Of a stretch of DNA of 64,000 bases, positions 1 through 64,000 are shown one piece after another (position 1 is the stretch's first letter; every line of letters starts with the position of its first letter). This stretch comes from Cobetia sp. L2A1 (GTDB taxonomy: Bacteria; Pseudomonadota; Gammaproteobacteria; Pseudomonadales; Halomonadaceae), in the NCBI RefSeq assembly GCF_009796845.1, contig NZ_CP047025.1, positions 682,001 to 746,000 on the forward strand, in the 5' to 3' direction. A program made the translations under genes and the position numbers. Below the pieces are notes generated by a model. That model did not search any database. It was not told where the DNA came from and saw only the letters and a program-made list of their open reading frames with translations.

Positions 1-100
1 GCAGCGCCCAGGCGATGGCCAGGGGCAGGCTGGAATCTTCACCGGTCTCGACGGCGATGAAGGCCGGAAAGTCGCCAGTTTCGGGTTCATATTCGTGCAT
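1..100 (-). CDS. Partial unknown protein, N-terminal 33 residues
   Basis: An open frame runs off the left edge of the window on the minus strand. It starts at an ATG (98-100) and reads MHEYEPETGDFPAFIAVETG and onward, ending in ...LAIAWAL at the edge. Only about 33 residues are visible, so no family can be assigned safely. The order acidic start, then a hydrophobic strand containing AVETGED, then PLAIAWAL is loosely reminiscent of the first strand of DEDD-type exonuclease domains, but this is a guess. The gene begins about 90 bases beyond the 3' end of tatD on the same strand, so it could be read through from tatD. Confidence 0.5.
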   Translation of the reverse strand, partial: MHEYEPETGDFPAFIAVETGEDSSLPLAIAWAL

Positions 101-191
101 GAGGTCGTGTCCACAGCAGGTGAAATCGGGGTAATGGCGTATCTGTCGTCGAGTTAATCACGTTTCCAGAATGGCCTTGCATGCTGGCCTT

Positions 192-1163
192 TCAGAAAGA
201 GTCTTGGCAGGTCGGCAGACGGAAGAAGTGGGTAGCGGTACGCGTGGTGGTGTCGGCGAGTTCTTCGATGTCCATGTCACGTAATGCCGCGACCTCGGCC
301 AGAATCCATACCAGTAGTGAGGGTTCATGGCGCCGGCCCTTGAGTTTGGCAGGCAGGTTGCGCGGCACCAGGTAAGGGCAATCCGTTTCCAGCATCAGGC
401 GCTCCAGCGGGATCTCACGGCACAGACTACGCAGATGTTCGCCGCGGCGTTCATCGCACAGCCAACCCGTCAGGCCAATGTGTAGATCCAAGTCTAGATA
501 ACCATAGAGTGTTTCGCGCTCTCCGGTGAAACAGTGCACCACGGCATGTGAAATATCGTCTCGCCAGTGCTTGAGCATCTCAAGCATTTGACGACCCGCA
601 TCACGCTCATGAAGGAAGAGCGGCAAGCCACTTTCTGCCGCCAATGTCAGCTGTGCTTCAAAGGCTTGAGTCTGTTCTTGTGGTGTCGAGAAGTTGCGAT
701 TGAAGTCGAGGCCACACTCACCCACGGCGACCACCTCTGGCTGACTGAGAAGCTCACGGATACCGCTTTCTACGCTACGATTCCACTGACTGGCCTCGTG
801 GGGATGCACGCCGGCGGTAGAAAAAAGGCCATGATAGCGGGCCGCCAACCCCCATGCGTCGCGCGATCCGTCGAGGCTGGTGCCTGTCAGAATCTGCTGC
901 TGAACACCTGCCGCTCGGGCGCGCAGAAGTACCCCTTCGATATCACTGGCGTAGCTTTCGTGCGTCAGATTGGCCCCTATATCCACCAGCGGCACGCGGC
1001 TTGCGAAGCGAAGTTCCGGCACGAGACGTGTCAGAGAAGCCTCCTTGTCCTCATCACTGAGGGCGAGATCTGCGCATGCCTTGGTCAAGGTGCCATCAGA
1101 GAGGCTTTCTGCGGTGTAGCGTGGCAGGGCAGCGGGATCAGCATGCGGGAGAAGTGCAGACAT
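192..1163 (-). CDS. tatD: TatD family metal-dependent hydrolase (DNase)
   Basis: This is a metal-dependent TIM-barrel hydrolase of the TatD family, whose members act as 3'-5' exonucleases or DNases in DNA fragment turnover. The core begins at about residue 60 (VDIGANLTHE). It carries the family landmarks STAGVHPHE, VGECGLDFNRNFST, FLHERDA, HCFTGERE and LETDCPYLVPR, in the same order as E. coli TatD. The protein is 323 aa against about 260 for the family, because 57 residues precede the barrel. I chose the ATG at 1163 because AAGGGTG precedes it. An in-frame GTG at 995 would give a normal-length enzyme but has no Shine-Dalgarno sequence. It is not next to tatABC here. The family call is secure; the start is not. 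Confidence 0.9.
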   Translation of the reverse strand: MSALLPHADPAALPRYTAESLSDGTLTKACADLALSDEDKEASLTRLVPELRFASRVPLVDIGANLTHESYASDIEGVLLRARAAGVQQQILTGTSLDGSRDAWGLAARYHGLFSTAGVHPHEASQWNRSVESGIRELLSQPEVVAVGECGLDFNRNFSTPQEQTQAFEAQLTLAAESGLPLFLHERDAGRQMLEMLKHWRDDISHAVVHCFTGERETLYGYLDLDLHIGLTGWLCDERRGEHLRSLCREIPLERLMLETDCPYLVPRNLPAKLKGRRHEPSLLVWILAEVAALRDMDIEELADTTTRTATHFFRLPTCQDSF

Positions 1164-1470
1164 CAGACACCCTTGAATCACGATAAGACAGAGAGAGCGC
1201 CATCAGACATGGCGACAGGAAAAGCAGGCAGTAGCGTGCGGCCTGGCCGGCACGATGCAGCCCGCCATTCTACCCAAGCTGGCGTTGTATTTCAGTCATC
1301 GATCGTGAATACCCCCACGGTAACGTCGTCTGTGCATCGCCTGTACGCCATGCCTCGGGTAGAATGCTTCCATTCATCAGCGATATTCGCTGTCGGCGGT
1401 TGTCATCGCCAGATTCCCACTTCCTCCGTGGCCTTCCCGGCCGTGGACCCGTCACGAGTTGCTGTTGCAC
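1164..1470. other. Divergent intergenic region tatD/uup
   Basis: About 307 bases separate the divergent tatD and uup starts. Open frames cross this stretch on both strands, but none has a plausible start with a ribosome-binding site or a recognisable product. It presumably holds both promoters. I see no clear -35/-10 pair or operator. Confidence 0.4.
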
Positions 1471-3408
1471 ATGGCATTGTTACGACTGGAAAATCTTCAG
1501 CTGGCCTATGGTCATCACGTTCTGCTCAATGGCGCCGACCTCGTGGTCGAGCGCGGCGAGCGTCTGGCACTTGTTGGCCGTAACGGCACGGGCAAGTCCA
1601 CGCTGCTCAAGCTGATTACCGACGAGTTCCAGGCGGATTCCGGTGAAATATGGAAGGCGCCTGGTCTCAAGATCGGTGTGCTATCACAGGATCTGCCGGC
1701 CCCTGAAGGCCGTACCATCTTTGATATCGTCGCTGAAGGGTTGCCGAAAGCCGGTGCTCTACTGGCGGAATATCATCATCTGGTCAGCGACCCGGACCCG
1801 GACCTCAAGCGTCTCGAACATGTTCAGGACGAGCTGGAAAGCGTCGATGGCTGGCAGTTCCAACAGCGCATCGACAATGTGCTGACCCGCCTGGGCCTGC
1901 CGGAAGACACCATGATGGAAGACCTGTCAGGTGGCTGGCGTCGCCGTGTCGCGCTGGCGCGTGCGTTGGTCTCGGACCCTGATCTTCTGCTGCTCGATGA
2001 GCCGACCAACCATCTGGATCTCGATACTATCGCCTGGCTGGAAGAGCAGGTCGCGGCCTTCTCCGGTGCCGTGTTGTTCATCACCCACGATAGGGCTTTC
2101 CTGAAGCGTCTGGCGACTCAGATTCTGGAGCTGGACCGCGGCCGCCTCGGGCGTTATCCGGGCGACTACGAAGGCTACCAGGCTCAGAAGCAGCATGAAA
2201 TGGATGTCGAGGCGAAGGAGAACTCCGAGTTCGACAAGAAGCTGGCTCAGGAAGAGACCTGGATTCGCCAAGGGGTCAAGGCACGCCGCACCCGTAACGA
2301 AGGCCGTGTACGGGAACTGGAGAAGATGCGAAATGAACGTGGCCAGCGCCGCGAAGTGCAGGGTCGTGCGCGTATCGCCGTCGACACTGCCGAGCGCAGC
2401 GGCAAGCGGGTCGTGGAGTTGGAAAATGTCAGCTATCGCTACGACGAGGCGCAGGAACAGTGGGTTATCCGTGATCTGAGTGTCGAGATTCAGCGCGGCG
2501 ACAAGGTTGGCTTGCTAGGACGCAACGGCGCGGGCAAGACGACACTACTGCATATTCTACTCGGCCAGCTCGAAGCCAGTGAAGGCAAGCGTATTGAAGG
2601 CACCAAGCTGCAGATCGCCTACTTCGATCAGCTGCGCAAGGGCCTCGACATGGAAGCCACCGTCTACGACAACGTCGCGCGCGGTAGTGACCGTGTCACG
2701 GTCGGCGGGCGTGACATGCACGTGATGAGCTACCTGCAGAACTTCCTGTTCACCCCGGACCGCGCCCGTCAGCCGGTGCGCTCGCTGTCAGGGGGGGAAT
2801 CCAACCGGCTGCTGCTGGCGCGGCTGTTCACCATGCCGGCCAACGTGCTGGTACTCGATGAGCCGACCAACGACCTGGATGTCGAGACACTGGAGTTGCT
2901 GGAAGAACTGCTGCTCGACTTCGATGGCACTGTGCTGCTGGTGTCTCACGACCGTGCCTTCATGGACAACGTGGTCACCAACATCCTCGCCTTTGAAGGC
3001 GAAGGTGTCGTCAAGCCGTATGTTGGCGGTTACAGCGATTGGGTGCGTCAGGGCGGACGTCTGCCGCCGGCGCCGTGGGAAGTCGAGCGTGAGCGCGAGG
3101 AGAAACATCGTCGCGATGCTCAGACCGAGGATGAGCGTCGCAAGCGCGAGGCTGCTCAGGCGCAGCAGGCCAACAAGAAGGTCAAGCTGGCCTACAAGTT
3201 CCAGCGTGAGCTGGACCTGATTCCGGCGGTTATCGAGAAGCTCGAGGGTGAAATCGCTACGCTAGAGGCATCCATTGCGGCGCCGAGCTTCTATGCAGGC
3301 GAGGCGACCGCTATTACCGCTACGCTCGAAAAGCTGAGCCACAAGCAGAAAGTGATGGAAGAAACGATGGAGCGCTGGATGGAGCTCGAGGCAATGCAGG
3401 AAGGCTGA
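1471..3408 (+). CDS. uup: ABC-F family ATPase Uup
   Basis: This is a soluble ABC-F protein with two ATPase domains and no membrane part. Uup-type proteins act on ribosomes and branched DNA, and their loss raises precise transposon excision in E. coli. Walker A motifs lie at residues about 36-44 (GRNGTGKST) and about 350 (GRNGAGKTT). Signature motifs LSGGWRRR (about 152) and LSGGESNR (about 438) and two DEPTN-type Walker B motifs complete the pair. The linker between domains is charged, and the C-terminal 100 residues form the coiled coil (YKFQRELDLIPAVIEKLE) typical of Uup rather than of EttA or YheS. Length is 645 aa, close to E. coli Uup (635). The ATG at 1471 fits the family start; a TTG 12 bases upstream is possible. 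Confidence 0.93.
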   Translation: MALLRLENLQLAYGHHVLLNGADLVVERGERLALVGRNGTGKSTLLKLITDEFQADSGEIWKAPGLKIGVLSQDLPAPEGRTIFDIVAEGLPKAGALLAEYHHLVSDPDPDLKRLEHVQDELESVDGWQFQQRIDNVLTRLGLPEDTMMEDLSGGWRRRVALARALVSDPDLLLLDEPTNHLDLDTIAWLEEQVAAFSGAVLFITHDRAFLKRLATQILELDRGRLGRYPGDYEGYQAQKQHEMDVEAKENSEFDKKLAQEETWIRQGVKARRTRNEGRVRELEKMRNERGQRREVQGRARIAVDTAERSGKRVVELENVSYRYDEAQEQWVIRDLSVEIQRGDKVGLLGRNGAGKTTLLHILLGQLEASEGKRIEGTKLQIAYFDQLRKGLDMEATVYDNVARGSDRVTVGGRDMHVMSYLQNFLFTPDRARQPVRSLSGGESNRLLLARLFTMPANVLVLDEPTNDLDVETLELLEELLLDFDGTVLLVSHDRAFMDNVVTNILAFEGEGVVKPYVGGYSDWVRQGGRLPPAPWEVEREREEKHRRDAQTEDERRKREAAQAQQANKKVKLAYKFQRELDLIPAVIEKLEGEIATLEASIAAPSFYAGEATAITATLEKLSHKQKVMEETMERWMELEAMQEG

Positions 3409-3434
3409 GTGACGGCTTTGCGTGTTCCGACATG

Positions 3435-3468
3435 ATCACAAGGGCTGCCCATGGGCAGCCCTTGTGAT
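3435..3468. terminator. Bidirectional hairpin between uup and usp
   Basis: A perfect 16-bp stem (ATCACAAGGGCTGCCC and its complement) with a 2-base loop lies between the convergent uup and universal stress genes. There is no long T run, but position and strength suit a shared transcription terminator. Confidence 0.75.
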
Positions 3469-3505
3469 TTGTGACGCTGTCGCTAGCAACAGAACAGTGA
3501 CGAGT

Positions 3506-3958
3506 TCATTCTTCGCTGTCATCAGCACCGACGCGTACTGCCAGTACGTCGCATTGAGCACCATGCAGTACGCCCGTCGAAGTAGAGCCCAGTAGCAGAG
3601 CAAAACCGTGCCGACCATGAGAGCCAACAACGATCAGGTCGACATCATGTTCGGCGGCGAAGCGATGAATCTCGCTGTCTGGCATGCCGACGACGACATA
3701 CTGGTCTTCGCTGGCGATGCCGTGAGGTGTCGCAATATCGCCCAGACGCTCACGAGCGTGAGAATCCAGCTGATCCTGGATACTGGTCAGGTCCATCGGG
3801 ATATCGCCGCCATAGGCGAAGCCCAAGGGCTCCAGTGTGTGGATGATGGATACCTTGGCACCGTTCCGCTTGGCGATGGGCAGTGCGCGTTCCAGTACCA
3901 GGTGGGAATCCTTGGTCAGGTCGACCGCGACCAGTACATGCTTGTATTCGTTGCTCAT
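3506..3958 (-). CDS. Universal stress protein (UspA family)
   Basis: This is a single-domain universal stress protein of 150 aa, a cytoplasmic nucleotide-binding fold made under starvation or stress. The N-terminus HVLVAVDLTKDSH is the first Usp strand with the conserved Asp. The C-terminal half has DLIVVGSHGRHGF followed by LLGSTS, the glycine-rich motif of ATP-binding members. The ATG at 3958 is preceded by GGAGG, so the longer upstream frame is not used. It is converging on uup and divergent from the unknown gene at 4175. Its exact physiological role cannot be read from the sequence. Confidence 0.9.
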   Translation of the reverse strand: MSNEYKHVLVAVDLTKDSHLVLERALPIAKRNGAKVSIIHTLEPLGFAYGGDIPMDLTSIQDQLDSHARERLGDIATPHGIASEDQYVVVGMPDSEIHRFAAEHDVDLIVVGSHGRHGFALLLGSTSTGVLHGAQCDVLAVRVGADDSEE

Positions 3959-4174
3959 CCTGAGATCCTCCCGTAGGGGGTTGGCCATTCTAGTGGCGTC
4001 GTGCACCTGCTTCCATGCTAGGCTTGCCGCCCCCCTGAAGACAATGACGTACATCAACGTATTTTGAATGCGTGATACGCAACGACGCCGGAAAGTGGCT
4101 CAACGTCACCGTTGCCGTGCATTCATGTGTGCGTAATCACGAGATTTTTCTGATACCTGCCTGCTGGATACTTC

Positions 4175-4723
4175 ATGACCACTGCACTGATCATTATCTT
4201 CATCATACTGGCAATGCTGTCGCCGCTGACCTGGCTACGCCCTAGCAAGCGCGAGACGCGTACGGCACGTGTGCGCAAAGCTGTCATTGCAGAGGGGTTA
4301 CGGGTTGATCTCAAGAGCCCGGTACTCTCGGATGCTCCCAAGGGCATCGTGGGTTACCGGCGGCCGTGGCCGACCGAGCGGGATGTGACGCCGTTCATTC
4401 TGGTACATGAAGAATGGGCCAGTGAGGCGCTGCGTGAGGCTGTGCCGGGCTATCGCTGGCGTGAAGAGAGCCGGCTGGCGCAGGATATCGAAGTTTCTGC
4501 AGCACTTGAGAAGTTTACTCGTGCGCTGCCCGATGATGCGCTGATACTGGAGTCGTCCCTTTCTGGGCTCAGACTATGGTGGGGGGAGAGTCAGGATCTC
4601 GAAGACAGTGCTGAGTGGCGAAGTGAGTTCGAGGCATTGCACGCACTGCTGATTCACAAGGCCCCCATCTCACACAAGCGTCGACCATTGGTGGGTACTG
4701 AGCCAAAGATGCCTGACGTATGA
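4175..4723 (+). CDS. Membrane-anchored protein of unknown function
   Basis: I do not recognise this 182-aa protein. Residues about 3-20 form one strongly hydrophobic helix (TALIIIFIILAMLSPLTWL). A basic stretch (RPSKRETRTARVRK) follows, suggesting a signal anchor with its short N-terminus outside and a soluble cytoplasmic domain. The rest is mixed and rich in Trp and acidic residues, with the segment GYRRPWPTERDVTPFILVHEEW near the middle. No catalytic motif, lipobox or repeat is seen. Codon usage looks like that of its neighbours, so it is probably a real lineage-conserved gene. It converges on slyA, and a shared terminator follows it. Confidence 0.7.
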   Translation: MTTALIIIFIILAMLSPLTWLRPSKRETRTARVRKAVIAEGLRVDLKSPVLSDAPKGIVGYRRPWPTERDVTPFILVHEEWASEALREAVPGYRWREESRLAQDIEVSAALEKFTRALPDDALILESSLSGLRLWWGESQDLEDSAEWRSEFEALHALLIHKAPISHKRRPLVGTEPKMPDV

Positions 4724-4769
4724 GATGTGTGCTCTCTTTTCTCGCAGTCTTGTCTGCGTACCTCACATG

Positions 4770-4804
4770 AAAAGGCCCCGTCGATTCAATCGACGGGGCC
4801 TTTT
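4770..4804. terminator. Bidirectional intrinsic terminator
   Basis: A 17-bp perfect stem built on AAAAGGCCCCGTCGATT is closed by a one-base loop. It ends in TTTT on both strands. It lies between the convergent unknown gene and slyA and serves both. Confidence 0.9.
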
Positions 4805-4930
4805 CATTGCAGAGCAAGCCATAGGCTTTGCCTGCCGTGTCACCCAATCCATACGAGAACAGATGTGCCGTTTCCTGTTCCCATTCAGCGTTTGTCAGAG
4901 ACGCTTTTCAGAGAGAGGCTTTAGACGACA

Positions 4931-5377
4931 TCAGGCGCTTTCCGGCACCTTCTCGGAAATTTCCAGGCCATTCTTTTCCATGACTTTCAGGCATTCACAG
5001 AACTGATCAACCTGTTCAATGCTGAGCCCTTCGAGCATTTCGATGCGTGTCTGCTCGGCGATGGCATTAATCTTTTCGATCAATGGCAGAGCCTTGCGTG
5101 TCAGGAAGATACGCTTGGTACGTCGATCTTCTTCGCAGGCGCGGCGCTCGACCAGCCCCTGCTCACTGAGTTGATCAAGTGTACGGACCAGTGACGGTGC
5201 CTCGATACCGATGGAGCGTGCCAAGTCGCATTGTGGCTGGCCATCGCCCATGCGGCAAAGATGAACCAGCGTCATCCAGCGTGTTTGGGTGAGGCCCAGC
5301 GGGGACAGTCGCTGGTCCAGGATGGCGCGCCATAGGCGCGGCAGGCGGGAAAGCTTGAGTCCGATATCTTCATGCAT
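4931..5377 (-). CDS. slyA: MarR-family transcriptional regulator SlyA
   Basis: This is a 148-aa winged-helix DNA-binding dimer of the MarR/SlyA family. It matches enterobacterial SlyA along its length. RLPRLWRAILDQRLSPLGLTQ corresponds to [21 protein letters not shown] there, and LARSIGIEAPSLVRTLDQL is the recognition region. DRRTKRIFLT forms the wing and ends in the long dimer helix. SlyA proteins counteract H-NS and control envelope and stress genes. The gene stands alone, convergent with the unknown membrane protein, and its targets here are not visible. Confidence 0.9.
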   Translation of the reverse strand: MHEDIGLKLSRLPRLWRAILDQRLSPLGLTQTRWMTLVHLCRMGDGQPQCDLARSIGIEAPSLVRTLDQLSEQGLVERRACEEDRRTKRIFLTRKALPLIEKINAIAEQTRIEMLEGLSIEQVDQFCECLKVMEKNGLEISEKVPESA

Positions 5378-5584
5378 GATGGGGTGTCCGCTGAGTGCAA
5401 ATGATGAATGGGTCTTTTGTCCATGATGGCGCCTTTGCGCAGCCCTTCCTGTCAGGATGCTAGGCAGCTAGTGTAATTACAAGCCTGCGAACGAATTTTA
5501 CGCCCAAGGTCGGGTAACCGACAGTTCCATTTGTGATGTTTCACCGACAAGCCCAATCATGCCGTCACTGGCAATGATGCGAGC

Positions 5585-6697
5585 CTACAGCTTGGGAATC
5601 AAATTGGTGATACGCCAGCCAGGAATGCCGGGTGGGTGGCCAAGACTGCTATCCGCCAGCGTGGCCAATGACGGATCGTCACTCACCGTGAAGCGCAGGC
5701 TGCCAATTCGCTGGCCGTTCATGGTCTCGACATCAATTCGCCACTCGCCCTCACTGTCGCTTGAGAAGGCATTCTTGTGTGTCCACGCGCGATAGCCCTC
5801 GCCGCGTCCGCCATTGATATTGAGCGCGATGCGATCGACGACTTTTCCCTCATGACGCCAGACATGATAGACCTTTTCCGACAGGCCGCGCGGGGCTCTG
5901 ATCGCCGTAAAGGCATACAGGCCATTGGCGGACAATTGGGCCGGTGTCAGGAGCATCTCACCTTTAGGTGCACGGGCAGCAGTATCAAAGGCGGGCGACA
6001 GGCTGCTCTCGTTGATCCACAGGGTGGCAGGCGGAATCCATGCACGTGCACTCCAGGCACCGATCCCCAACATTACGCTGATGCCGATCATCGCAAGCCC
6101 CCCCGTCAGCCCACGAGCAATTCGCAGGTTGGCAACGCTGGGCAACGCAAACAGGCTCATGGCTGCGCAGGCAGCCAACAGACTCTCGCCGGTGGTCAGC
6201 TCCAGCATCAGTGGCAGGGTGACCAGTACCACGACAAATACACACAGTGCATGGAAGCCGAAATACAGCCAGCGATGACGCTCCGCCAGACGGTAATAGA
6301 ATGGGTCCAGAATCGATAGCAGAGTCGCGCCGCATAACAACAGCGTGAAACCGGCCTGGCCGCTAGCCCAGTCGGTGGTCGCCAGGAAGAAGGGCAGCGT
6401 GAAGCATAGCGTTTCCTGCTGGATCAGCTGCGCCACGAAGGTTGCCAGCTTGCGCGGCAGTGCATTCTGGCCACGGTGGCGACGGAAGCGACTCCATAGT
6501 CCTTCAGTGATCAGTATCAGCCAGGCCAGTAGCATGCCAATCGCCAGCATGGCACCTAGCCATTGCTGACGATTGACGAGAAAGAAGCTGCCGATACCTG
6601 CCGCAAAGCCGATAGGGGGCCAGAGCCAATGCCAGCGCTTGGTGTATTCGACCACACTGGTCAGGCGAAGATAGAGGGTGGTGAGAGTCTTGCTCAT
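5585..6697 (-). CDS. Multi-pass membrane protein, DUF5924/DUF2914 type
   Basis: This is a 370-aa protein with about seven predicted membrane helices over residues about 25-230, followed by a soluble C-terminal domain. The tail segment from LYAFTAIRAPRGL through YHVWRHEGKVVDRIALNI, GYRAWTHKN and EWRIDVETMNGQRIGSLRFTV is the pattern of the DUF2914 beta domain. The helical part resembles DUF5924. Both names come from memory of the families, and neither has a known biochemical role. The pair suggests a membrane protein with an extracytoplasmic beta-rich sensor or binding domain. The gene is monocistronic, divergent from fadBA, and starts at the ATG at 6697. Confidence 0.75.
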   Translation of the reverse strand: MSKTLTTLYLRLTSVVEYTKRWHWLWPPIGFAAGIGSFFLVNRQQWLGAMLAIGMLLAWLILITEGLWSRFRRHRGQNALPRKLATFVAQLIQQETLCFTLPFFLATTDWASGQAGFTLLLCGATLLSILDPFYYRLAERHRWLYFGFHALCVFVVVLVTLPLMLELTTGESLLAACAAMSLFALPSVANLRIARGLTGGLAMIGISVMLGIGAWSARAWIPPATLWINESSLSPAFDTAARAPKGEMLLTPAQLSANGLYAFTAIRAPRGLSEKVYHVWRHEGKVVDRIALNINGGRGEGYRAWTHKNAFSSDSEGEWRIDVETMNGQRIGSLRFTVSDDPSLATLADSSLGHPPGIPGWRITNLIPKL

Positions 6698-7152
6698 GAC
6701 AGCATGGTATCGATGGGCCTTTGAAGGCGCGTTTGCCAGCGTTCTCTCACACTTGAAAGAAGTGAGAGGCAGTCAGCGCGCATGGAGAGAACAAAAAGCG
6801 CTACAGAGTAACGCGAGTGACTGCGCGGGTGTAGCGTCGATCATTCGACACGCGGACTGTCGAGATTCTGCGTCATGCCACCCAGCCCTCCAATCCTGGC
6901 TGTCCTCGGCGCTGCCGTATCGCCAGGCCTCTGATACACCCACGACCTTTCGCTAATATCAGCAAGCTTGATCTTTGTCGGCTGCTGGCCCAAGCTGAGG
7001 CTATTCAAACGCTTGTATGAAGCATTGGGGGGGCGGCATGCAAGACGCTTCTTCTGGTGCTTCTACCAGCGACGAGTTCGACGAGGTCGGCTGCGCGAGT
7101 GCCAAGCACCGTTGCGACCGCCTCCACCTCTTTCTCTTGTGGAGATCCGCGG
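6698..7152. other. Intergenic region upstream of fadBA
   Basis: These 455 bases separate the divergent DUF5924-type gene from fadB. No credible gene is seen. Frames that extend fadB upstream lack a ribosome-binding site. The region holds the candidate PsrA-type operator listed separately and must hold the fadBA promoter. Confidence 0.6.
7004..7021. promoter_or_regulatory. Candidate PsrA-type operator upstream of fadBA
   Basis: TTCAAAC, four bases, then GTATGAA form an inverted repeat with one mismatch. The published PsrA consensus is an inverted repeat of the CAAAC(N2-4)GTTTG type. The site lies about 130-150 bases before the fadB start, as expected for repression of beta-oxidation genes. 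A matching site lies upstream of fadE at 51114. Assignment to PsrA is inference, and no psrA gene lies in this window. Confidence 0.6.
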
Positions 7153-9303
7153 ATGATCTATTCAGGCAAAACGCTTTCGGTCGAGGCCAATCAGGATGCC
7201 ATCGCCCTGTTGACCATTGATCTTGAGGGCGAGTCGGTCAACAAGCTGGCCAGCTATGTGATCAAGGAGCTGGGTGAGGCGGTCGAGGTGATCAAGGCCA
7301 CTGCCGATCTGAAGGGGCTTGTCATCCGCTCCGGCAAGGAAGCGTTCATTGTCGGTGCCGATATCACCGAATTTCATCAGATGTTCGAGAAGGACGAAGC
7401 CTTCCTCGTCGACATGAACATGACCATTCATGGCATCTTCAATGCCATCGAGGATTTGCCATTCCCGACCGTCACGGCCATCAACGGCCTGGCACTGGGC
7501 GGCGGTTGCGAGATTACTCTGACTACTGATTTCCGTGTCATGGCGGACAACGCCAAGATTGGCCTGCCGGAAACCAAGCTCGGGATCATCCCGGGGTGGG
7601 CTGGCTGTGTCCGTCTGCCGCGCCTGATCGGGGCGGACAACGCCATCGAGTGGATTTGTGGTGGTACCGAAAACCGTGCTGATGCGGCGCTTGCAGTAGG
7701 AGCTGTGGATGCCGTGCTACCCGTGGCTGAACTGGACGCGGCCGCGCTCGACATCCTGGCACGCGCCAATAGTGGTGAGCTTGACTATCTGGCACGTCGT
7801 CTCGAGAAGACGTCGCCGCTCAAGCTCAATGCCATCGAGCAGATGATGGCCTTCGAGACGGCCAAGGGCTTTGTGGCTGGCAAGGCGGGACCGCACTATC
7901 CCGCGCCGGTGGAGGCGATCAAGGTCATCCAGAAAGGTGCGGGTGAAACTCGTGAGCGCGCTCAGGCGATTGAAGCCAAGACCTTCGCCCGCATGGCGCT
8001 GACAGACGTGGCGTTCAATCTGGTCGGCCTGTTCATGAACGATCAGGTGGTCAAGAAGAAAGCCAAGGGCTTCGAGAAGCAGGCGCGTGAAATCAAGCAG
8101 GCGGCAGTGCTGGGTGCGGGCATCATGGGCGGCGGTATCGCGTACCAGAGCGCCAGCAAGGGCACGCCGATCCTGATGAAGGATATCAACGGCGAGGCCA
8201 TCGAACTCGGCTTGAAAGAGGCACGCAAGCTGTTCGGCAAGGGTCTTGAGCGCGGCAAACTGACCACTGCCAAGATGGCAGAAGGCCTGTCCAACATCCG
8301 CCCGACACTGAGCTACGGCGATTTCGGAACCGTCGATCTGGTCGTCGAGGCTGTGGTCGAGAACCCCAAGGTCAAGGCAGCGGTATTGTCTGAGCTTGAA
8401 GATAATGTCTCTGAAGACACCATTCTGACCTCCAATACATCGACCATCTCCATCACGCGTCTGGCCGAATCACTCAAACGCCCTGAAAACTTCTGTGGCA
8501 TGCACTTCTTCAATCCCGTGCACCGCATGCCGCTGGTGGAAGTCATTCGTGGCGAAAAATCCAGTGATGCTGCTGTGGCCGCCACCGTGGCCTATGCCCG
8601 ACAGATGGGCAAGACGCCAATCGTGGTCAACGACTGCCCGGGCTTCCTGGTCAACCGCGTGCTGTTCCCCTACTTCGGCGGCTTCAGCTTGCTGGTAGAA
8701 AAGGGGGCTGATTATCAGCACGTCGACAAGGTGATGGAGAAGTTCGGCTGGCCGATGGGCCCGGCCTACCTGCTGGATGTGGTCGGCATGGATACCGCCG
8801 TGCACGCCAATGCCGTGATGGCTGAAGGCTTCCCGGAGCGCATGGCGCGCGAGGGCAAGAGCGCCATCCAGGTGATGTACGACAACAAGCGTCTTGGTCA
8901 GAAGAATGGCGTGGGCTTCTATCGTTACGAAGAAGACCGCAAGGGCAAGCCGAAGAAGCTTGCAGACGAGACTGCGCAGGCACTGGTGGCGGAAGTGGTG
9001 ACCGAGCAGGGTGAGTTCTCCGATGAAGACATCATTGCGCGCATGATGGTGCCGCTGTGCATGGAGACCATCCGTTGCCTGGAAGACAACATCGTTGGCT
9101 CACCGGCAGAGGCCGACATGGCCTTGATCTACGGTATCGGCTTCCCGCCGTTCCGCGGTGGCGCACTGCGCTATGTCGATGCCATGGGTGTGGCTGAGTT
9201 CGTCGCTCTGGCCGATAGCCTCGCGGAAGAGCTGGGTGCGCTGTATCGCCCGACCGAGGCACTGCGCGAACGTGCTGCCCGCGGCGAAGCCTTCTACGGC
9301 TGA
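7153..9303 (+). CDS. fadB: Fatty acid oxidation complex subunit alpha (FadB)
   Basis: This multifunctional alpha subunit carries enoyl-CoA hydratase/isomerase activity in its N-terminal third and 3-hydroxyacyl-CoA dehydrogenase activity after it. The crotonase domain shows [10 protein letters not shown] (oxyanion hole) and [14 protein letters not shown] (catalytic Glu). The NAD-binding motif [12 protein letters not shown] is at about residue 321, and [14 protein letters not shown] carries the dehydrogenase histidine. The protein has 716 aa, like Pseudomonas FadB (715). I start at ATG 7153 ([10 protein letters not shown]), preceded by GTGGAG. fadA follows 137 bases downstream, so the two form the alpha2-beta2 complex from one operon. 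A PsrA-type site lies upstream. Confidence 0.96.
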
Positions 9304-9428
9304 CAGGTCAGCACCTGTCGCTCGGGCCACTTGGCCCTGATGCGCGCTCGTCGCGGCAATGCCTCCGAGCGCGCCTGTTAGTCCCAACCGACCAGAATTT
9401 GTGGCCCGCGCGCAAGCGGGGGCCTTGA

Positions 9429-10619
<1,191 letters not shown>

Positions 10620-10676
10620 GCGATTCCTTGCAGGCGTAAGATCGTCACTCAGATCATCACGCCGGCCATTACACAG

Positions 10677-10709
10677 AAAGCGGCATGTCTTCGGACATGC
10701 CGCTTTTTT
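10677..10709 (+). terminator. Intrinsic terminator of fadBA
   Basis: A 13-bp stem (AAAGCGGCATGTC) is closed by a TTCG tetraloop and followed by a T run. It lies 57 bases after the fadA stop. Confidence 0.92.
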
Positions 10710-10853
10710 AGCTGGGAATAGTTGTCTGAGAGTTGCTGTCTAGCTGTGGCTGTCTGGAATTAGGGCAGTCAGCGCAGTATCGTGACAAGGACGGTAGCGC
10801 TTGGCGGCCGTCTGATTCTTCATGAGGTAGGTTTACGCGAGGGAGTCGTATCG

Positions 10854-11786
10854 ATGGATTGGAATCATGTCGAGCAGGACCTGCCGAGCGCGGTGCCGCC
10901 CCGGGCTCTGCCACATCCGCTGACCTTCCGATTGCCGGCGGGCAGTATTGATTGTCACCTACACCTGTTTGATGACCCGGTACGCTACCCGCTCTCCGAG
11001 GATAGAACCTACAATCCTGCCGAATTCGGTCTCAAGGATGCGCTGGAGATGCATCATGCAATGGGGGCCAGGCACGGTGTGCTGATTCAGCCCAGCGTCT
11101 ATGGCTATGACAACCGACTACTATGCGACAGCCTGATAGCCTGCCGTGAGCGCGGACTGGATTACCGGGGGATTGCGGTGGTCACTCCCGATATCAGTGA
11201 TGAGGAGCTAGAACACCTTTCGGCGTTGGGTGTGTGTGGTATACGCCTCAATCTCATCTTCTCGGGCGGGCTTCGCTGGCGGGATGTCGTGTTGCTGGCA
11301 GATCGATTGGTGCGCTTCAACTGGCATCTGGAATGCCTGATCGATGTCTCGACCTTCCGCGACATGGAGGCGCGACTCGGCAGTTTGCCAGTCCCTGTGG
11401 TGATTGATCACATGGGCCATCTGGCCGCGACTCGGGGGCCTGAATGTCCGGGGTTCGCCGCGCTGTGTCGCATGCTCAAGCAGGGACGCACCTGGGCCAA
11501 GCTGTCAGCGCCTTATCGCCTGACGACACGGGGACGTCTGCCATACTCCGATGTCACCGCACTGGCGCGTGCGTTGGTGAATGCCAATCCGGAGCGTGTG
11601 GTATGGGGAAGTGACTGGCCGCATCCGTACATCGGTGTCGAGATGCCAGAGGAAGACATGCTCGCCGAATTGATGCAGCGTTGGCTGCCGGAGCGTGAGA
11701 TGCGGGAGAAGATCTTCCGCGATAATCCGCGTGCTTTGTATGGCTACAAGGCCTTCGTCAAGTCCAAGGCGGATGCTGCACACTGA
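10854..11786 (+). CDS. Amidohydrolase-family (TIM-barrel) hydrolase
   Basis: This is a 310-aa protein of the amidohydrolase-2 type, the group that includes 2-pyrone-4,6-dicarboxylate lactonase and sugar-lactone hydrolases. The N-terminal metal motif is IDCHLHLFD, VLIQPSVYGYDN follows, and VVIDHMGHLAA gives the mid-barrel His. VVWGSDWPHPY near the C-terminus is the characteristic GSDWPH motif of this group. GAGGGAG precedes the ATG at 10854, so the upstream GTG at 10782 is not favoured. The substrate cannot be deduced: the neighbours fadA and holA give no pathway. A carboxylated lactone is likely by family. Confidence 0.82.
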   Translation: MDWNHVEQDLPSAVPPRALPHPLTFRLPAGSIDCHLHLFDDPVRYPLSEDRTYNPAEFGLKDALEMHHAMGARHGVLIQPSVYGYDNRLLCDSLIACRERGLDYRGIAVVTPDISDEELEHLSALGVCGIRLNLIFSGGLRWRDVVLLADRLVRFNWHLECLIDVSTFRDMEARLGSLPVPVVIDHMGHLAATRGPECPGFAALCRMLKQGRTWAKLSAPYRLTTRGRLPYSDVTALARALVNANPERVVWGSDWPHPYIGVEMPEEDMLAELMQRWLPEREMREKIFRDNPRALYGYKAFVKSKADAAH

Positions 11787-11798
11787 GCCAATCATGAA

Positions 11799-11836
11799 AA
11801 TAGCCCCCACCCAGTAGATGACTGGGCGAGGGCTAT
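11799..11836. terminator. Hairpin between convergent genes
   Basis: An imperfect stem pairs AATAGCCC...CCCAGT with ACTGGG...GGGCTATT between the amidohydrolase gene and holA. It can end transcription from both sides. Confidence 0.7.
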
Positions 11837-11866
11837 TGGTGTGTCTAGAAAATGCTTCTTGGTATG

Positions 11867-12925
11867 TTACATCACCTTGTAGGCATGCGGCAGTTCTGCC
11901 AGCGGGCCACGGCCACCGGCTAGTGTCAGCGCCAGATCCACCATGCCATCCCATACCGGCAACGCCATGCCGCCCTTGATCGCCATATCAAGACGCTGAG
12001 CAAACAGCAGTAGCTTGTGCAGGCGCTTGTGAGGCAGTCGATTGACTGCCTGCTGATAGAAGGGCCGACGTTTATCGAAGATCATCGGCTTCTGTGCCTT
12101 GCAAGCGTGCTCGAAGCTTTGCCCTTGATCGAGATGCTGGCGGAGCGAGAGCAGGGTGCGCAGCTCACGCGTCAGCGCCCACAAGATGACAGGAGGCTCG
12201 ACCCCCTCGCCACGCAGGCCCAGCACGATACGTCCACTGCGCTCTATCTCACCTTTCAGGCAGGCATCGGCCAGTGTGAAGACATCGTAACGGGCATTGT
12301 CCTCGACGCCTTGTGCGATGGCATTGCCATCCAGTCGTGCGCCGGGCGGATGCAGCAGTGCCAGCTTCTGTAGCTCCTGGTCTGCTGCCAGCAGGTTGCC
12401 CTCGATGCGCTCAGCCAGCAGTCGTGACGCATCCTGATTTAGCTCAAGTCCGTGAAGGCGGGCGCGATCCCTGATCCAGAACCCCAATCGCGAATGATCG
12501 ACGGGCCACACGGTAACGAAGACACCGACCTTTTCCAGACTCTTGAACCACGCCGTCTGCTGAACCTTGCGATCGAGGCGGGCGGCGGAGATCAACAGGA
12601 TATCGCCGTTCTTCTCGATGCGTTCAGCGTAGGCCTTGAGCACCTTGCTGCCTTCCTGGCCAGCACTGTGACTACCAAGGCGCAGCTCAATCAGCTTGCG
12701 CGAGGCAAACAGTGACATGCTTGCGGCAGATTCCGTCAACCGCCCCCATTGAAAGCCATTTTCGACGTGTAGCACTTCGCGTTCTTCGACACCCGCTGCA
12801 CGCGCCGCTTTTCTGATCGCGTCGCAGCTCTCCTGATGAATGAGCGGCTCGTCACCGGCCACGATGTAGACGGGATAAAGACGCTTGCTGAGCTGCTCGT
12901 CCAGCTTGTCGGGATAGACCTTCAT
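11867..12925 (-). CDS. holA: DNA polymerase III subunit delta (HolA)
   Basis: Delta is the clamp-loader subunit that opens the beta sliding clamp. The 352-aa sequence starts MKVYPDKLDEQLSKRLYPVYIVAGDEPLIHQES, the conserved HolA beginning in which the GDEPL segment replaces a functional Walker motif. It continues through RKLIELRLGS, LAERIEGNLLAADQELQKLAL and FTLADACLKG, the usual landmarks. AAGGAC precedes ATG 12925. It follows lptE by 52 bases on the same strand, which matches the E. coli order leuS-lptE-holA. Confidence 0.94.
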   Translation of the reverse strand: MKVYPDKLDEQLSKRLYPVYIVAGDEPLIHQESCDAIRKAARAAGVEEREVLHVENGFQWGRLTESAASMSLFASRKLIELRLGSHSAGQEGSKVLKAYAERIEKNGDILLISAARLDRKVQQTAWFKSLEKVGVFVTVWPVDHSRLGFWIRDRARLHGLELNQDASRLLAERIEGNLLAADQELQKLALLHPPGARLDGNAIAQGVEDNARYDVFTLADACLKGEIERSGRIVLGLRGEGVEPPVILWALTRELRTLLSLRQHLDQGQSFEHACKAQKPMIFDKRRPFYQQAVNRLPHKRLHKLLLFAQRLDMAIKGGMALPVWDGMVDLALTLAGGRGPLAELPHAYKVM

Positions 12926-12977
12926 GAATGTCCTTCGGTCATGCACATGGCGTCATGGGATGGCTGCGCTGCCGGGA

Positions 12978-13511
12978 TCAGGGTTTGATCGTGTGCAGAC
13001 GCTCCAGCAGCTGACGACTCAGCTCACTATTGTTTTCCTGACCGGCGCGTTCACGCACCTCATCAGAATTGAGCAGGCTATCGTCGTTGGTGTAGTAGTA
13101 GCTGTTGGCTTCCAGCTCTTGCTGGTTGGCCAGGTAGGCACCATCGGACTTGCGCTGCACCGAGTAGACGAGATGGTAGGTCAGTTCGCGTTTGATACTG
13201 CCTGCGTCACCCCAAGTGATTTGATGAACTTTTTCGCTCACCTTGCCCAGATTCAGCTTGAGCGGTGCATTGTCACTCAGGTCGATATCGGCACGCTCCA
13301 GCGCTTCGCGCAGGGTGCGGTGCGTTTCACTGTTCGATGAATTGACGTCGAGCTGAGTGATGGCCATGGGGGCCGAATCTACGCCGCGCAGCTGAAAGCC
13401 GCAGCCACTCAATGTCAATGTCATGCCGACACCAAACGCCATCAGCAGTCGGCGGCGGCCAGCGCTGCGGGGTGTACCAGTCAGTGCGGGGGAAGAGTTC
13501 GCTTGCGTCAC
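12978..13511 (-). CDS. lptE: LPS assembly lipoprotein LptE
   Basis: LptE is the outer-membrane lipoprotein that plugs the LptD barrel and helps to deliver LPS to the cell surface. A signal peptide ends in the lipobox LTLSGC, with Cys37 as the lipidated residue. The mature start CGFQLRGVD is typical of LptE. The rest (LTYHLVYSVQRKSDGAYLANQQELEANSYYYTNDDSLL) has the family's two-layer pattern. The start is GTG at 13511 with AGGAGGT just before it; no in-frame ATG fits. The gene lies between leuS and holA as in E. coli, with a 218-base gap after leuS that shows no feature. Confidence 0.93.
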   Translation of the reverse strand: MTQANSSPALTGTPRSAGRRRLLMAFGVGMTLTLSGCGFQLRGVDSAPMAITQLDVNSSNSETHRTLREALERADIDLSDNAPLKLNLGKVSEKVHQITWGDAGSIKRELTYHLVYSVQRKSDGAYLANQQELEANSYYYTNDDSLLNSDEVRERAGQENNSELSRQLLERLHTIKP

Positions 13512-13729
13512 CGTGACCTCCTGTCATGAGCGGGTGTCATGAATATCTTGCGAGAGCGCGACCTGATCGCAAGTAGCTTCAATAGCAGGTCGCGCGCGGA
13601 AATGTGGCGCTGCCGGTCTGGTGTGAACTGCTCCCGCGAGACATGGCGAGCGGGAACAAGGAGACAGATCGGCAGCGAATCCTGACGACACATGCTGTCG
13701 AGAGGTAATGCTATCCAGCGAGCCAGGCG

Positions 13730-16699
<2,970 letters not shown>

Positions 16700-17410
16700 A
16701 TGAGCCAACAACGTGAATCCCGCGATCCACATGACCCGATCAGCGATGTGAGTTCCTCGCGTGCCAGTGTCTCTAAAGGTGATAGTGCCTCAAAAGAGAG
16801 TGGCTTCGAAGATACGCCAATGGCGGCACAAGCGCGTGCCGATAATGCCGGGCCGTCCGGTGCCGGACAGACCGTCGACGGCGAAGGGCGGCTGGGAGAC
16901 GCATATGGCCGTATTCTGACGCGCTTGGAAGATAGCGGTAATGAGCTTTCCTGGGATGGGCTGAAGGCCGAGCTGGACGAGGCCGTGCGCTTCGAGGCGG
17001 AAGTCGAGGAGTTCACGCTCGACGAGCTGGCGCTGCTACGTGCCTGGGTCGAGCGTGACATGCACGAGTTCCGTCGTCACCTTGCAGCCGGTGGTGAAGG
17101 TATTGCCAGCTGGTTGGGCATTGATCTCGATGTGCTGTCACGCAGTGTCAGCTCGGCATTGCTATCGATCGCCGACCGCACCGTCCTGGACCAGGCACAT
17201 TTTGAAGAAGATCTTGAAGCTGCGCGCGCTGACTACACTAGCGGCGAAGTCATCGCGCCAGGCTTGCTGCATTGCGTGCACTGTGACGGGATCACCACGC
17301 TGACGCGCCCCTGCGTGCTTGAATCCTGTCATGCCTGCGGCCATCGCTTCTTCGCGCGTGGCGCACCGCGGCCCTCACGCCCTGACATTGTTGCTGGTAG
17401 TGAGGACTGA
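16700..17410 (+). CDS. ybeL: YbeL-family (DUF1451) zinc-ribbon protein
   Basis: This is a 236-aa member of the YbeL/DUF1451 family. The first about 55 residues are low-complexity Ser/Asp-rich and have no counterpart in E. coli YbeL (about 160 aa). The conserved part follows: an acidic helical region (LDEAVRFEAEVEEFTLDELALLRAWVERDMHEF), then HFEEDLEAARADYTSGEVIAPG. It ends in a zinc ribbon with CVHC and CHAC pairs. AAGGAGA precedes ATG 16700. In E. coli ybeL also lies next to leuS, which supports orthology. Function is unknown. It overlaps the next gene by one base (TGATG), so the two are translationally coupled. Confidence 0.85.
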   Translation: MSQQRESRDPHDPISDVSSSRASVSKGDSASKESGFEDTPMAAQARADNAGPSGAGQTVDGEGRLGDAYGRILTRLEDSGNELSWDGLKAELDEAVRFEAEVEEFTLDELALLRAWVERDMHEFRRHLAAGGEGIASWLGIDLDVLSRSVSSALLSIADRTVLDQAHFEEDLEAARADYTSGEVIAPGLLHCVHCDGITTLTRPCVLESCHACGHRFFARGAPRPSRPDIVAGSED

Positions 17411-18624
17411 TGTCAGCCCAGAAGGGCTGGTTTGCGCCTGCGCACAAGGTATGGCTGGCGGGGCGCAAGCCTAAAGCAGTGCAGCTGATGATTGAGCACT
17501 TCAATCACCAACCGCGTCCGCGTGATGCCGGCATGTTCAAGCAGATGTCCTATTACCTGTTTTTACTGGGAGATTACCGTGCCGCCAGCCAGATTCTTGG
17601 GCACGGATGTACGGAATGTCCACAGGATGAGGAAATCGCGCTCAACCATGTCGTGTGTCTGTCGCGTGCTGGTGATACTGCCGCCTCTCGTGTAGCAGGG
17701 AGAAAGCTCGCAGAGCAGCAATGCACGAATCCGGTGCTATTTGATTCGCTGGCCAGCAGCTGCGCGTATCTTGAGCGGTACGATGAGGCACGTGAGTATG
17801 GCAGCCTCGCCTTGATGCTCAAGGATGCTCAGCATGGCAGGTCGCCGTTGACCACTGGTTGGCAGCTATCCACAGTCTCGCCGAGTGCGCTTGCGGCGGG
17901 CAAGGCGCGGGTGCTGTCTTTTGGCATGTGGGGCCGTCAGGCGCGCTATGTGAATGGCATGCTGCACAATCTTCTGCTCGCCCCGGTGCTCTATCCCGGC
18001 TGGCAGGTGCGTCTCTATCACGATGCCAGCGTTCCTGCGGATTTCTTGATAATGGCACGTCAACTAGGTGCCGAGCTGATTGAGCGACCCGACAGTGACA
18101 GCCTTTGCCAGCGGTTGTGTTGGCGATTCGCGGTCGCTGATGATCCAACCGTTGGCTACTTCGTGGTACGTGACTGTGACAGTGTCATTAGCTTGAGGGA
18201 GGTGCGCGCGATACAGATGTGGTTATCCTCCGGCCGTTTCTTCCATGTCATGCGGGATTGGTGGAGCCATACCGATCTGGTGCTGGCGGGGCTGTGGGGA
18301 GGCGTCGCTGGAGTATTGCCGTCACTGGAAGCTATGTTGAGCCAATGGCAACCCAGGCAGGCTGAGACGCCAAATATCGATCAGTGGTTCATGAAGGAAT
18401 GTGTCTGGCGCTATATGCGCACCAGCATCATCAGTCATGATCGCTGTTATTCACTATTGATAGAGGGGCGTGACAGCCTGCGCTTTCCGGATGATGTGCT
18501 TGGGGAGTTACCGCGCGGCAATGTCCATGTTGGCAGTGATGAGTGGACGCGAGACCGCGCTTTTCAGCTTCGCCAGCTGGGGCCATGGCTCAAGGGCGTC
18601 AGTTGGATGCCGCGCGTGAAGTGA
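17410..18624 (+). CDS. TPR protein with glycosyltransferase-like C-terminal domain
   Basis: The product has 404 aa and I do not know an exact homologue. Residues about 1-150 look like helical TPR-type repeats (SYYLFLLGDYRAASQIL, LFDSLASSCAYLERYDEAREYGSLALML). From about 165 a different domain begins: VLSFGMWGRQARYVNGMLHNLLLAPVLYPGWQVRLYHD, then CWRFAVADDPTVGYFVVRDCDS at about 250, then FHVMRDWWSHTDLVLAGLWGG. An Asp-Cys-Asp in a RDCDS context, followed by an MRD motif and a LxGGxWG motif, resembles nucleotide-sugar-dependent glycosyltransferase folds. I recall similar segments in large DNA viruses and marine phages. Its ATG overlaps the ybeL stop, so it is coupled to that gene. Enzyme activity, donor and acceptor are unknown. 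Confidence 0.72.
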   Translation: MSAQKGWFAPAHKVWLAGRKPKAVQLMIEHFNHQPRPRDAGMFKQMSYYLFLLGDYRAASQILGHGCTECPQDEEIALNHVVCLSRAGDTAASRVAGRKLAEQQCTNPVLFDSLASSCAYLERYDEAREYGSLALMLKDAQHGRSPLTTGWQLSTVSPSALAAGKARVLSFGMWGRQARYVNGMLHNLLLAPVLYPGWQVRLYHDASVPADFLIMARQLGAELIERPDSDSLCQRLCWRFAVADDPTVGYFVVRDCDSVISLREVRAIQMWLSSGRFFHVMRDWWSHTDLVLAGLWGGVAGVLPSLEAMLSQWQPRQAETPNIDQWFMKECVWRYMRTSIISHDRCYSLLIEGRDSLRFPDDVLGELPRGNVHVGSDEWTRDRAFQLRQLGPWLKGVSWMPRVK

Positions 18625-18646
18625 TCTGAAAAGTAGGGCGTGTCGT

Positions 18647-18688
18647 AAAACAACGCAGGGCTGCCAGATGGCAGCCCTGCGTTGTTTT
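18647..18688. terminator. Strong bidirectional terminator
   Basis: A perfect 20-bp stem (AAAACAACGCAGGGCTGCCA) with a 2-base loop ends in TTTT on both strands. It lies between the convergent TPR/glycosyltransferase-like gene and the ydcF-like gene. Confidence 0.93.
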
Positions 18689-18709
18689 CAGCAATGACGG
18701 CAATGGATT

Positions 18710-19462
18710 CTAGCGGCCTACCAGCCAGCCTATCCACTCATGCAGCGCCCAGCGGGACTGGGTAAGTGCAGAGCTATTGGGTACCCAGGCATCTGGCCCA
18801 AGACTGGAGACCGAGGTATAGCCGACTGGCGCCGGGATGATGGTACGGAAGCCCTGATTCTGGAAATTACGCATGGCGCGCGGCATGTGCCATGCACTGG
18901 TTACCAGCACGATCTTGTTGATATCGTCCTTCTTGAGCATTTCGCGAGTGTACAGCGCATTCTGCTGCGTGTTCTCGCTACGATTTTCCAGCCAGCGAGC
19001 AGGGTAATCGAACTCATCGATCAGGGAGCGCTGCATCAGATCTGCCAGCGTGCCACTGTCAGAGTTGGAGACCTTGCCACCTGTGAGCAGGATCGGCAGC
19101 TCTGCATTGCGCGCCACGCGCACGCCTTCATCCAGCCGACTGAGCGTCTCGCCATTGATGCGGTCACTCCCCTGCAGCTCCGGCGCGTTGTAATAACGAC
19201 CACTGGACAGTACCACCACGGCTTGCGCCTGGATCCATTCGGCTGGCTCGCTGGGTTTGATGCGTTCCAGCCCTGCCATCAAGCGGGTAGACACGACCGG
19301 TGATGCCAGCAGCCACAGGCTGATGATGGCCAGCGCCATGAATACACGTGCTGTGCTTGGCCAGCGCTTGAGGATCAGCATGGCCAGAATCAGCAGCAAC
19401 AAAGGCCCGCCGGGCGGCAGTATCAGATCCTTGATGATGCCGAGTAACTCGGTGAAGCCCAT
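18710..19462 (-). CDS. YdcF/ElyC family (DUF218) membrane protein
   Basis: This is a 250-aa inner-membrane protein with two N-terminal helices (LLLLILAMLIL and FMALAIISLWLLASPVV), followed by a soluble DUF218 domain. Domain landmarks are AVVVLSSGRYYNAPE, RLDEGVRVARNAELPILLTGGK, ENRSENTQQNALYTREML and IVLVTSAWHMPRAMRNFQNQG. E. coli ElyC with this layout affects peptidoglycan and undecaprenyl-phosphate-linked envelope assembly; whether this protein does the same is inference. It starts at ATG 19462, 50 bases after the lnt stop, and is probably co-transcribed with lnt. Confidence 0.85.
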   Translation of the reverse strand: MGFTELLGIIKDLILPPGGPLLLLILAMLILKRWPSTARVFMALAIISLWLLASPVVSTRLMAGLERIKPSEPAEWIQAQAVVVLSSGRYYNAPELQGSDRINGETLSRLDEGVRVARNAELPILLTGGKVSNSDSGTLADLMQRSLIDEFDYPARWLENRSENTQQNALYTREMLKKDDINKIVLVTSAWHMPRAMRNFQNQGFRTIIPAPVGYTSVSSLGPDAWVPNSSALTQSRWALHEWIGWLVGR

Positions 19463-19512
19463 GACATTCTCGCTTGATCAGATGCAATGCCGGGCGTCTG
19501 CCCGGCAGATGA

Positions 19513-21030
19513 TTATGATGAACGACGTACCTGACGGCGGGCACCGATACCTTCGGTAATACCTATGATCAGCCCCGGTGTCAGCAGCAGGGCGATCAAT
19601 ATCCATACCGGCAACATGCCAAGGCGCATCCAGGGTGTCATACCCAGCTGTAGTCGAACATCGCCCGTGACGGTAGCTTCCTCGAATTGTGGCGCCTGCT
19701 CAAGAATTTCACCTTGCGGCGAAATGATGGCAGTCACGCCGTTGCTGGTCGCACGTAGCAGATAGCGGCCATTTTCCAGTGCTCGCATCTGGGCCATCTG
19801 CAGATGCTGCAGCGGACCGATCGAGTGCCCAAACCAGGTGTCGTTGGAGACGGTCAACAAAATGGTAGAACTGAGCGCACGCTGGCGTACCAGTTCCGGA
19901 TAGACGATCTCATAGCAGATCGCCACACCAATGCGTAGGCCACTGACGTTGAGCGGTGGCTGTTTGCTGCCCCCTGCAGCCATGCTTGACATGGGCAGGT
20001 CGAGGAAGCTGATCACACCACGGAGCACGCTTTGCAGTGGCACGTATTCCCCGAAAGGTACCAGGTGTTCCTTGCGATACTGGGTATCGGGCGAATCGAT
20101 GGGAATCACGCTGTTGTAGAAGCGGCCATCGGTATCACGTTCCACGATCCCGGTAATAAGACCTGTTTTGGGTGGCAGAGTTGCCTGAATGCGTTCAAGA
20201 AAAGGCTCGGCTTGATCACGAAGCATCGGTAACGCCGTTTCTGGCCAGACGATAAGGTCGGCGTCATCTTGGACGGCACGTGTCATGGCGGCGTAAGTAT
20301 TGGCGGCGCGACGCTGACCCTCGGCACTCCACTTGATCAACTGAGGGAGATTGCCCTGGAGTAGAGCGACGCGCGCAGGTTGGCCGCCGGGTTGGGTCCA
20401 GCTGGCGGGGAGTAACAGGCCAGCACTCCACAGTACGATCAACGGTACGATCGCCCACCAGCGCCGACGCAGGGCCATATTCCACAGTAGCGCCCCGGAC
20501 AGCGCGATGATCAACGAGATGCCGTAAACGCCGAGCACCGGCACCCAGTTGGCCAATGGCGAGCCCACTGCACTGTTGCCGAGCAGCAGCCAGGGGAAGC
20601 CGGTGAAGGCCCAGGTGCGAAACAGTTCACTGATCACGAACACGGCAGCAAACGACAGCACGTCGAGCTTGCGTGAGCAGAAGCGTTGCCACAAGCCCAT
20701 CCACAACATCGGGAACAGCGCCATGGTCGCGACGAACAGCATCGTCAGCAGCACGGCCAGTGGCATGCCGGTGTAGCCGTAATCGTGGATCGAGACATAC
20801 ACCCAGCTGGCGCCGCTGCCGAACAGGCCGACACCGAACCACCAGGCACGCAGGAAGCCACCGCCTTCCATGCGCAGCGCACCGTAGAGCAAGCCGGCGC
20901 CGAGAGGCCCCAGCCACCAATGTTCGAAGGGGGCAAAGCTCAGCGTGACAAGACCGCCAGCAATGATTGCCAGTACGTGACCCAGTATTGATATGCCGGT
21001 GAAGGCGGCTGGGCGGGGGGAATCGGACAT
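19513..21030 (-). CDS. lnt: Apolipoprotein N-acyltransferase (Lnt)
   Basis: Lnt adds the third acyl chain to the N-terminal Cys of lipoproteins in the inner membrane. The 505-aa protein has about six N-terminal membrane helices and a C-terminal nitrilase-like domain. The E-K-C triad appears in VWPETALPML (Glu), YRKEHLVPFGEYVP (Lys) and GVAICYEIVYPEL (Cys). A final membrane helix is near the C-terminus. ATG 21030 is preceded by AAGGAGAGCGGT. A terminator-like hairpin ends only a few bases before that ribosome-binding site. The order corC-lnt is conserved with E. coli. Confidence 0.95.
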   Translation of the reverse strand: MSDSPRPAAFTGISILGHVLAIIAGGLVTLSFAPFEHWWLGPLGAGLLYGALRMEGGGFLRAWWFGVGLFGSGASWVYVSIHDYGYTGMPLAVLLTMLFVATMALFPMLWMGLWQRFCSRKLDVLSFAAVFVISELFRTWAFTGFPWLLLGNSAVGSPLANWVPVLGVYGISLIIALSGALLWNMALRRRWWAIVPLIVLWSAGLLLPASWTQPGGQPARVALLQGNLPQLIKWSAEGQRRAANTYAAMTRAVQDDADLIVWPETALPMLRDQAEPFLERIQATLPPKTGLITGIVERDTDGRFYNSVIPIDSPDTQYRKEHLVPFGEYVPLQSVLRGVISFLDLPMSSMAAGGSKQPPLNVSGLRIGVAICYEIVYPELVRQRALSSTILLTVSNDTWFGHSIGPLQHLQMAQMRALENGRYLLRATSNGVTAIISPQGEILEQAPQFEEATVTGDVRLQLGMTPWMRLGMLPVWILIALLLTPGLIIGITEGIGARRQVRRSS

Positions 21031-21046
21031 ACCGCTCTCCTTGTAA

Positions 21047-21080
21047 AATGCCAGACACACCGAAAGATGTGTCTGGCATT
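21047..21080 (-). terminator. Terminator-like hairpin abutting the lnt ribosome-binding site
   Basis: On the minus strand a perfect 13-bp stem (AATGCCAGACACA) with an 8-base loop is followed at once by TTTT and then by ACAAGGAGAGCGGTATG, the lnt start. It can stop corC transcription or work as a leader structure for lnt. Confidence 0.75.
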
Positions 21081-21176
21081 GTCCGTCATCATCACGGGCG
21101 ACATCGGTAGCCCGTCTGATATGCGTCATGGCGTACTGCTGCGTCTTGTGAAGACGTCATTCAGTGACTCACACTT

Positions 21177-22085
21177 TCATTCACCGCTGATATGCGCGCG
21201 GTGCTCTTCCGAGGGCGGTGCATCACCGGTGGCATCTTCCAGTCGGCACACCTGTATCTGGCGTATGCGTCGATTATCGGCATTGAGCACCGTAAAGCGC
21301 CAGCCGGTGAAGTCAGTCGATTCCTGCCGGCGTGGCATGTGACCGAAACGCTGGATCATCAGTCCACCGATGGTATCGAACTCTTCATCCGGGAAGTCGG
21401 TAGCGAAGTGCTCATTGAAGTCGTCGATGGTGGTCAAGGCGCTGACGGCATATTGGCCATCGCCCAGCTCACGGATATCTTCATCTTCATCGGTATCGTG
21501 CTCATCCTCGATGTCACCGACGATCTGCTCGAGAATGTCCTCGATGGTGATCAGGCCGGCGGTACCGCCGTACTCATCAATGACCACTGCCATGTGATTA
21601 CGGGTTTCGCGGAATTCCTTGAGCAGGCTGTTGAGGCGTTTGGACTCGGGAATGAACATGGCTGGACGAATGGCTTCACGTAGATCGAAGCGCTTGCGCT
21701 CGCTGTCATTTTGCAAGATCAGCGGCAGCAGATCCTTGGCCAGCAGAATGCCGAGTACCTCGTCGAGATTCTCGTCGATGACAGGATAGCGTGAGTGCGC
21801 TGATTCGAGAATCAGCGGCAGGTACTCTTCCGGGCGCTGATCGACCTGAATGGCCTGCATCTGGGAACGGGGGATCATCACCTCACGAACTTGCTGGTCA
21901 CTTATTTCCAGCGCGCCCTCGATGATGGCAATCGCGTCCTGGTCAAGATTGAGGCGTGGGCCTACCTCTGACAGGAACTGGAGCAGCTCGCTACGGGAGC
22001 TGGGTTCGTCGGTGTCGCTTGAGAAGGCGCCGAACAGCTTATCGAGCCATGATTTCGATTGGCTTCCCGATCGGTCTTCGCTCAT
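21177..22085 (-). CDS. corC: CorC/HlyC-type CBS-domain protein
   Basis: This is a 302-aa cytoplasmic protein with two CBS domains and a CorC_HlyC C-terminal domain, and without the DUF21 membrane part. The first CBS begins at VREVMIPRSQMQAI, and the second contains PESKRLNSLLKEFRETRNHMAVVIDEYGGTAGLITIEDILEQIVGDI. The tail FNEHFATDFPDEEFDTIGGLMIQRFGHMPRR is the transporter-associated domain. Its E. coli counterpart YbeX/CorC is linked to Mg/Co efflux and, through its ybeZYX neighbours, to ribosome physiology. It lies in the conserved order phoH-ybeY-corC-lnt. Confidence 0.93.
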   Translation of the reverse strand: MSEDRSGSQSKSWLDKLFGAFSSDTDEPSSRSELLQFLSEVGPRLNLDQDAIAIIEGALEISDQQVREVMIPRSQMQAIQVDQRPEEYLPLILESAHSRYPVIDENLDEVLGILLAKDLLPLILQNDSERKRFDLREAIRPAMFIPESKRLNSLLKEFRETRNHMAVVIDEYGGTAGLITIEDILEQIVGDIEDEHDTDEDEDIRELGDGQYAVSALTTIDDFNEHFATDFPDEEFDTIGGLMIQRFGHMPRRQESTDFTGWRFTVLNADNRRIRQIQVCRLEDATGDAPPSEEHRAHISGE

Positions 22086-22135
22086 GCGTTATTTTCTCTT
22101 TTCCTCGGTGGCGATACCCCATCGTCGTGGGGGCA

Positions 22136-22215
22136 TCGGGGCTGCCGAGTACGAAAGGGAACTTCCCTGACGTACTCGGCGGCGGTCGATGCGGATGCTT
22201 GCAGGCATCCGCATC
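22136..22215 (-). promoter_or_regulatory. Tandem RNA hairpins between ybeY and corC
   Basis: Two perfect stems lie back to back. GATGCGGATGC pairs with its complement over 22188-22215 and overlaps the ybeY stop. GCCGAGTACG pairs over 22144-22180 and encloses an inner AGGGAA/TTCCCT stem. GC-rich bases toward corC can form another weak stem. No T run follows, so mRNA processing or stabilisation is more likely than termination. Confidence 0.6.
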
Positions 22216-22912
22216 AGTGATTCTCTTCCCGGTACGGATCGGCAAATCCCAACCCGGCGAGCACATGACGCTCGAGTGCTTCCATCCGCTCGGCTTCATC
22301 GTCCTCGATATGGTCATAGCTGAGCAAGTGCAAGGTGCCATGTACCAGCATATGAGCGAAATGCGCCTCCAGCGACTTGCCTTGTTCGCGAGCTTCGCGG
22401 GCCACGACATGGACACTGATGATCAGATCACCCAAAAAGCGCTGCTCATTCTCTTCCGCCGGCTCAAATGACGTATCAGTATCGTCGAGGTCACCTGACG
22501 TCAAGCTGACATCCTCGGGAGATTCCTCCTCCAAGTTGTCAGTCTCACCGATATCCTGCACTAGTGCATCGCTGTCGTCGTCATCTTCTTCAGCAAAACG
22601 AGCGGCCAATTCCGGCGGTAGAGTGAAGTCGTCGAGATCCAACGGCTCATGCGGGAAGGAGAGCACATTGGTGGAGTAGTCCTTGCCACGATAATCGCGA
22701 TTGAGGCCTTGGCTCTCTTCCTCTTCCACCAGTCGCACGGTCAGCTCGCACAGCGTGCTACCGGAATCAAGCGCACCATCCTGTGCTGCGCCGACGAGTG
22801 CTGCGGCGACCCATGCTTCCAGCTGATGGCTTGCTGGCAAGGGTTGGCCATCGAACTCATGCTCGCCAACGGCCAGTTGCAGGTCAACGATGACGGCAGG
22901 AGCCTGACTCAT
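22214..22912 (-). CDS. ybeY: Endoribonuclease YbeY with acidic insertion
   Basis: YbeY is a zinc-dependent endoribonuclease needed for 16S rRNA 3' maturation and ribosome quality control. The metal motif is [11 protein letters not shown] (His191, His195, His201), and [20 protein letters not shown] and LGDLIIS are the other conserved blocks. The protein has 232 aa against about 155 in E. coli. The excess is mainly a stretch at about residues 91-158 between those two blocks, where about 27 of 68 residues are Asp or Glu. The start codon overlaps the phoH stop by four bases (ATGA), so translation is coupled. The active site is intact. Confidence 0.94.
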
Positions 22913-23967
22913 TGCTGGCCACCGACAGCGGGCACGTTCCCCTGGGCATTCAGCACAGCCATGCGGTTTTCTCGCTCGATCTGACGCTGTTCGCGGCGCT
23001 CGCCTTCCTGCTTTTCTTCCTCGGCCTCGAAGCTGTCGTATGCCTCGACAATACGCTGTACCAGCGGGTGGCGAACGACATCCTTGGAGAGGAAGTGCGT
23101 GATGCTGATGCCTGAAGTTTCCTTGAGCACTTCCATCACATGCGCCAAGCCTGACAGGGTGCCACGTGGTAGATCGACCTGAGACACGTCACCGGTAATC
23201 ACGGCAGTGGAGCCGAAACCGATACGTGTCAGGAACATCTTCATCTGTTCGCGAGTCGTGTTCTGCGCTTCATCGAGAATGATGTAGGCATTATTGAGCG
23301 TACGGCCGCGCATATAGGCCAGCGGGGCAATCTCGATGACCTGGCGTTCAATCATCTTGTTGACTTGCTCAAAGCCCAGCATTTCATAGAGGGCGTCGTA
23401 GAGCGGGCGCAGGTAAGGGTCGATCTTCTGTGCCAGGTCACCTGGCAGGAAGCCTAGCTTCTCGCCAGCCTCGACCGCAGGGCGCACCAGCAGAATGCGA
23501 CGGACTTCCTGATTGTTGAGTGCTTCAACGGCAGCCGCCACGGCGAGATAGGTTTTCCCCGTTCCTGCTGGACCAATACCGAAGTTGATGTCGTGGTTAC
23601 GCATCTCGGTGACATAACCCTGCTGATTGAAACCGCGCGGGCGAACCAGCACCTTGGGCGTACGAACGACCACATCGCCGTAGCTGACAGCGCTATCTTC
23701 AGCGGCTTCTACCAGTGCTTGGACACCGGACTCCTGCAAGAAGAGATGAACAGTTTCGGCTTCAACCTCACCGGCACCTGTCTCACGGTACAGATGCTCC
23801 AGCACATTGGCAGCAGCCTTGACGGCACTTGAAGGGCCGGCGATCTGGAAGTCGTTGCCGCGATTGCGCAGGGTGACGCCGAGTCGAGATTCAATCAGCT
23901 TGAGGTGCTCGTCGCGCTGACCGGTCAGGCTGGCAAGACGCTGCGGGTCTGCCGGCTCAAGCGTCAT
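22909..23967 (-). CDS. ybeZ: PhoH-like ATPase (YbeZ)
   Basis: This is a cytoplasmic PhoH-family P-loop ATPase that in E. coli partners YbeY. The N-terminal part ([32 protein letters not shown]) is a KH-like RNA-binding fold. The ATPase follows with GPAGTGKTY (about residue 132), the Walker B-type [11 protein letters not shown], and [14 protein letters not shown]. With ATG 23967 the protein has 352 aa, but that ATG lacks a Shine-Dalgarno sequence. A TTG at 24006 (LSHQPQQANRI) has AGGA upstream and may be the true start. It overlaps ybeY by four bases. Confidence 0.9.
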
Positions 23968-24204
23968 GTTGAGAATGCGATTGGCTTGCTGGGGCTGGTG
24001 GCTCAAGGCGTCGAATGTCCTGATGCAGATGAATGCGAGAGTCGGTGTGGGCATACCTTTCGCCATCGGCGAATGGGCATGCAGCACGTGGATGTAAAGA
24101 GCTTAATGCGCGCTGACCGTACAGGGCAATTGTCCGGTACGGTCATCATGACTATCTACTTGATAATGAGGGACTTGAGCATTGTCGGCTAGTGCGACCT
24201 TTGC

Positions 24205-25554
24205 TCAATAGCGATAAGGAGAGCTGAGCTCGCCGCGCAGCGAGTTGGGATAGGCCTCGGTGATCTCGACATCCACCAGGTAGCCGATCAGCTCGGTCGG
24301 GTTGGCGGCGCGGAAGTTGACCACGCGATTGTTTTCGGTGCGCCCGGATAGCATGCCCGGATCGCGCGGCGAGAAGCCCGACACCAGAATGCGCTGAGTG
24401 GTACCCACCATCTTGCGGCCGATCTGCATCGATTGCTGATTGATGCGCTCCTGCAGAATCAGCAGGCGCTCCTTCTTGACGTCGTCAGGCGTGTCATCGT
24501 CGAGATTCGCCGCCGGTGTACCCGGGCGTGATGAGTAGATGAAGCTGAACGAGTGATCGAAGCCAATCTGGCCAATCAGGTCCATGGTGTCCGCAAAGTC
24601 CTGATCCGTCTCACCGGGGAAACCGATGATGAAATCAGATGAGAAGCTCATGTCCGGACGCAAGGCCCGAATGCGTTCGAGCTTGTCAATGTACATGTCA
24701 CGCTCATGGCCACGCTTCATCGCCGCCAGAATCCGGTTGGAGCCTGACTGCACCGGCAGGTGCAGGTGGCTGACCAGTTCCGGGATTTCGCCAAAGGCCT
24801 CGATCAACGAGTCCTTGAACTCCACCGGATGCGAGGTAGTGAAACGGATGCGATCAATGCCCTCGACCTGCGCTACACAACTGATCAACTCGGCGAGATC
24901 GATTTCCTCGCCCAGCAGATTGAGTCCCGCATAGGCATTGACGTTCTGGCCGAGCAGATTGATCTCACGCACGCCTTGATCGGCGAGGTGAATGACTTCG
25001 TCCATCACCTTCTCGAACGGGCGCGACACTTCTTCGCCACGGGTATACGGCACCACGCAGAAGGTGCAGTACTTGGAGCAGCCTTCCATCACTGAGACAA
25101 AGGCGCTGGCACCGTCACTGGTTGGGGCGGGGAGATTGTCGAACTTCTCGATCTCGGGGAAGGTCACGTCCACCACGGAAATCTGCTTGAGGCTCTCGCG
25201 GCGTGTGTCGAGCATCTTCGGTACGCGGTGCAGTGTCTGCGGGCCAAAAATCATGTCGACGTGCGGCGCGCGCTTACGCAGGTTGTCGCCTTCCTGGCTG
25301 GCCACGCAGCCGCCAACACCGATCACTAGCGCCGGATTCTTCTCCTTGAGCTTCTTCCAGCGCCCTAGCTGATGAAAGACCTTCTCCTGCGCCTTCTCGC
25401 GAATGGAGCAGGTATTGAGAAGGATGACGTCCGCTTCGGATTCGTCAGTGGTGACTTCCATCTGATGAGATTCGCCGAGCAGATCCGCCATGCGTGCGGA
25501 GTCATACTCGTTCATCTGGCAGCCGTGGGTCTTGATGAAGAGTTTCTTCGCCAT
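24205..25554 (-). CDS. miaB: tRNA-2-methylthio-N6-dimethylallyladenosine synthase (MiaB)
   Basis: MiaB is a radical-SAM methylthiotransferase that turns i6A37 into ms2i6A37 in tRNAs reading UNN codons. The 449-aa protein has the UPF0004 domain with Cys residues in [12 protein letters not shown] (Cys12), [13 protein letters not shown] (about 48) and [11 protein letters not shown] (about 82). The radical-SAM triad is CSKYCTFC at about 157, and a C-terminal TRAM domain follows ([23 protein letters not shown]). AAGG precedes ATG 25554; upstream frames are not conserved. It leads the block miaB-phoH-ybeY-corC-lnt. Confidence 0.96.
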
Positions 25555-26306
25555 TGCCTTGTGTGAACGCTCTGAGCTGCGCGCCGAACCTTCATACACT
25601 TGCGGCCTGCGACACATCGAGGTGACAGGAGGCGCGCAAGCAGTCAGGAGAAGGGGCACGACTTGTAATGAATGAGTCCCGAGACGTTGACGCTGATCGG
25701 GAGTCTGGGGCGCGGCATGTCGCCGAGGCCTGAAACAGGACGGCACAGTATAAGAGGCTGCTGGCCATGCGGCCAGTCTTGTCGACATGGCGCTTCAAAA
25801 GGTGAGCCATGGTGAGCGCTCCTGCCTGCCAATGGCTGTGGTATCCTCACGAGCAGCCTGGCTGAGGCTGCGTGTTTCTTCCTTGTTTTGTCCACGTCAT
25901 AAGTCGGCAATGGCGAGAACATGGAACTGTCAATGGCTTGATTTGTTAAGGTTTTCATGCCGGCAGCATGTAGGTCTTTGCTGGTTAAAAAATGAACAAT
26001 GTGTTGGCGGGGCAGGCATTTCGCCGTGCGTGGACCCTCTCTTCCAACGTTGTCCCAAGACTTATCCACAGAAAGTGTGGATGTCTGAAGACACTTAAAT
26101 TTTTAGTACGTCCAAGCGCTATAGTGATGCCAGGCAGGAAGCCTTGCATTACGCAACCTGGCAGACAACGCATGGGCAGGCAAGACGCGCTTTGGCGCGT
26201 CGCTTCGCGGTTGATTGTGTTCAACAAGTGCGCCCTGTGGACTCATCATTACCACCTTGCATGAACATGACAGCCATCGCCCTCAGACAGCCATGAAGAA
26301 CGTGAC
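25555..26306. other. Long intergenic region upstream of miaB
   Basis: About 750 bases separate the divergent miaB and SH3-protein genes. I found no convincing gene: the frames present lack ribosome-binding sites and protein-like composition. The right half is more AT-rich and holds a perfect DnaA-box match (TTATCCACA, 26062-26070) followed by a near-inverted copy. A short hairpin with a T run follows near 26075-26105. Promoters for both genes should be here. Confidence 0.5.
26062..26080. promoter_or_regulatory. DnaA-box-like sequence pair
   Basis: TTATCCACA at 26062-26070 equals the strongest E. coli DnaA box. A second, inverted 7-of-9 match (TGTGGATGT) starts a few bases on, so CCACA and TGTGG also form a small inverted repeat. 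One pair is too few for an origin; it could be DnaA titration or regulation, or chance. Confidence 0.3.
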
Positions 26307-27011
26307 ATGACGCGATTACTCTCTTTCAGTAGCTTCTTATCTCTTGATGACTTTTCATCTCGCTCACTCCGCGAAATAACGCTGCGTTCACTGCGCCGCG
26401 CCCTGATGGGACTTGGCATTACCGGCAGCCTGATGCTGGGCCTGTCTGCACCGGTCGCCAGTGCCGCCGAAGACCATTGGGTCTCTGATGCCTTGACCAC
26501 CTTCGTGCGCAGTGGACCCACCGATGGTTATCGTATCGTGGGCACGGTTGAAGCCGGTCAGCCTGTTGAATTGCTCGAGGTGCAAAACGACTACAGCAAG
26601 ATCCGCACTGACGGTGGTGACGTCGTGTGGTTGCCGTCTTCTGAGCTTCAGCAGACGCAAAGCGTCAATGCTCGAGTGCCGGCGTTGAGTGCCAAGGTCA
26701 AGCAGTTGACCACCAAGCTCGATGGCATCAATGAAGAATGGGAAGCTCGTGTGTCCGATATGAAGGCTGGTCTCGAGACCCGTCAGGCCCGTATCGAGGA
26801 GCTTGAGCAGGCGAGCAATAGCCAATCATCAGAGCTTGAACAGGCGCGTAGCAAGATGCGTGAGATGGATACCAAGCTTGATACGAAGAAGCAGGACCTG
26901 TTGATGCGTTACTTCATGTATGGCGGTGGCGTTGCGGGTATCGGGCTATTGGTTGGCTTGATCGTGCCGCACCTGCCGCGTCGCAAGAAGAAGCGTCACG
27001 GCTTCCTGTAG
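26307..27011 (+). CDS. SH3-domain protein, YgiM/TIGR04211 type
   Basis: This is a 234-aa envelope protein. A long N-region is followed by a signal peptide (LMGLGITGSLMLGLSAPVASA, cleaved near residue 53). The bacterial SH3 domain follows (FVRSGPTDGYRIVGTVEAGQPVELLEVQNDYSKIRTDGGDVVWLP), then a coiled coil (residues about 105-200) with heptad-like KQLTTKLDGINEEW. It ends in a membrane helix (YGGGVAGIGLLVGLIVPHL) and a basic tail. This order is that of E. coli YgiM. It is probably anchored in the inner membrane with the SH3 domain in the periplasm. The ATG at 26307 has only a weak AAGAA site, so a start at the internal Met34 is possible. Confidence 0.83.
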   Translation: MTRLLSFSSFLSLDDFSSRSLREITLRSLRRALMGLGITGSLMLGLSAPVASAAEDHWVSDALTTFVRSGPTDGYRIVGTVEAGQPVELLEVQNDYSKIRTDGGDVVWLPSSELQQTQSVNARVPALSAKVKQLTTKLDGINEEWEARVSDMKAGLETRQARIEELEQASNSQSSELEQARSKMREMDTKLDTKKQDLLMRYFMYGGGVAGIGLLVGLIVPHLPRRKKKRHGFL

Positions 27012-27077
27012 GCCTTGACTCTCGAGCCGGATAGCGCAGGACGACAGCAGGACAACAGCAGGACAACAGGAGTGACG

Positions 27078-27740
27078 ATGTCAGCAACTGCCTCTGATAG
27101 GCCCGCCAGTGACCCTTGGTTGTCCCGCTGGCAGGAAGGCCGGATCGGCTTTCATCTGCCTGCGACACATTCAGCGTTGGAGCGTTGGTGGCCGTCTCTG
27201 GGTGTAGCCCCAGGAGCCAAGGTGCTGGTGCCTCTGTGCGGCAAGAGTCTGGACATGCGTTGGTTGGCAGCTCAAGGCTATCCCGTGTTGGGTATCGAGC
27301 TGGCACGTCAGGCCTGTGAGCAGTTTGTGGCGGAAGGAGCAGGCGATGTCTCACGCTATCGTCTCGAGTATTTCGATTGCTTCCGTCAGGGGCCGGTGGA
27401 GTTATGGTGTGGTGATTTCTTCCACTTCCATATCGATCATGTGGATCATCTCGATGCCTTCTATGATCGCGCGGCCTTGATCGCGCTGCCGCCGGCCACC
27501 CGTCAGCGTTATGCCTTTCATCTGGCGCAGCTGTTGCCACCGGGGGCACGTGGGCTGTTGATCAGTCTTGAGCGTGAAGAAGACACGCAGCAAGGGCCGC
27601 CGTTCCACGTGACCGAAGACGAGATTCGTCAACTGATGAGTCCCAACTTCACGCTTGAGGTATTGGAACGTCGAGCGGCAGATGACCGTGGGCTACGTGA
27701 AACTGTATGGGGACTGGTACGCAAGGGGCCTCTGTTGTAA
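27078..27740 (+). CDS. tpm: Thiopurine S-methyltransferase
   Basis: This is a SAM-dependent methyltransferase of the TPMT family (220 aa). In bacteria it is linked to methylation of tellurite or selenite and thiopurines. The start WLSRWQEGRIGFHLPATHSALERWWPSL is diagnostic for bacterial TPMT. VLVPLCGKSLDMRWLAAQGYPVLGIEL is the SAM-binding region, and FYDRAALIALPPATRQRYAFHL the post-motif. CAGGAG precedes ATG 27078. It lies 66 bases after the SH3 gene and may be read with it. Confidence 0.92.
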   Translation: MSATASDRPASDPWLSRWQEGRIGFHLPATHSALERWWPSLGVAPGAKVLVPLCGKSLDMRWLAAQGYPVLGIELARQACEQFVAEGAGDVSRYRLEYFDCFRQGPVELWCGDFFHFHIDHVDHLDAFYDRAALIALPPATRQRYAFHLAQLLPPGARGLLISLEREEDTQQGPPFHVTEDEIRQLMSPNFTLEVLERRAADDRGLRETVWGLVRKGPLL

Positions 27741-27769
27741 ATCTGACGCTGCTCTGAATCGTGTAACGT

Positions 27770-27809
27770 AAAACGCCACCGGCGGCCAATGGCCGCCGGT
27801 GGCGTTTTT
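27770..27809. terminator. Strong bidirectional terminator
   Basis: A perfect 18-bp stem (AAAACGCCACCGGCGGCC) with an AAT loop ends in T runs on both strands between the convergent tpm and yajG-type genes. Confidence 0.93.
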
Positions 27810-27817
27810 GCATCTGA

Positions 27818-27850
27818 GGTTATTGAGGTAGTGCTGAGGTAGTGCTGAGG
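27818..27850. repeat. Short tandem repeat after yajG stop
   Basis: The unit GAGGTAGTGCT is present twice in tandem, flanked by partial GAGGTTATT and GAGGAATCAC copies, just beyond the yajG-type stop codon. It is small and probably neutral slippage. Confidence 0.6.
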
Positions 27851-27852
27851 AA

Positions 27853-28455
27853 TCACTGATCCAGCTGGCGGATCAGTGCGGTGTCCTGGAAGGCGCGAGT
27901 CAGCGCATCGCCGATTACCTTGGAGACCAGCTCAGTGTTCTTCTCCTGGCTCGGCTTGAGGGCATACCCCTGGTCACGCGTGGCCGTGTAGCTGCCGGTG
28001 TAGCGCTGTTTGCCAGAGACCGCGACTGCCTGAATGACACCGTTGAGAGCTGCGGTATCGGTGATCAAGCCGCCACGCTTCACGCCATAGGCCAGCTCGG
28101 TCAGCGAGATGGTCAGCTGGGTCGCGCCCGGAGTGGCCTGCTCGGTGGACACCGGCACGAAGCCCATGCGACGCAGCGCGCTGACGGTCTGGGCTTCAAG
28201 CTTCGGCGTCAGGTCGCCGGTTGGCACGACGAGATAGCTTGAGGCATTGGTCGCGCCATCGCGTGATCCGATCCGCTCGGAGGGCCGCTTGTCGACGACA
28301 TCGACGATGACCTGCTGGCCGTGTCCGACGACGCCCATCTCGCCCACCTGAGGGTTGACGTAAAGGCGTTGCGGGCTGGTGCCGCAGGCGCTGAGCAGTG
28401 TGGCGGCAGCCACCACGGCAAGGGTCATGCAGGTTGTACGCAAGTTACGCATCAT
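27853..28455 (-). CDS. YajG-family lipoprotein
   Basis: This is a 200-aa predicted lipoprotein. The signal peptide ends in the lipobox LLSAC with Cys24 lipidated, and the residues after it (GTSPQ) do not give a +2 Asp retention signal, so outer-membrane sorting is expected. The body matches the YajG pattern: VIVDVVDKRPSERIGSRDG, LEAQTVSALRRMGF, LTISLTELAYGVKRG and YTGSYTATRDQGYALKPS. E. coli yajG lies next to ampG, but here no permease of that type is adjacent and function is unknown. GGAG precedes the tandem ATGs. Confidence 0.85.
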   Translation of the reverse strand: MMRNLRTTCMTLAVVAAATLLSACGTSPQRLYVNPQVGEMGVVGHGQQVIVDVVDKRPSERIGSRDGATNASSYLVVPTGDLTPKLEAQTVSALRRMGFVPVSTEQATPGATQLTISLTELAYGVKRGGLITDTAALNGVIQAVAVSGKQRYTGSYTATRDQGYALKPSQEKNTELVSKVIGDALTRAFQDTALIRQLDQ

Positions 28456-28568
28456 TGTCAGAGCTCCAGGGCCCAGGGCCCACTGTTATCAAGGGGGGAT
28501 GCCACGAATGGCGCGAGTATAGGGTCAGACAGGGCCTCGAGCGAAGTGGAAATTCGGGCTCGTACCTG

Positions 28569-29873
28569 TCACTCGACTCGACGCGTCAATGCCAGCAGTC
28601 CCAGCAATGGTCCGGGCAGGATGGCCAACAGCATCAGACTGCCATGACTGGCCACCAGCGGAGTGAGTAGGGCGATGGACACCAGCGACAGACTGAAGCC
28701 GAAGGCATTCATCAGGGCGAGGGCACTGGCCTGAAGCTCGACTGGCGTGCCGCCTGCGGCCAGTGCCGAGAACTGCGGTGAATCGATGACGGCCAGCAGA
28801 CTCCAGAGTGATAGCAGAAGGAAAAGCACTCCGTATCCCGCTTCCTGCTGCATGGCGAAGACGAAGAGCATCGTGAGTGCGACGGAACCTGCCAGTCCCA
28901 GACGTGCGACCCATAGACTGCCACGGCTGCGCGACAACCAGCCGCCGACTACACAGCCTGGCGCACCTACCGCGATCACCACGAAGCTATGCAGCGCTAG
29001 CTGGGCAGGCGAGAGTGTCATGCCATTCAGACTGGCCATTTGCGAGAGTAACAAGGGGACCAGTGCCCATAATGTGTAAAGCTCCCACATGTGGCCAAAG
29101 TAGCCCAGCGCGCCACGCACGAAGCCCGGATGCTGCCAGGCCGCCAAGCCTCGTGTCGCCCGAGCAAAGAGGGTAGTACTGGCAGGTGCTGCGTTGGTCG
29201 ATGTTACCTGTGGCTGAGGAGTCTGTGGTTGGCGTGTCTGTATCTGATGAGCCGACGGTGTTGTCAACAGCGCGACCAGTCCAGCACCAGCCACGGCCAA
29301 TACAGAGGCGATGCCGATGGCGGCGCCCCAAGCTAGCGACAGGCTGCCACCTTGTTGCAGCGCTGCCAGGGCATGCGGCAATCCGGTGCCCAATACCAGC
29401 ATGCCCACCAACCAGGCCAGCGCCGCGCCAGCGCGATCCGGCGCCGTCTGTACCATCAGCTTCAAGCCGACCGGATAGATGCCTGCCAGTGCCAGTCCGG
29501 TCAATACGCGCAGCGCCGAGGCACTCAAGAGCTCGGGGGCGATCAGCAGTGCCAGATTGGTCACGGCGCCCAACAGGCAGGAAGCGATGAAGAGATGGCG
29601 TGCCGCGAAGCGATCCGCCAGTCCGGCCAGTCCCAGCACAAGCGTGCCAACGATAAAGCCACCCTGTACCGAAGACGTCAGCTGGCCAAGGGCAGCTGCG
29701 CTGTCGCCATTGAACTGCCAGCTCTCCAGCATCGGAGTCAGCACGGCATTGGGAGTGAACCAGAGACTGGTCCCGAAGAGCTGGGCCAATGCGATGAGCG
29801 CCACGGGATAACGGTTGGCAAGCTGTCGCCAGCGAGACATCGGAGACACGACGGAAGAAGGCGAGGAAGACAA
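28569..29873 (-). CDS. MFS transporter
   Basis: This is a 12-helix major facilitator superfamily carrier (434 aa) in the inner membrane. The first helix region is PVALIALAQLFGTSLWFTPNAVL, and the loop 2-3 motif appears as LGLAGLADRFAARHLF. A second bundle follows a Gln/Pro/Thr-rich cytoplasmic linker at about residue 225 (TRQPQTPQPQVTSTNAAPAS). Substrate is unknown. I favour the TTG at 29873, which has AAAGGT in front; an ATG at 29840 lacks a ribosome-binding site. It lies downstream of ggt on the same strand, but a hairpin separates them. Confidence 0.83.
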   Translation of the reverse strand: MSSSPSSVVSPMSRWRQLANRYPVALIALAQLFGTSLWFTPNAVLTPMLESWQFNGDSAAALGQLTSSVQGGFIVGTLVLGLAGLADRFAARHLFIASCLLGAVTNLALLIAPELLSASALRVLTGLALAGIYPVGLKLMVQTAPDRAGAALAWLVGMLVLGTGLPHALAALQQGGSLSLAWGAAIGIASVLAVAGAGLVALLTTPSAHQIQTRQPQTPQPQVTSTNAAPASTTLFARATRGLAAWQHPGFVRGALGYFGHMWELYTLWALVPLLLSQMASLNGMTLSPAQLALHSFVVIAVGAPGCVVGGWLSRSRGSLWVARLGLAGSVALTMLFVFAMQQEAGYGVLFLLLSLWSLLAVIDSPQFSALAAGGTPVELQASALALMNAFGFSLSLVSIALLTPLVASHGSLMLLAILPGPLLGLLALTRRVE

Positions 29874-29944
29874 GTGAGTACCTTTCAAGGGCAGTGAAAC
29901 CAGCAGGGTGGCGGGCAAGGCAGGACGGGCCTTGCCGAGACGAA

Positions 29945-29972
29945 AACGGGCGACACCGCAGTGTCGCCCGTT
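29945..29972 (-). terminator. Terminator of ggt
   Basis: A 12-bp perfect stem (AACGGGCGACAC) with a CGCA loop is followed by TTTT on the minus strand, about 80 bases past the ggt stop. Confidence 0.75.
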
Positions 29973-30052
29973 ACGTACAGTCTGACCAGTCGCTGAAGGT
30001 CGCGTCTGGTCACGGCAGTGGTTGCCTCTACCGCTTATCCCTCATGTGGTAC

Positions 30053-31831
30053 TCAAAGCCCCATGGCTGATGACGTGGAACGACGCGGGTCGGCACCGCC
30101 ATAGAAGGTGCCATCGTCGATCATCACCGACTGGATGGCGCCCATGGCGTCCTGGGTCACCACCTTGTGGCCCATCGCTTCCAACAGACGAATGGTGTCC
30201 GGGCTGATGCCGGCTTCCACCCGGATTTCATCCGGGAACCACTGATGGTGGATGCGCGGCGCGCTGACGGCTGACTGGATGTTCATGCCGTGGTCGATCA
30301 CGTTCATGATCACCTGCAGCGTGGTAGTGATGATGCGTGAGCCGCCCGGGCTACCGGTGACGAGGAAGTTCTTGTCGTCCTTCTTGACGATGGTCGGGCT
30401 CATCGAGGATAGCATGCGCTTGCCCGGCTCGATCTTGTTGGCCACGCCGCCGATCAAGCCGTAGGCATTTGGTACGCCCGGCTTGGCGGAGAAATCATCC
30501 ATCTCGTTGTTGAGCAAAAAGCCCGCCCCATCGACCACGATGCCGGAGCCGTAGCTGAAGTTGATGGTGTAGGTGTTTGAGACCGCCAGGCCATTGCCAT
30601 CGGCAATCGAGAAGTGGGTCGTCTGATTGGACTCATAAGGCTGCGGTTTACCGGGCTTGACCTCACTGGAGGGGGTGGCCTTATTGAGATCGAACTGGGC
30701 GCGCAGCTCCTTGGCGTAGTCCTTGGAGATGATGCCGGCCAACGGCACGTCGACGAAGTCGGTATCTCCCAGATACTCGGAGCGGTCTGCATAGGCGCGA
30801 CGCATGGCTTCGGCCATCACATGGATGGTGGCGGCGGAATTGAAGCCCATCGCCTTGATGTCATCGCCTTCGAGCATGTTGAGTATCTGGACGATGTGTG
30901 CGCCACCGGAAGAGGGCGGGCTCATCGAGAAGATGTCATAGCCGCGGTAGGTGCCGTGGACCGGCTCGCGGATTTCCGGCTGATACGCCTTGAGATCATC
31001 CATCGTCATGATGCCATCGTGACGGTCCATCTCGGCGACGATCAGCTTGGCGGTCTCACCTTCGTAGAACTCACGCGGACCCTCGGCGGCAATCCGCTTC
31101 AGCGTGGCGGCCAGTTCCGGCTGCTTGAACAGCTCGCCTGCCTGATAGTTGCTGCCATCCGGCTTGTAGAAGACCTTGGCAGTACTGTCCCACTTGGCGA
31201 GACGCTCCTTGGCATCGGTGAGGCCTTCGGCGAAGCGTGCCGGAATCACGAAGCCGTCCTCGGCCAGCCTGATAGCCGGTGCCATTGCCTGTTCAAGCGT
31301 CAGTGTGCCGTATTCCTCGAGTGCCTTGGCAAGCCCTGCCACGGTGCCGGGTACCCCAGCAGCACGATGTGTGAAGCGTGACCACTCGGAGACGGCTTCA
31401 CCGTTCTCATCCTGGAACATCGCCTCGCTGGCCGCCGCCGGTGCCTTTTCGCGATAGTCGATGGCGACCACCTTGCCGGTCTTCTCGTCCGAGACCAGCA
31501 TGAAGCCACCGCCGCCGATATTGCCGGAACGCGGTTGCGTCACGGCGAGGGCAAAGCCTGCCACGACGGCGGCATCCACTGCATTACCGCCTTCTGCCAG
31601 CACATCGCGCGCGACCTGTGAGGCCAGATAGTGGCTGGTCGCGACCATGCCATGCTTGCCTTCCACCGGATGGAATCGTTCGCCCTCCAGAATCGCGGAC
31701 GTGTCTGCGAAGGCGGCAGGAATGGCGGTCGGCAATAGACCGGCAAGCGGCAACAGGACGGTCGCCGCCAGTGTCTTCAGGCGCTTGCGGCCTGCGAGAG
31801 AGATATCAAGCATGAGTAGGGTACGTTCCAT
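30053..31831 (-). CDS. ggt: Gamma-glutamyltransferase
   Basis: This periplasmic Ntn-hydrolase cleaves glutathione and other gamma-glutamyl compounds. The precursor has 592 aa with a signal peptide ending near AIPAAFA. The self-cleavage and catalytic Thr lies in ESNQTTHFSIADG at about residue 405, splitting the chain into large and small subunits. Other family markers are GNAVDAAVVAGFALAVTQP, GNIGGGGFML, MSPPSSGG and SSMSPTIV, with GSPGGSRI for the oxyanion region. The start at ATG 31831 has no strong ribosome-binding site; ATG 31813 is an alternative. It stands as a single gene. Confidence 0.95.
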   Translation of the reverse strand: MERTLLMLDISLAGRKRLKTLAATVLLPLAGLLPTAIPAAFADTSAILEGERFHPVEGKHGMVATSHYLASQVARDVLAEGGNAVDAAVVAGFALAVTQPRSGNIGGGGFMLVSDEKTGKVVAIDYREKAPAAASEAMFQDENGEAVSEWSRFTHRAAGVPGTVAGLAKALEEYGTLTLEQAMAPAIRLAEDGFVIPARFAEGLTDAKERLAKWDSTAKVFYKPDGSNYQAGELFKQPELAATLKRIAAEGPREFYEGETAKLIVAEMDRHDGIMTMDDLKAYQPEIREPVHGTYRGYDIFSMSPPSSGGAHIVQILNMLEGDDIKAMGFNSAATIHVMAEAMRRAYADRSEYLGDTDFVDVPLAGIISKDYAKELRAQFDLNKATPSSEVKPGKPQPYESNQTTHFSIADGNGLAVSNTYTINFSYGSGIVVDGAGFLLNNEMDDFSAKPGVPNAYGLIGGVANKIEPGKRMLSSMSPTIVKKDDKNFLVTGSPGGSRIITTTLQVIMNVIDHGMNIQSAVSAPRIHHQWFPDEIRVEAGISPDTIRLLEAMGHKVVTQDAMGAIQSVMIDDGTFYGGADPRRSTSSAMGL

Positions 31832-32080
31832 TTATCGTTATTGGAGTCGCTGCAAGGCAATCGTGAGGCTTCGACCCTGCGTATGATCGAATCGCGCCGG
31901 CGTCCATCCCGCGGCGGATAGCTTAACTATCAGATGCTAATACATTAATTTCAATACTGAACTGCCTGATTGACGCCAAGTCCTCACTTTTTACCGGCTT
32001 CAATGTCTTCACAGCCTGCCTGTTTTTTGTGAGAGGGTGGCGTAAAATGTCCTTTCCACTTTCTGCTGGCGCCTGATGAC

Positions 32081-32788
32081 ATGTCTGATCTACTGCCGAA
32101 TGACTTCAAGATTGCTCCGTCTATCCTGTCGGCTGATTTTGCCCGCCTGGGACAGGAAGTCGATGATGTGCTCGCCTCTGGTGCTGACATCGTCCACTTC
32201 GACGTGATGGACAATCACTATGTGCCCAATCTCACCATCGGGCCAATGGTGTGCAAGGCATTGCGTGATTACGGCATCACGGCCGACATTGACGCGCACC
32301 TGATGGTGACGCCGGTGGATCGCATGATCGGTGATTTCGCGGAAGCGGGCGCCAGCTACATCACCTTCCACCCGGAAGCCTCCGGTCACGTTGATCGTTC
32401 CTTGCAATTGATTCGCGACGCAGGCTGCAAGTCGGGCCTGGTCTTCAATCCGGCCACACCGCTGTCCTATCTCGATTACGTGATGGACAAGGTCGACATG
32501 ATTCTGTTGATGAGCGTCAATCCGGGCTTTGGTGGCCAGTCATTCATTCCGGGCACGCTCGACAAGCTGCGTGAAGCGCGTCGTCGTATCGATGCCTCTG
32601 GCTACAATATCCGTCTCGAGATCGATGGCGGCGTGAAGGTGGATAATATCGCCGAGATCGCCCGTGCGGGCGCCGATACCTTCGTCGCAGGTTCCGCTAT
32701 CTTCAATGCGCGTAGCGACAACGATGCCAATCGTTATGACAGTGTGCTGGCCAGGTTGCGTGCTGAGCTGGCCAGTGTGCGTGGCTGA
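32081..32788 (+). CDS. rpe: Ribulose-phosphate 3-epimerase
   Basis: This cytoplasmic TIM-barrel enzyme interconverts ribulose-5-phosphate and xylulose-5-phosphate in the pentose phosphate pathway. The 235-aa sequence shows [16 protein letters not shown], the metal site [17 protein letters not shown], the second His/Asp region [14 protein letters not shown] and IDGGV with catalytic Asp, all as in the family. The start is ATG 32081. Its stop codon lies inside the beginning of the GIY-YIG gene. No gph or trpE follows directly, unlike in some relatives where these form one operon. Confidence 0.96.
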
Positions 32789-33104
32789 TAAAAGTGTGAG
32801 CGAGCAGGCCACGAACAAGGAAGTCGTTGGCAGTCAGTGGTCGCTTTATATGCTGCAGACGGCGCAAGGACGCTTGTATACCGGCATCAGTACTGACGTC
32901 ACTCGGCGGCTGGGTGAGCATGAATCCGGCAAGCGGGGAGCACGTGCACTACGAGGTAAAGGGCCACTGACACTGTGTTATCAACAGGCGGTAGGTGATC
33001 GCTCGCGAGCACTCAAGCTTGAGTATCGCGTCAAGCAACTCAGCGTCACCGCCAAGCGGCAGTTGATAGCGGGTGAATTGAGGCTGGATAGCTTGCTTGA
33101 GTGA
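32781..33104 (+). CDS. GIY-YIG family protein (YhbQ-like)
   Basis: This small 107-aa protein consists of one GIY-YIG nuclease-type domain. [19 protein letters not shown] is the GIY-YIG pair (LYML/LYTG). [22 protein letters not shown] carries the Arg, and [16 protein letters not shown] holds the conserved Glu. It closely follows E. coli YhbQ. The start is most likely GTG at 32781, overlapping the rpe stop by eight bases; GTG 32796 is an alternative. Members of this short group have weak or unclear nuclease activity. Co-translation with rpe is implied by the overlap. Confidence 0.85.
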
Positions 33105-33162
33105 GCGGGGCGAGGGCTGTAAAAAGCAGTCAGTGTCTGTACTTGAGCCTGTACCTGAAATG

Positions 33163-33197
33163 AAAACGCCCTCAGCGAGTTTCGCTGGGGGCGTTTT
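33163..33197. terminator. Bidirectional terminator
   Basis: A 16-bp stem with one wobble or mismatch (AAAACGCCCTCAGCGA) ends in TTTT on both strands between the convergent GIY-YIG gene and ndh. Confidence 0.9.
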
Positions 33198-33243
33198 GCG
33201 TTCTGACCACTGATGAGTCAGACGTTTGACGTGTGGCGAGTGA

Positions 33244-34545
33244 TCAATGCAGCTTCATCTTCGGACGCAAGTAGCGGTTGAGTCCATCGACCACGACCGT
33301 CATGACTGTCTTGACCACACCATGAATCGCCATCTGGTGCATGCGATATAGCGAGGCATAGAAGAACTTGGCCAGGCGACCCTCGATGAACAGTGAGCGA
33401 GCGGAGGCGCCACGCATCAGCGAGCCGACCGCGTCGAAGTGTGCAAGCGAGATCAATGAACCGTAGTCCTTGAAGAAGAATTCCTTCAACGGCTTGCCGT
33501 CCAGTGCAGCCCGCAGGTTCTTGACCATCAGTGTTGCTTGCTGGTGTGCGGCCTGAGCACGTGGCGGAACACGCTTGTCGTCCGGCTGAGGGCAGCTGGC
33601 GCAATCACCAAGTGCGAAGATGAACTCGTCATCAATGCTCTGCATGGTCTGATGTACCTTGACCTGATGATTGCGTTCGGTGGAAAGACCCAGCTCCGAG
33701 AGGAACGACGGCGCACGAATACCGGCAGCCCACACGCTGAGATCAGCCTCGATCAGCGTGCCATCGGCAGTAGTGATACCGCGTGAGTCGGCGCAGATCA
33801 CGCGGGTATCGATGTGAATATCGACGCCCAGCTTGCACAGCTCCTTGGCAACCGGCTTGCCGATACGTTCCGGTAGCGCCGGCAGGATGCGCGGAGCAGC
33901 TTCTATCAGGTGCACTTTTACCTGACGGTCTTCCAGGGAAGAGAAGCCATAGCTGTGCAGCATCTTGGAGGCATCGAAGAGCTCGGCTGACAGCTCCACA
34001 CCCGTGGCGCCCGCGCCAATGATGGCGACGTTGAGCTGCTGGCGCTCACACTTGTCGCCATTGGCGCTGAACCGCAGGAAGGTATCGAGCATGTCGCGGC
34101 GGAACTTCTCCGCCTGCTGCGGGCTGTCGAGGAAGTGACAGTGTTCGGCCACGCCTTCGGTGCCGAAGTCGTTGGAGACGCTGCCCAGCGAGAGCACGAG
34201 ATAGTCATAGCTGAGCTGACGGGCGGGTAGCAGCACGGTGCCTTTTGCATCATGAATGGCAGCCAGTGTCAGCTGCTTCTCTTCCCGCTCGAGGCTTTCC
34301 AGAGTGCCACGCTGGAATTTGTAACCGTGGGTCTTGGAGTGTCCCTGATAAGACACCTCATCAAGACCGGAATCCAGCACGCCGGTCGCCACTTCGTGCA
34401 GCAGTGGCTTCCATATGTGCGTGGAATTGCGATCAATGAGGATGATTTCGGCTTTCTTCTTGCGGCCCAGCTTGTGGCCAAGCTTGGTGACAAGTTCTAG
34501 CCCGCCAGCGCCACCGCCGACAACAACGATGCGAGGAATAGCCAT
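33244..34545 (-). CDS. ndh: Type II NADH dehydrogenase
   Basis: This is a non-proton-pumping FAD enzyme that passes electrons from NADH to quinone at the inner membrane. The FAD motif is VVVGGGAGGLELVTKLG at residues about 6-22, and the NADH motif is VAIIGAGATGVELSAEL near residue 165. FALGDCASCPQ is the second FAD contact. The C-terminal region KFFYASLYRMHQMAIHG is the membrane-associated amphipathic tail seen in this 433-aa class. CAGGAG precedes ATG 34545. The gene is divergent from gph across a 280-base region in which I see no operator. Confidence 0.95.
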   Translation of the reverse strand: MAIPRIVVVGGGAGGLELVTKLGHKLGRKKKAEIILIDRNSTHIWKPLLHEVATGVLDSGLDEVSYQGHSKTHGYKFQRGTLESLEREEKQLTLAAIHDAKGTVLLPARQLSYDYLVLSLGSVSNDFGTEGVAEHCHFLDSPQQAEKFRRDMLDTFLRFSANGDKCERQQLNVAIIGAGATGVELSAELFDASKMLHSYGFSSLEDRQVKVHLIEAAPRILPALPERIGKPVAKELCKLGVDIHIDTRVICADSRGITTADGTLIEADLSVWAAGIRAPSFLSELGLSTERNHQVKVHQTMQSIDDEFIFALGDCASCPQPDDKRVPPRAQAAHQQATLMVKNLRAALDGKPLKEFFFKDYGSLISLAHFDAVGSLMRGASARSLFIEGRLAKFFYASLYRMHQMAIHGVVKTVMTVVVDGLNRYLRPKMKLH

Positions 34546-34825
34546 GAATAGCTCCTGAAAATGACAAGATCGAAAAGGACAGACAAATCTGGCTGTCGCC
34601 GGAGCGTCGGGCTGCGCGGTTTCTCGATGTCACTGGCGCCACACCCGGAGGACGGTCGACTGAATGGCGCTATGGTAACGCTCTGGGTGGCATGCTAATA
34701 GTGGCTACACTCAGTAATGTAGTTTTTATACGAAATTTTCCAACGAAAGTTGAGAAACACCGAGTTGCACGGATAGGCTCACTCACGTCTCGTGCTCTCA
34801 TGGCGATGACATCACAGGAATTTTC

Positions 34826-35557
34826 ATGTCCGATACCACCGAAGATAGCCCCATGGCGGCTTCTCAGAACGCCCATGGACTCAGCCATCCTGCACTGAAG
34901 GGGATTGCGCTGATTGCTTTTGATCTCGACGGTACCTTGATCGACTCCGTGCCGGACCTTGCTCATGCCATCGATCTGATGCTTGAAGATGAAGGATTGT
35001 CGGCATTGGGTGAGGCACGCGTGCGTGACTTCGTCGGCAATGGCTCGCGCGTGCTGGTCGAGCGAGCGCTGGAGGCGCATGGACGGAAAATCGATGATAT
35101 CGACATGGTCGAACGCACACATCATGCCTTCCTGGCCCATTACGCAGCAGACCCCAGCAGTCGAACACGGCTGTATCCCGGCGTGCGTGAATGCCTGGAT
35201 GGCTTGTGCCGCGCGGGTGTGTCACTGGTGCTGATCACAAACAAGCCAGAAGCCTTCATTGAGCCTTTGCTAGCGCACTTCTCGCTGGCGGAGCATTTTG
35301 TGCTGGCACTGGGTGGTGACTCCCTGTCGACATGCAAGCCAGACCCTGCACCGCTTTTGTTCGCTGCTGAGCGTTTGGGCGTATCACCGAATCAGGCATT
35401 GATGGTAGGTGATTCTCGTCACGATATCGCAGCCGGCAAGGCAGCGGGCTTCCGCACGTTGGCCGTTCCTTATGGCTATAACCATGGTGATCCGATCTCT
35501 GCCAGCCAGCCGGATTATCTGGTTGAATCACTCGACGCGTTGGTGGCTGTCCACTGA
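34826..35557 (+). CDS. gph: Phosphoglycolate phosphatase
   Basis: This is a HAD-superfamily phosphatase that removes phosphate from 2-phosphoglycolate formed in DNA repair and oxygenation side reactions. The catalytic motif is AFDLDGTLIDSVPDL at about residue 31. Motif II lies in LVLITNKP, and the final motif is VGDSRHD, with the Lys in STCKPDP. Length is 243 aa, with an extra 25-residue N-terminus compared with many homologues. AGGAA precedes ATG 34826. trpE follows after 127 bases without a visible terminator, and gph-trpE linkage is common in pseudomonads and relatives. Confidence 0.93.
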   Translation: MSDTTEDSPMAASQNAHGLSHPALKGIALIAFDLDGTLIDSVPDLAHAIDLMLEDEGLSALGEARVRDFVGNGSRVLVERALEAHGRKIDDIDMVERTHHAFLAHYAADPSSRTRLYPGVRECLDGLCRAGVSLVLITNKPEAFIEPLLAHFSLAEHFVLALGGDSLSTCKPDPAPLLFAAERLGVSPNQALMVGDSRHDIAAGKAAGFRTLAVPYGYNHGDPISASQPDYLVESLDALVAVH

Positions 35558-35684
35558 TAGGTCACGCGGTACGCTATTGCCTCGTCAGAGCGCTGCTGCC
35601 ACTCGTCGGCAATGATAGACTTGCCTGAAAATACACGTCGGCCGCGTGCTGACAAAGCATCCCCCGTGCAAGGAACAGCAGGTC

Positions 35685-37175
35685 ATGATGACCCCACAAC
35701 GCTTCACTGAACTGGCCGCTGCCGGCTATAACCGCATCCCCGTCACTCGTGACGTGCTGGCGGATCTCGACACGCCGCTGTCGACCTATCTCAAGCTCGC
35801 CGACATGCCGTGGACGTTCTTGCTGGAGTCCGTGCAAGGGGGGGAGAAGTGGGGACGCTATTCCATCATTGGCCTGCCGTGTCGTGAACGTATCGAAGTG
35901 CGTGGTCAGGTTGTCTCGCACCTGGTCAATGGCGAACAGACCGGCATGACTGAGGTAGAAGATCCGCTGGACTGGATCGAGACATTCCAGACCCGTTTTC
36001 GTGTGCCTGTCATCGAAGGAGCACCGCGCTTCAATGGCGGCCTGGTCGGTTATTTCGGCTATGACACGGTGCGCTATATCGAGCCGAAGCTGCGCGGTGT
36101 CGTGAAGCCTGATCCTCTGGGCGTGCCGGATATCCTGTTGATGGTGGCGGATGAGTTGGTCGTCTTCGACAATCTCTCCGGACGCCTCACCCTGCTGACC
36201 CACGCTGACCCCGCGACTGACGATGCCTACGTGAATGCCTGTGGGCGTCTTGAACGTCTCGAGATCCAGCTGCGTAGTGCAACGCTGAATACGGTAAGTC
36301 CAGGAACGGGCGGCGAGCCGGTCAAGGAGACGGACTTCACCTCCGGTTTCACCGAGGAAGGCTTCAAGGGTGCCGTCGAGAAGATCAAGGAATACGTGCT
36401 GGCCGGTGACGTCATGCAGTGCGTGCCGTCCCAACGGATGTCGATTCCCTATCGCGCAGCGCCATTGGATCTGTATCGCGCGCTGCGTAGCTTGAATCCG
36501 TCGCCGTACATGTTCTTCTTCAATCTTGATGACCACCATGTCATCGGCTCGTCGCCGGAGATCCTCTCGCGTCTTGAAGACGGTGAAGTCGCTGTCCGTC
36601 CGATTGCGGGAACACGTGTGCGTGGCGCCACGGAAGAGGAAGATCTCGCGCTGGAAAAGGATCTGCTGTCGGACCCGAAGGAAGTCGCCGAACATCTGAT
36701 GCTGATCGATCTGGGGCGTAACGATGTTGGTCGCATCAGTCAGACCGGTACCGTCAAGGTGACAGACCAGATGGCGGTGGAGCGTTATTCCCACGTCATG
36801 CACATTGTCTCCAACGTCACCGGCAAGTTGAAGGAAGGCCTGGGGCCGATGGATGTGCTGCGAGCGACTTTCCCGGCGGGGACGCTTTCCGGCGCGCCGA
36901 AGATTCGCGCGATGGAAATCATCGATGAGCTGGAGCCGGTCAAGCGTGGCATCTACTCCGGTGCAGTCGGTTATCTGTCCTGGCACGGCAACATGGATAC
37001 CGCGATCGCGATTCGTACCGCAGTGCTCAAGGACAAGGTACTGCACGTACAGGCGGGCGCCGGCATCGTGGCTGATTCCGTGCCGCAGTCCGAGTGGGAT
37101 GAAACGCTCAACAAGGGCCGGGCATTGTTCCGCGCTGTCGCGATGGCCGAGCGTGGTCTGGATAATCTGGACTGA
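35685..37175 (+). CDS. trpE: Anthranilate synthase component I (TrpE)
   Basis: TrpE makes anthranilate from chorismate with ammonia supplied by TrpG, the first step of tryptophan synthesis. The 496-aa protein has the feedback-binding N-terminal part ([17 protein letters not shown]). It also has the chorismate-binding core with [42 protein letters not shown] and [19 protein letters not shown] start at the ATG at 35685; another ATG follows at once. There is no Trp-rich leader in front of trpE, in contrast to trpGDC. Confidence 0.96.
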
Positions 37176-37266
37176 AGTCATTCCTCGTAAGCTGATCGCA
37201 GGAGTGGGCATGTGATTGCCCTTCCTGCGATTGACACCCCTGTCAGCGCGAAGCACTATTGAGAAC

Positions 37267-37317
37267 ATGACAATACGCACCCCGAACGAACTCAGCCTGC
37301 AGTGGTGGCGCTCCTGA
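37267..37317 (+). CDS. trpL: trp leader peptide (16 aa, tandem Trp)
   Basis: A short frame reads [16 protein letters not shown] and then stops. It ends in two adjacent Trp codons, then Arg, Ser and stop, very like the E. coli leader ending in GWWRTS. It is followed at about 50 bases by an intrinsic terminator and alternative pairing segments (see the attenuator entry). Ribosome stalling at the TGG pair under low charged tRNA-Trp would control trpGDC. The peptide itself needs no other function. Confidence 0.85.
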
Positions 37318-37394
37318 CAAGGGGGCGGCTTTCGCATGTCTGAAGTTTGAGGACGTACGACCACGAAGATGCCGCCGACCAGGGCGGCATTTTT
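37303..37394 (+). promoter_or_regulatory. Tryptophan attenuator of trpGDC
   Basis: Segment 1 holds the Trp codons and GCTCC (37310-37314). Segment 2 is GGGGGCGGC (37321-37329). Segment 3 is ATGCCGCC (37369-37376). Segment 4 is GGCGGCAT followed by five T (37383-37394). Segment 1 can pair with 2, and 3 with 4 (terminator), while 2 can pair with 3 (antiterminator). Segments 2 and 4 compete for the same GCCGCC. Attenuation of trpE and trpGDC is established in Pseudomonas putida; the assignment here rests on the visible sequence. Confidence 0.85.
37369..37394 (+). terminator. Attenuator terminator before trpGDC
   Basis: The 8-bp stem ATGCCGCC/GGCGGCAT with a 6-base loop is followed by TTTTT. It lies between the leader peptide and trpG. 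Confidence 0.88.
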
Positions 37395-37483
37395 GTTACT
37401 GGACGGCAGGCGCGAATCACAGGAGTGCAGGCAGTCAGGTGTTCATTTACCTTCTGACTTGTTCCCGACAATGGACACGAACC

Positions 37484-38119
37484 ATGCAAGCATTTACTGC
37501 TCAGGATGCCAGCACCCCACGCGTGCTGATGATCGATAATTTCGATAGTTTCACCTACAACATCGTCCAGTATCTGAGTGAGCTGGGGGCTGAGGTGCTG
37601 ACGGTGCGCAACGACGCGCTGACGCTTGACGATATCGAGACGCTCGCACCGACGCATCTTGTGCTGGGCCCCGGGCCGTGTACGCCCAATGAAGCCGGCA
37701 TCACGATGGACGTCATTCGCCACTTTGCTGGCAAGCTACCGATCCTGGGTGTCTGCCTTGGCCATCAGGCCATCGGTCAGGTTTATGGTGGCAAGGTGGT
37801 GCGTGCGCCGAAGGTCATGCACGGCAAGACCTCTGCCGTGCGTCATAACAATAGTGGTGTCTTCGCTGCACTTTCTGAGCCGCTGGAAGTGACTCGCTAT
37901 CATTCACTGGTTGTGGATCGTGACAGCTTGCCGGAAGTACTGGAAGTCACCAGCTGGACGGATGATGACGATGTGACACCGCAGCTGATCATGGGTCTGC
38001 GTCATCGCGAGCTTGATGTCGAAGGTGTCCAATTCCACCCTGAGTCAATTCTCACTTTGCAGGGTCATGAGCTTTTGGCTAACTATCTAAAGCGCGGCGT
38101 GGGTGTTAAGCACGCTTGA
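37484..38119 (+). CDS. trpG: Anthranilate synthase component II (TrpG)
   Basis: This glutamine amidotransferase subunit (211 aa) feeds ammonia to TrpE; homologues often also serve p-aminobenzoate synthesis. The class I triad is visible: Cys in [13 protein letters not shown], and His and Glu in [13 protein letters not shown]. The N-terminus [18 protein letters not shown] and the oxyanion region [12 protein letters not shown] are standard. I start at ATG 37484 ([10 protein letters not shown]), though it lacks a strong ribosome-binding site. A GTG at 37439 or an ATG at 37529 could be used. Expression is governed by the attenuator just upstream. Confidence 0.93.
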
Positions 38120-38220
38120 TTCGTTGCTGTCATTGCAGAAGCTCGCTGGTCATTTTTATTGTCATGCGTCAGTGCTGACGGTTTGGCGTTGGCGGCATAG
38201 CGCTTATGGAGAGATTGAAC

Positions 38221-39267
38221 ATGCAGATGCGAGAGGCGATTGGCGCAGTGATGCGCCACCAACACCTGAGCTACGACGATACCCATGCGGTGATGATGGC
38301 CATCATGACGGGCGAGGCGACTCAGGCGCAGATAGGGGCGCTATTGATGGCATTGTCGATGAAGGGTGAGACGGTCGATGAGATAGCGGCTGCCGCGCAG
38401 GTGATGCGTGAGCTGATGACGCGCGTGACTGTGCGCGCCACCGATGCCGTGGATATCGTGGGTACCGGCGGTGATGGTGCCAATCTGTTCAATGTCTCCA
38501 CCGCGGCGAGTTTCGTGGTGGCAGCAGCGGGCGGTCATGTCGCCAAGCATGGCAATCGCAGTGTCTCTTCCTCTTCTGGCAGTGCAGACCTGCTCGAAGC
38601 CGCTGGTATCAATCTCGCGTTGAATGCAGTGCAGGTGGGGCGTTGCATCGATGATATCGGTGTCGGCTTCATGTTCGCACCGAATCACCATGCTGCGATG
38701 CGTCACGTCATTGGTCCACGGCGTGAGCTGGGTGTGCGTACGGTGTTCAACATTCTTGGCCCGTTGACCAATCCTGCGGGGGCTACCCGTCAGGTGCTCG
38801 GCGTATATGACGCCGCACTGGTGCCGCTGATGGCTGAAGCGCTCAAGCGTCTCGGGGCCGAGCACGCGTTGGTGGTACACAGCGATGATGGGTTGGATGA
38901 GATTTCGCTGGCCGCACCGACACTGGTCAATGAGCTCAAGGATGGTGAGATCATCGAGTATCGCATCGCGCCGGAAGACTTCGGGATCGCGCGTCAGTCA
39001 CTTGGTTCGCTGGCCGTGCACACCTCTGCTGAGAGCCTTACGCTGGTTCAGCAGGCGCTCAAGGGTGTGGAGGGGCCTGCCAGTGACATCGTGGCACTCA
39101 ATGCGGGTGCGGCGCTGTATGTCGCCGGTATCGCCGACAGTTTGAAGGAAGGCGTCAATATTGCCGAGGACGTGCAGGCCAGCAAGCTGCCGTTTGAAAA
39201 GATGAAGGAGTTGGCCGATTTCACGCGCGTGTTCGCCCAGGTCAATAGTGAAGGAGCTTCCCACTGA
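38221..39267 (+). CDS. trpD: Anthranilate phosphoribosyltransferase
   Basis: TrpD joins anthranilate to PRPP in the second step of tryptophan synthesis. The 348-aa protein has the PRPP motif [15 protein letters not shown], the [22 protein letters not shown] anthranilate/PRPP loop, and [26 protein letters not shown] eight bases before ATG 38221 makes this the start, not the ATG at 38206. It lies 101 bases after trpG, and its stop overlaps the trpC start by one base (TGATG). Confidence 0.96.
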
Positions 39268-40094
39268 TGAGTACCGATACGCTGACAAGTGCTAACGACA
39301 AGGCACTGCCGACTATCCTGGCCAAGATTCTTGCGCGCAAGGAAGAAGAGATTGCCGAGCGTAGCGCTGCCGTGGGGGAGGCGGACCTTCATGACTTGAT
39401 CGAAAAGCAGAGTGCGCCGCGCGGCTTCATTGAAGCACTGACGTCACGGATCGATCGTGGTGAGCCGGCGATCATCGCCGAGGTCAAGAAAGCCTCGCCA
39501 TCCAAGGGTGTGATTCGCGAAGACTTCATGCCGGCTGAGATTGCCGTCGCCTATGAGCGGGCAGGCGCGGCTTGTCTGTCCGTGCTCACCGATGCCGATT
39601 TCTTTCAGGGTCACGAAGACTTCATGATCGAGGCGCGCGACGCCGTTTCGATTCCGGTGATCCGCAAGGACTTCATCATTCATCCGTATCAGGTGCTTGA
39701 GGCACGTGCCATTGGCGCCGATTGCATCCTGTTGATCGTTGCAGCATTGGACGATGCCACCTTGGGAGCGCTATACGCACAGGCGCGTGAGCTGGGAATG
39801 GATGTGCTGGTCGAAGTGCATGATGTGGATGAGCTAGCCCACGCACTGGCGCTGGGTATCGAATTGGTCGGCATCAACAACCGTGATTTGCGTACTTTCG
39901 AGACATCGCTGGATACCACGCTTGATCTGCTGGCGAACATGCCGGACGATGTGCGCGTCGTGACCGAGTCTGGTATTCATACCCGTGATGATGTCGCGAA
40001 GATGCGTGCTCGCGGGGTGCATGGGTTTCTGGTCGGCGAGGCTTGCATGCGCTTTGATGATCCGGGGATGGGGCTGAAGCAGTTGTTCTTCTGA
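39267..40094 (+). CDS. trpC: Indole-3-glycerol phosphate synthase
   Basis: This monofunctional TIM-barrel enzyme (275 aa) cyclises the phosphoribosyl-anthranilate product to indole-3-glycerol phosphate. Landmarks are [36 protein letters not shown] (catalytic Lys), [25 protein letters not shown] and VTESGI. It is not fused to trpF. The ATG overlaps the trpD stop, and a strong terminator ends the trpGDC operon after it. Confidence 0.96.
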
Positions 40095-40140
40095 TATCAT
40101 GCCATCATGATGAAGTGTAAATTGTTATCCTTATGATAAC

Positions 40141-40175
40141 AAAAGCCCGTTACGGCATGTCGTAACGGGCTTTTT
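40141..40175. terminator. Terminator of trpGDC and of the ugp operon
   Basis: A perfect 14-bp stem (AAAAGCCCGTTACG) with a 6-base loop has T runs on both strands. It lies between the convergent trpC and HAD-phosphatase genes. Confidence 0.93.
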
Positions 40176-40222
40176 AATGCATTACTGTTAGTAATTGTGT
40201 TCAGAGGTGCAAGTTTTTGAGG

Positions 40223-41020
40223 TCAGATGCTGTTGCGCGCTGCCAGCAGCGCGTCGGCAATTTCTTCGACGCCTGCCCCGTGGCTATGACGGGTTAGCCA
40301 AGTGGGCTCCCAGCCGAGTGTGGCCCGATGCTTGAGAATATTGGCGACACCCGCCGTATGACGGAAGGTGGCAAACATCGGTGCATCATTCGGTGCATCG
40401 CCGACATACATCACCTCGTTCTCCAGCTGCATGCGATCAAGCCCGAAGGTCTCGGTCAGCACACGCACCGCCATGCGGGCCTTGTCGAATTCACCCTGCC
40501 AGGCATTGATGTGAATGGAGCTGGCACGTGCCTGGATGCCGGCAGCGGTGAACCCGGTAATGATGGCTTGTATCTCCTGCTGGGATAGCGGTGTCACGGC
40601 CTGGCAGTGGTCCACCGCGACGTCGGCAAAGCGGAAGGGTTGATCTTGTGCGAGTGCCGCCTGTGGATGATTGAGCAGCAGCTGACGCGCGATTGTCATC
40701 ACGTGGCGCTGACGCGCGCGCAGGCGTGATTCATCTTCCCACCAGGTCGTGAGAATGCGCTGCCCTTGCAGCTGAAAGGCAAAAGCGCCGTTCTCGCCGA
40801 TCACGGCTGCTACCGGCCAGGCGCGTGCAATGTGATCACACCAGCCAGCGCAACCGCCTGTCACCGGAATGACCTTGATGTCGGCAGCGGCAAGGCGCTC
40901 CAGCGCTGCCAGCGTTGAGGCATTCAAGCGACCTTCTCGCGTGAGAGTGTCGTCAATGTCAGTCAACAGATAGCGAACACCTGACAGAGTGCTGACAGGG
41001 CAATGAGCGAAGGCTTGCAT
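40223..41020 (-). CDS. HAD-superfamily (type IIB) phosphatase in the ugp operon
   Basis: This is a 265-aa HAD hydrolase of the Cof/mannosyl-phosphoglycerate-phosphatase kind. Motif I is LLTDIDDTLTREG with both catalytic Asp residues. Motif II is IPVTGGCAGWCD, and motifs III/IV lie in FDKARMAVRVL and VMYVGDAPNDAPMF. The C2-type cap sits between them. Start choice is uncertain: ATG 41020 has GGAA upstream and the frame is open further. As the last gene of ugpBAEC-ugpQ-deoR-HAD, it may dephosphorylate glycerol-3-phosphate or a related imported phosphate ester. That role is inferred from context only. Confidence 0.85.
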   Translation of the reverse strand: MQAFAHCPVSTLSGVRYLLTDIDDTLTREGRLNASTLAALERLAAADIKVIPVTGGCAGWCDHIARAWPVAAVIGENGAFAFQLQGQRILTTWWEDESRLRARQRHVMTIARQLLLNHPQAALAQDQPFRFADVAVDHCQAVTPLSQQEIQAIITGFTAAGIQARASSIHINAWQGEFDKARMAVRVLTETFGLDRMQLENEVMYVGDAPNDAPMFATFRHTAGVANILKHRATLGWEPTWLTRHSHGAGVEEIADALLAARNSI

Positions 41021-41090
41021 GGTGATTCCGGCCATCCTTGTGGGCGACGAGTGACGAAATGCGCAGTGAGTCATCTCATTCAATAACGGC

Positions 41091-41927
41091 TCAGGCGGTA
41101 AATCTGACCTGCAGGGAGTGCTTGCCCGCTGCATTCAGTGCAGTGCGATAGTCTGCACGATGCGGCGGCTCGTCAGTGACCAGCAAATCGATATCGGTGA
41201 GTGTGCCAATGCGGCACATGGCGGCACGTCCCCATTTGCTCGCATCCACGACCAGAATTCGTCGTTGTGCATGATCGAGCAGGGCACGGCTGACTGCTGC
41301 CTCTTCAGGGTCGAAATCCAACAATCCACCGGTATCCAACCCTCCACAGCCCAGCACGGCAATATCCACTTGATGACGCGTGAAGAACGCCACGGTGGCG
41401 CTGCCGACCACATCTAGATCCTGCGGTCGTAATCGTCCTTCGGCTAGTTGTACGGCGATATCGGGGTGGTTGGACAACACCTGCGCGACCTGCAGATTGT
41501 TGGTGATGACCCGAAGGCCACGCCGCGCAATCAGCGCCTCTGCGACAGCGACCACACTGGTGCCAATACCGAGGGCCAGTGAGGCTCCATCGGGAATCTC
41601 ATCTACCACTATGGCTGCCATCTTCTGCTTGGCAGAGCGCGCCATGATGCTGCGCCGGGAGTGCACGAGATTATGACCGCCCGAAGGACGTTCTATCCCA
41701 CCATGACGACGGCGCGCCAACCCGTGTTCACACAGAACGCCGAGATCACGCCTGATGGTCTGCGGCGTGACGGAATAATGCGCTGCCAGTGGCTCTACCG
41801 CCAGCTGCCCTTCGCGCACTAGCTGCTCGAGAATCTGCTGCTGGCGTGGGGTCAGGGTGTCAGTGATCTGATTTCCAGCGCCTTTTTTCTCGGCGTTCTT
41901 GTGATTGATTTCACTATTCTGGTTCAT
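41091..41927 (-). CDS. DeoR/GlpR-family transcriptional regulator
   Basis: This is a 278-aa repressor of the DeoR family. The N-terminal helix-turn-helix is LTPRQQQILEQLVREGQLAVEPLAAHYSVTPQTIRRDLGVL. The C-terminal DeoR sensor domain senses a sugar phosphate and shows ASLALGIGTSVVAVAEAL, RVITNNLQVAQVL and VDIAVLGCGGLD. A charged 30-residue N-terminal extension precedes the HTH. GAGGTCGCC precedes ATG 41927. It starts seven bases after the ugpQ stop, so it is in the ugp operon and is probably its local regulator, with glycerol-3-phosphate as a likely effector. Confidence 0.9.
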   Translation of the reverse strand: MNQNSEINHKNAEKKGAGNQITDTLTPRQQQILEQLVREGQLAVEPLAAHYSVTPQTIRRDLGVLCEHGLARRRHGGIERPSGGHNLVHSRRSIMARSAKQKMAAIVVDEIPDGASLALGIGTSVVAVAEALIARRGLRVITNNLQVAQVLSNHPDIAVQLAEGRLRPQDLDVVGSATVAFFTRHQVDIAVLGCGGLDTGGLLDFDPEEAAVSRALLDHAQRRILVVDASKWGRAAMCRIGTLTDIDLLVTDEPPHRADYRTALNAAGKHSLQVRFTA

Positions 41928-41934
41928 GGCGACC

Positions 41935-42729
41935 TCAACATGAGGACTGCGCAACAGGGCTGGTGGTTGAGTGATCTTCCTCGCTGAAGATGCCCGGGTC
42001 ATCACTGATCACTGCATTGACGCCCCAAGCCCAGCGTGGCGCAAAGGCAGCGGCATCATTGGGCGTATAGCAAAGTAGCTTGCGGCCACTGACGGTGACA
42101 TCACTGGCGACGACGCGAGTCAGTGCACGCCAGTCGGCATGTACCGTGACAGCGGAAAGTTCATCGGCCAGCGCTAGCCAGTCCTGGGGAATGTCGTCGT
42201 AGAGCAGGCCGATATTGACGTCTGCATCCCGACGGCGTGTCAGGCGTAATGCCTGCGGGTCGAAGGAGGAAATGATCAGCCGTTCGGCTGGCAGGCGTGA
42301 GACGGCCATGGGAATGACGGCATCAACCAATGCTTGCACATCATGTCCGGGGCTGAGCTTGAGCTCGAGATTCAGCCCCATGTCGAGGCGTGAGAGTAAC
42401 GCCAGCATATCGTCGAGTGTGGCCATGCGCTCATCAGCGAAGCAGGTATTGAACCAGCTGCCGACATCCAATGCCTGTGCAGTGGCTAGATCAAGATTCT
42501 TGAGACGCCCACGTCCACTGGAGCAGCGATTGACGCTGGCATCATGCCAGATGACAGGAGTGCCATCACCCAGCAGCTGGACATCCAGCTCTATCCAGCT
42601 GTATCCGGCCTCATGCGCTGCACGTGCGGCCGCGAGTGTATTTTCAGGGGCATAGGCAGACAGTCCGCGATGCGCGATTGCAAGCGGTAGAGAGAGGGCA
42701 TCAGAAGCAGGCAATAACGATGATGACAT
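41935..42729 (-). CDS. ugpQ: Glycerophosphodiester phosphodiesterase (UgpQ)
   Basis: This cytoplasmic TIM-barrel GDPD (264 aa) hydrolyses imported glycerophosphodiesters to glycerol-3-phosphate and an alcohol. The catalytic signature is AIAHRGLSAYAPENT at residues about 18-32, with IELDVQLLGDGTPVIWHDASVNR carrying the metal-binding Glu/Asp and His. NLELKLSPGHD follows, and it ends with WGVNAVISDDPG. No signal peptide is present, as for UgpQ and unlike periplasmic GlpQ. GAGGATCACC precedes the ATG. It sits between ugpC and the regulator on the same strand. Confidence 0.93.
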   Translation of the reverse strand: MSSSLLPASDALSLPLAIAHRGLSAYAPENTLAAARAAHEAGYSWIELDVQLLGDGTPVIWHDASVNRCSSGRGRLKNLDLATAQALDVGSWFNTCFADERMATLDDMLALLSRLDMGLNLELKLSPGHDVQALVDAVIPMAVSRLPAERLIISSFDPQALRLTRRRDADVNIGLLYDDIPQDWLALADELSAVTVHADWRALTRVVASDVTVSGRKLLCYTPNDAAAFAPRWAWGVNAVISDDPGIFSEEDHSTTSPVAQSSC

Positions 42730-42877
42730 CGGTGATCCTCACGTATTCGTGGCTTAGGCCCGCGTCGACTACGCAGGCCCTTCTGCAGTATTACCATCCA
42801 ATGATGACGCTATGGGGGCAACTGATTTCGATGACCAATCGTGAAATGTGCAGTGCTGGGTGCTCATGTCAGTTCGT

Positions 42878-44044
42878 TCAGTAACGCGTCGCCAGTCGCC
42901 TGCCATCAGTGCCAAACAGATGGGCACGGGCGGGACTGATCGCTAGCCGAAGTTGTTGATCTTCCGCTACGACATGTTCGCCATCCAGACGTACCACCAA
43001 TGGTTCGGTCTGACCGGCCAGGCGGCAGTAAGCGAGGGTATCGGCACCGAGTGGCTCTACCAGCTCCACCTGCACGCTCAGCTCGGCAGCTCCTTCGGGT
43101 AGCGGGCTATCGGCTTCCAGTACATCAAGGTGCTCAGGGCGGATACCTAGGGTCAGCGTATTGTTGGTGACAGCATCGATGTCAGTATTGATGACAGTAT
43201 TGATGATAGTACCGATGACCGCAGTATCCGCCGGCTCCAGTGTCAAACGTGCTCCGCAGGGAAGGACGAGCGTCGAGCCTTGTCCATTGCCTTCAGCGCC
43301 TTCGAGTGTGGCGTCGAGGAAGTTCATGGACGGTGAGCCAATGAAGCCGGCGACAAACTTGCTGGCAGGCTTGTCATATAGCGCCATCGGCGTGCCGAAC
43401 TGCTCGACACGGCCACCATTCATCACCACGAGGCGGTCTGCCAGTGTCATGGCTTCGGTTTGATCGTGCGTCACATAGACCGAGGTGACCTTGAGGCGCT
43501 TCTGCAGACGCCGGATCTCGAGGCGCATCTGCACGCGCAGCTTGGCATCCAGGTTCGAGAGCGGCTCATCGAAGAGGAAGACCTGTGGCTTGCGCACGAT
43601 GGCACGGCCCATGGCCACCCGCTGACGCTGCCCGCCGGAGAGTTGCTTGGGACGACGATCGAGCAATTCAGTCAGGCCCAGTAGTTCGGCGGTTTCACTG
43701 ACGCGGGTTTGGATCTCGTCCTTGGGTGTACGGCGATTGCGTAGGCCATAGGCCATATTGTCGAACACGCTCATGTGCGGATAGAGCGCGTAATTCTGGA
43801 ACACCATCGCGATGTCGCGCTCGGCTGGCTCGAGATCATTGACACGCTTGCCGTTGATCTCGAGATCGCCTTCGGAGATGTCTTCAAGACCGGCCAGCGT
43901 GCGCAGCAGAGTGGACTTGCCACAGCCGGAGGGCCCGACGATGACGATCAGCTCGCCTTCACCAAACTCCAGATCGATGCCATGCAGGGCCTTGTAACCA
44001 TTGGGGTACTGCTTCTTGAGCTGTTTGAGAGCAAGTGTTGCCAT
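42878..44044 (-). CDS. ugpC: sn-glycerol-3-phosphate ABC transporter ATP-binding protein (UgpC)
   Basis: This is a MalK-type ATPase (388 aa) that powers UgpAE. Walker A is GPSGCGKST (about residue 36), the signature [14 protein letters not shown], Walker [12 protein letters not shown], and the switch His lies in VTHDQTEAM. The C-terminal OB-fold regulatory domain begins near [12 protein letters not shown]. It contains a repeat-like run ([19 protein letters not shown]) at about residues 271-290 before [11 protein letters not shown], encoded by imperfect direct DNA repeats. E. coli UgpC is 356 aa, so this insertion accounts for much of the excess. It lies 126 bases after ugpE. Confidence 0.93.
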
Positions 44045-44170
44045 GAGATGAAGTATCCACAAGCGATGCCGTGATCGGAAATTGAAGGCTCATCACGACG
44101 GGACGGAATCAGGAAAGCGTGTGCCAGGCGTCGATGCCCAGTGATGAGAAGCGAGAAGACGCAGCGAGCG

Positions 44171-45016
44171 TCATTTCTCGGTATCGACCAGCCCCTTGAT
44201 GAAGTAGCGCTGCATGAACAGGATCACCAGTACCGGTGGTCCCATGGCCAGCAGGGTCGTGGCGGTCACGTCCTGCCACGGCACCAGACCATCGCCACTG
44301 GTCAACATGCGCTTGAGACTGACGACGATAGTCAGATAGTCGGCATCGGTGGTGATCAACAGCGGCCACAGATACTGATTCCAGCCGTAGATGAACATGA
44401 TCACGAACAGCGCCGCGATATTGGTCTTCGACAGTGGCAGCAGAATGTCCTTGAGGAAGCGCCATGGCCCGGCGCCATCAATGCGCGCAGCCTCGACCAG
44501 CTCTGCCGGGATGGTCAGATAGAACTGACGCAGCAGGAAGGTAGCGGTGGCACTGGCGATCAGCGGCAGAATGAGTCCTGCGTAGCTGTCGAGCATGTTG
44601 AGGTCGGCGACCACCTTGAAGGTCGGCAGAATGCGCACTTCTACCGGCAGCATCAGGGTGATGAAAATCAGCCAGAAGCACAGCTTGCGAAAGCGGAACT
44701 CGAAAAACACGATGGCGTAGGCGGCCATTACCGAGATGATGATCTTGCCGATGGCGATGCCCAGCGCCATGACCATCGAGTTGAACAGTAGCGTCATGAC
44801 ATCAGCGCCCAGGCTGCTGACAGGGTCTTTCAACAGATGGCGGTAGTTGTCGAGCCCTGCCTCGCCAATCCAGACCGGCGCCACGTTGGAATACAGATCC
44901 CCCATCTCATGGGTACTGGCGCTGAAAGCGATCCACACTGGCAGGAAGAATAGTGCACAGCCGATGATCAGCAGTATGTGGCTTGCGATATCAAGCCCTG
45001 GACGGTTGTAGCGCAT
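44171..45016 (-). CDS. ugpE: Glycerol-3-phosphate ABC transporter permease UgpE
   Basis: This is an inner-membrane permease subunit (281 aa) with six predicted helices. The coupling loop that meets UgpC is EAARIDGAGPWRFLKDILL, the EAA motif of binding-protein-dependent permeases. The N-terminus (DIASHILLIIGCALFFLPVWIAFSASTHEMGDLYS) matches UgpE/MalG-type proteins. Its ATG overlaps the ugpA stop by one base (TGATG), so the two permease subunits are translationally coupled. Confidence 0.93.
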   Translation of the reverse strand: MRYNRPGLDIASHILLIIGCALFFLPVWIAFSASTHEMGDLYSNVAPVWIGEAGLDNYRHLLKDPVSSLGADVMTLLFNSMVMALGIAIGKIIISVMAAYAIVFFEFRFRKLCFWLIFITLMLPVEVRILPTFKVVADLNMLDSYAGLILPLIASATATFLLRQFYLTIPAELVEAARIDGAGPWRFLKDILLPLSKTNIAALFVIMFIYGWNQYLWPLLITTDADYLTIVVSLKRMLTSGDGLVPWQDVTATTLLAMGPPVLVILFMQRYFIKGLVDTEK

Positions 45017-45891
45017 CAGTACTGCACCTTCTTCTCGACATACTTGAACTGGATCAGCGTCAGCACGCCGACGATCACCATCAACAGCACCGATTGGGCG
45101 GCACTCGAACCCAGGTCCTGCCCGACGAACCCATCCTCATAGACCTTGTAGACCAGCGTACGCGTCGATCCGCCCGGGCCACCGGACGTGGTGGCATCAA
45201 TGGTGCCGAAAGTCTCGAAGAAGGCGTAGACGACATTCATCACCAGCAGGAAAAAGCTGGTCGGCGAGAGTAGCGGAAAGGTGATGGTCCAGAAGCGGCG
45301 CCACGGGCCGGCGCGGTCCATCGCGGCAGCTTCCAATAGGCTCTTGGGAATGGCCTGTAGTCCGGCGAGAAAGAACACGAAGTTGTAGCTCATCTGCTTC
45401 CAGATCGACGCCAGCACAACCAGTAGCAGTGCTTGATTGCCATTGAGGTTGTGATTCCAGTTGACGCCGATGGCGGACAGTAGCTCTGGCAGGATGCCCA
45501 GCGTCGGATCAAACAGGAATAGCCACAACACACCCGCCACGGCGGGCGCGACGGCATAGGGCCAGATCAGGAAGGTCTTGTAGATGTTGGCTCCACGAAT
45601 CACGCGATCCGCGAGCACGGCCAGTCCCAACGCAAGCGCCATGGCGCCCACTGCTACCGAGAAGGAAAAGACCATCGTGGTCCATAAGGTCTCGAAGTAT
45701 TCCGGTTCGCTCAGCACGTTGATGAAGTTGGTGAATCCGGTGAATTCACGAGATAGCCCGAAAGCATCCTCGATGTAGAAAGCCTGTTCGACGGCCTGAA
45801 AGGCTGGCCAGAAGAAGAACACGCCGACGATGATCAGCTGAGGCGCCATCAGTAGCCATGGCGTGATGGGGTGTCGGTTGAAATGGGCCAT
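45016..45891 (-). CDS. ugpA: Glycerol-3-phosphate ABC transporter permease UgpA
   Basis: This second permease subunit (291 aa; E. coli UgpA 295) has six helices. The EAA loop is [17 protein letters not shown]. The start [30 protein letters not shown] is the standard UgpA beginning, so I choose ATG 45891. No clear Shine-Dalgarno sequence is seen before it. It lies 201 bases downstream of ugpB, with a stem-loop in between. Confidence 0.93.
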
Positions 45892-46037
45892 GCAGGAGGT
45901 GTCTCGCAAGGGGTGAAGTACTGATTGAGTCAGTCGCGCCAAGGGAAACCGGCATCGTGTAGACGGTCCAAATTCTGGAAAGAAAGCACCAAGAGAAGGG
46001 AAAGGGCACCTGCTTCGGATGTGCACTTTCCGCTCCC

Positions 46038-46081
46038 TGCCACAGTGAAGGGCGAACTGCAGATGCAGTCCGCCCGTGGCA
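46038..46081 (-). promoter_or_regulatory. Intercistronic stem-loop between ugpB and ugpA
   Basis: GGGCGAACTGCA (46050-46061) pairs with TGCAGTCCGCCC (46064-46075) with one wobble, and outer TGCCAC/GTGGCA arms extend the stem. It begins about 12 bases past the ugpB stop and lacks a T run. It may protect the ugpB message so that binding protein is made in excess, as in malE-malF. Confidence 0.65.
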
Positions 46082-46092
46082 CGTGAGCATTA

Positions 46093-47457
46093 TCAGCCGT
46101 TGGTACGCTCAAATTTCTCTAGCAGCGAGTCGCCCCGCTTGACGGCGTTATCGAGGCCGCTCTGCACGTCTTCCTTGCCGGCAAAGATCTTCTCGAGTTC
46201 TTCGTTGATGATGTCGCGGATCTGGACCATGTTACCCAGACGCAGGCCTTTGGAATTCTCTGTCGGCGTTGCATTGGTCATCTGGGTGATGGCCACATCG
46301 GTGCCCGGGTTCTTGGCGTAGAAGCCTTGCTCGCGCGTCAGATCAGCCGCAGCGGTAGTGATCGGCAGGTAGCCTGTGAACTGGTGCCAGTCAGCCTGGA
46401 CTTCCGGTTTGGAGAGGTACTGGAAAAACTTGGCGACACCCTTGTATTCCTCGTCACTGTGGCCGGAAAGCACCCACAGTGACGCGCCACCGATGATGGA
46501 GTTCTGCGGGGTATCGATCACGTCGCTGTCGTAAGGTAACGGCGCAACGCCGAACTCGAAGCCCTTGGCGCTTTCCTTGACGCCGGCATAGCTGGCGGAA
46601 GAGGCCATCATCATGGCGCATTCACCAGAGTAGAACTTGGGCGCAGCATCATCGAATCGACCACCGAATACGAAGCGCTTGTCCGCTTGCCAGTCGTCGA
46701 GCCGCTGGATGTGGTCGACCACTGCGGTCTTGTTGAATTCAAGACGCGTATCGATACCAGCGAAGCCATTGGCCTGGCTGGCGAAGGGGATGTTGTTGCG
46801 CGCCGAGAAGTTTTCCAGCATCACCCAGGACGGCCAGGTAGTGGTCAGGCCGCAGGTAGCCGCACCGGAGTCGACAACTTTCTTCAGCGCGACACCCAGC
46901 TCTTGCCATGTCTCGGGAACGGACTCTACGCCCGCCTTGGCAAGCATATCCTTGTTGTAATAGGTCACCGGCGTAGAGGAATTGAAGGGCATCGACAGCA
47001 TCTGGCCGTCAGTGTCGGTGTAGTAACCGGTAACAGCAGAGAGATAGGCTTTAGGATCGAAGGCTGCCCCCTGTTCAGGAGCATACTCATCCATCAGCTG
47101 GTAGACCGGCAAGATCGCGCCCTTGGCGCTCATCATGGTCGCGGTACCCACTTCGAAGATCTGCACGATATCCGGGCCTTTGCCGGCACGGAAGGCAGCA
47201 ATCGCGGAGGTCATGGTCTCGGAGTAGTTGCCCTTGAAGACTGGCTTGACGATAAATTCATCTTGGCTCTTGTTGAAGTCGGCAGCGATCTCGTCAACTT
47301 TTTTGCCTAGTCCACCGCCCATGGCATGCCACCATTCAATTTCGGTGGCAGCGAGTGCACTGGTAGAGGCAGCGGCAAAGCCAGCTGCCATGGCCAGACT
47401 GACGAGGCGGCGAGTCGCGCGATTGCTGAGGGTTGCTTGATGAGTCGGGCGGCGCAT
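46093..47457 (-). CDS. ugpB: Glycerol-3-phosphate-binding periplasmic protein UgpB
   Basis: This is the extracellular-solute-binding protein of the Ugp importer (454 aa; E. coli 438). The signal peptide ends ASTSALA near residue 36. The mature start ATEIEWWHAMGGGLGKKVDEIAADFNKSQ is characteristic of UgpB, as is SSTPVTYYNKDML. CAGGAG precedes ATG 47457, so the longer frame is not used. It is the promoter-proximal gene of the seven-gene operon. A candidate Pho box and a palindrome lie upstream. Confidence 0.94.
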   Translation of the reverse strand: MRRPTHQATLSNRATRRLVSLAMAAGFAAASTSALAATEIEWWHAMGGGLGKKVDEIAADFNKSQDEFIVKPVFKGNYSETMTSAIAAFRAGKGPDIVQIFEVGTATMMSAKGAILPVYQLMDEYAPEQGAAFDPKAYLSAVTGYYTDTDGQMLSMPFNSSTPVTYYNKDMLAKAGVESVPETWQELGVALKKVVDSGAATCGLTTTWPSWVMLENFSARNNIPFASQANGFAGIDTRLEFNKTAVVDHIQRLDDWQADKRFVFGGRFDDAAPKFYSGECAMMMASSASYAGVKESAKGFEFGVAPLPYDSDVIDTPQNSIIGGASLWVLSGHSDEEYKGVAKFFQYLSKPEVQADWHQFTGYLPITTAAADLTREQGFYAKNPGTDVAITQMTNATPTENSKGLRLGNMVQIRDIINEELEKIFAGKEDVQSGLDNAVKRGDSLLEKFERTNG

Positions 47458-47544
47458 GGTCGAACTCCTGAAAGGTTCCCTGGCCAGTTTTCGCAATGGG
47501 ATGGAAGGTACTGGCGGCTGACGATCAATGGCGAGCGATCAAGT

Positions 47545-47560
47545 GAACATTTTTTTGTTC
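47545..47560. promoter_or_regulatory. Palindrome GAACA-N6-TGTTC, candidate DeoR-type operator
   Basis: GAACA and TGTTC flank six T bases, about 90-100 bases upstream of the ugpB start. E. coli GlpR sites contain TTCG/CGAACA half-sites, so the half-site type fits the DeoR/GlpR regulator of this operon. The link is inference. Confidence 0.45.
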
Positions 47561-47605
47561 TTTTAATGATCGTCCGAAAAGCGTAGACGACTTTAAAGCG
47601 CTATC

Positions 47606-47623
47606 CTTACAACTTTGTGACAA
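47606..47623 (-). promoter_or_regulatory. Candidate Pho box upstream of ugpB
   Basis: On the minus strand TTGTCAC, AAAG, TTGTAAG form two 7-base direct repeats 11 bases apart, the spacing of PhoB sites (consensus CTGTCAT repeated around an AT-rich tetramer). ugp operons are PhoB-dependent in several proteobacteria. The match is partial (5/7 and 4/7). Confidence 0.45.
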
Positions 47624-47811
47624 GTTGATGTTCGTTCGAGTGTATGTGGGTGTTGGCGTGTGCGTGTGAATCGGACGTCTTTCCGTACCTGTCGAGAGGG
47701 TTTTCGGTCACTGATGCGTCACTGATAAGCAGTAGATAAGTGGGCCTGTAAGCCATCACCAGATGAGTGTGCTAGGCTTGCGCGCTGAAAATGCCTGTGG
47801 CGGAGAATCCG

Positions 47812-48399
47812 ATGAAAGTGGTTGAAGTGAGTGCCGGTGCCCGGCGTGATGCGTGTCTCGCGATGCTGTGTGCCGAGGTACATGGGCGTGAAGGTGGCCT
47901 GGATGCACTGGTGAGTTACGCCGGTGTTCGTGGCGTCTGGTTCGAGAACGAGAATGCCCGCCTGTTTGCGCTGGTGGATAGCGGCGAACGCATCCACTCT
48001 GTCGCCCTGTTGGTGCTCGACGAGAACGCTCGCGGCCTGAATCTCGCTCTGTGGGCAACACCGCCAGTGCATCGCGGCCACGATCACGGTATCGCGCTAG
48101 TTTCGCAGCTGTCTGATCACGGCCGTCTGCAGGTGCGCCTTACCGATAGCGCGCTGGTCAGTGTGCTGCGTCGCGCGGGCATCAATGACTGGCTGGAAGC
48201 GGAAGCAGAGGGTGATCGTCCGCGTGAGCTTGTCGGCATGAATCCAGCAGCGCGGGTGGGGAAACTCTCAGCCCTTGATGCTCCGTTGCGTCTTGATCGC
48301 GAACGAATCAAGCGTACCTTCAAGGCGCGCCCGAAGGACTTCGAGACATATAAGAATGCCTTTGTACGTGACCTTGAGCACTTTGCTCGTCACGTTTGA
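47812..48399 (+). CDS. Protein of unknown function
   Basis: I do not recognise this 195-aa protein. It has no signal peptide or membrane helix. The first 130 residues alternate strands and helices (ARLFALVDSGERIHSVALLVLDENARGLNLALWATPP). They suggest a compact alpha/beta fold of about GNAT size, but no acetyl-CoA motif is visible. The C-terminal 45 residues are basic and helical (RLDRERIKRTFKARPKDFETYKNAFVRDLEHFARHV). GGAGAATCCG precedes ATG 47812. Codon usage is like that of its neighbours. It is divergent from the ugp operon and convergent with fadE, and neither indicates a role. Confidence 0.7.
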   Translation: MKVVEVSAGARRDACLAMLCAEVHGREGGLDALVSYAGVRGVWFENENARLFALVDSGERIHSVALLVLDENARGLNLALWATPPVHRGHDHGIALVSQLSDHGRLQVRLTDSALVSVLRRAGINDWLEAEAEGDRPRELVGMNPAARVGKLSALDAPLRLDRERIKRTFKARPKDFETYKNAFVRDLEHFARHV

Positions 48400-48441
48400 G
48401 GCTCGTCAGGAATTGGGTTCGTTACCACTGATGTCCGCCAA

Positions 48442-48476
48442 CACAAAGGCCCCGCTCAATGAGCGGGGCCTTTGTG
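48442..48476. terminator. Bidirectional terminator
   Basis: A perfect 16-bp stem (CACAAAGGCCCCGCTC) with an AAT loop lies between the convergent unknown gene and fadE. Confidence 0.88.
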
Positions 48477-48531
48477 GTTTCCAACGTAGGTGTCTAGCGT
48501 GCACTTCTGGCGTGCGATGCCAATGCCGTGA

Positions 48532-51000
48532 TCAGGCGGCGTCCTGCTGATCACCGGAATCAGTAGCTTCGGTAGCCATTGGCTTGCGTATGAAGGCATC
48601 GAAGTCAAAGTGATCGACGGTCAGCATATCGAGCACCTCAGCTTCGAATACACGCATGAAGTTGCCATCTTCACCGGACAGAATGCCAGCCTCGACGGCA
48701 GCTTCGATGCGCTCTTCCGGGGACAGGGCATCAGCCGGAATCTCGCCCTTGTGATACGCCTTGGCCAACGTCTTGTAGATCGGCTCTGCACGCGGGTAGT
48801 CCTTGAGCAGGGCATTGTAGCGAGCCAGTGCATTGTCTTGCTGGCCTTCGTCCTGCACATCCCAGGTATTGGATGTCAGCTTGGTGCGCAGTGCACTGTC
48901 AGTGGAGACAGCACGTGCGATCTCGCGAGTCAGAATATCCTTCGGCATGGCGAACTGACGGCCGCGCGGTAGCGTGATGACGCGCAGGGCTGTGCCGAGT
49001 GCTCGGTTGGGCAGGTTGGCAAACAGCGCATCCAGCGCAGTCTCTGCACGGTGCAGCAGCCACTGCATGCTGTAGTGGAACAGCGCCTCTTCGTGCTCAG
49101 TGGCGTCCGTCTCGTGCCACTGTTTGAGCGTCAGTGATGCCAGGTACAGATTGGAGAGTACATCGCCCAGGCGAGCGGAGAGCATCTCGCGCGCTTTGAG
49201 ACTGGCACCGAGACTCGCCATGGCGGCATCAGCAGACAGTGAGAAAGCAGCGCTGAAGCGATTGATGTGTCGTGCGTAAGGGGTAGCGATCGCATCGAAG
49301 CCACTAGCCTTGCCACCGATACCGAAGCTTTGCGTAAAGGCGCGTGCGGCGTTACCGAAGATCAGGCCGGCATGGCTGAAGAAAGCGTGGTCGAAGGCAC
49401 TCAGATCATCAGCATCCTTGGCAGCCAGCTCTTCCAGGACATACGGATGACAGCGAATGGCGCCCTGACCGAAGATCATCAGGTTGCGGGTCATGATGTT
49501 GGCGCCTTCCACCGTGATGGAGACAGGTGTTCCGGCGTAGGCAATGCCCATGTAATTACGCGGACCCAGCGTCACGCCACGGCCACCGTGGATATCCATG
49601 CCGTCCGCCAGTAGCGAGCGGGCCATTTCGGTCAGCTGGCTCTTGAGGATGGCGGAGGGCACGGCCGGCTTGTGGCCATTGTCGATCATGTTGGCAGTAT
49701 GCAGTACCGCGGCCTGGCTGATGTAGTTCATCGCGGCCATGCGGGCCAGCGGCTCCTGCACGCCTTCCATCTCGGCGACCGGCAGGTTGAACTGGCGACG
49801 AATACGCGCGAAGCCAGCACTCCAGCCCAGTGCATACCGCGAGATGCCGGCAGAGCCTGACGGCAGCGTGATGCAGCGTCCGACGGACAGGCACTCGACC
49901 AGCATCTTCCAGCCCTGACCGGCCATCTCCTGGCCGCCAATCAGATAGCTGAGCGGGATGAAGACGTCGGTGCCGAAGATCGGGCCATTCATGAACGGCG
50001 CGCCAATCGGGTGATGGCGACGACCGATGTCCATGCCATCGGTGTCACGCGGGATCAGCGCACAGGTGATGCCGATATCTTCCACGTCGCTGAGAAGATG
50101 CTCAGGGTCAAACATGCGGAAGGCCAGGCCAACCACGGTGGCGACTGGTGCCAGTGTGATCCAGCGCTTCTCGAAGTTGAGGCGGATACCAACCACTTCT
50201 TCGCCATCGTGCATGCCGCGACACACGATGCCGGTGTCAGGGATGGAGGTCGCGTCACTGCCGGCACGCGGGCCAGTCAGGCCAAAGCAGGGGATCTCAC
50301 GACCATCCGCCAGGCGCGGCAGGTAATAGTCCTTCTGTTCTTCGCTACCATACTTGAGCAGTAGCTCGCCCGGGCCGAGCGAGTTAGGGACGCCCACGGT
50401 GACCATCAGCGTTTCGTTGACCGACAACTTCTGCAGCACCAGTGACTGCGCCTTGGCCGAGAAGCCGAGGCCGCCATATTGCTTGGGAATGATCATGCCG
50501 AAGAATTTTTCGCGCTTGAGGAACTCCCATAGCTCGTTGGGGAGATCTGCACGCTCACGGGCAATTTCCCAGCTATTGGTCATGCCACAGGCGACTGAGC
50601 ACTGGTGATCGATAAAGGCCTGTTCTTCGCTGGAAATGCCTTCATTGCGCTGGGCAGTGAGGATGTCCCACTGCGGCTTGCCAGAGAACAGTTCGGCGTC
50701 CCAGAACACGGTACCGGCTTCCAGAGCGACCTTTTCGGTTGCGGAAACCTTGGGTGAGACCTTCTTGAACATGGTGAACAGGCGCGGGCTAAGCCACTTG
50801 GTGCGCAGTGCCGGTAGACCACACACGGCCACTATTGCTGCTGCGATCAATAACAGGCTGCCAAGTACCGGTGCATTTACACCGAGACCAATCAAGCCGG
50901 TGAGGGCGAGTACGCCGATAGCGGCGATTGCGCCGGCTTCACGCGCCATGACAGTCAATAGACCGGCTAGCGCGACAAGGATAAGGATGAGCTGCGTCAT
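48532..51000 (-). CDS. fadE: Acyl-CoA dehydrogenase FadE
   Basis: This is a long-form acyl-CoA dehydrogenase (822 aa; E. coli FadE 814) for the first oxidation of beta-oxidation. Residues about 1-65 contain two or three membrane helices (LILILVALAGLLTVMA, LLLIAAAIVAVCGLP). The dehydrogenase core follows: GMIIPKQYGGLGFSAKAQS, CFGLTGPRAGSDATSIPDTG and MDIHGGRGVTLGPRNYMG. A large helical C-terminal extension specific to FadE completes it. GGAGGT precedes the ATG. It lies far from fadBA, but both have a similar inverted repeat upstream. Confidence 0.95.
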   Translation of the reverse strand: MTQLILILVALAGLLTVMAREAGAIAAIGVLALTGLIGLGVNAPVLGSLLLIAAAIVAVCGLPALRTKWLSPRLFTMFKKVSPKVSATEKVALEAGTVFWDAELFSGKPQWDILTAQRNEGISSEEQAFIDHQCSVACGMTNSWEIARERADLPNELWEFLKREKFFGMIIPKQYGGLGFSAKAQSLVLQKLSVNETLMVTVGVPNSLGPGELLLKYGSEEQKDYYLPRLADGREIPCFGLTGPRAGSDATSIPDTGIVCRGMHDGEEVVGIRLNFEKRWITLAPVATVVGLAFRMFDPEHLLSDVEDIGITCALIPRDTDGMDIGRRHHPIGAPFMNGPIFGTDVFIPLSYLIGGQEMAGQGWKMLVECLSVGRCITLPSGSAGISRYALGWSAGFARIRRQFNLPVAEMEGVQEPLARMAAMNYISQAAVLHTANMIDNGHKPAVPSAILKSQLTEMARSLLADGMDIHGGRGVTLGPRNYMGIAYAGTPVSITVEGANIMTRNLMIFGQGAIRCHPYVLEELAAKDADDLSAFDHAFFSHAGLIFGNAARAFTQSFGIGGKASGFDAIATPYARHINRFSAAFSLSADAAMASLGASLKAREMLSARLGDVLSNLYLASLTLKQWHETDATEHEEALFHYSMQWLLHRAETALDALFANLPNRALGTALRVITLPRGRQFAMPKDILTREIARAVSTDSALRTKLTSNTWDVQDEGQQDNALARYNALLKDYPRAEPIYKTLAKAYHKGEIPADALSPEERIEAAVEAGILSGEDGNFMRVFEAEVLDMLTVDHFDFDAFIRKPMATEATDSGDQQDAA

Positions 51001-51113
51001 GGCAGGACCTCCGAGGGATGGCGAAAGGAAATGGCGCTGTTCAGCATGTGTGGCTATCGATCAGCGACGATCAAAAAGTCTCGTAGCCTGAGTAGAGCAT
51101 AGCAGGCATGCGT

Positions 51114-51131
51114 TTAGAACAGTTGTTTGAA
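51114..51131. promoter_or_regulatory. Candidate PsrA-type operator upstream of fadE
   Basis: TTAGAAC, four bases, then GTTTGAA form a 7-4-7 inverted repeat with five of seven positions matching. The GTTTGAA half is identical to the complement of the TTCAAAC half of the fadBA site, with the same spacing. It lies about 115-130 bases before the fadE start. Confidence 0.5.
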
Positions 51132-51249
51132 TTGTTTTCAGCGTACCTCATGTCTCGTCTTCCTGCCAGTGCGCCCAAGGTCGAAGATCAATGTCATGTG
51201 ATGAATATTGTCGGTATCCACACAAGAGTATTCTGGAGGCGCAGATACA

Positions 51250-51278
51250 AAAAAGGCCCCGCGATGCGAGGCCTTTGG
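51250..51278 (-). terminator. Terminator of betIBA
   Basis: On the minus strand AAAGGCC...GCG pairs with CGC...GGCCTTT (one mismatch) and is followed by TTTTTTG, about 35 bases beyond the betA stop. Confidence 0.85.
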
Positions 51279-51308
51279 TTATCGATCAGTCATGGACACT
51301 TGCGTGCA

Positions 51309-53024
51309 TCAGCTGCTGGTCGGAGCAGAATCGATCTGACGCTTTGATGGCTGCTTGGCTGGGGTGCCTGGCTCGATCACGAAATAGTCTGCCTCGGAGG
51401 CTGGCAGTGGCTCTTGACCCCGAATCTTGTCAGCCATTTTTTCGGCCAGCATGATCGTCGGCGCATTGAGATTGCCTGTCGGGATGATCGGGAATAGTGA
51501 GGCATCCACGACGCGCAGGTTTTCGATGCCATGCACGCGGCCAGCGCCGTCAACGACGGAGGTCTCGTCACTGCCCATTCGGCAGCTGCCACATGGGTGG
51601 TAGGCAGTTTCTGCGTGGTTGCGTACGTACTCGTCGAGCTCTGCATCGGTCTGTGCCTGCACACCCGGTGCCAGCTCTTTGCCACGATAGTCGTCCATCG
51701 CCGGTTGCGCGACGATTTCACGGGTCAGGCGGATAGCGGCGCGGAATTCCTGCCAATCACGTTCTTCGGCCATGTAATTGAAGAAAATCGACGGTGCGGC
51801 CTTGGGGTCCAGTGACGTCAGGCTGACGCGCCCTCGACTCTGGGACCGCATGGAGCCGACATGTGTCTGGAAGCCATGGCCCTGCACTGCACTCTTGCCG
51901 TTGTAGCTGATCGCGATCGGCAAGAAGTGGTACTGCAGGTTCGGCCACGCTTCACTGCTGTCGCTGCGAATGAATCCAGCAGCTTCAAATTGATTGCTGG
52001 CGCCAATACCGGTGCCCTTGAGCATCCATTCCAGTCCGATGGGCGGCTGGTTGTACCACTTGAGTGACGGATACAGTGAGATTGGCTTCTTGCACTCGTA
52101 CTGAATGTAGAGCTCCAGGTGATCCTGCAGGTTCTCGCCAACCCCCGGTAGGTGATGCACCATCTTCACGCCTAGCGGCTCGAGGCGTTCACGGTTACCG
52201 ATACCGGAGCGCTGCAGAATCTGTGGCGAAGCGATAGCGCCTCCACACAGCAGTACTTCCTTGCGCGCGCCAATACGATGATCCTGACCTTTACGCTCGT
52301 ATTTCACGCCGACAGCCGTCTTGTCCTCGAAGAGGATGACGTCAGTCGTCGCGCGCGTCTCGATAGTGACGTTGGGGCGCCTCCTGGCAGTATCCAGATA
52401 GCCGCGGGCGGTGGAAGCACGACGACCATTCTTGGTGACGAAGCGATCCATCGGGCCGAAGCCTTCCTGCTGGTAGCCGTTGACGTCTTCTGTTGCCGGA
52501 TAGCCCGCCTCGATACCCGCAGCGATAAAGGCATGATACAGCTCGTTGTTGCCTTTCTTGGGTGTCGTCACCGACACCGGACCCTCTCCACCGTGATAAT
52601 CGTTCGCGCCGATATCACGTGTCTCACACTTGCGGAAGTAGGGTAGACACTGACGATAGTTCCAGTCGGCCAGAATTGGATCCTTGGCCCAGTTGTCATA
52701 ATCCAACGCATTGCCGCGGATATAGCACATGCCATTGATCAGTGAGGAACCACCCAGGCCCTTGCCGCGGCCACATTCCATGCGGCGATTATTCATGTGC
52801 GGCTCGGGATCGGTACGGAAGTCCCAGTTGTAGCGCTGGCCCTGTAGAGGGAAGGCCAAGGCTGCCGGCATCTGGGTGCGGAAGTCGAAGCGATAATCCG
52901 GACCACCAGCTTCCAGCAGTAGCACGCTGACATCAGCATCTTCACTCAGGCGGGTGGCCAGCACGTTGCCGGCGCTACCTGCACCGATGATGACGTAGTC
53001 GTATTCACGATCGAAATGGCGCAT
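51309..53024 (-). CDS. betA: Choline dehydrogenase (BetA)
   Basis: BetA is a membrane-associated GMC flavoenzyme that oxidises choline to betaine aldehyde. The 571-aa sequence has the FAD motif [20 protein letters not shown] at about residue 10. [23 protein letters not shown] is the GMC signature 1, and [16 protein letters not shown] is signature 2. The catalytic His region is [13 protein letters not shown], and [19 protein letters not shown] lies near the end. GGAGAACAC precedes ATG 53024. It is the last gene of betI-betB-betA but lies an unusual 461 bases after betB. Confidence 0.96.
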
Positions 53025-53485
53025 GTGTTCTCCTCTGGCATTCTGCGTTTCTGTTATGAAACTTCACGGGACACCGACTGGCTCGCGAGACTTGCAAGAT
53101 TGATGTGATCTCGTCACAAGACTCACGAGACCGAGCATGTCCCGTGTAGCAGGTGCGTCAGATTGTCGGGGGGCTAGGTGTGTCGGTCATGAATCGCCGT
53201 CGGGGTCCTACATGACAGGCAGGGCTGTCACCAGGGGCGAGAAGACGACACATTGAAATTCGCGTACTGTCAGCGCCGCGTTGTAGCGTGCCCAATTGAG
53301 GTAGGAGGCGCTGTCACGTGGAATATAGGCGTGCAGTACGAACCGGCATGACGAGTGATCGACATGCCGGCGGGTAGGGCTTCTGGCGCGTTGTTGTCCG
53401 GCGTCAGGCGGATATGACGATTAGAAATGACCAGGGGCGTTCGGTGTGCGTCTGGTCGAGGCCTTGCAAGCCTGGGTAATACGAA
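53025..53485. other. Long spacer between betB and betA
   Basis: These 461 bases separate betB from betA, which are adjacent in most bet operons. I see no terminator, tRNA or startable gene. One minus-strand stretch (about 53213-53400) is open for some 60 codons with protein-like composition (AYIPRDSASYLNWARY) but has no start codon or ribosome-binding site. It could be a decayed remnant or chance. Confidence 0.5.
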
Positions 53486-54967
53486 TTAGAAGGCAGACTC
53501 GAACGGGCCCATCTCAATCAGAACGGACTTGGTTTGAGTGTAGTGCGCAAGCGTCTCGACGCCATTCTCACGGCCAATACCGGACTGCTTGTAACCACCG
53601 ACCGGCATTTCGGATGGGGATTCACCCCAGGTGTTGACCCAGCAGATGCCCGCTTCAAGCTGATGAATCACGCGGTGAGCGCGATTCAGGCTCTCGGTGA
53701 ACAGGCCTGCAGCCAGGCCGTAGGTGGTGTCGTTGGCGCGACGGATGACTTCTTCTTCACTATCGAAGGATAGAATGGCCATTACTGGGCCGAAGATCTC
53801 TTCCTTGACGATGCGCATGTCATCGCTGCAATCGGTAAAGACGGTCGGGGCTACCCAGGCGCCTTTGGCGAACTGGCCTTCGGTCATGCGTTCGCCACCG
53901 GCGATCAGACGGGCACCGTCCTGACGGCCGATCTCAAGATAGGACACGACCTTGTCGAGGTGCTCGAAGCTGACCAGCGGACCGAAGGTGGTGGTGCGAT
54001 CCTGAGGGTCACCCGCCTTGATGCGTGCCACACGCTCAACAATCTTGGCCTCGAACGCATCCTTGACGCTTGACTCGACGAACACGCGAGTACCGTTGGT
54101 GCACACCTGGCCGGAGCTGTAGAAGTTGGCCATCATGGCGCCATCGGCAGCGCGATCGAGGTCGGAGTCCGCGAATACCAGCAGCGGGGACTTGCCGCCC
54201 AGCTCCATGGTGACTTCCTTGAGACTTGACGAGGCAGAGGCAGACATGACTTTCTTGCCAGTCCCCGCTTCACCCGTGAAGGAAATCTTGGCGATATCCG
54301 GATGCTCGGTCAGCATCACGCCGACGCGAGCATCGCCTTGCACGACGTTGAATACACCGTTCGGCAGACCCGCTTCGGTGAAGATCTCAGCCAGCTTCAG
54401 CGCGGTCAACGGGGTGACTTCGCTGGGCTTGAAGACCATGGCGTTGCCTGCTGCCAGCGCCGGCGCTGCCTTCCAGCAGGCGATCTGGATCGGGTAGTTC
54501 CAGGCGCCGATAGCGCCAATGACGCCCAGCGGTTCCTTGCGGGTATAAACAAAGGCTTCGGTGCGCAGTGGCACTTGAGTACCCTCGATTGCTGGCGCAA
54601 GGCCTGCATAGTATTCGAGTGCATCAGCACCAGTGACGATATCGACGACTTCGGTCTCGGACAACGGCTTGCCAGTGTCGAGTGTTTCGAGTAGCGCTAG
54701 CTCGTCGTTACGTTCGCGTAGCAGGTCAACGGCGCGACGCATGATGCGTGAGCGCTCCATGCCAGTCATTGCGGCCCAGATTTTTTGGCCTTTTAGTGCA
54801 CTGGCGACGGCGGTATCGACATCAGCGCCGCTGGCTTGCTGTACGTTGGCAATGACGTCGCCAGTCGCCGGATTGACGGTTTCGAAGGTCTCGCTGGAAG
54901 AGGCGTCTACTCGACGGCCATCGATATAAAGGGTCTGGGTCGGGAAGCTAGTGTTGTCGTTAGCCAT
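53486..54967 (-). CDS. betB: Betaine aldehyde dehydrogenase (BetB)
   Basis: BetB is an NAD(P)-dependent aldehyde dehydrogenase that makes glycine betaine from betaine aldehyde (493 aa; E. coli 490). The substrate and cofactor region is [17 protein letters not shown]. The general base Glu lies in [19 protein letters not shown] at about residue 255. The nucleophile Cys is in [18 protein letters not shown] at about 289, and the C-terminal [26 protein letters not shown] follows the family. GCAGGAG precedes the ATG. It lies 73 bases after betI. Confidence 0.96.
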
Positions 54968-55040
54968 GCTTGCGCTCCTGCAGGATTCAGGGAAATGGGG
55001 ATAGGTGTTTTATTGGGGGCTGGTAGTCATGACGGCAGTG

Positions 55041-55715
55041 CTAGGCATTGATCAAGCGTTCGCTTGCGGTTTGGCGGCAGGCGCGGGAATCAGGTGTACT
55101 TGCCGACTCGGCCATCATCGAGGTGCTCGCGTGAAGCGTTAGCTGATACTCGACATATTCATAGGCCAGGCGTCGCGCGCGCTCGACATCAAGGCCATCC
55201 GGTGCCAATGCACCGCGCAGCCAAAGGCCGTCAATCAATGCGGCGAGTCCTGCTGCTGCATCGCGCGCTGCTTCACGTAGCATGACGCGTCGGAACAGTG
55301 CTGACAGATTGGACACTAGCCTGCGATCGTTGACCTTCTGTAGGCGTTCAAGTGGAATGCGATGCATGCTGGAGGCCCAGAATGCCAGCCAGGTCTTGGA
55401 GACGGCCCGACTGACCTGGCTGCGATCGAAGTTGCCGTCGATCACAGCGTGCAGGTGACTGCGCACATCATCGCTGGCCAGGCTGGCGCGGCGTTCGCTG
55501 ACAGCACTGCGCAGGTCGGTCAGGATCTGACGCATGGTGGCTTCCATCAAGCCATCCTTGCCGCCGAAATAGTGGCTGATGATGCCAGCAGAAACCCCCG
55601 CGTGGCGTGCAATACGCACCACGGTCGCATCAGCCAAGCCAGCCTCATCGATAGCCTGCATGGTGGCCAGGATCAATTGGCGGCGGCGGATGGGCTCCAT
55701 TCCCACTTTCGGCAT
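55041..55715 (-). CDS. betI: Choline-responsive repressor BetI
   Basis: BetI is a TetR-family repressor of the betaine genes that releases DNA when choline is present. The 224-aa protein opens MPKVGMEPIRRRQLILATMQAIDEAGLADATVVRIARHAGVSAGIISHYFGGKDGL, almost the family consensus for BetI. The effector domain contains WLAFWASSMH and GLAALIDGLWLRGAL. GGAGCAAACTG precedes ATG 55715. It is first in the betIBA operon, and a perfect palindrome of the BetI type lies about 150 bases upstream. Confidence 0.95.
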   Translation of the reverse strand: MPKVGMEPIRRRQLILATMQAIDEAGLADATVVRIARHAGVSAGIISHYFGGKDGLMEATMRQILTDLRSAVSERRASLASDDVRSHLHAVIDGNFDRSQVSRAVSKTWLAFWASSMHRIPLERLQKVNDRRLVSNLSALFRRVMLREAARDAAAGLAALIDGLWLRGALAPDGLDVERARRLAYEYVEYQLTLHASTSMMAESASTPDSRACRQTASERLINA

Positions 55716-56097
55716 CAGTTTGCTCCTTATCAAGTGGCATATCGGGGGTGATCACGTAATGATACTAGGGTACGTGATGATTACCGCTTTGCTGAGAGCA
55801 ACGTGCATTCTGCTCTAGCGCCTCTTCATTGCTGAGGCCGCAGGGTGCATCGCTTCAAAATATTTTATTGAACGTTCAATTAACAAAAATTGTAATAGCT
55901 GCTGAGATGCGCGTCAAGTTGCATAATAAATAGTTATTGAAAGTGGGGTGTAGTAGAACACATGATGTCAGGTAGGACGCTGTATAGCACTGCCAGAATA
56001 TCGTGAAGTATGCATCATGGTGGCCTGTGCAAGGTGATGCCTCGTGCAGGGTGTATGGATGCCGAATAAAAATCGAAAAACAAGACAAGGGGTAGGT
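55716..56097. other. Divergent control region betI/choX
   Basis: These 382 bases between the divergent betI and choX genes are markedly AT-rich around 55850-55940. They contain the palindromic operator at 55867. No gene is present. Both promoters should lie here. Confidence 0.65.
55867..55880. promoter_or_regulatory. BetI operator (perfect 14-bp palindrome)
   Basis: ATTGAACGTTCAAT is a perfect palindrome between betI and choX. BetI sites described in other proteobacteria centre on a very similar TTGAACGTTCAA core. Placed between divergent genes, it can control both betIBA and choX. Confidence 0.8.
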
Positions 56098-57051
56098 ATG
56101 AAAGCATTATTGAGCATTGCAGCGTTGCCGGTAGGCTTGGCGACGGGATTGCTATTGGTGCCACAGGCGCAAGCAGACGTTTCGGAAGAGTGTCGTACGG
56201 TACGTTTCGCTGAGGTTGGCTGGTCAGATATCACAGCGACCACAGCGCTCACGCGCAGCGTGCTTGAGGGGCTGGGCTACGAGACCACTTCTGACACCAT
56301 CTCTGTACCGATCGCCTATGCCGGGATGAAGAATGGCGACTTTGATGTCTTCCTTGGTAACTGGATGCCATCGATGGCTTCTATTAGCGATCCTTATATC
56401 GAGAAAGGGCAGGTCGAGCGTCCGCGCGCCAACCTTGAAGGCGCCAAATATACCCTCGCCGTGCCGCAGTATGTACTGGATGCGGGCGTAACGTCAGTGG
56501 CAGATCTCGTCAAGAATATTGATAAGTTCGATGGGCGTATCTACGGCATCGAAGCTGGCAATGATGGTAACATGATCATTTCTGACATGATTGATGATGA
56601 TGCCTTCGGCATGAGCAAATTCGAGATGATTGATTCCTCCGAGGCCGGCATGCTGGCTGAGGTGAAAGCAAAGATTTCTGCCAAGGAATGGATCGTCTTC
56701 CTCGGTTGGGAGCCGCATCCCATGAATACGCGTTTTGACATGGGATATCTAAAGGGTGCTGATGACTATTTCGGCCCGAACCTTGGTGGGGCGACTGTCT
56801 ATACCAATACCCGGGCGAGCTATAGCACTGAGTGCAGTAACGTAGGTGCCCTGCTGGCCAATCTTGAGTTCACGCTCGAGATGGAGAATCAGATCATGGG
56901 CGACATTATGGATGAGGGGGCTGATCCTGATGAGGCTGCATCCAGTTGGCTCAAGGACCATTCGCAGGTACTGGAGGCCTGGCTGGAAGGTGTGAATACT
57001 GTTGATGGCAAGCCGGGTCTTGCAGCAGTGAAAACGTCACTTGGGCTTTAA
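56098..57051 (+). CDS. choX: Choline-binding periplasmic protein (ChoX/BetX type)
   Basis: This is a 317-aa substrate-binding protein of the glycine betaine/choline ABC class. The signal peptide ends LLLVPQAQA (residue 26). Trp42, Trp89, Tyr118 and Trp204 fall one position from the choline-cage residues Trp43, Trp90, Tyr119 and Trp205 of Sinorhizobium ChoX. Two Cys at 32 and 246 could form the disulfide known there. AAGGGGTAGGT precedes ATG 56098, ruling out the longer frame. No permease or ATPase follows, since the next features are tRNAs. It is therefore an orphan binding protein that must use a transporter encoded elsewhere. Confidence 0.92.
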   Translation: MKALLSIAALPVGLATGLLLVPQAQADVSEECRTVRFAEVGWSDITATTALTRSVLEGLGYETTSDTISVPIAYAGMKNGDFDVFLGNWMPSMASISDPYIEKGQVERPRANLEGAKYTLAVPQYVLDAGVTSVADLVKNIDKFDGRIYGIEAGNDGNMIISDMIDDDAFGMSKFEMIDSSEAGMLAEVKAKISAKEWIVFLGWEPHPMNTRFDMGYLKGADDYFGPNLGGATVYTNTRASYSTECSNVGALLANLEFTLEMENQIMGDIMDEGADPDEAASSWLKDHSQVLEAWLEGVNTVDGKPGLAAVKTSLGL

Positions 57052-57169
57052 GCTTTCCGATATACGGTGAGCATGTCGTGAGAGAGAGCATGGCGGATGA
57101 ATGTCAGGGTTTTTGATAAAAACTGCTTGCAATTCAGCAGCCTGACCTGCAATATACGCTCCGTCGTGT

Positions 57170-57246
57170 GGCTACATAGCTCAGCTGGTTAGAGCACATC
57201 ACTCATAATGATGGGGTCCCCTGTTCAAATCAGGGTGTAGCCACCA
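57170..57246 (+). tRNA. tRNA-Met (CAT)
   Basis: This 77-base cloverleaf has the acceptor stem GGCTACA/TGTAGCC and an encoded ACCA end. The anticodon loop CTCATAA is closed by CATCA/TGATG. The T stem is CCCTG/CAGGG around TTCAAAT. The sequence matches the elongator tRNA-Met type of gammaproteobacteria. It differs by one T-loop base from the copy at 62072. Confidence 0.95.
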
Positions 57247-57254
57247 GTGATTCC

Positions 57255-57278
57255 AAGGCCTGCATACGTGCGGGCCTT
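57255..57278 (+). terminator. Weak hairpin after tRNA-Met
   Basis: AAGGCCTGCA pairs with TGCGGGCCTT (one T-G wobble) around TACG, just downstream of the tRNA. No T run follows, so it is a weak terminator or processing signal. Confidence 0.5.
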
Positions 57279-57371
57279 GTCACATCAAAAAGTCGCTTTT
57301 CGTGCTTTTGGGTGTGAATTCGAAAGGATGAATTAGGTGGGTTCTACGGCAGTCTGAATGGCTGAAGGTGG

Positions 57372-57399
57372 TTGACGCCATTGAGTATTTCCGTATAAT
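57372..57399 (+). promoter_or_regulatory. Sigma-70 promoter of the tRNA-Asn genes
   Basis: TTGACG and TATAAT are separated by 16 bases, with a GC-rich discriminator (CGTCGCG) after them. The first tRNA-Asn starts 21 bases past the -10. The GC-rich discriminator fits growth-rate or stringent control. Confidence 0.88.
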
Positions 57400-57420
57400 T
57401 CGTCGCGTGCTTAAGGTTGT

Positions 57421-57496
57421 TCCTCGATAGCTCAGTTGGTAGAGCAAATGACTGTTAATCATTGGGTCACAGGTTCGAGTCCTGTTCGAGGAGCCA
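57421..57496 (+). tRNA. tRNA-Asn (GTT), copy 1
   Basis: This 76-base cloverleaf has acceptor stem TCCTCGA/TCGAGGA, an encoded GCCA end and anticodon loop CTGTTAA. It is the first of three identical copies. Confidence 0.97.
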
Positions 57497-57570
57497 ATAG
57501 CGCATGCTTGAAATGTCATGCAGATAGCGTCAGAAATGACGATGTCGATGACAGAAGGATTTCCGGTCGT

Positions 57571-57646
57571 TCCTCGATAGCTCAGTTGGTAGAGCAAATG
57601 ACTGTTAATCATTGGGTCACAGGTTCGAGTCCTGTTCGAGGAGCCA
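57571..57646 (+). tRNA. tRNA-Asn (GTT), copy 2
   Basis: It is identical over 76 bases to the copy at 57421, after a 74-base spacer with no promoter of its own that I can see. It is probably cut from a common precursor. Confidence 0.97.
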
Positions 57647-57744
57647 ATCCAAGGCTACCTGCCAATGCCGGAAATTACGCTGAACGATGAATCTCTTCAT
57701 CGTCAGTAACAGTATCAGCTATGATGCTGCCTGATATTTTATGT

Positions 57745-57820
57745 TCCTCGATAGCTCAGTTGGTAGAGCAAATGACTGTTAATCATTGGGTCACAGGTTC
57801 GAGTCCTGTTCGAGGAGCCA
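57745..57820 (+). tRNA. tRNA-Asn (GTT), copy 3
   Basis: This third identical 76-base copy follows a 98-base spacer. Confidence 0.97.
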
Positions 57821-58153
57821 ATATCACACTTTCTATCTTTCCCCTTCTTCGTCGACATGCTTTGCTTGGCTCTGCTGCTTCCTGAAGATCTCCTGTAGAT
57901 TCGAGATTCCTTGTCCGCTTGAACCCTTGTGTGTCATTTATCTGTCGTTCGACGTCTCCCTGTCTTTTGTGGCTATCATTGCTGGCATCTCGCTTGCAGT
58001 ATTTCATCGTGAGCGTCTTCCTTCTCTCAGGGCATGGCTCTCGATCGCCTATCGCTATTTTTATCTCTATCTGTTTTTAACGAATTGACGAAAAGGGCCC
58101 CTGCGCTCATGGAGGGCAGGGGCCTTGATCTTCAAAAGCAATGAAGTGGTGTA
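57821..58153. other. Intergenic region between tRNA-Asn and prc
   Basis: These 333 bases are strongly pyrimidine-rich on the plus strand and hold no supportable gene. The only long plus-strand frame begins inside the tRNA. The prc terminator is at 58092. Confidence 0.5.
58092..58126 (-). terminator. Terminator of prc
   Basis: GGCCCCTGC pairs with GCAGGGGCC around an 11-base loop. On the minus strand the stem is followed by CTTTTCG, about 30 bases past the prc stop. Confidence 0.8.
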
Positions 58154-60256
58154 TTACTTGTCGCCGTTCAGGTGGGCATAGTCGAGCAAGATCTCTGCAC
58201 TCTCTTGAAGTTGCGCCTGGTCAATAGGATCCTTGGCTTCCTTGTCTTCGATGGCATCATCGATTTCAGGAGTCTTTTGCGGGTCACTATCAGCGGCAGA
58301 AACGTGATCGCTGGCAGCATCCAGCTCTGCAAAGCTTTTCAGTTCCTTGAGGCCCAGTGCACGGCGGCGCTTGTTTTCCAGTGCTAGCTGTTCGGCTTCC
58401 TGTGCGTCCATTTCACGCTTGCGCTGCTCGCGATTGAGGCTGATGCTCGTCTGTTGGGCGCGCAACGTTCTGGACAGTGAAACTTCACTCTGCAGGTAGG
58501 AGAAGTTCGGTTCTTGCTCGGCGCGGCTTTCGTGGCGGGCACGTAGTGCTGCCAGATAGCGTGCGGGATCTCCGTGGCGGCGATATTTCACCGGACGTAC
58601 CTGGTCCCAAGGTAAGGCGTAGTCGAGGCTGGATTCACCGATTTCCTTCGGGTCAATGACACTTGGGAAGTCGATATCCGGCTTGACGCCCTTGTTCTGA
58701 GTGGAGTCACCGGAAATACGGTAGAACTTGGCGCGTGTCAGCTTGATCTCACCCTGTGTCAGCGACGAGATGGTCTGTACGGTCCCCTTGCCGAAAGTCT
58801 GGCTGCCAATGATCAGGCCGCGTCCGTAGTCCTGGATAGCACCGGCAAAGATCTCGGATGCTGAAGCGGAAAGACGATTGACCAGTACGGTCAGCGGGCC
58901 ATCGTAGTGCGTGCCAGCTTCGGTATCGCCATACAGACTGATGCGTCCGCGTGCGTCACGTACCTGCACGGTGGGGCCGCGATCGATGAACAGGCCGATC
59001 ATCGAGTTGGCCTCCTGCAGTGCACCGCCGCCATTGTTACGCAGGTCCAGTACGATACCTTCGACCTTCTTGGCCTTGAGTTCGTCGATCAGGCGCGCCA
59101 CATCACGAGTCGTGCTGCGGTAGTCGTCTTCACCGGCCTGCCAGGCATCGAAGTCGACATAGAAGGCGGGTACGTGAATCACGCCGATCTTGTGCATGCC
59201 ATCTTCGCGTTTGACATCGATGACCTTGGCGTTGGCTGCCTGATCTTCAAGCTTGACGGTGTCACGAGTGATGTCCACTTCACGTGTCTTGGTGACATCC
59301 AGTGACTGAGCCGGGATGACCTCAAGGCGCACGATGGAGCCCTTGGGGCCACGGATCAGATCGACCACTTCGTCCAGGCGCATGCCTACGACGTTGGTCC
59401 ATTCATCATCTTCCTGGCCGACGGCCACGATGCGATCCGCTGGCTTGAGCTCACCATCCTTCTCGGCAGGGCCGCCAGGTACCAGGCTGGACACCTTGAC
59501 GTACTCGCCTTCCGACTGAAGTAGCGCACCGATGCCATCCAGCGACAACTTCATCTGGATGTCGAAGGATTCCCCTTGGCGCGGCGAGAAGTATTCGCTG
59601 TGCGGATCAATGCTGCCAGTAACGGCATGCATGATCAGCGTCAGAATATCTTCGTCATTGGTCTGCTCTATGCGATTGAGCTGATTGCTGTAGCGCTCGC
59701 TCAGCGTCTTGCCGATATCTTCGTCAGTCTTGTCAGAGAGCGACATTGAGAGCCAGGCATTCTTGAGACGCTTGCGCCATAGCGTGTCGAGGTCATTTTC
59801 GCTATCGGCCCACGGGCTGTCCTTGCGATCCAGCGCCAGGCGGTCATCCTTTTCGAAATCAAATTTCGGATGTGCATCCAGCGTCTTTACCAGCCATTTC
59901 AGGCGTGAGGTAAGGCGCTGCTGATAGCGGTCATATAGCGCATAGACTCGCTCCAGGTTGCCATCGACCATGGCGTCGTCAAAATCACGACGCAAATCGC
60001 TGAACTCACTGATATCAGTGTCGAGCAGATAGGCTTTCTGTGGATCGAGGGTCTTCAGGTACTGGGCGAAAGCTTGGTTGGCCCAGTGATCATCCAGCGT
60101 CACATCTTCGTAATGCCCATAGCGCAATGACTCGGCAACTTCGCGAGCAGCCTGTGCATCGGCGTCAGTAGGTGTGACCGCGGCACTGGCAGGGCCAGCC
60201 AAAGCAAGGCACAGGGCAATAAATGCCGTGCGCCGGACGTTTACGAACAGGCTCAT
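58154..60256 (-). CDS. prc: Carboxy-terminal (tail-specific) protease Prc
   Basis: Prc is a periplasmic PDZ serine protease that trims penicillin-binding protein 3 and degrades peptidoglycan hydrolases and tagged proteins. The 700-aa protein (E. coli 682) has a signal peptide ending LALAGPASA. A large N-terminal helical domain follows, then a PDZ domain (IGALLQSEGEYVKVSSLVPGGPAEKDG). The Ser/Lys dyad is in LSASASEIFAGAIQ and GSQTFGKGTVQT. The C-terminal helical domain is acidic toward its end. GGAG precedes ATG 60256; a TTG one codon upstream is not preferred. It is a single gene with its own terminator. Confidence 0.95.
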   Translation of the reverse strand: MSLFVNVRRTAFIALCLALAGPASAAVTPTDADAQAAREVAESLRYGHYEDVTLDDHWANQAFAQYLKTLDPQKAYLLDTDISEFSDLRRDFDDAMVDGNLERVYALYDRYQQRLTSRLKWLVKTLDAHPKFDFEKDDRLALDRKDSPWADSENDLDTLWRKRLKNAWLSMSLSDKTDEDIGKTLSERYSNQLNRIEQTNDEDILTLIMHAVTGSIDPHSEYFSPRQGESFDIQMKLSLDGIGALLQSEGEYVKVSSLVPGGPAEKDGELKPADRIVAVGQEDDEWTNVVGMRLDEVVDLIRGPKGSIVRLEVIPAQSLDVTKTREVDITRDTVKLEDQAANAKVIDVKREDGMHKIGVIHVPAFYVDFDAWQAGEDDYRSTTRDVARLIDELKAKKVEGIVLDLRNNGGGALQEANSMIGLFIDRGPTVQVRDARGRISLYGDTEAGTHYDGPLTVLVNRLSASASEIFAGAIQDYGRGLIIGSQTFGKGTVQTISSLTQGEIKLTRAKFYRISGDSTQNKGVKPDIDFPSVIDPKEIGESSLDYALPWDQVRPVKYRRHGDPARYLAALRARHESRAEQEPNFSYLQSEVSLSRTLRAQQTSISLNREQRKREMDAQEAEQLALENKRRRALGLKELKSFAELDAASDHVSAADSDPQKTPEIDDAIEDKEAKDPIDQAQLQESAEILLDYAHLNGDK

Positions 60257-60554
60257 CAATGAAGCACTCCCGATTCATGTACACTCTGCTCCCTGAACGA
60301 CCACCCCGCAGGGCAGTCGAGCGGGCATTGTAGCAGTCTCCCGCGTCAGGCACAGTTGCCTGCCGTTGATACGCGGGTCTTGTGGCATGTCGCGTCGGCG
60401 CAGGGGGTGTCGTAGCCACAGCGCTTCGGTCGACAGCCTAAGTAGAATCTGCTCGCTGGCCATCACCTCGCAAGATGGATGGCCTGAGGCTTTTTTCTAG
60501 CGTGTCTCTTCTTATACAGTGCCTTGCATTCATCTTCGAGGACTTGACGCCATC

Positions 60555-61883
60555 ATGACTCATGCGATTGCAGATTCCCGTGTTCCAGCGCTACTCAACT
60601 TCCTTTCAGCCTCGCCGACACCTTGGCATGCTACGGCTACCATGGCACAGCGTCTTGAGCAGGAGGGCTATCGACGCCTTGACGAAACTTCGAGCTGGCA
60701 GCTGGAAGCGGGTGAGCGTGGGTATGTCACGCGTAACGACTCTTCACTGATTGCCTTTCGGCTTCCTGAGAGTCATACGCCGCTAACCTCATTACGGATG
60801 ATAGGCGCGCATACGGATTCACCCTGTTTGCGACTAAAGCCCAATCCGGCTCAAGCCAGTCAAGGCTGGTTGACGCTCGGTGTCGAGACCTATGGCGGCG
60901 TACTGCTGAGTACCTGGTTTGATCGTGACCTCGGCTTGGCAGGTCGCATACAGGTGCGTCATCAGGATGGCAAGCGAGAAAGTCTGCTATTGACCGTGGC
61001 GCGCCCTGTGGCTTGTGTACCAAGCCTGGCCATCCATCTTGACCGTGATGTTAACAGCGGGCGTGCCATCAATGCCCAGACACAGATGTCAGCAGTGGTC
61101 ATGCAGCTGCCTGAAGGCAGCAGTACCCCAGCTGATGTTTTTCACGCATTGCTGATCGAGCTCCTTGAGGAGCAGTACGGCGTGCGTGTTGCCGACGTCA
61201 TTGATTTCGAGCTTGGGCTACATGATCTGCAGCCGGCAGCGCAGTCGGGCCTGCGTGGTGAGCTGATCACCAGTGCACGACTCGATAACCTGCTGTCCTG
61301 CTTCGTGGGGCTTGAAGCATTGCTCGAGGCTGATGGTGAGCAGGGAGCCTTGTTCGTCGCGACAGACCACGAAGAAGTTGGCAGCGCCAGTGCCTGTGGC
61401 GCGCAGGGGCCTTTCCTGGCCGATGTGCTCAAGCGCATAAATCACTACGCGGGTTTGGACAACGAAGAAGGCTATCAGTGCCTCGTGCAGCGCTCATTGA
61501 TGATTTCTTGCGACAATGCGCATGCCGTGCATCCCAATTTTGCCGACAAGCATGACGCGGGTCATGGTCCGAAGTTGAATGCCGGGCCGGTGATCAAGGT
61601 CAATGCCAACCAGCGTTATGCTACCAACAGCGTGACGGCCAGTCTGTTCCGTGAGTTGTGTCGTGAGCAAGACGTACCGGTGCAGACCTTCGTCAGCCGT
61701 GCCGATATGGGCTGTGGCAGTACGATTGGGCCGATTACTGCCAGCGAAGTGGGTGTGCCGACATTGGATGTCGGCCTGCCGCAGTGGGGGATGCACTCGA
61801 TTCGTGAAACGGCAGGCAGTCGGGATGTTGCTCTGCTGATCAAGGTGCTGGTGGCGTTCTGTAATCGCGAGTTGTTGGACTGA
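60555..61883 (+). CDS. apeB: M18-family aminopeptidase
   Basis: This is a cytosolic di-zinc aspartyl/leucyl-type aminopeptidase (442 aa) of the M18 family, like the roughly 430-aa ApeB of Pseudomonas. Metal and catalytic regions are MIGAHTDSPCLRLKP (first His and Asp), VATDHEEVGSASACGAQG (catalytic Glu pair) and MISCDNAHAVHPNF. KHDAGHGPKLNAGPVIKVN and QWGMHSIRETAGSRD close the site. ATG 60555 has only a distant GAGGAC, but the family starts here. The gene stands alone, divergent from prc over about 300 bases in which I see nothing else, and a terminator follows it. Confidence 0.92.
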   Translation: MTHAIADSRVPALLNFLSASPTPWHATATMAQRLEQEGYRRLDETSSWQLEAGERGYVTRNDSSLIAFRLPESHTPLTSLRMIGAHTDSPCLRLKPNPAQASQGWLTLGVETYGGVLLSTWFDRDLGLAGRIQVRHQDGKRESLLLTVARPVACVPSLAIHLDRDVNSGRAINAQTQMSAVVMQLPEGSSTPADVFHALLIELLEEQYGVRVADVIDFELGLHDLQPAAQSGLRGELITSARLDNLLSCFVGLEALLEADGEQGALFVATDHEEVGSASACGAQGPFLADVLKRINHYAGLDNEEGYQCLVQRSLMISCDNAHAVHPNFADKHDAGHGPKLNAGPVIKVNANQRYATNSVTASLFRELCREQDVPVQTFVSRADMGCGSTIGPITASEVGVPTLDVGLPQWGMHSIRETAGSRDVALLIKVLVAFCNRELLD

Positions 61884-61949
61884 TGAGGTCTTGGCCGTGA
61901 CATGATTGGTATTGCATGCATGAGTCATGATGTGCTGGCAGCATGATGC

Positions 61950-61977
61950 AAAAAGGCAGCCGCAGGGCTGCCTTTTT
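61950..61977 (+). terminator. Terminator of the M18 aminopeptidase gene
   Basis: AAAAAGGCAGCC pairs with GGCTGCCTTTTT around a four-base loop and ends in a T run. Confidence 0.92.
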
Positions 61978-62025
61978 CAGTTGGCGCGTAAGCAATAGTG
62001 CAATGTCTATCCTGTGTCGCCAACG

Positions 62026-62059
62026 AAAAAGGCCCTGACTGTTACCAGTCAGGGCCTTT
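62026..62059 (-). terminator. Terminator of tRNA-Met
   Basis: AAAGGCCCTGACT pairs perfectly with its complement around GTTACC. On the minus strand it is followed by TTTTTCG, just past the tRNA 3' end. Confidence 0.92.
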
Positions 62060-62071
62060 CGTAATCTTGGT

Positions 62072-62148
62072 TGGTGGCTACACCCTGATTCGAACAGGGG
62101 ACCCCATCATTATGAGTGATGTGCTCTAACCAGCTGAGCTATGTAGCC
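62072..62148 (-). tRNA. tRNA-Met (CAT), second copy
   Basis: This 77-base cloverleaf is identical to that at 57170 except for G instead of A in the T loop (TTCGAAT). It has an encoded CCA end and anticodon CAT. It is in the opposite orientation to the first copy and has its own promoter and terminator. Confidence 0.95.
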
Positions 62149-62163
62149 GTCCAACGGGGGCGA

Positions 62164-62192
62164 ATAATACGGATAGCCTGTAACGCTGTCAA
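62164..62192 (-). promoter_or_regulatory. Sigma-70 promoter of tRNA-Met
   Basis: On the minus strand TTGACA, 17 bases, TATTAT is nearly the ideal promoter. A GC-rich discriminator (CGCCCCCG) and the tRNA start follow 15 bases later. Confidence 0.92.
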
Positions 62193-62206
62193 GAAACAGG
62201 CTGAGA

Positions 62207-63541
62207 TTACCGATAGCCACCGATATGTGTCTTGAGATTTTCGGGTAGCTCATCGCCTGAAATTGCGTGCGCGACAAGATCGGCACTGGCGCAGGCTAGC
62301 GTGAAACCAAGGCTGCCATGGCCGGTATTCAGCCATAGATTATCTGGTGCATCATGTCGGGGCTTCACTCCGCGGATACTCGCATGATGAGTGCGTCCGA
62401 TGAGCGGCGGCCCCTTGGGGGTGCTAGGGCGCAGCCCTGCCCATGGCGTTGCATCGGCAAAATTACCTGCCTCGGGAAAGGTATCGCTGGCAATGCGACG
62501 GAGTGCAGCAATCCGGTCTTGTTCGATAGCAGGGGAGAATAGATCACGTTCGCGGCTGCCGATATCCACCATTGCGGCGATGCGTAACTGAGGAGTATCG
62601 CCGTATTCGAGGTGTGCATAGACCACCTTGCGAGCAGCGTCAGTGACACTGATACGCGGTGCGATAGCCTCTTGTGAGAGCGGCAAGGTGAGGCTGTATC
62701 CCTTCAGTGGCTGGATAGGCAACTGAATGTCGAGTGTACGGACTAATGCTGCGCTGTGATTGCCTGCTGCCAATATGACTTCATCCACTTCCAGGCGCTC
62801 ACGACTGCCATCGATATGGGTGAGCTCAAGATGCTGAATGCGCTGATTCTCCATCGCAAGGGGTGCCACCCGGGTGCTTGCGAGACGCGTGTAACGACCG
62901 GAATGGGTGAGTTGACGCTCCAGTGCCTGGCAGAAGGCTCGGCAGTCAGCTGTTTCATCCGAGGCACTGAAAATGCCACCAGCGAGTATTGATGTCTGTG
63001 TGGCAAGTGCGGGCTCCAATGACACACATTGTTGGGCACTGAGTGGCTGCTGTTCATCAGGGGCTATTCGCGTAGCGATGGCCTTGTCGAGTGCCTGCTG
63101 ATCGCGATGAATGACCAGTTTGCCGGTCTTTCGCCAAGCGAAGTCTGTCAGCCCATCTTGCTCGCGCCACTGTGTCAGTATCTTCTGGCTGTGGTGTGCC
63201 AGTGACAAAAGCTGTGCGGCACTTAGTTGATGCTGACGACGATGACAGGCCGCCAGGAATTGTGCAGCCCAGCGCCACTGTGCAAGGTCGAGTTGTGGAC
63301 GTACTCTGAGTGGGGCCTCGCTGCCGGCCAGTAACCACTTGATGGCCTGTAAGGGCACGCCACTGTCTGCCAATGGTGCCACATAGCGATAGCTGAGCTG
63401 GCCGCCATTGGCATGACTGGTTTCGCTGGCAACCTCAGCATGAGCATCGATGAGTGTGACGTTGTGGCCGGCGCGGATGAGTGCGTATGCACTGGTAAGG
63501 CCGATGACGCCGCCGCCGATGATAGTGACATGACGCTGCAT
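62207..63541 (-). CDS. D-amino-acid dehydrogenase-like FAD oxidoreductase
   Basis: This is a 444-aa flavoprotein of the DadA/DAO family. These enzymes oxidatively deaminate D-amino acids, or related amines, at the membrane and pass electrons to quinone. The FAD motif VTIIGGGVIGLTSAYALIRAGHNVTLIDA starts at residue 5. Other landmarks are ETSHANGGQLSYRYVAPLAD, WLNTGHGSLGFTLACASADLVA at the C-terminus and PLKGYSLTLPL. All follow DadA, with TGHGSLG as the terminal FAD-binding signature. CAGGAG precedes ATG 63541. Substrate is not certain. The LysR gene divergently placed 198 bases away is probably its regulator. Confidence 0.85.
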   Translation of the reverse strand: MQRHVTIIGGGVIGLTSAYALIRAGHNVTLIDAHAEVASETSHANGGQLSYRYVAPLADSGVPLQAIKWLLAGSEAPLRVRPQLDLAQWRWAAQFLAACHRRQHQLSAAQLLSLAHHSQKILTQWREQDGLTDFAWRKTGKLVIHRDQQALDKAIATRIAPDEQQPLSAQQCVSLEPALATQTSILAGGIFSASDETADCRAFCQALERQLTHSGRYTRLASTRVAPLAMENQRIQHLELTHIDGSRERLEVDEVILAAGNHSAALVRTLDIQLPIQPLKGYSLTLPLSQEAIAPRISVTDAARKVVYAHLEYGDTPQLRIAAMVDIGSRERDLFSPAIEQDRIAALRRIASDTFPEAGNFADATPWAGLRPSTPKGPPLIGRTHHASIRGVKPRHDAPDNLWLNTGHGSLGFTLACASADLVAHAISGDELPENLKTHIGGYR

Positions 63542-63739
63542 GGCAGGCTCCTGATAGAAGATCGTCTGAGCATGCCTGTTGAACAAGAGCAGGGCGAATG
63601 AAAGCCTGTCGATATGGCATAACCTTGGGTTATGGCTGCGAGGGTGCAGTGGCGCATGTCGCTCGTCGCCATGACTCGCGTATGCTGCCTATCCAGAGGA
63701 TATTCAGCACTGGCTACTGAAGCGTGACGGGAAGGCAGA

Positions 63740-64000
63740 ATGCGACTCAGAGATCTCGAGATATTTCATGCTGTGTTGCAGGCGGGCAGTGTCACGGGTG
63801 CCGCACGGCTGCTACATATCTCCCAGCCAGCGGCGAGCAAGGCCTTGCAGCAGATTGAGCGGCAATGGGGCATCGTGTTGTTCACGCGTAGCGCAGGGCA
63901 GCTGTACCCCACTGAGGCGGCTCGCCAGATGGAGACGGCGAGCCAGGGGATGCTAGGGCAGCTGGACGAGGTAAAGCGGCTAGCGGTTGGTTTGCGGTGT
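63740..64000 (+). CDS. LysR-family regulator, N-terminal part
   Basis: The frame runs off the right edge after 87 codons. The sequence MRLRDLEIFHAVLQAGSVTGAARLLHISQPAASKALQQIE is a typical LysR helix-turn-helix. It is followed by RQWGIVLFTRSAGQLYPTEAARQM, the wing and start of the linker helix. GGGAAGGCAGA precedes ATG 63740. Its position divergent from the DadA-like gene is the classic LysR arrangement and suggests control of that gene. The effector domain is outside the window. Confidence 0.9.
   Translation, partial: MRLRDLEIFHAVLQAGSVTGAARLLHISQPAASKALQQIERQWGIVLFTRSAGQLYPTEAARQMETASQGMLGQLDEVKRLAVGLRC

Follow-up and report, generated by a model that had tools for sequence, protein, structure and literature searches.

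Why would a tryptophan attenuator precede trpGDC in Cobetia sp. L2A1 (Halomonadaceae) when none is seen before trpE, which encodes the other anthranilate synthase subunit? We addressed this question in a 64,000-nucleotide stretch of contig NZ_CP047025.1 (positions 682,001 to 746,000; hereafter the window, to which all coordinates refer). The element before trpGDC is very probably a genuine ribosome-mediated tryptophan transcription attenuator with a promoter of its own in the trpE-trpG gap. Its parts, geometry, conservation and promoter spacing were computed, as was the lack of a TrpR match, and from these we infer the transcription start, ribosome positions, termination and tryptophan response.

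Layout of the locus

An initial annotation had placed the element in a split operon. This does not hold, as trpE ends at 37175, the leader begins 91 nt later, and trpE and trpGDC are adjacent. The features of the locus are as follows.

35691..37175, plus strand: trpE, anthranilate synthase component I (TIGR00564, 567 bits, cut-off 517.7), with no Trp leader found by upstream scans
37194..37232, plus strand: strong hairpin after trpE, without a T-run (-26.8 kcal/mol)
37231..37236, plus strand: predicted -35 box TTGACA, from family promoter spacing
37254..37259, plus strand: predicted -10 box CACTAT, separated from the leader ATG by 7 nt, from family promoter spacing
37267..37317, plus strand: leader peptide frame, from codon reading; predicted leaderless, with transcription start at or next to 37267
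37303..37314, plus strand: segment 1, containing both Trp codons; partner of segment 2 in the fold of the free leader
37321..37329, plus strand: segment 2, GGGGGCGGC (alignment, pair counts, folding)
37369..37376, plus strand: segment 3, ATGCCGCC (alignment, pair counts, folding)
37382..37394, plus strand: segment 4 and T-run, forming the terminator with segment 3 (alignment, pair counts, folding, sequence reading)
37484..38119, plus strand: trpG, glutamine amidotransferase of anthranilate synthase (TIGR00566, 279.5 bits, cut-off 121; ATG start picked in this analysis)
38206..39267, plus strand: trpD (TIGR01245, 416 bits)
39267..40094, plus strand: trpC (NF001373, 382.4 bits)

Direct reading reproduced, to the base, the WWRS leader, pairing segments and terminator to 37394 that had been annotated. 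The frame has 16 codons and ends QWWRS-stop, with its ATG at 37267, Trp at codons 13 (37303) and 14 (37306), and the stop codon at 37315. Segment 4 is GGGCGGCA (37382-37389), followed by TTTTT at 37390-37394. The locus thus has a short frame, predicted to be translated, with clustered Trp codons; the tryptophan biosynthesis genes trpG, trpD and trpC lie 3' of the element, which counts in favour of an attenuator. The 2:3 antiterminator and the 3:4 terminator compete for segment 3, and the intrinsic terminator carries a T-run. The leader ends WWRS and not with the Trp-Arg-Trp of the Pseudomonas type.

Folding and the proposed switch

The RNA from 37260 to 37400 folds at -54 kcal/mol, compared with a mean of -41.6 for shuffled sequences (z -3.2; one of 200 dinucleotide shuffles was as good). 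Folding in both states, a check proposed with the initial annotation, gave the 2:3 and 3:4 structures in turn and supported the competition between them that it had described: the antiterminator reaches -19.4 kcal/mol in RNA 37321-37378, before segment 4 exists, and the terminator -31.3 kcal/mol in RNA 37330-37396. The terminator remains the favoured fold once segment 4 has been made, even if segment 2 is free (-32.2 versus -21.6 kcal/mol for the forced antiterminator), so the antiterminator must win by timing, as it does in known attenuators.

When charged tRNA-Trp is scarce, a ribosome would stall at codons 13-14 without its leading edge reaching segment 2; by the usual footprint, one whose A site holds codon 14 (37306) would extend to about 37320 and leave segment 2 (37321-37329) free. 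Segment 2 would then pair with segment 3, and transcription would continue into trpGDC. When tryptophan is plentiful, a ribosome at the stop codon (37315) would reach to about 37329 and cover segment 2, the 3:4 terminator would form, and the transcript would end near 37394.

Chance occurrence and conservation among relatives

The bare combination of a WW mini-ORF and, no more than 140 nt after it, a hairpin with a T-run occurs twice in the window, against a shuffled mean of 0.43, and at least once in 21 of 60 shuffled windows. As it is this common by chance, the sequence of one locus is weak evidence, and it is conservation in relatives that makes the attenuator real and led us to reject a chance combination. 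The second case in the window is a mini-ORF reading MAWWIWR-stop on the minus strand (11926-11949), with a hairpin of -29.7 kcal/mol at 11799-11837; it falls within the end of another ORF, in a different frame, and is probably a chance frame beside that gene's terminator. A simple promoter and terminator scan of the window picked up neither the promoter nor the terminator of the trpGDC leader.

Relatives were taken from 80 named loci of one contig scan (L004-L019 being assigned to the family by title) and from 201 sampled family genomes, which supplied 100 regions; these regions were hand-chosen to cover genera among the matches listed and are not a random sample. An attenuator before trpGDC, with none comparable before trpE, was present in all six sampled genomes of the window's genus. 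Across the family, 57 of the 102 trpG upstream regions examined carry a leader of the trpGDC type, a count that includes L099 and L108, without a terminator by the criterion used, and L123, whose ATG is displaced from the promoter. Fifty-four family leaders share the same architecture, 49 with WW and five with a single Trp codon. In an alignment of 53 distinct leaders the stem cores vary little or not at all, while the peptide is variable in its first half; the tandem Trp codons, whose conservation had been named as a check, are nearly invariant.

The proposed comparison of compensatory changes was answered in part. Pairing is conserved, with 97.6% of cells paired across the alignment for the terminator and 93.8% for the antiterminator. 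Covariation is uninformative because the stems hardly vary and two-sided changes are too few (one pair and two cells for the terminator; one and one for the antiterminator, the latter no better than shuffles).

It is highly improbable that the element is a plain terminator insulating trpGDC from trpE, its Trp codons being incidental. The ease with which shuffled windows yield a mini-ORF and hairpin at this composition would allow such an origin, but the Trp codons, segment 2 and the spacing between them are kept across genera, and the element remains with trpG where trpE sits elsewhere.

A covariance model of the attenuator gave a full-length match in 92 of the 201 family genomes and none in 109; the 92 genomes correspond to 93 rows that span positions 1-155 and score at least 51 bits, counted by match score alone and irrespective of the neighbouring gene, while the tally of 126 at E 0.01 takes in partial matches to the terminator. 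Among 293 sampled genomes of the order, three had a full-length match, all of them within the family, and one more genome had a partial match. No full-length match outside the family was obtained among the genomes sampled, both searches having been run with tightened filters, under which weak matches may be missed.

Additional leaders in front of other genes were considered and rejected: the extra match in genome G003 and that in G014 both stand before truncated starts of trpG. In these two loci (L184, G003:C11:584200-587200; L185, G014:C2:959600-964600) the trpG leader and the first codons of trpG are followed by a phage-type integrase (PF00589), and an intact trpG with another upstream region lies 45 and 51 kb further on, respectively. 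Islands seem to insert in the first codons of trpG, swapping its attenuator for another 5' region. We also observed GTGAGTA..GTGAGTA-type repeats between the terminator and trpG, and near integrase ends as well (for example, in L102, L111, L117, L184 and L185); these are possibly integrase arm sites or remnants thereof.

A predicted leaderless start

Attenuation is a textbook mechanism, and its leader frame is usually described with a ribosome-binding site of its own. In the family studied here, 53 of 54 leaders have a CANNAT -10 box 17-18 nt after the -35 box, with 6-7 nt between the end of the -10 box and the ATG. TTGACA (50 leaders) or TTGACG (one) is found 35-37 nt upstream of the ATG in 51 of 53, where the -35 box was the best match 20-60 nt upstream and, with several ATGs, the best match was taken, ties being settled by closeness to 36. 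The spacing also holds in 26 of the 28 leaders that have one possible ATG. L123 and L144 do not follow this spacing; in L144 the frame lies within trpE. As the aligned sequences had been selected for TTGAC and ATG, the invariance of these two in the alignment is no evidence. A Shine-Dalgarno-like 4-mer at -18 to -4 occurs in one of 54 leaders, compared with 38 of 92 trpE starts, which were estimated from an alignment. The fixed promoter spacing and the lack of a Shine-Dalgarno sequence together predict a leaderless frame: it is likely that the leader is translated as a leaderless mRNA transcribed from the A of the ATG or the adjoining base. The mechanism itself is already known, and the leaderless, trpG-only form would be a variant of it. 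The initial annotation had missed this promoter spacing, as well as the absence of TrpR and the different leader that precedes trpE in most relatives, both described below.

The same attenuator could instead lie within a transcript that comes mainly from trpE or from a promoter further upstream, with the leader internal and the promoter at 37231 minor. The proximity of trpE, which lies on the same strand 91 nt upstream with no intervening T-run terminator, would permit this, and the -10 box is weak, with three of six matches to the E. coli consensus. However, the spacing of -35 box, -10 box and ATG is fixed in the family even where trpE is elsewhere (for example, in L113, L119 and L121), 53 of 54 leaders have no Shine-Dalgarno-like site, and a strong hairpin stands 3' of trpE in the window's genus. 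We therefore regard a mainly upstream transcript as unlikely and favour a promoter in the trpE-trpG gap.

The hairpin at 37194..37232 is a possible 3' end structure of the trpE mRNA. It has a counterpart in all six genomes of the genus (-19.9 to -41.2 kcal/mol), with a sequence that differs between two subgroups. Against 20 simple shuffles each, the region after trpE is clearly above chance in stability in five of the six genus loci (L084 only slightly so), compared with one of eight other loci. That the hairpin is kept in the genus suggests that trpE and trpGDC, though adjacent, are probably separate transcripts.

Leaders before trpE

Upstream scans bore out the claim that no attenuator precedes trpE, in all six genomes sampled from the genus. 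The gph-trpE gap contains no Trp-rich frame lying within it. An ORF at 35484-35615, which starts inside gph, out of frame, and reads ..TRWW.., was rejected as a trpE leader and taken as incidental, as the scan found no terminator after it and the other five genus genomes have no WW counterpart. Without an attenuator here, trpE would have to be set otherwise, by its own promoter or by read-through from gph. A TGATAGACT stretch in the gap (35558-35690) is kept in the four genus genomes printed and is a possible extended -10 promoter for trpE.

Most relatives carry a leader of another kind at this position. WRW stands directly before the leader stop codon in 62 of the 92 family trpE upstream regions examined (L102 has further codons) and is absent there in all six genomes of the window's genus. 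These leaders read TGG CGA TGG (for example, in L089, L112, L153 and L180), the middle codon being CGA in 61 of 62. A TTGA..-17-TA...T promoter at the end of gph accompanies 61 of the 62 upstream regions with a WRW leader and four of the 30 without. Of 61 distinct WRW leaders, seven have a hairpin with a T-run, and in 53 the sequence following the stop codon contains more C than G. A consensus fold was sought and rejected, RNAalifold giving about -0.3 kcal/mol for the 61 sequences in a gappy alignment. Leaders of this kind would suit a Rho-dependent mechanism, the involvement of Rho being a guess.

Both upstream regions were examined in 87 family loci: 43 have both leaders, 18 only that of trpE, 12 only that of trpG, and 14 neither. 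The trpG-only state is thus not unique to the window's genus, which accounts for six of the 12. Where a trpE leader is present and the locus includes both genes, the trpG leader is missing from all 18 loci whose trpE-trpG gap is at most 141 nt and present in all 35 whose gap is at least 209 nt. Neither leader occurs in another two loci, whose gaps are 58 and 68 nt; up to 141 nt, then, the trpG leader is absent in 20 of 20 loci. Against a simple gap rule, however, stand 10 loci in which both leaders are missing although the gap measures 165 to 5963 nt. The gap in the window is 318 nt by the measure used across loci.

TrpR and MiaB

We found no TrpR match in the genome of the window, and E. coli and B. 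subtilis controls were detected. TrpR exceeded its cut-off in 39 of the 201 family genomes, none of which has the full-length leader. These are the 40 genomes whose best TrpE match is weaker than 1e-100, minus G076, a fragmented assembly. A direct swap of TrpR for attenuation was not supported, as genomes of genus g10 with native TrpE and without TrpR are also without both leaders. In L195, L200 and L207-L212 (genus g10 and two g5 genomes) native TrpE is absent and a distant TrpE is present, followed by a trpG-like gene in seven of the eight loci read; the eighth stretch ends too soon. The gene order in L208 is TrpR, TrpE, TrpG-like. Long open frames had suggested a TrpR-TrpE fusion, which we rejected because L208 and L210 have separate TrpR and TrpE ORFs and TrpE is its own 472-aa ORF in L207 and L209.

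The initial annotation had also connected MiaB with attenuation. The gene is real (24205-25788) but lies about 11 kb away, beside a PhoH-like ORF; the tie is unsupported, and the presence of miaB in the window is probably incidental.

Relation to known attenuators

At the gathering threshold, Rfam returned only tRNAs in the 64-kb window. The best match of the region is RF00513 (Trp_leader), which aligns over its whole length but, at 22.8 bits, falls short of the gathering score of 41. With this E. coli-type attenuator the element shares competing 2:3 and 3:4 hairpins, a T-run and tandem Trp codons close to the end of the peptide. Unlike that type, the element described here stands before trpGDC and not before a whole operon, is predicted to be leaderless, and occurs in a genome with no TrpR match.

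In Pseudomonas putida, attenuation of trpE and trpGDC was reported by Olekhnovich and Gussin (2001), according to a reference title in PMC8297930. For P. aeruginosa biofilms treated with azithromycin, a legend in that article describes premature 3' ends near a GTG uORF before trpGDC. A short Trp leader ahead of trpGDC is thus common to Pseudomonas and the window, but the Pseudomonas loci read have ..RWRWRA-type leaders, unlike the WWRS here. Among eight loci for which such trpE or trpG leaders were printed, one (L024) has a hairpin with a T-run by the criterion used.

Leaderless trp leaders are described in excerpts of articles on Sinorhizobium meliloti trpLE(G) (PMC7298713) and Streptomyces lividans trpL1-trpE (PMC8079986). 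Both share tandem Trp codons and an intrinsic terminator with the present element, and their transcripts open with the leader frame, as is predicted here. They belong to an alphaproteobacterium and an actinomycete, with leaders before trpE(G) or trpE, whereas the present leader precedes trpGDC in gammaproteobacteria and its start is predicted from sequence, not mapped.

By analogy with rnTrpL and peTrpL of S. meliloti, the terminated RNA or the peptide might additionally act in trans. The S. meliloti leaderless attenuator RNA does so according to the excerpt (PMC7298713), and the predicted product of the present leader resembles it in kind. The peptide differs between genera in its first half, however, and we think trans action improbable.

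The titles and abstract openings listed by searches of open-licence PMC papers announce neither a Trp attenuator of Halomonadaceae nor a leaderless gammaproteobacterial trp leader. Comparative attenuator studies, reportedly by Vitreschak and others in 2004 and by Merino, Jensen and Yanofsky in 2008, may already list these leaders.

Implications

These observations can be joined in a tentative reading, which we hold to be possible though doubtful, in which the attenuator senses tryptophan only on RNAs from its own promoter and two kinds of leader govern the two subunits family-wide. As the leader has no Shine-Dalgarno sequence, read-through RNAs from trpE would be untranslated there and would terminate at any tryptophan level. 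TrpG would be under a leaderless intrinsic attenuator and TrpE under a WRW leader, mostly without an intrinsic terminator and perhaps Rho-dependent; the window's genus would have dropped the WRW leader of TrpE. If this is true, the leaderless start turns the switch into a check on transcript identity.

The predicted leaderless form, with promoter spacing fixed across the family, offers a comparison set for the coupling of leaderless translation to attenuation. The family places the switch by subunit, before trpE only, trpG only, both or neither, tracking the trpE-trpG gap where a trpE leader is present. This placement makes it testable whether the small subunit TrpG suffices as a control point for tryptophan synthesis.
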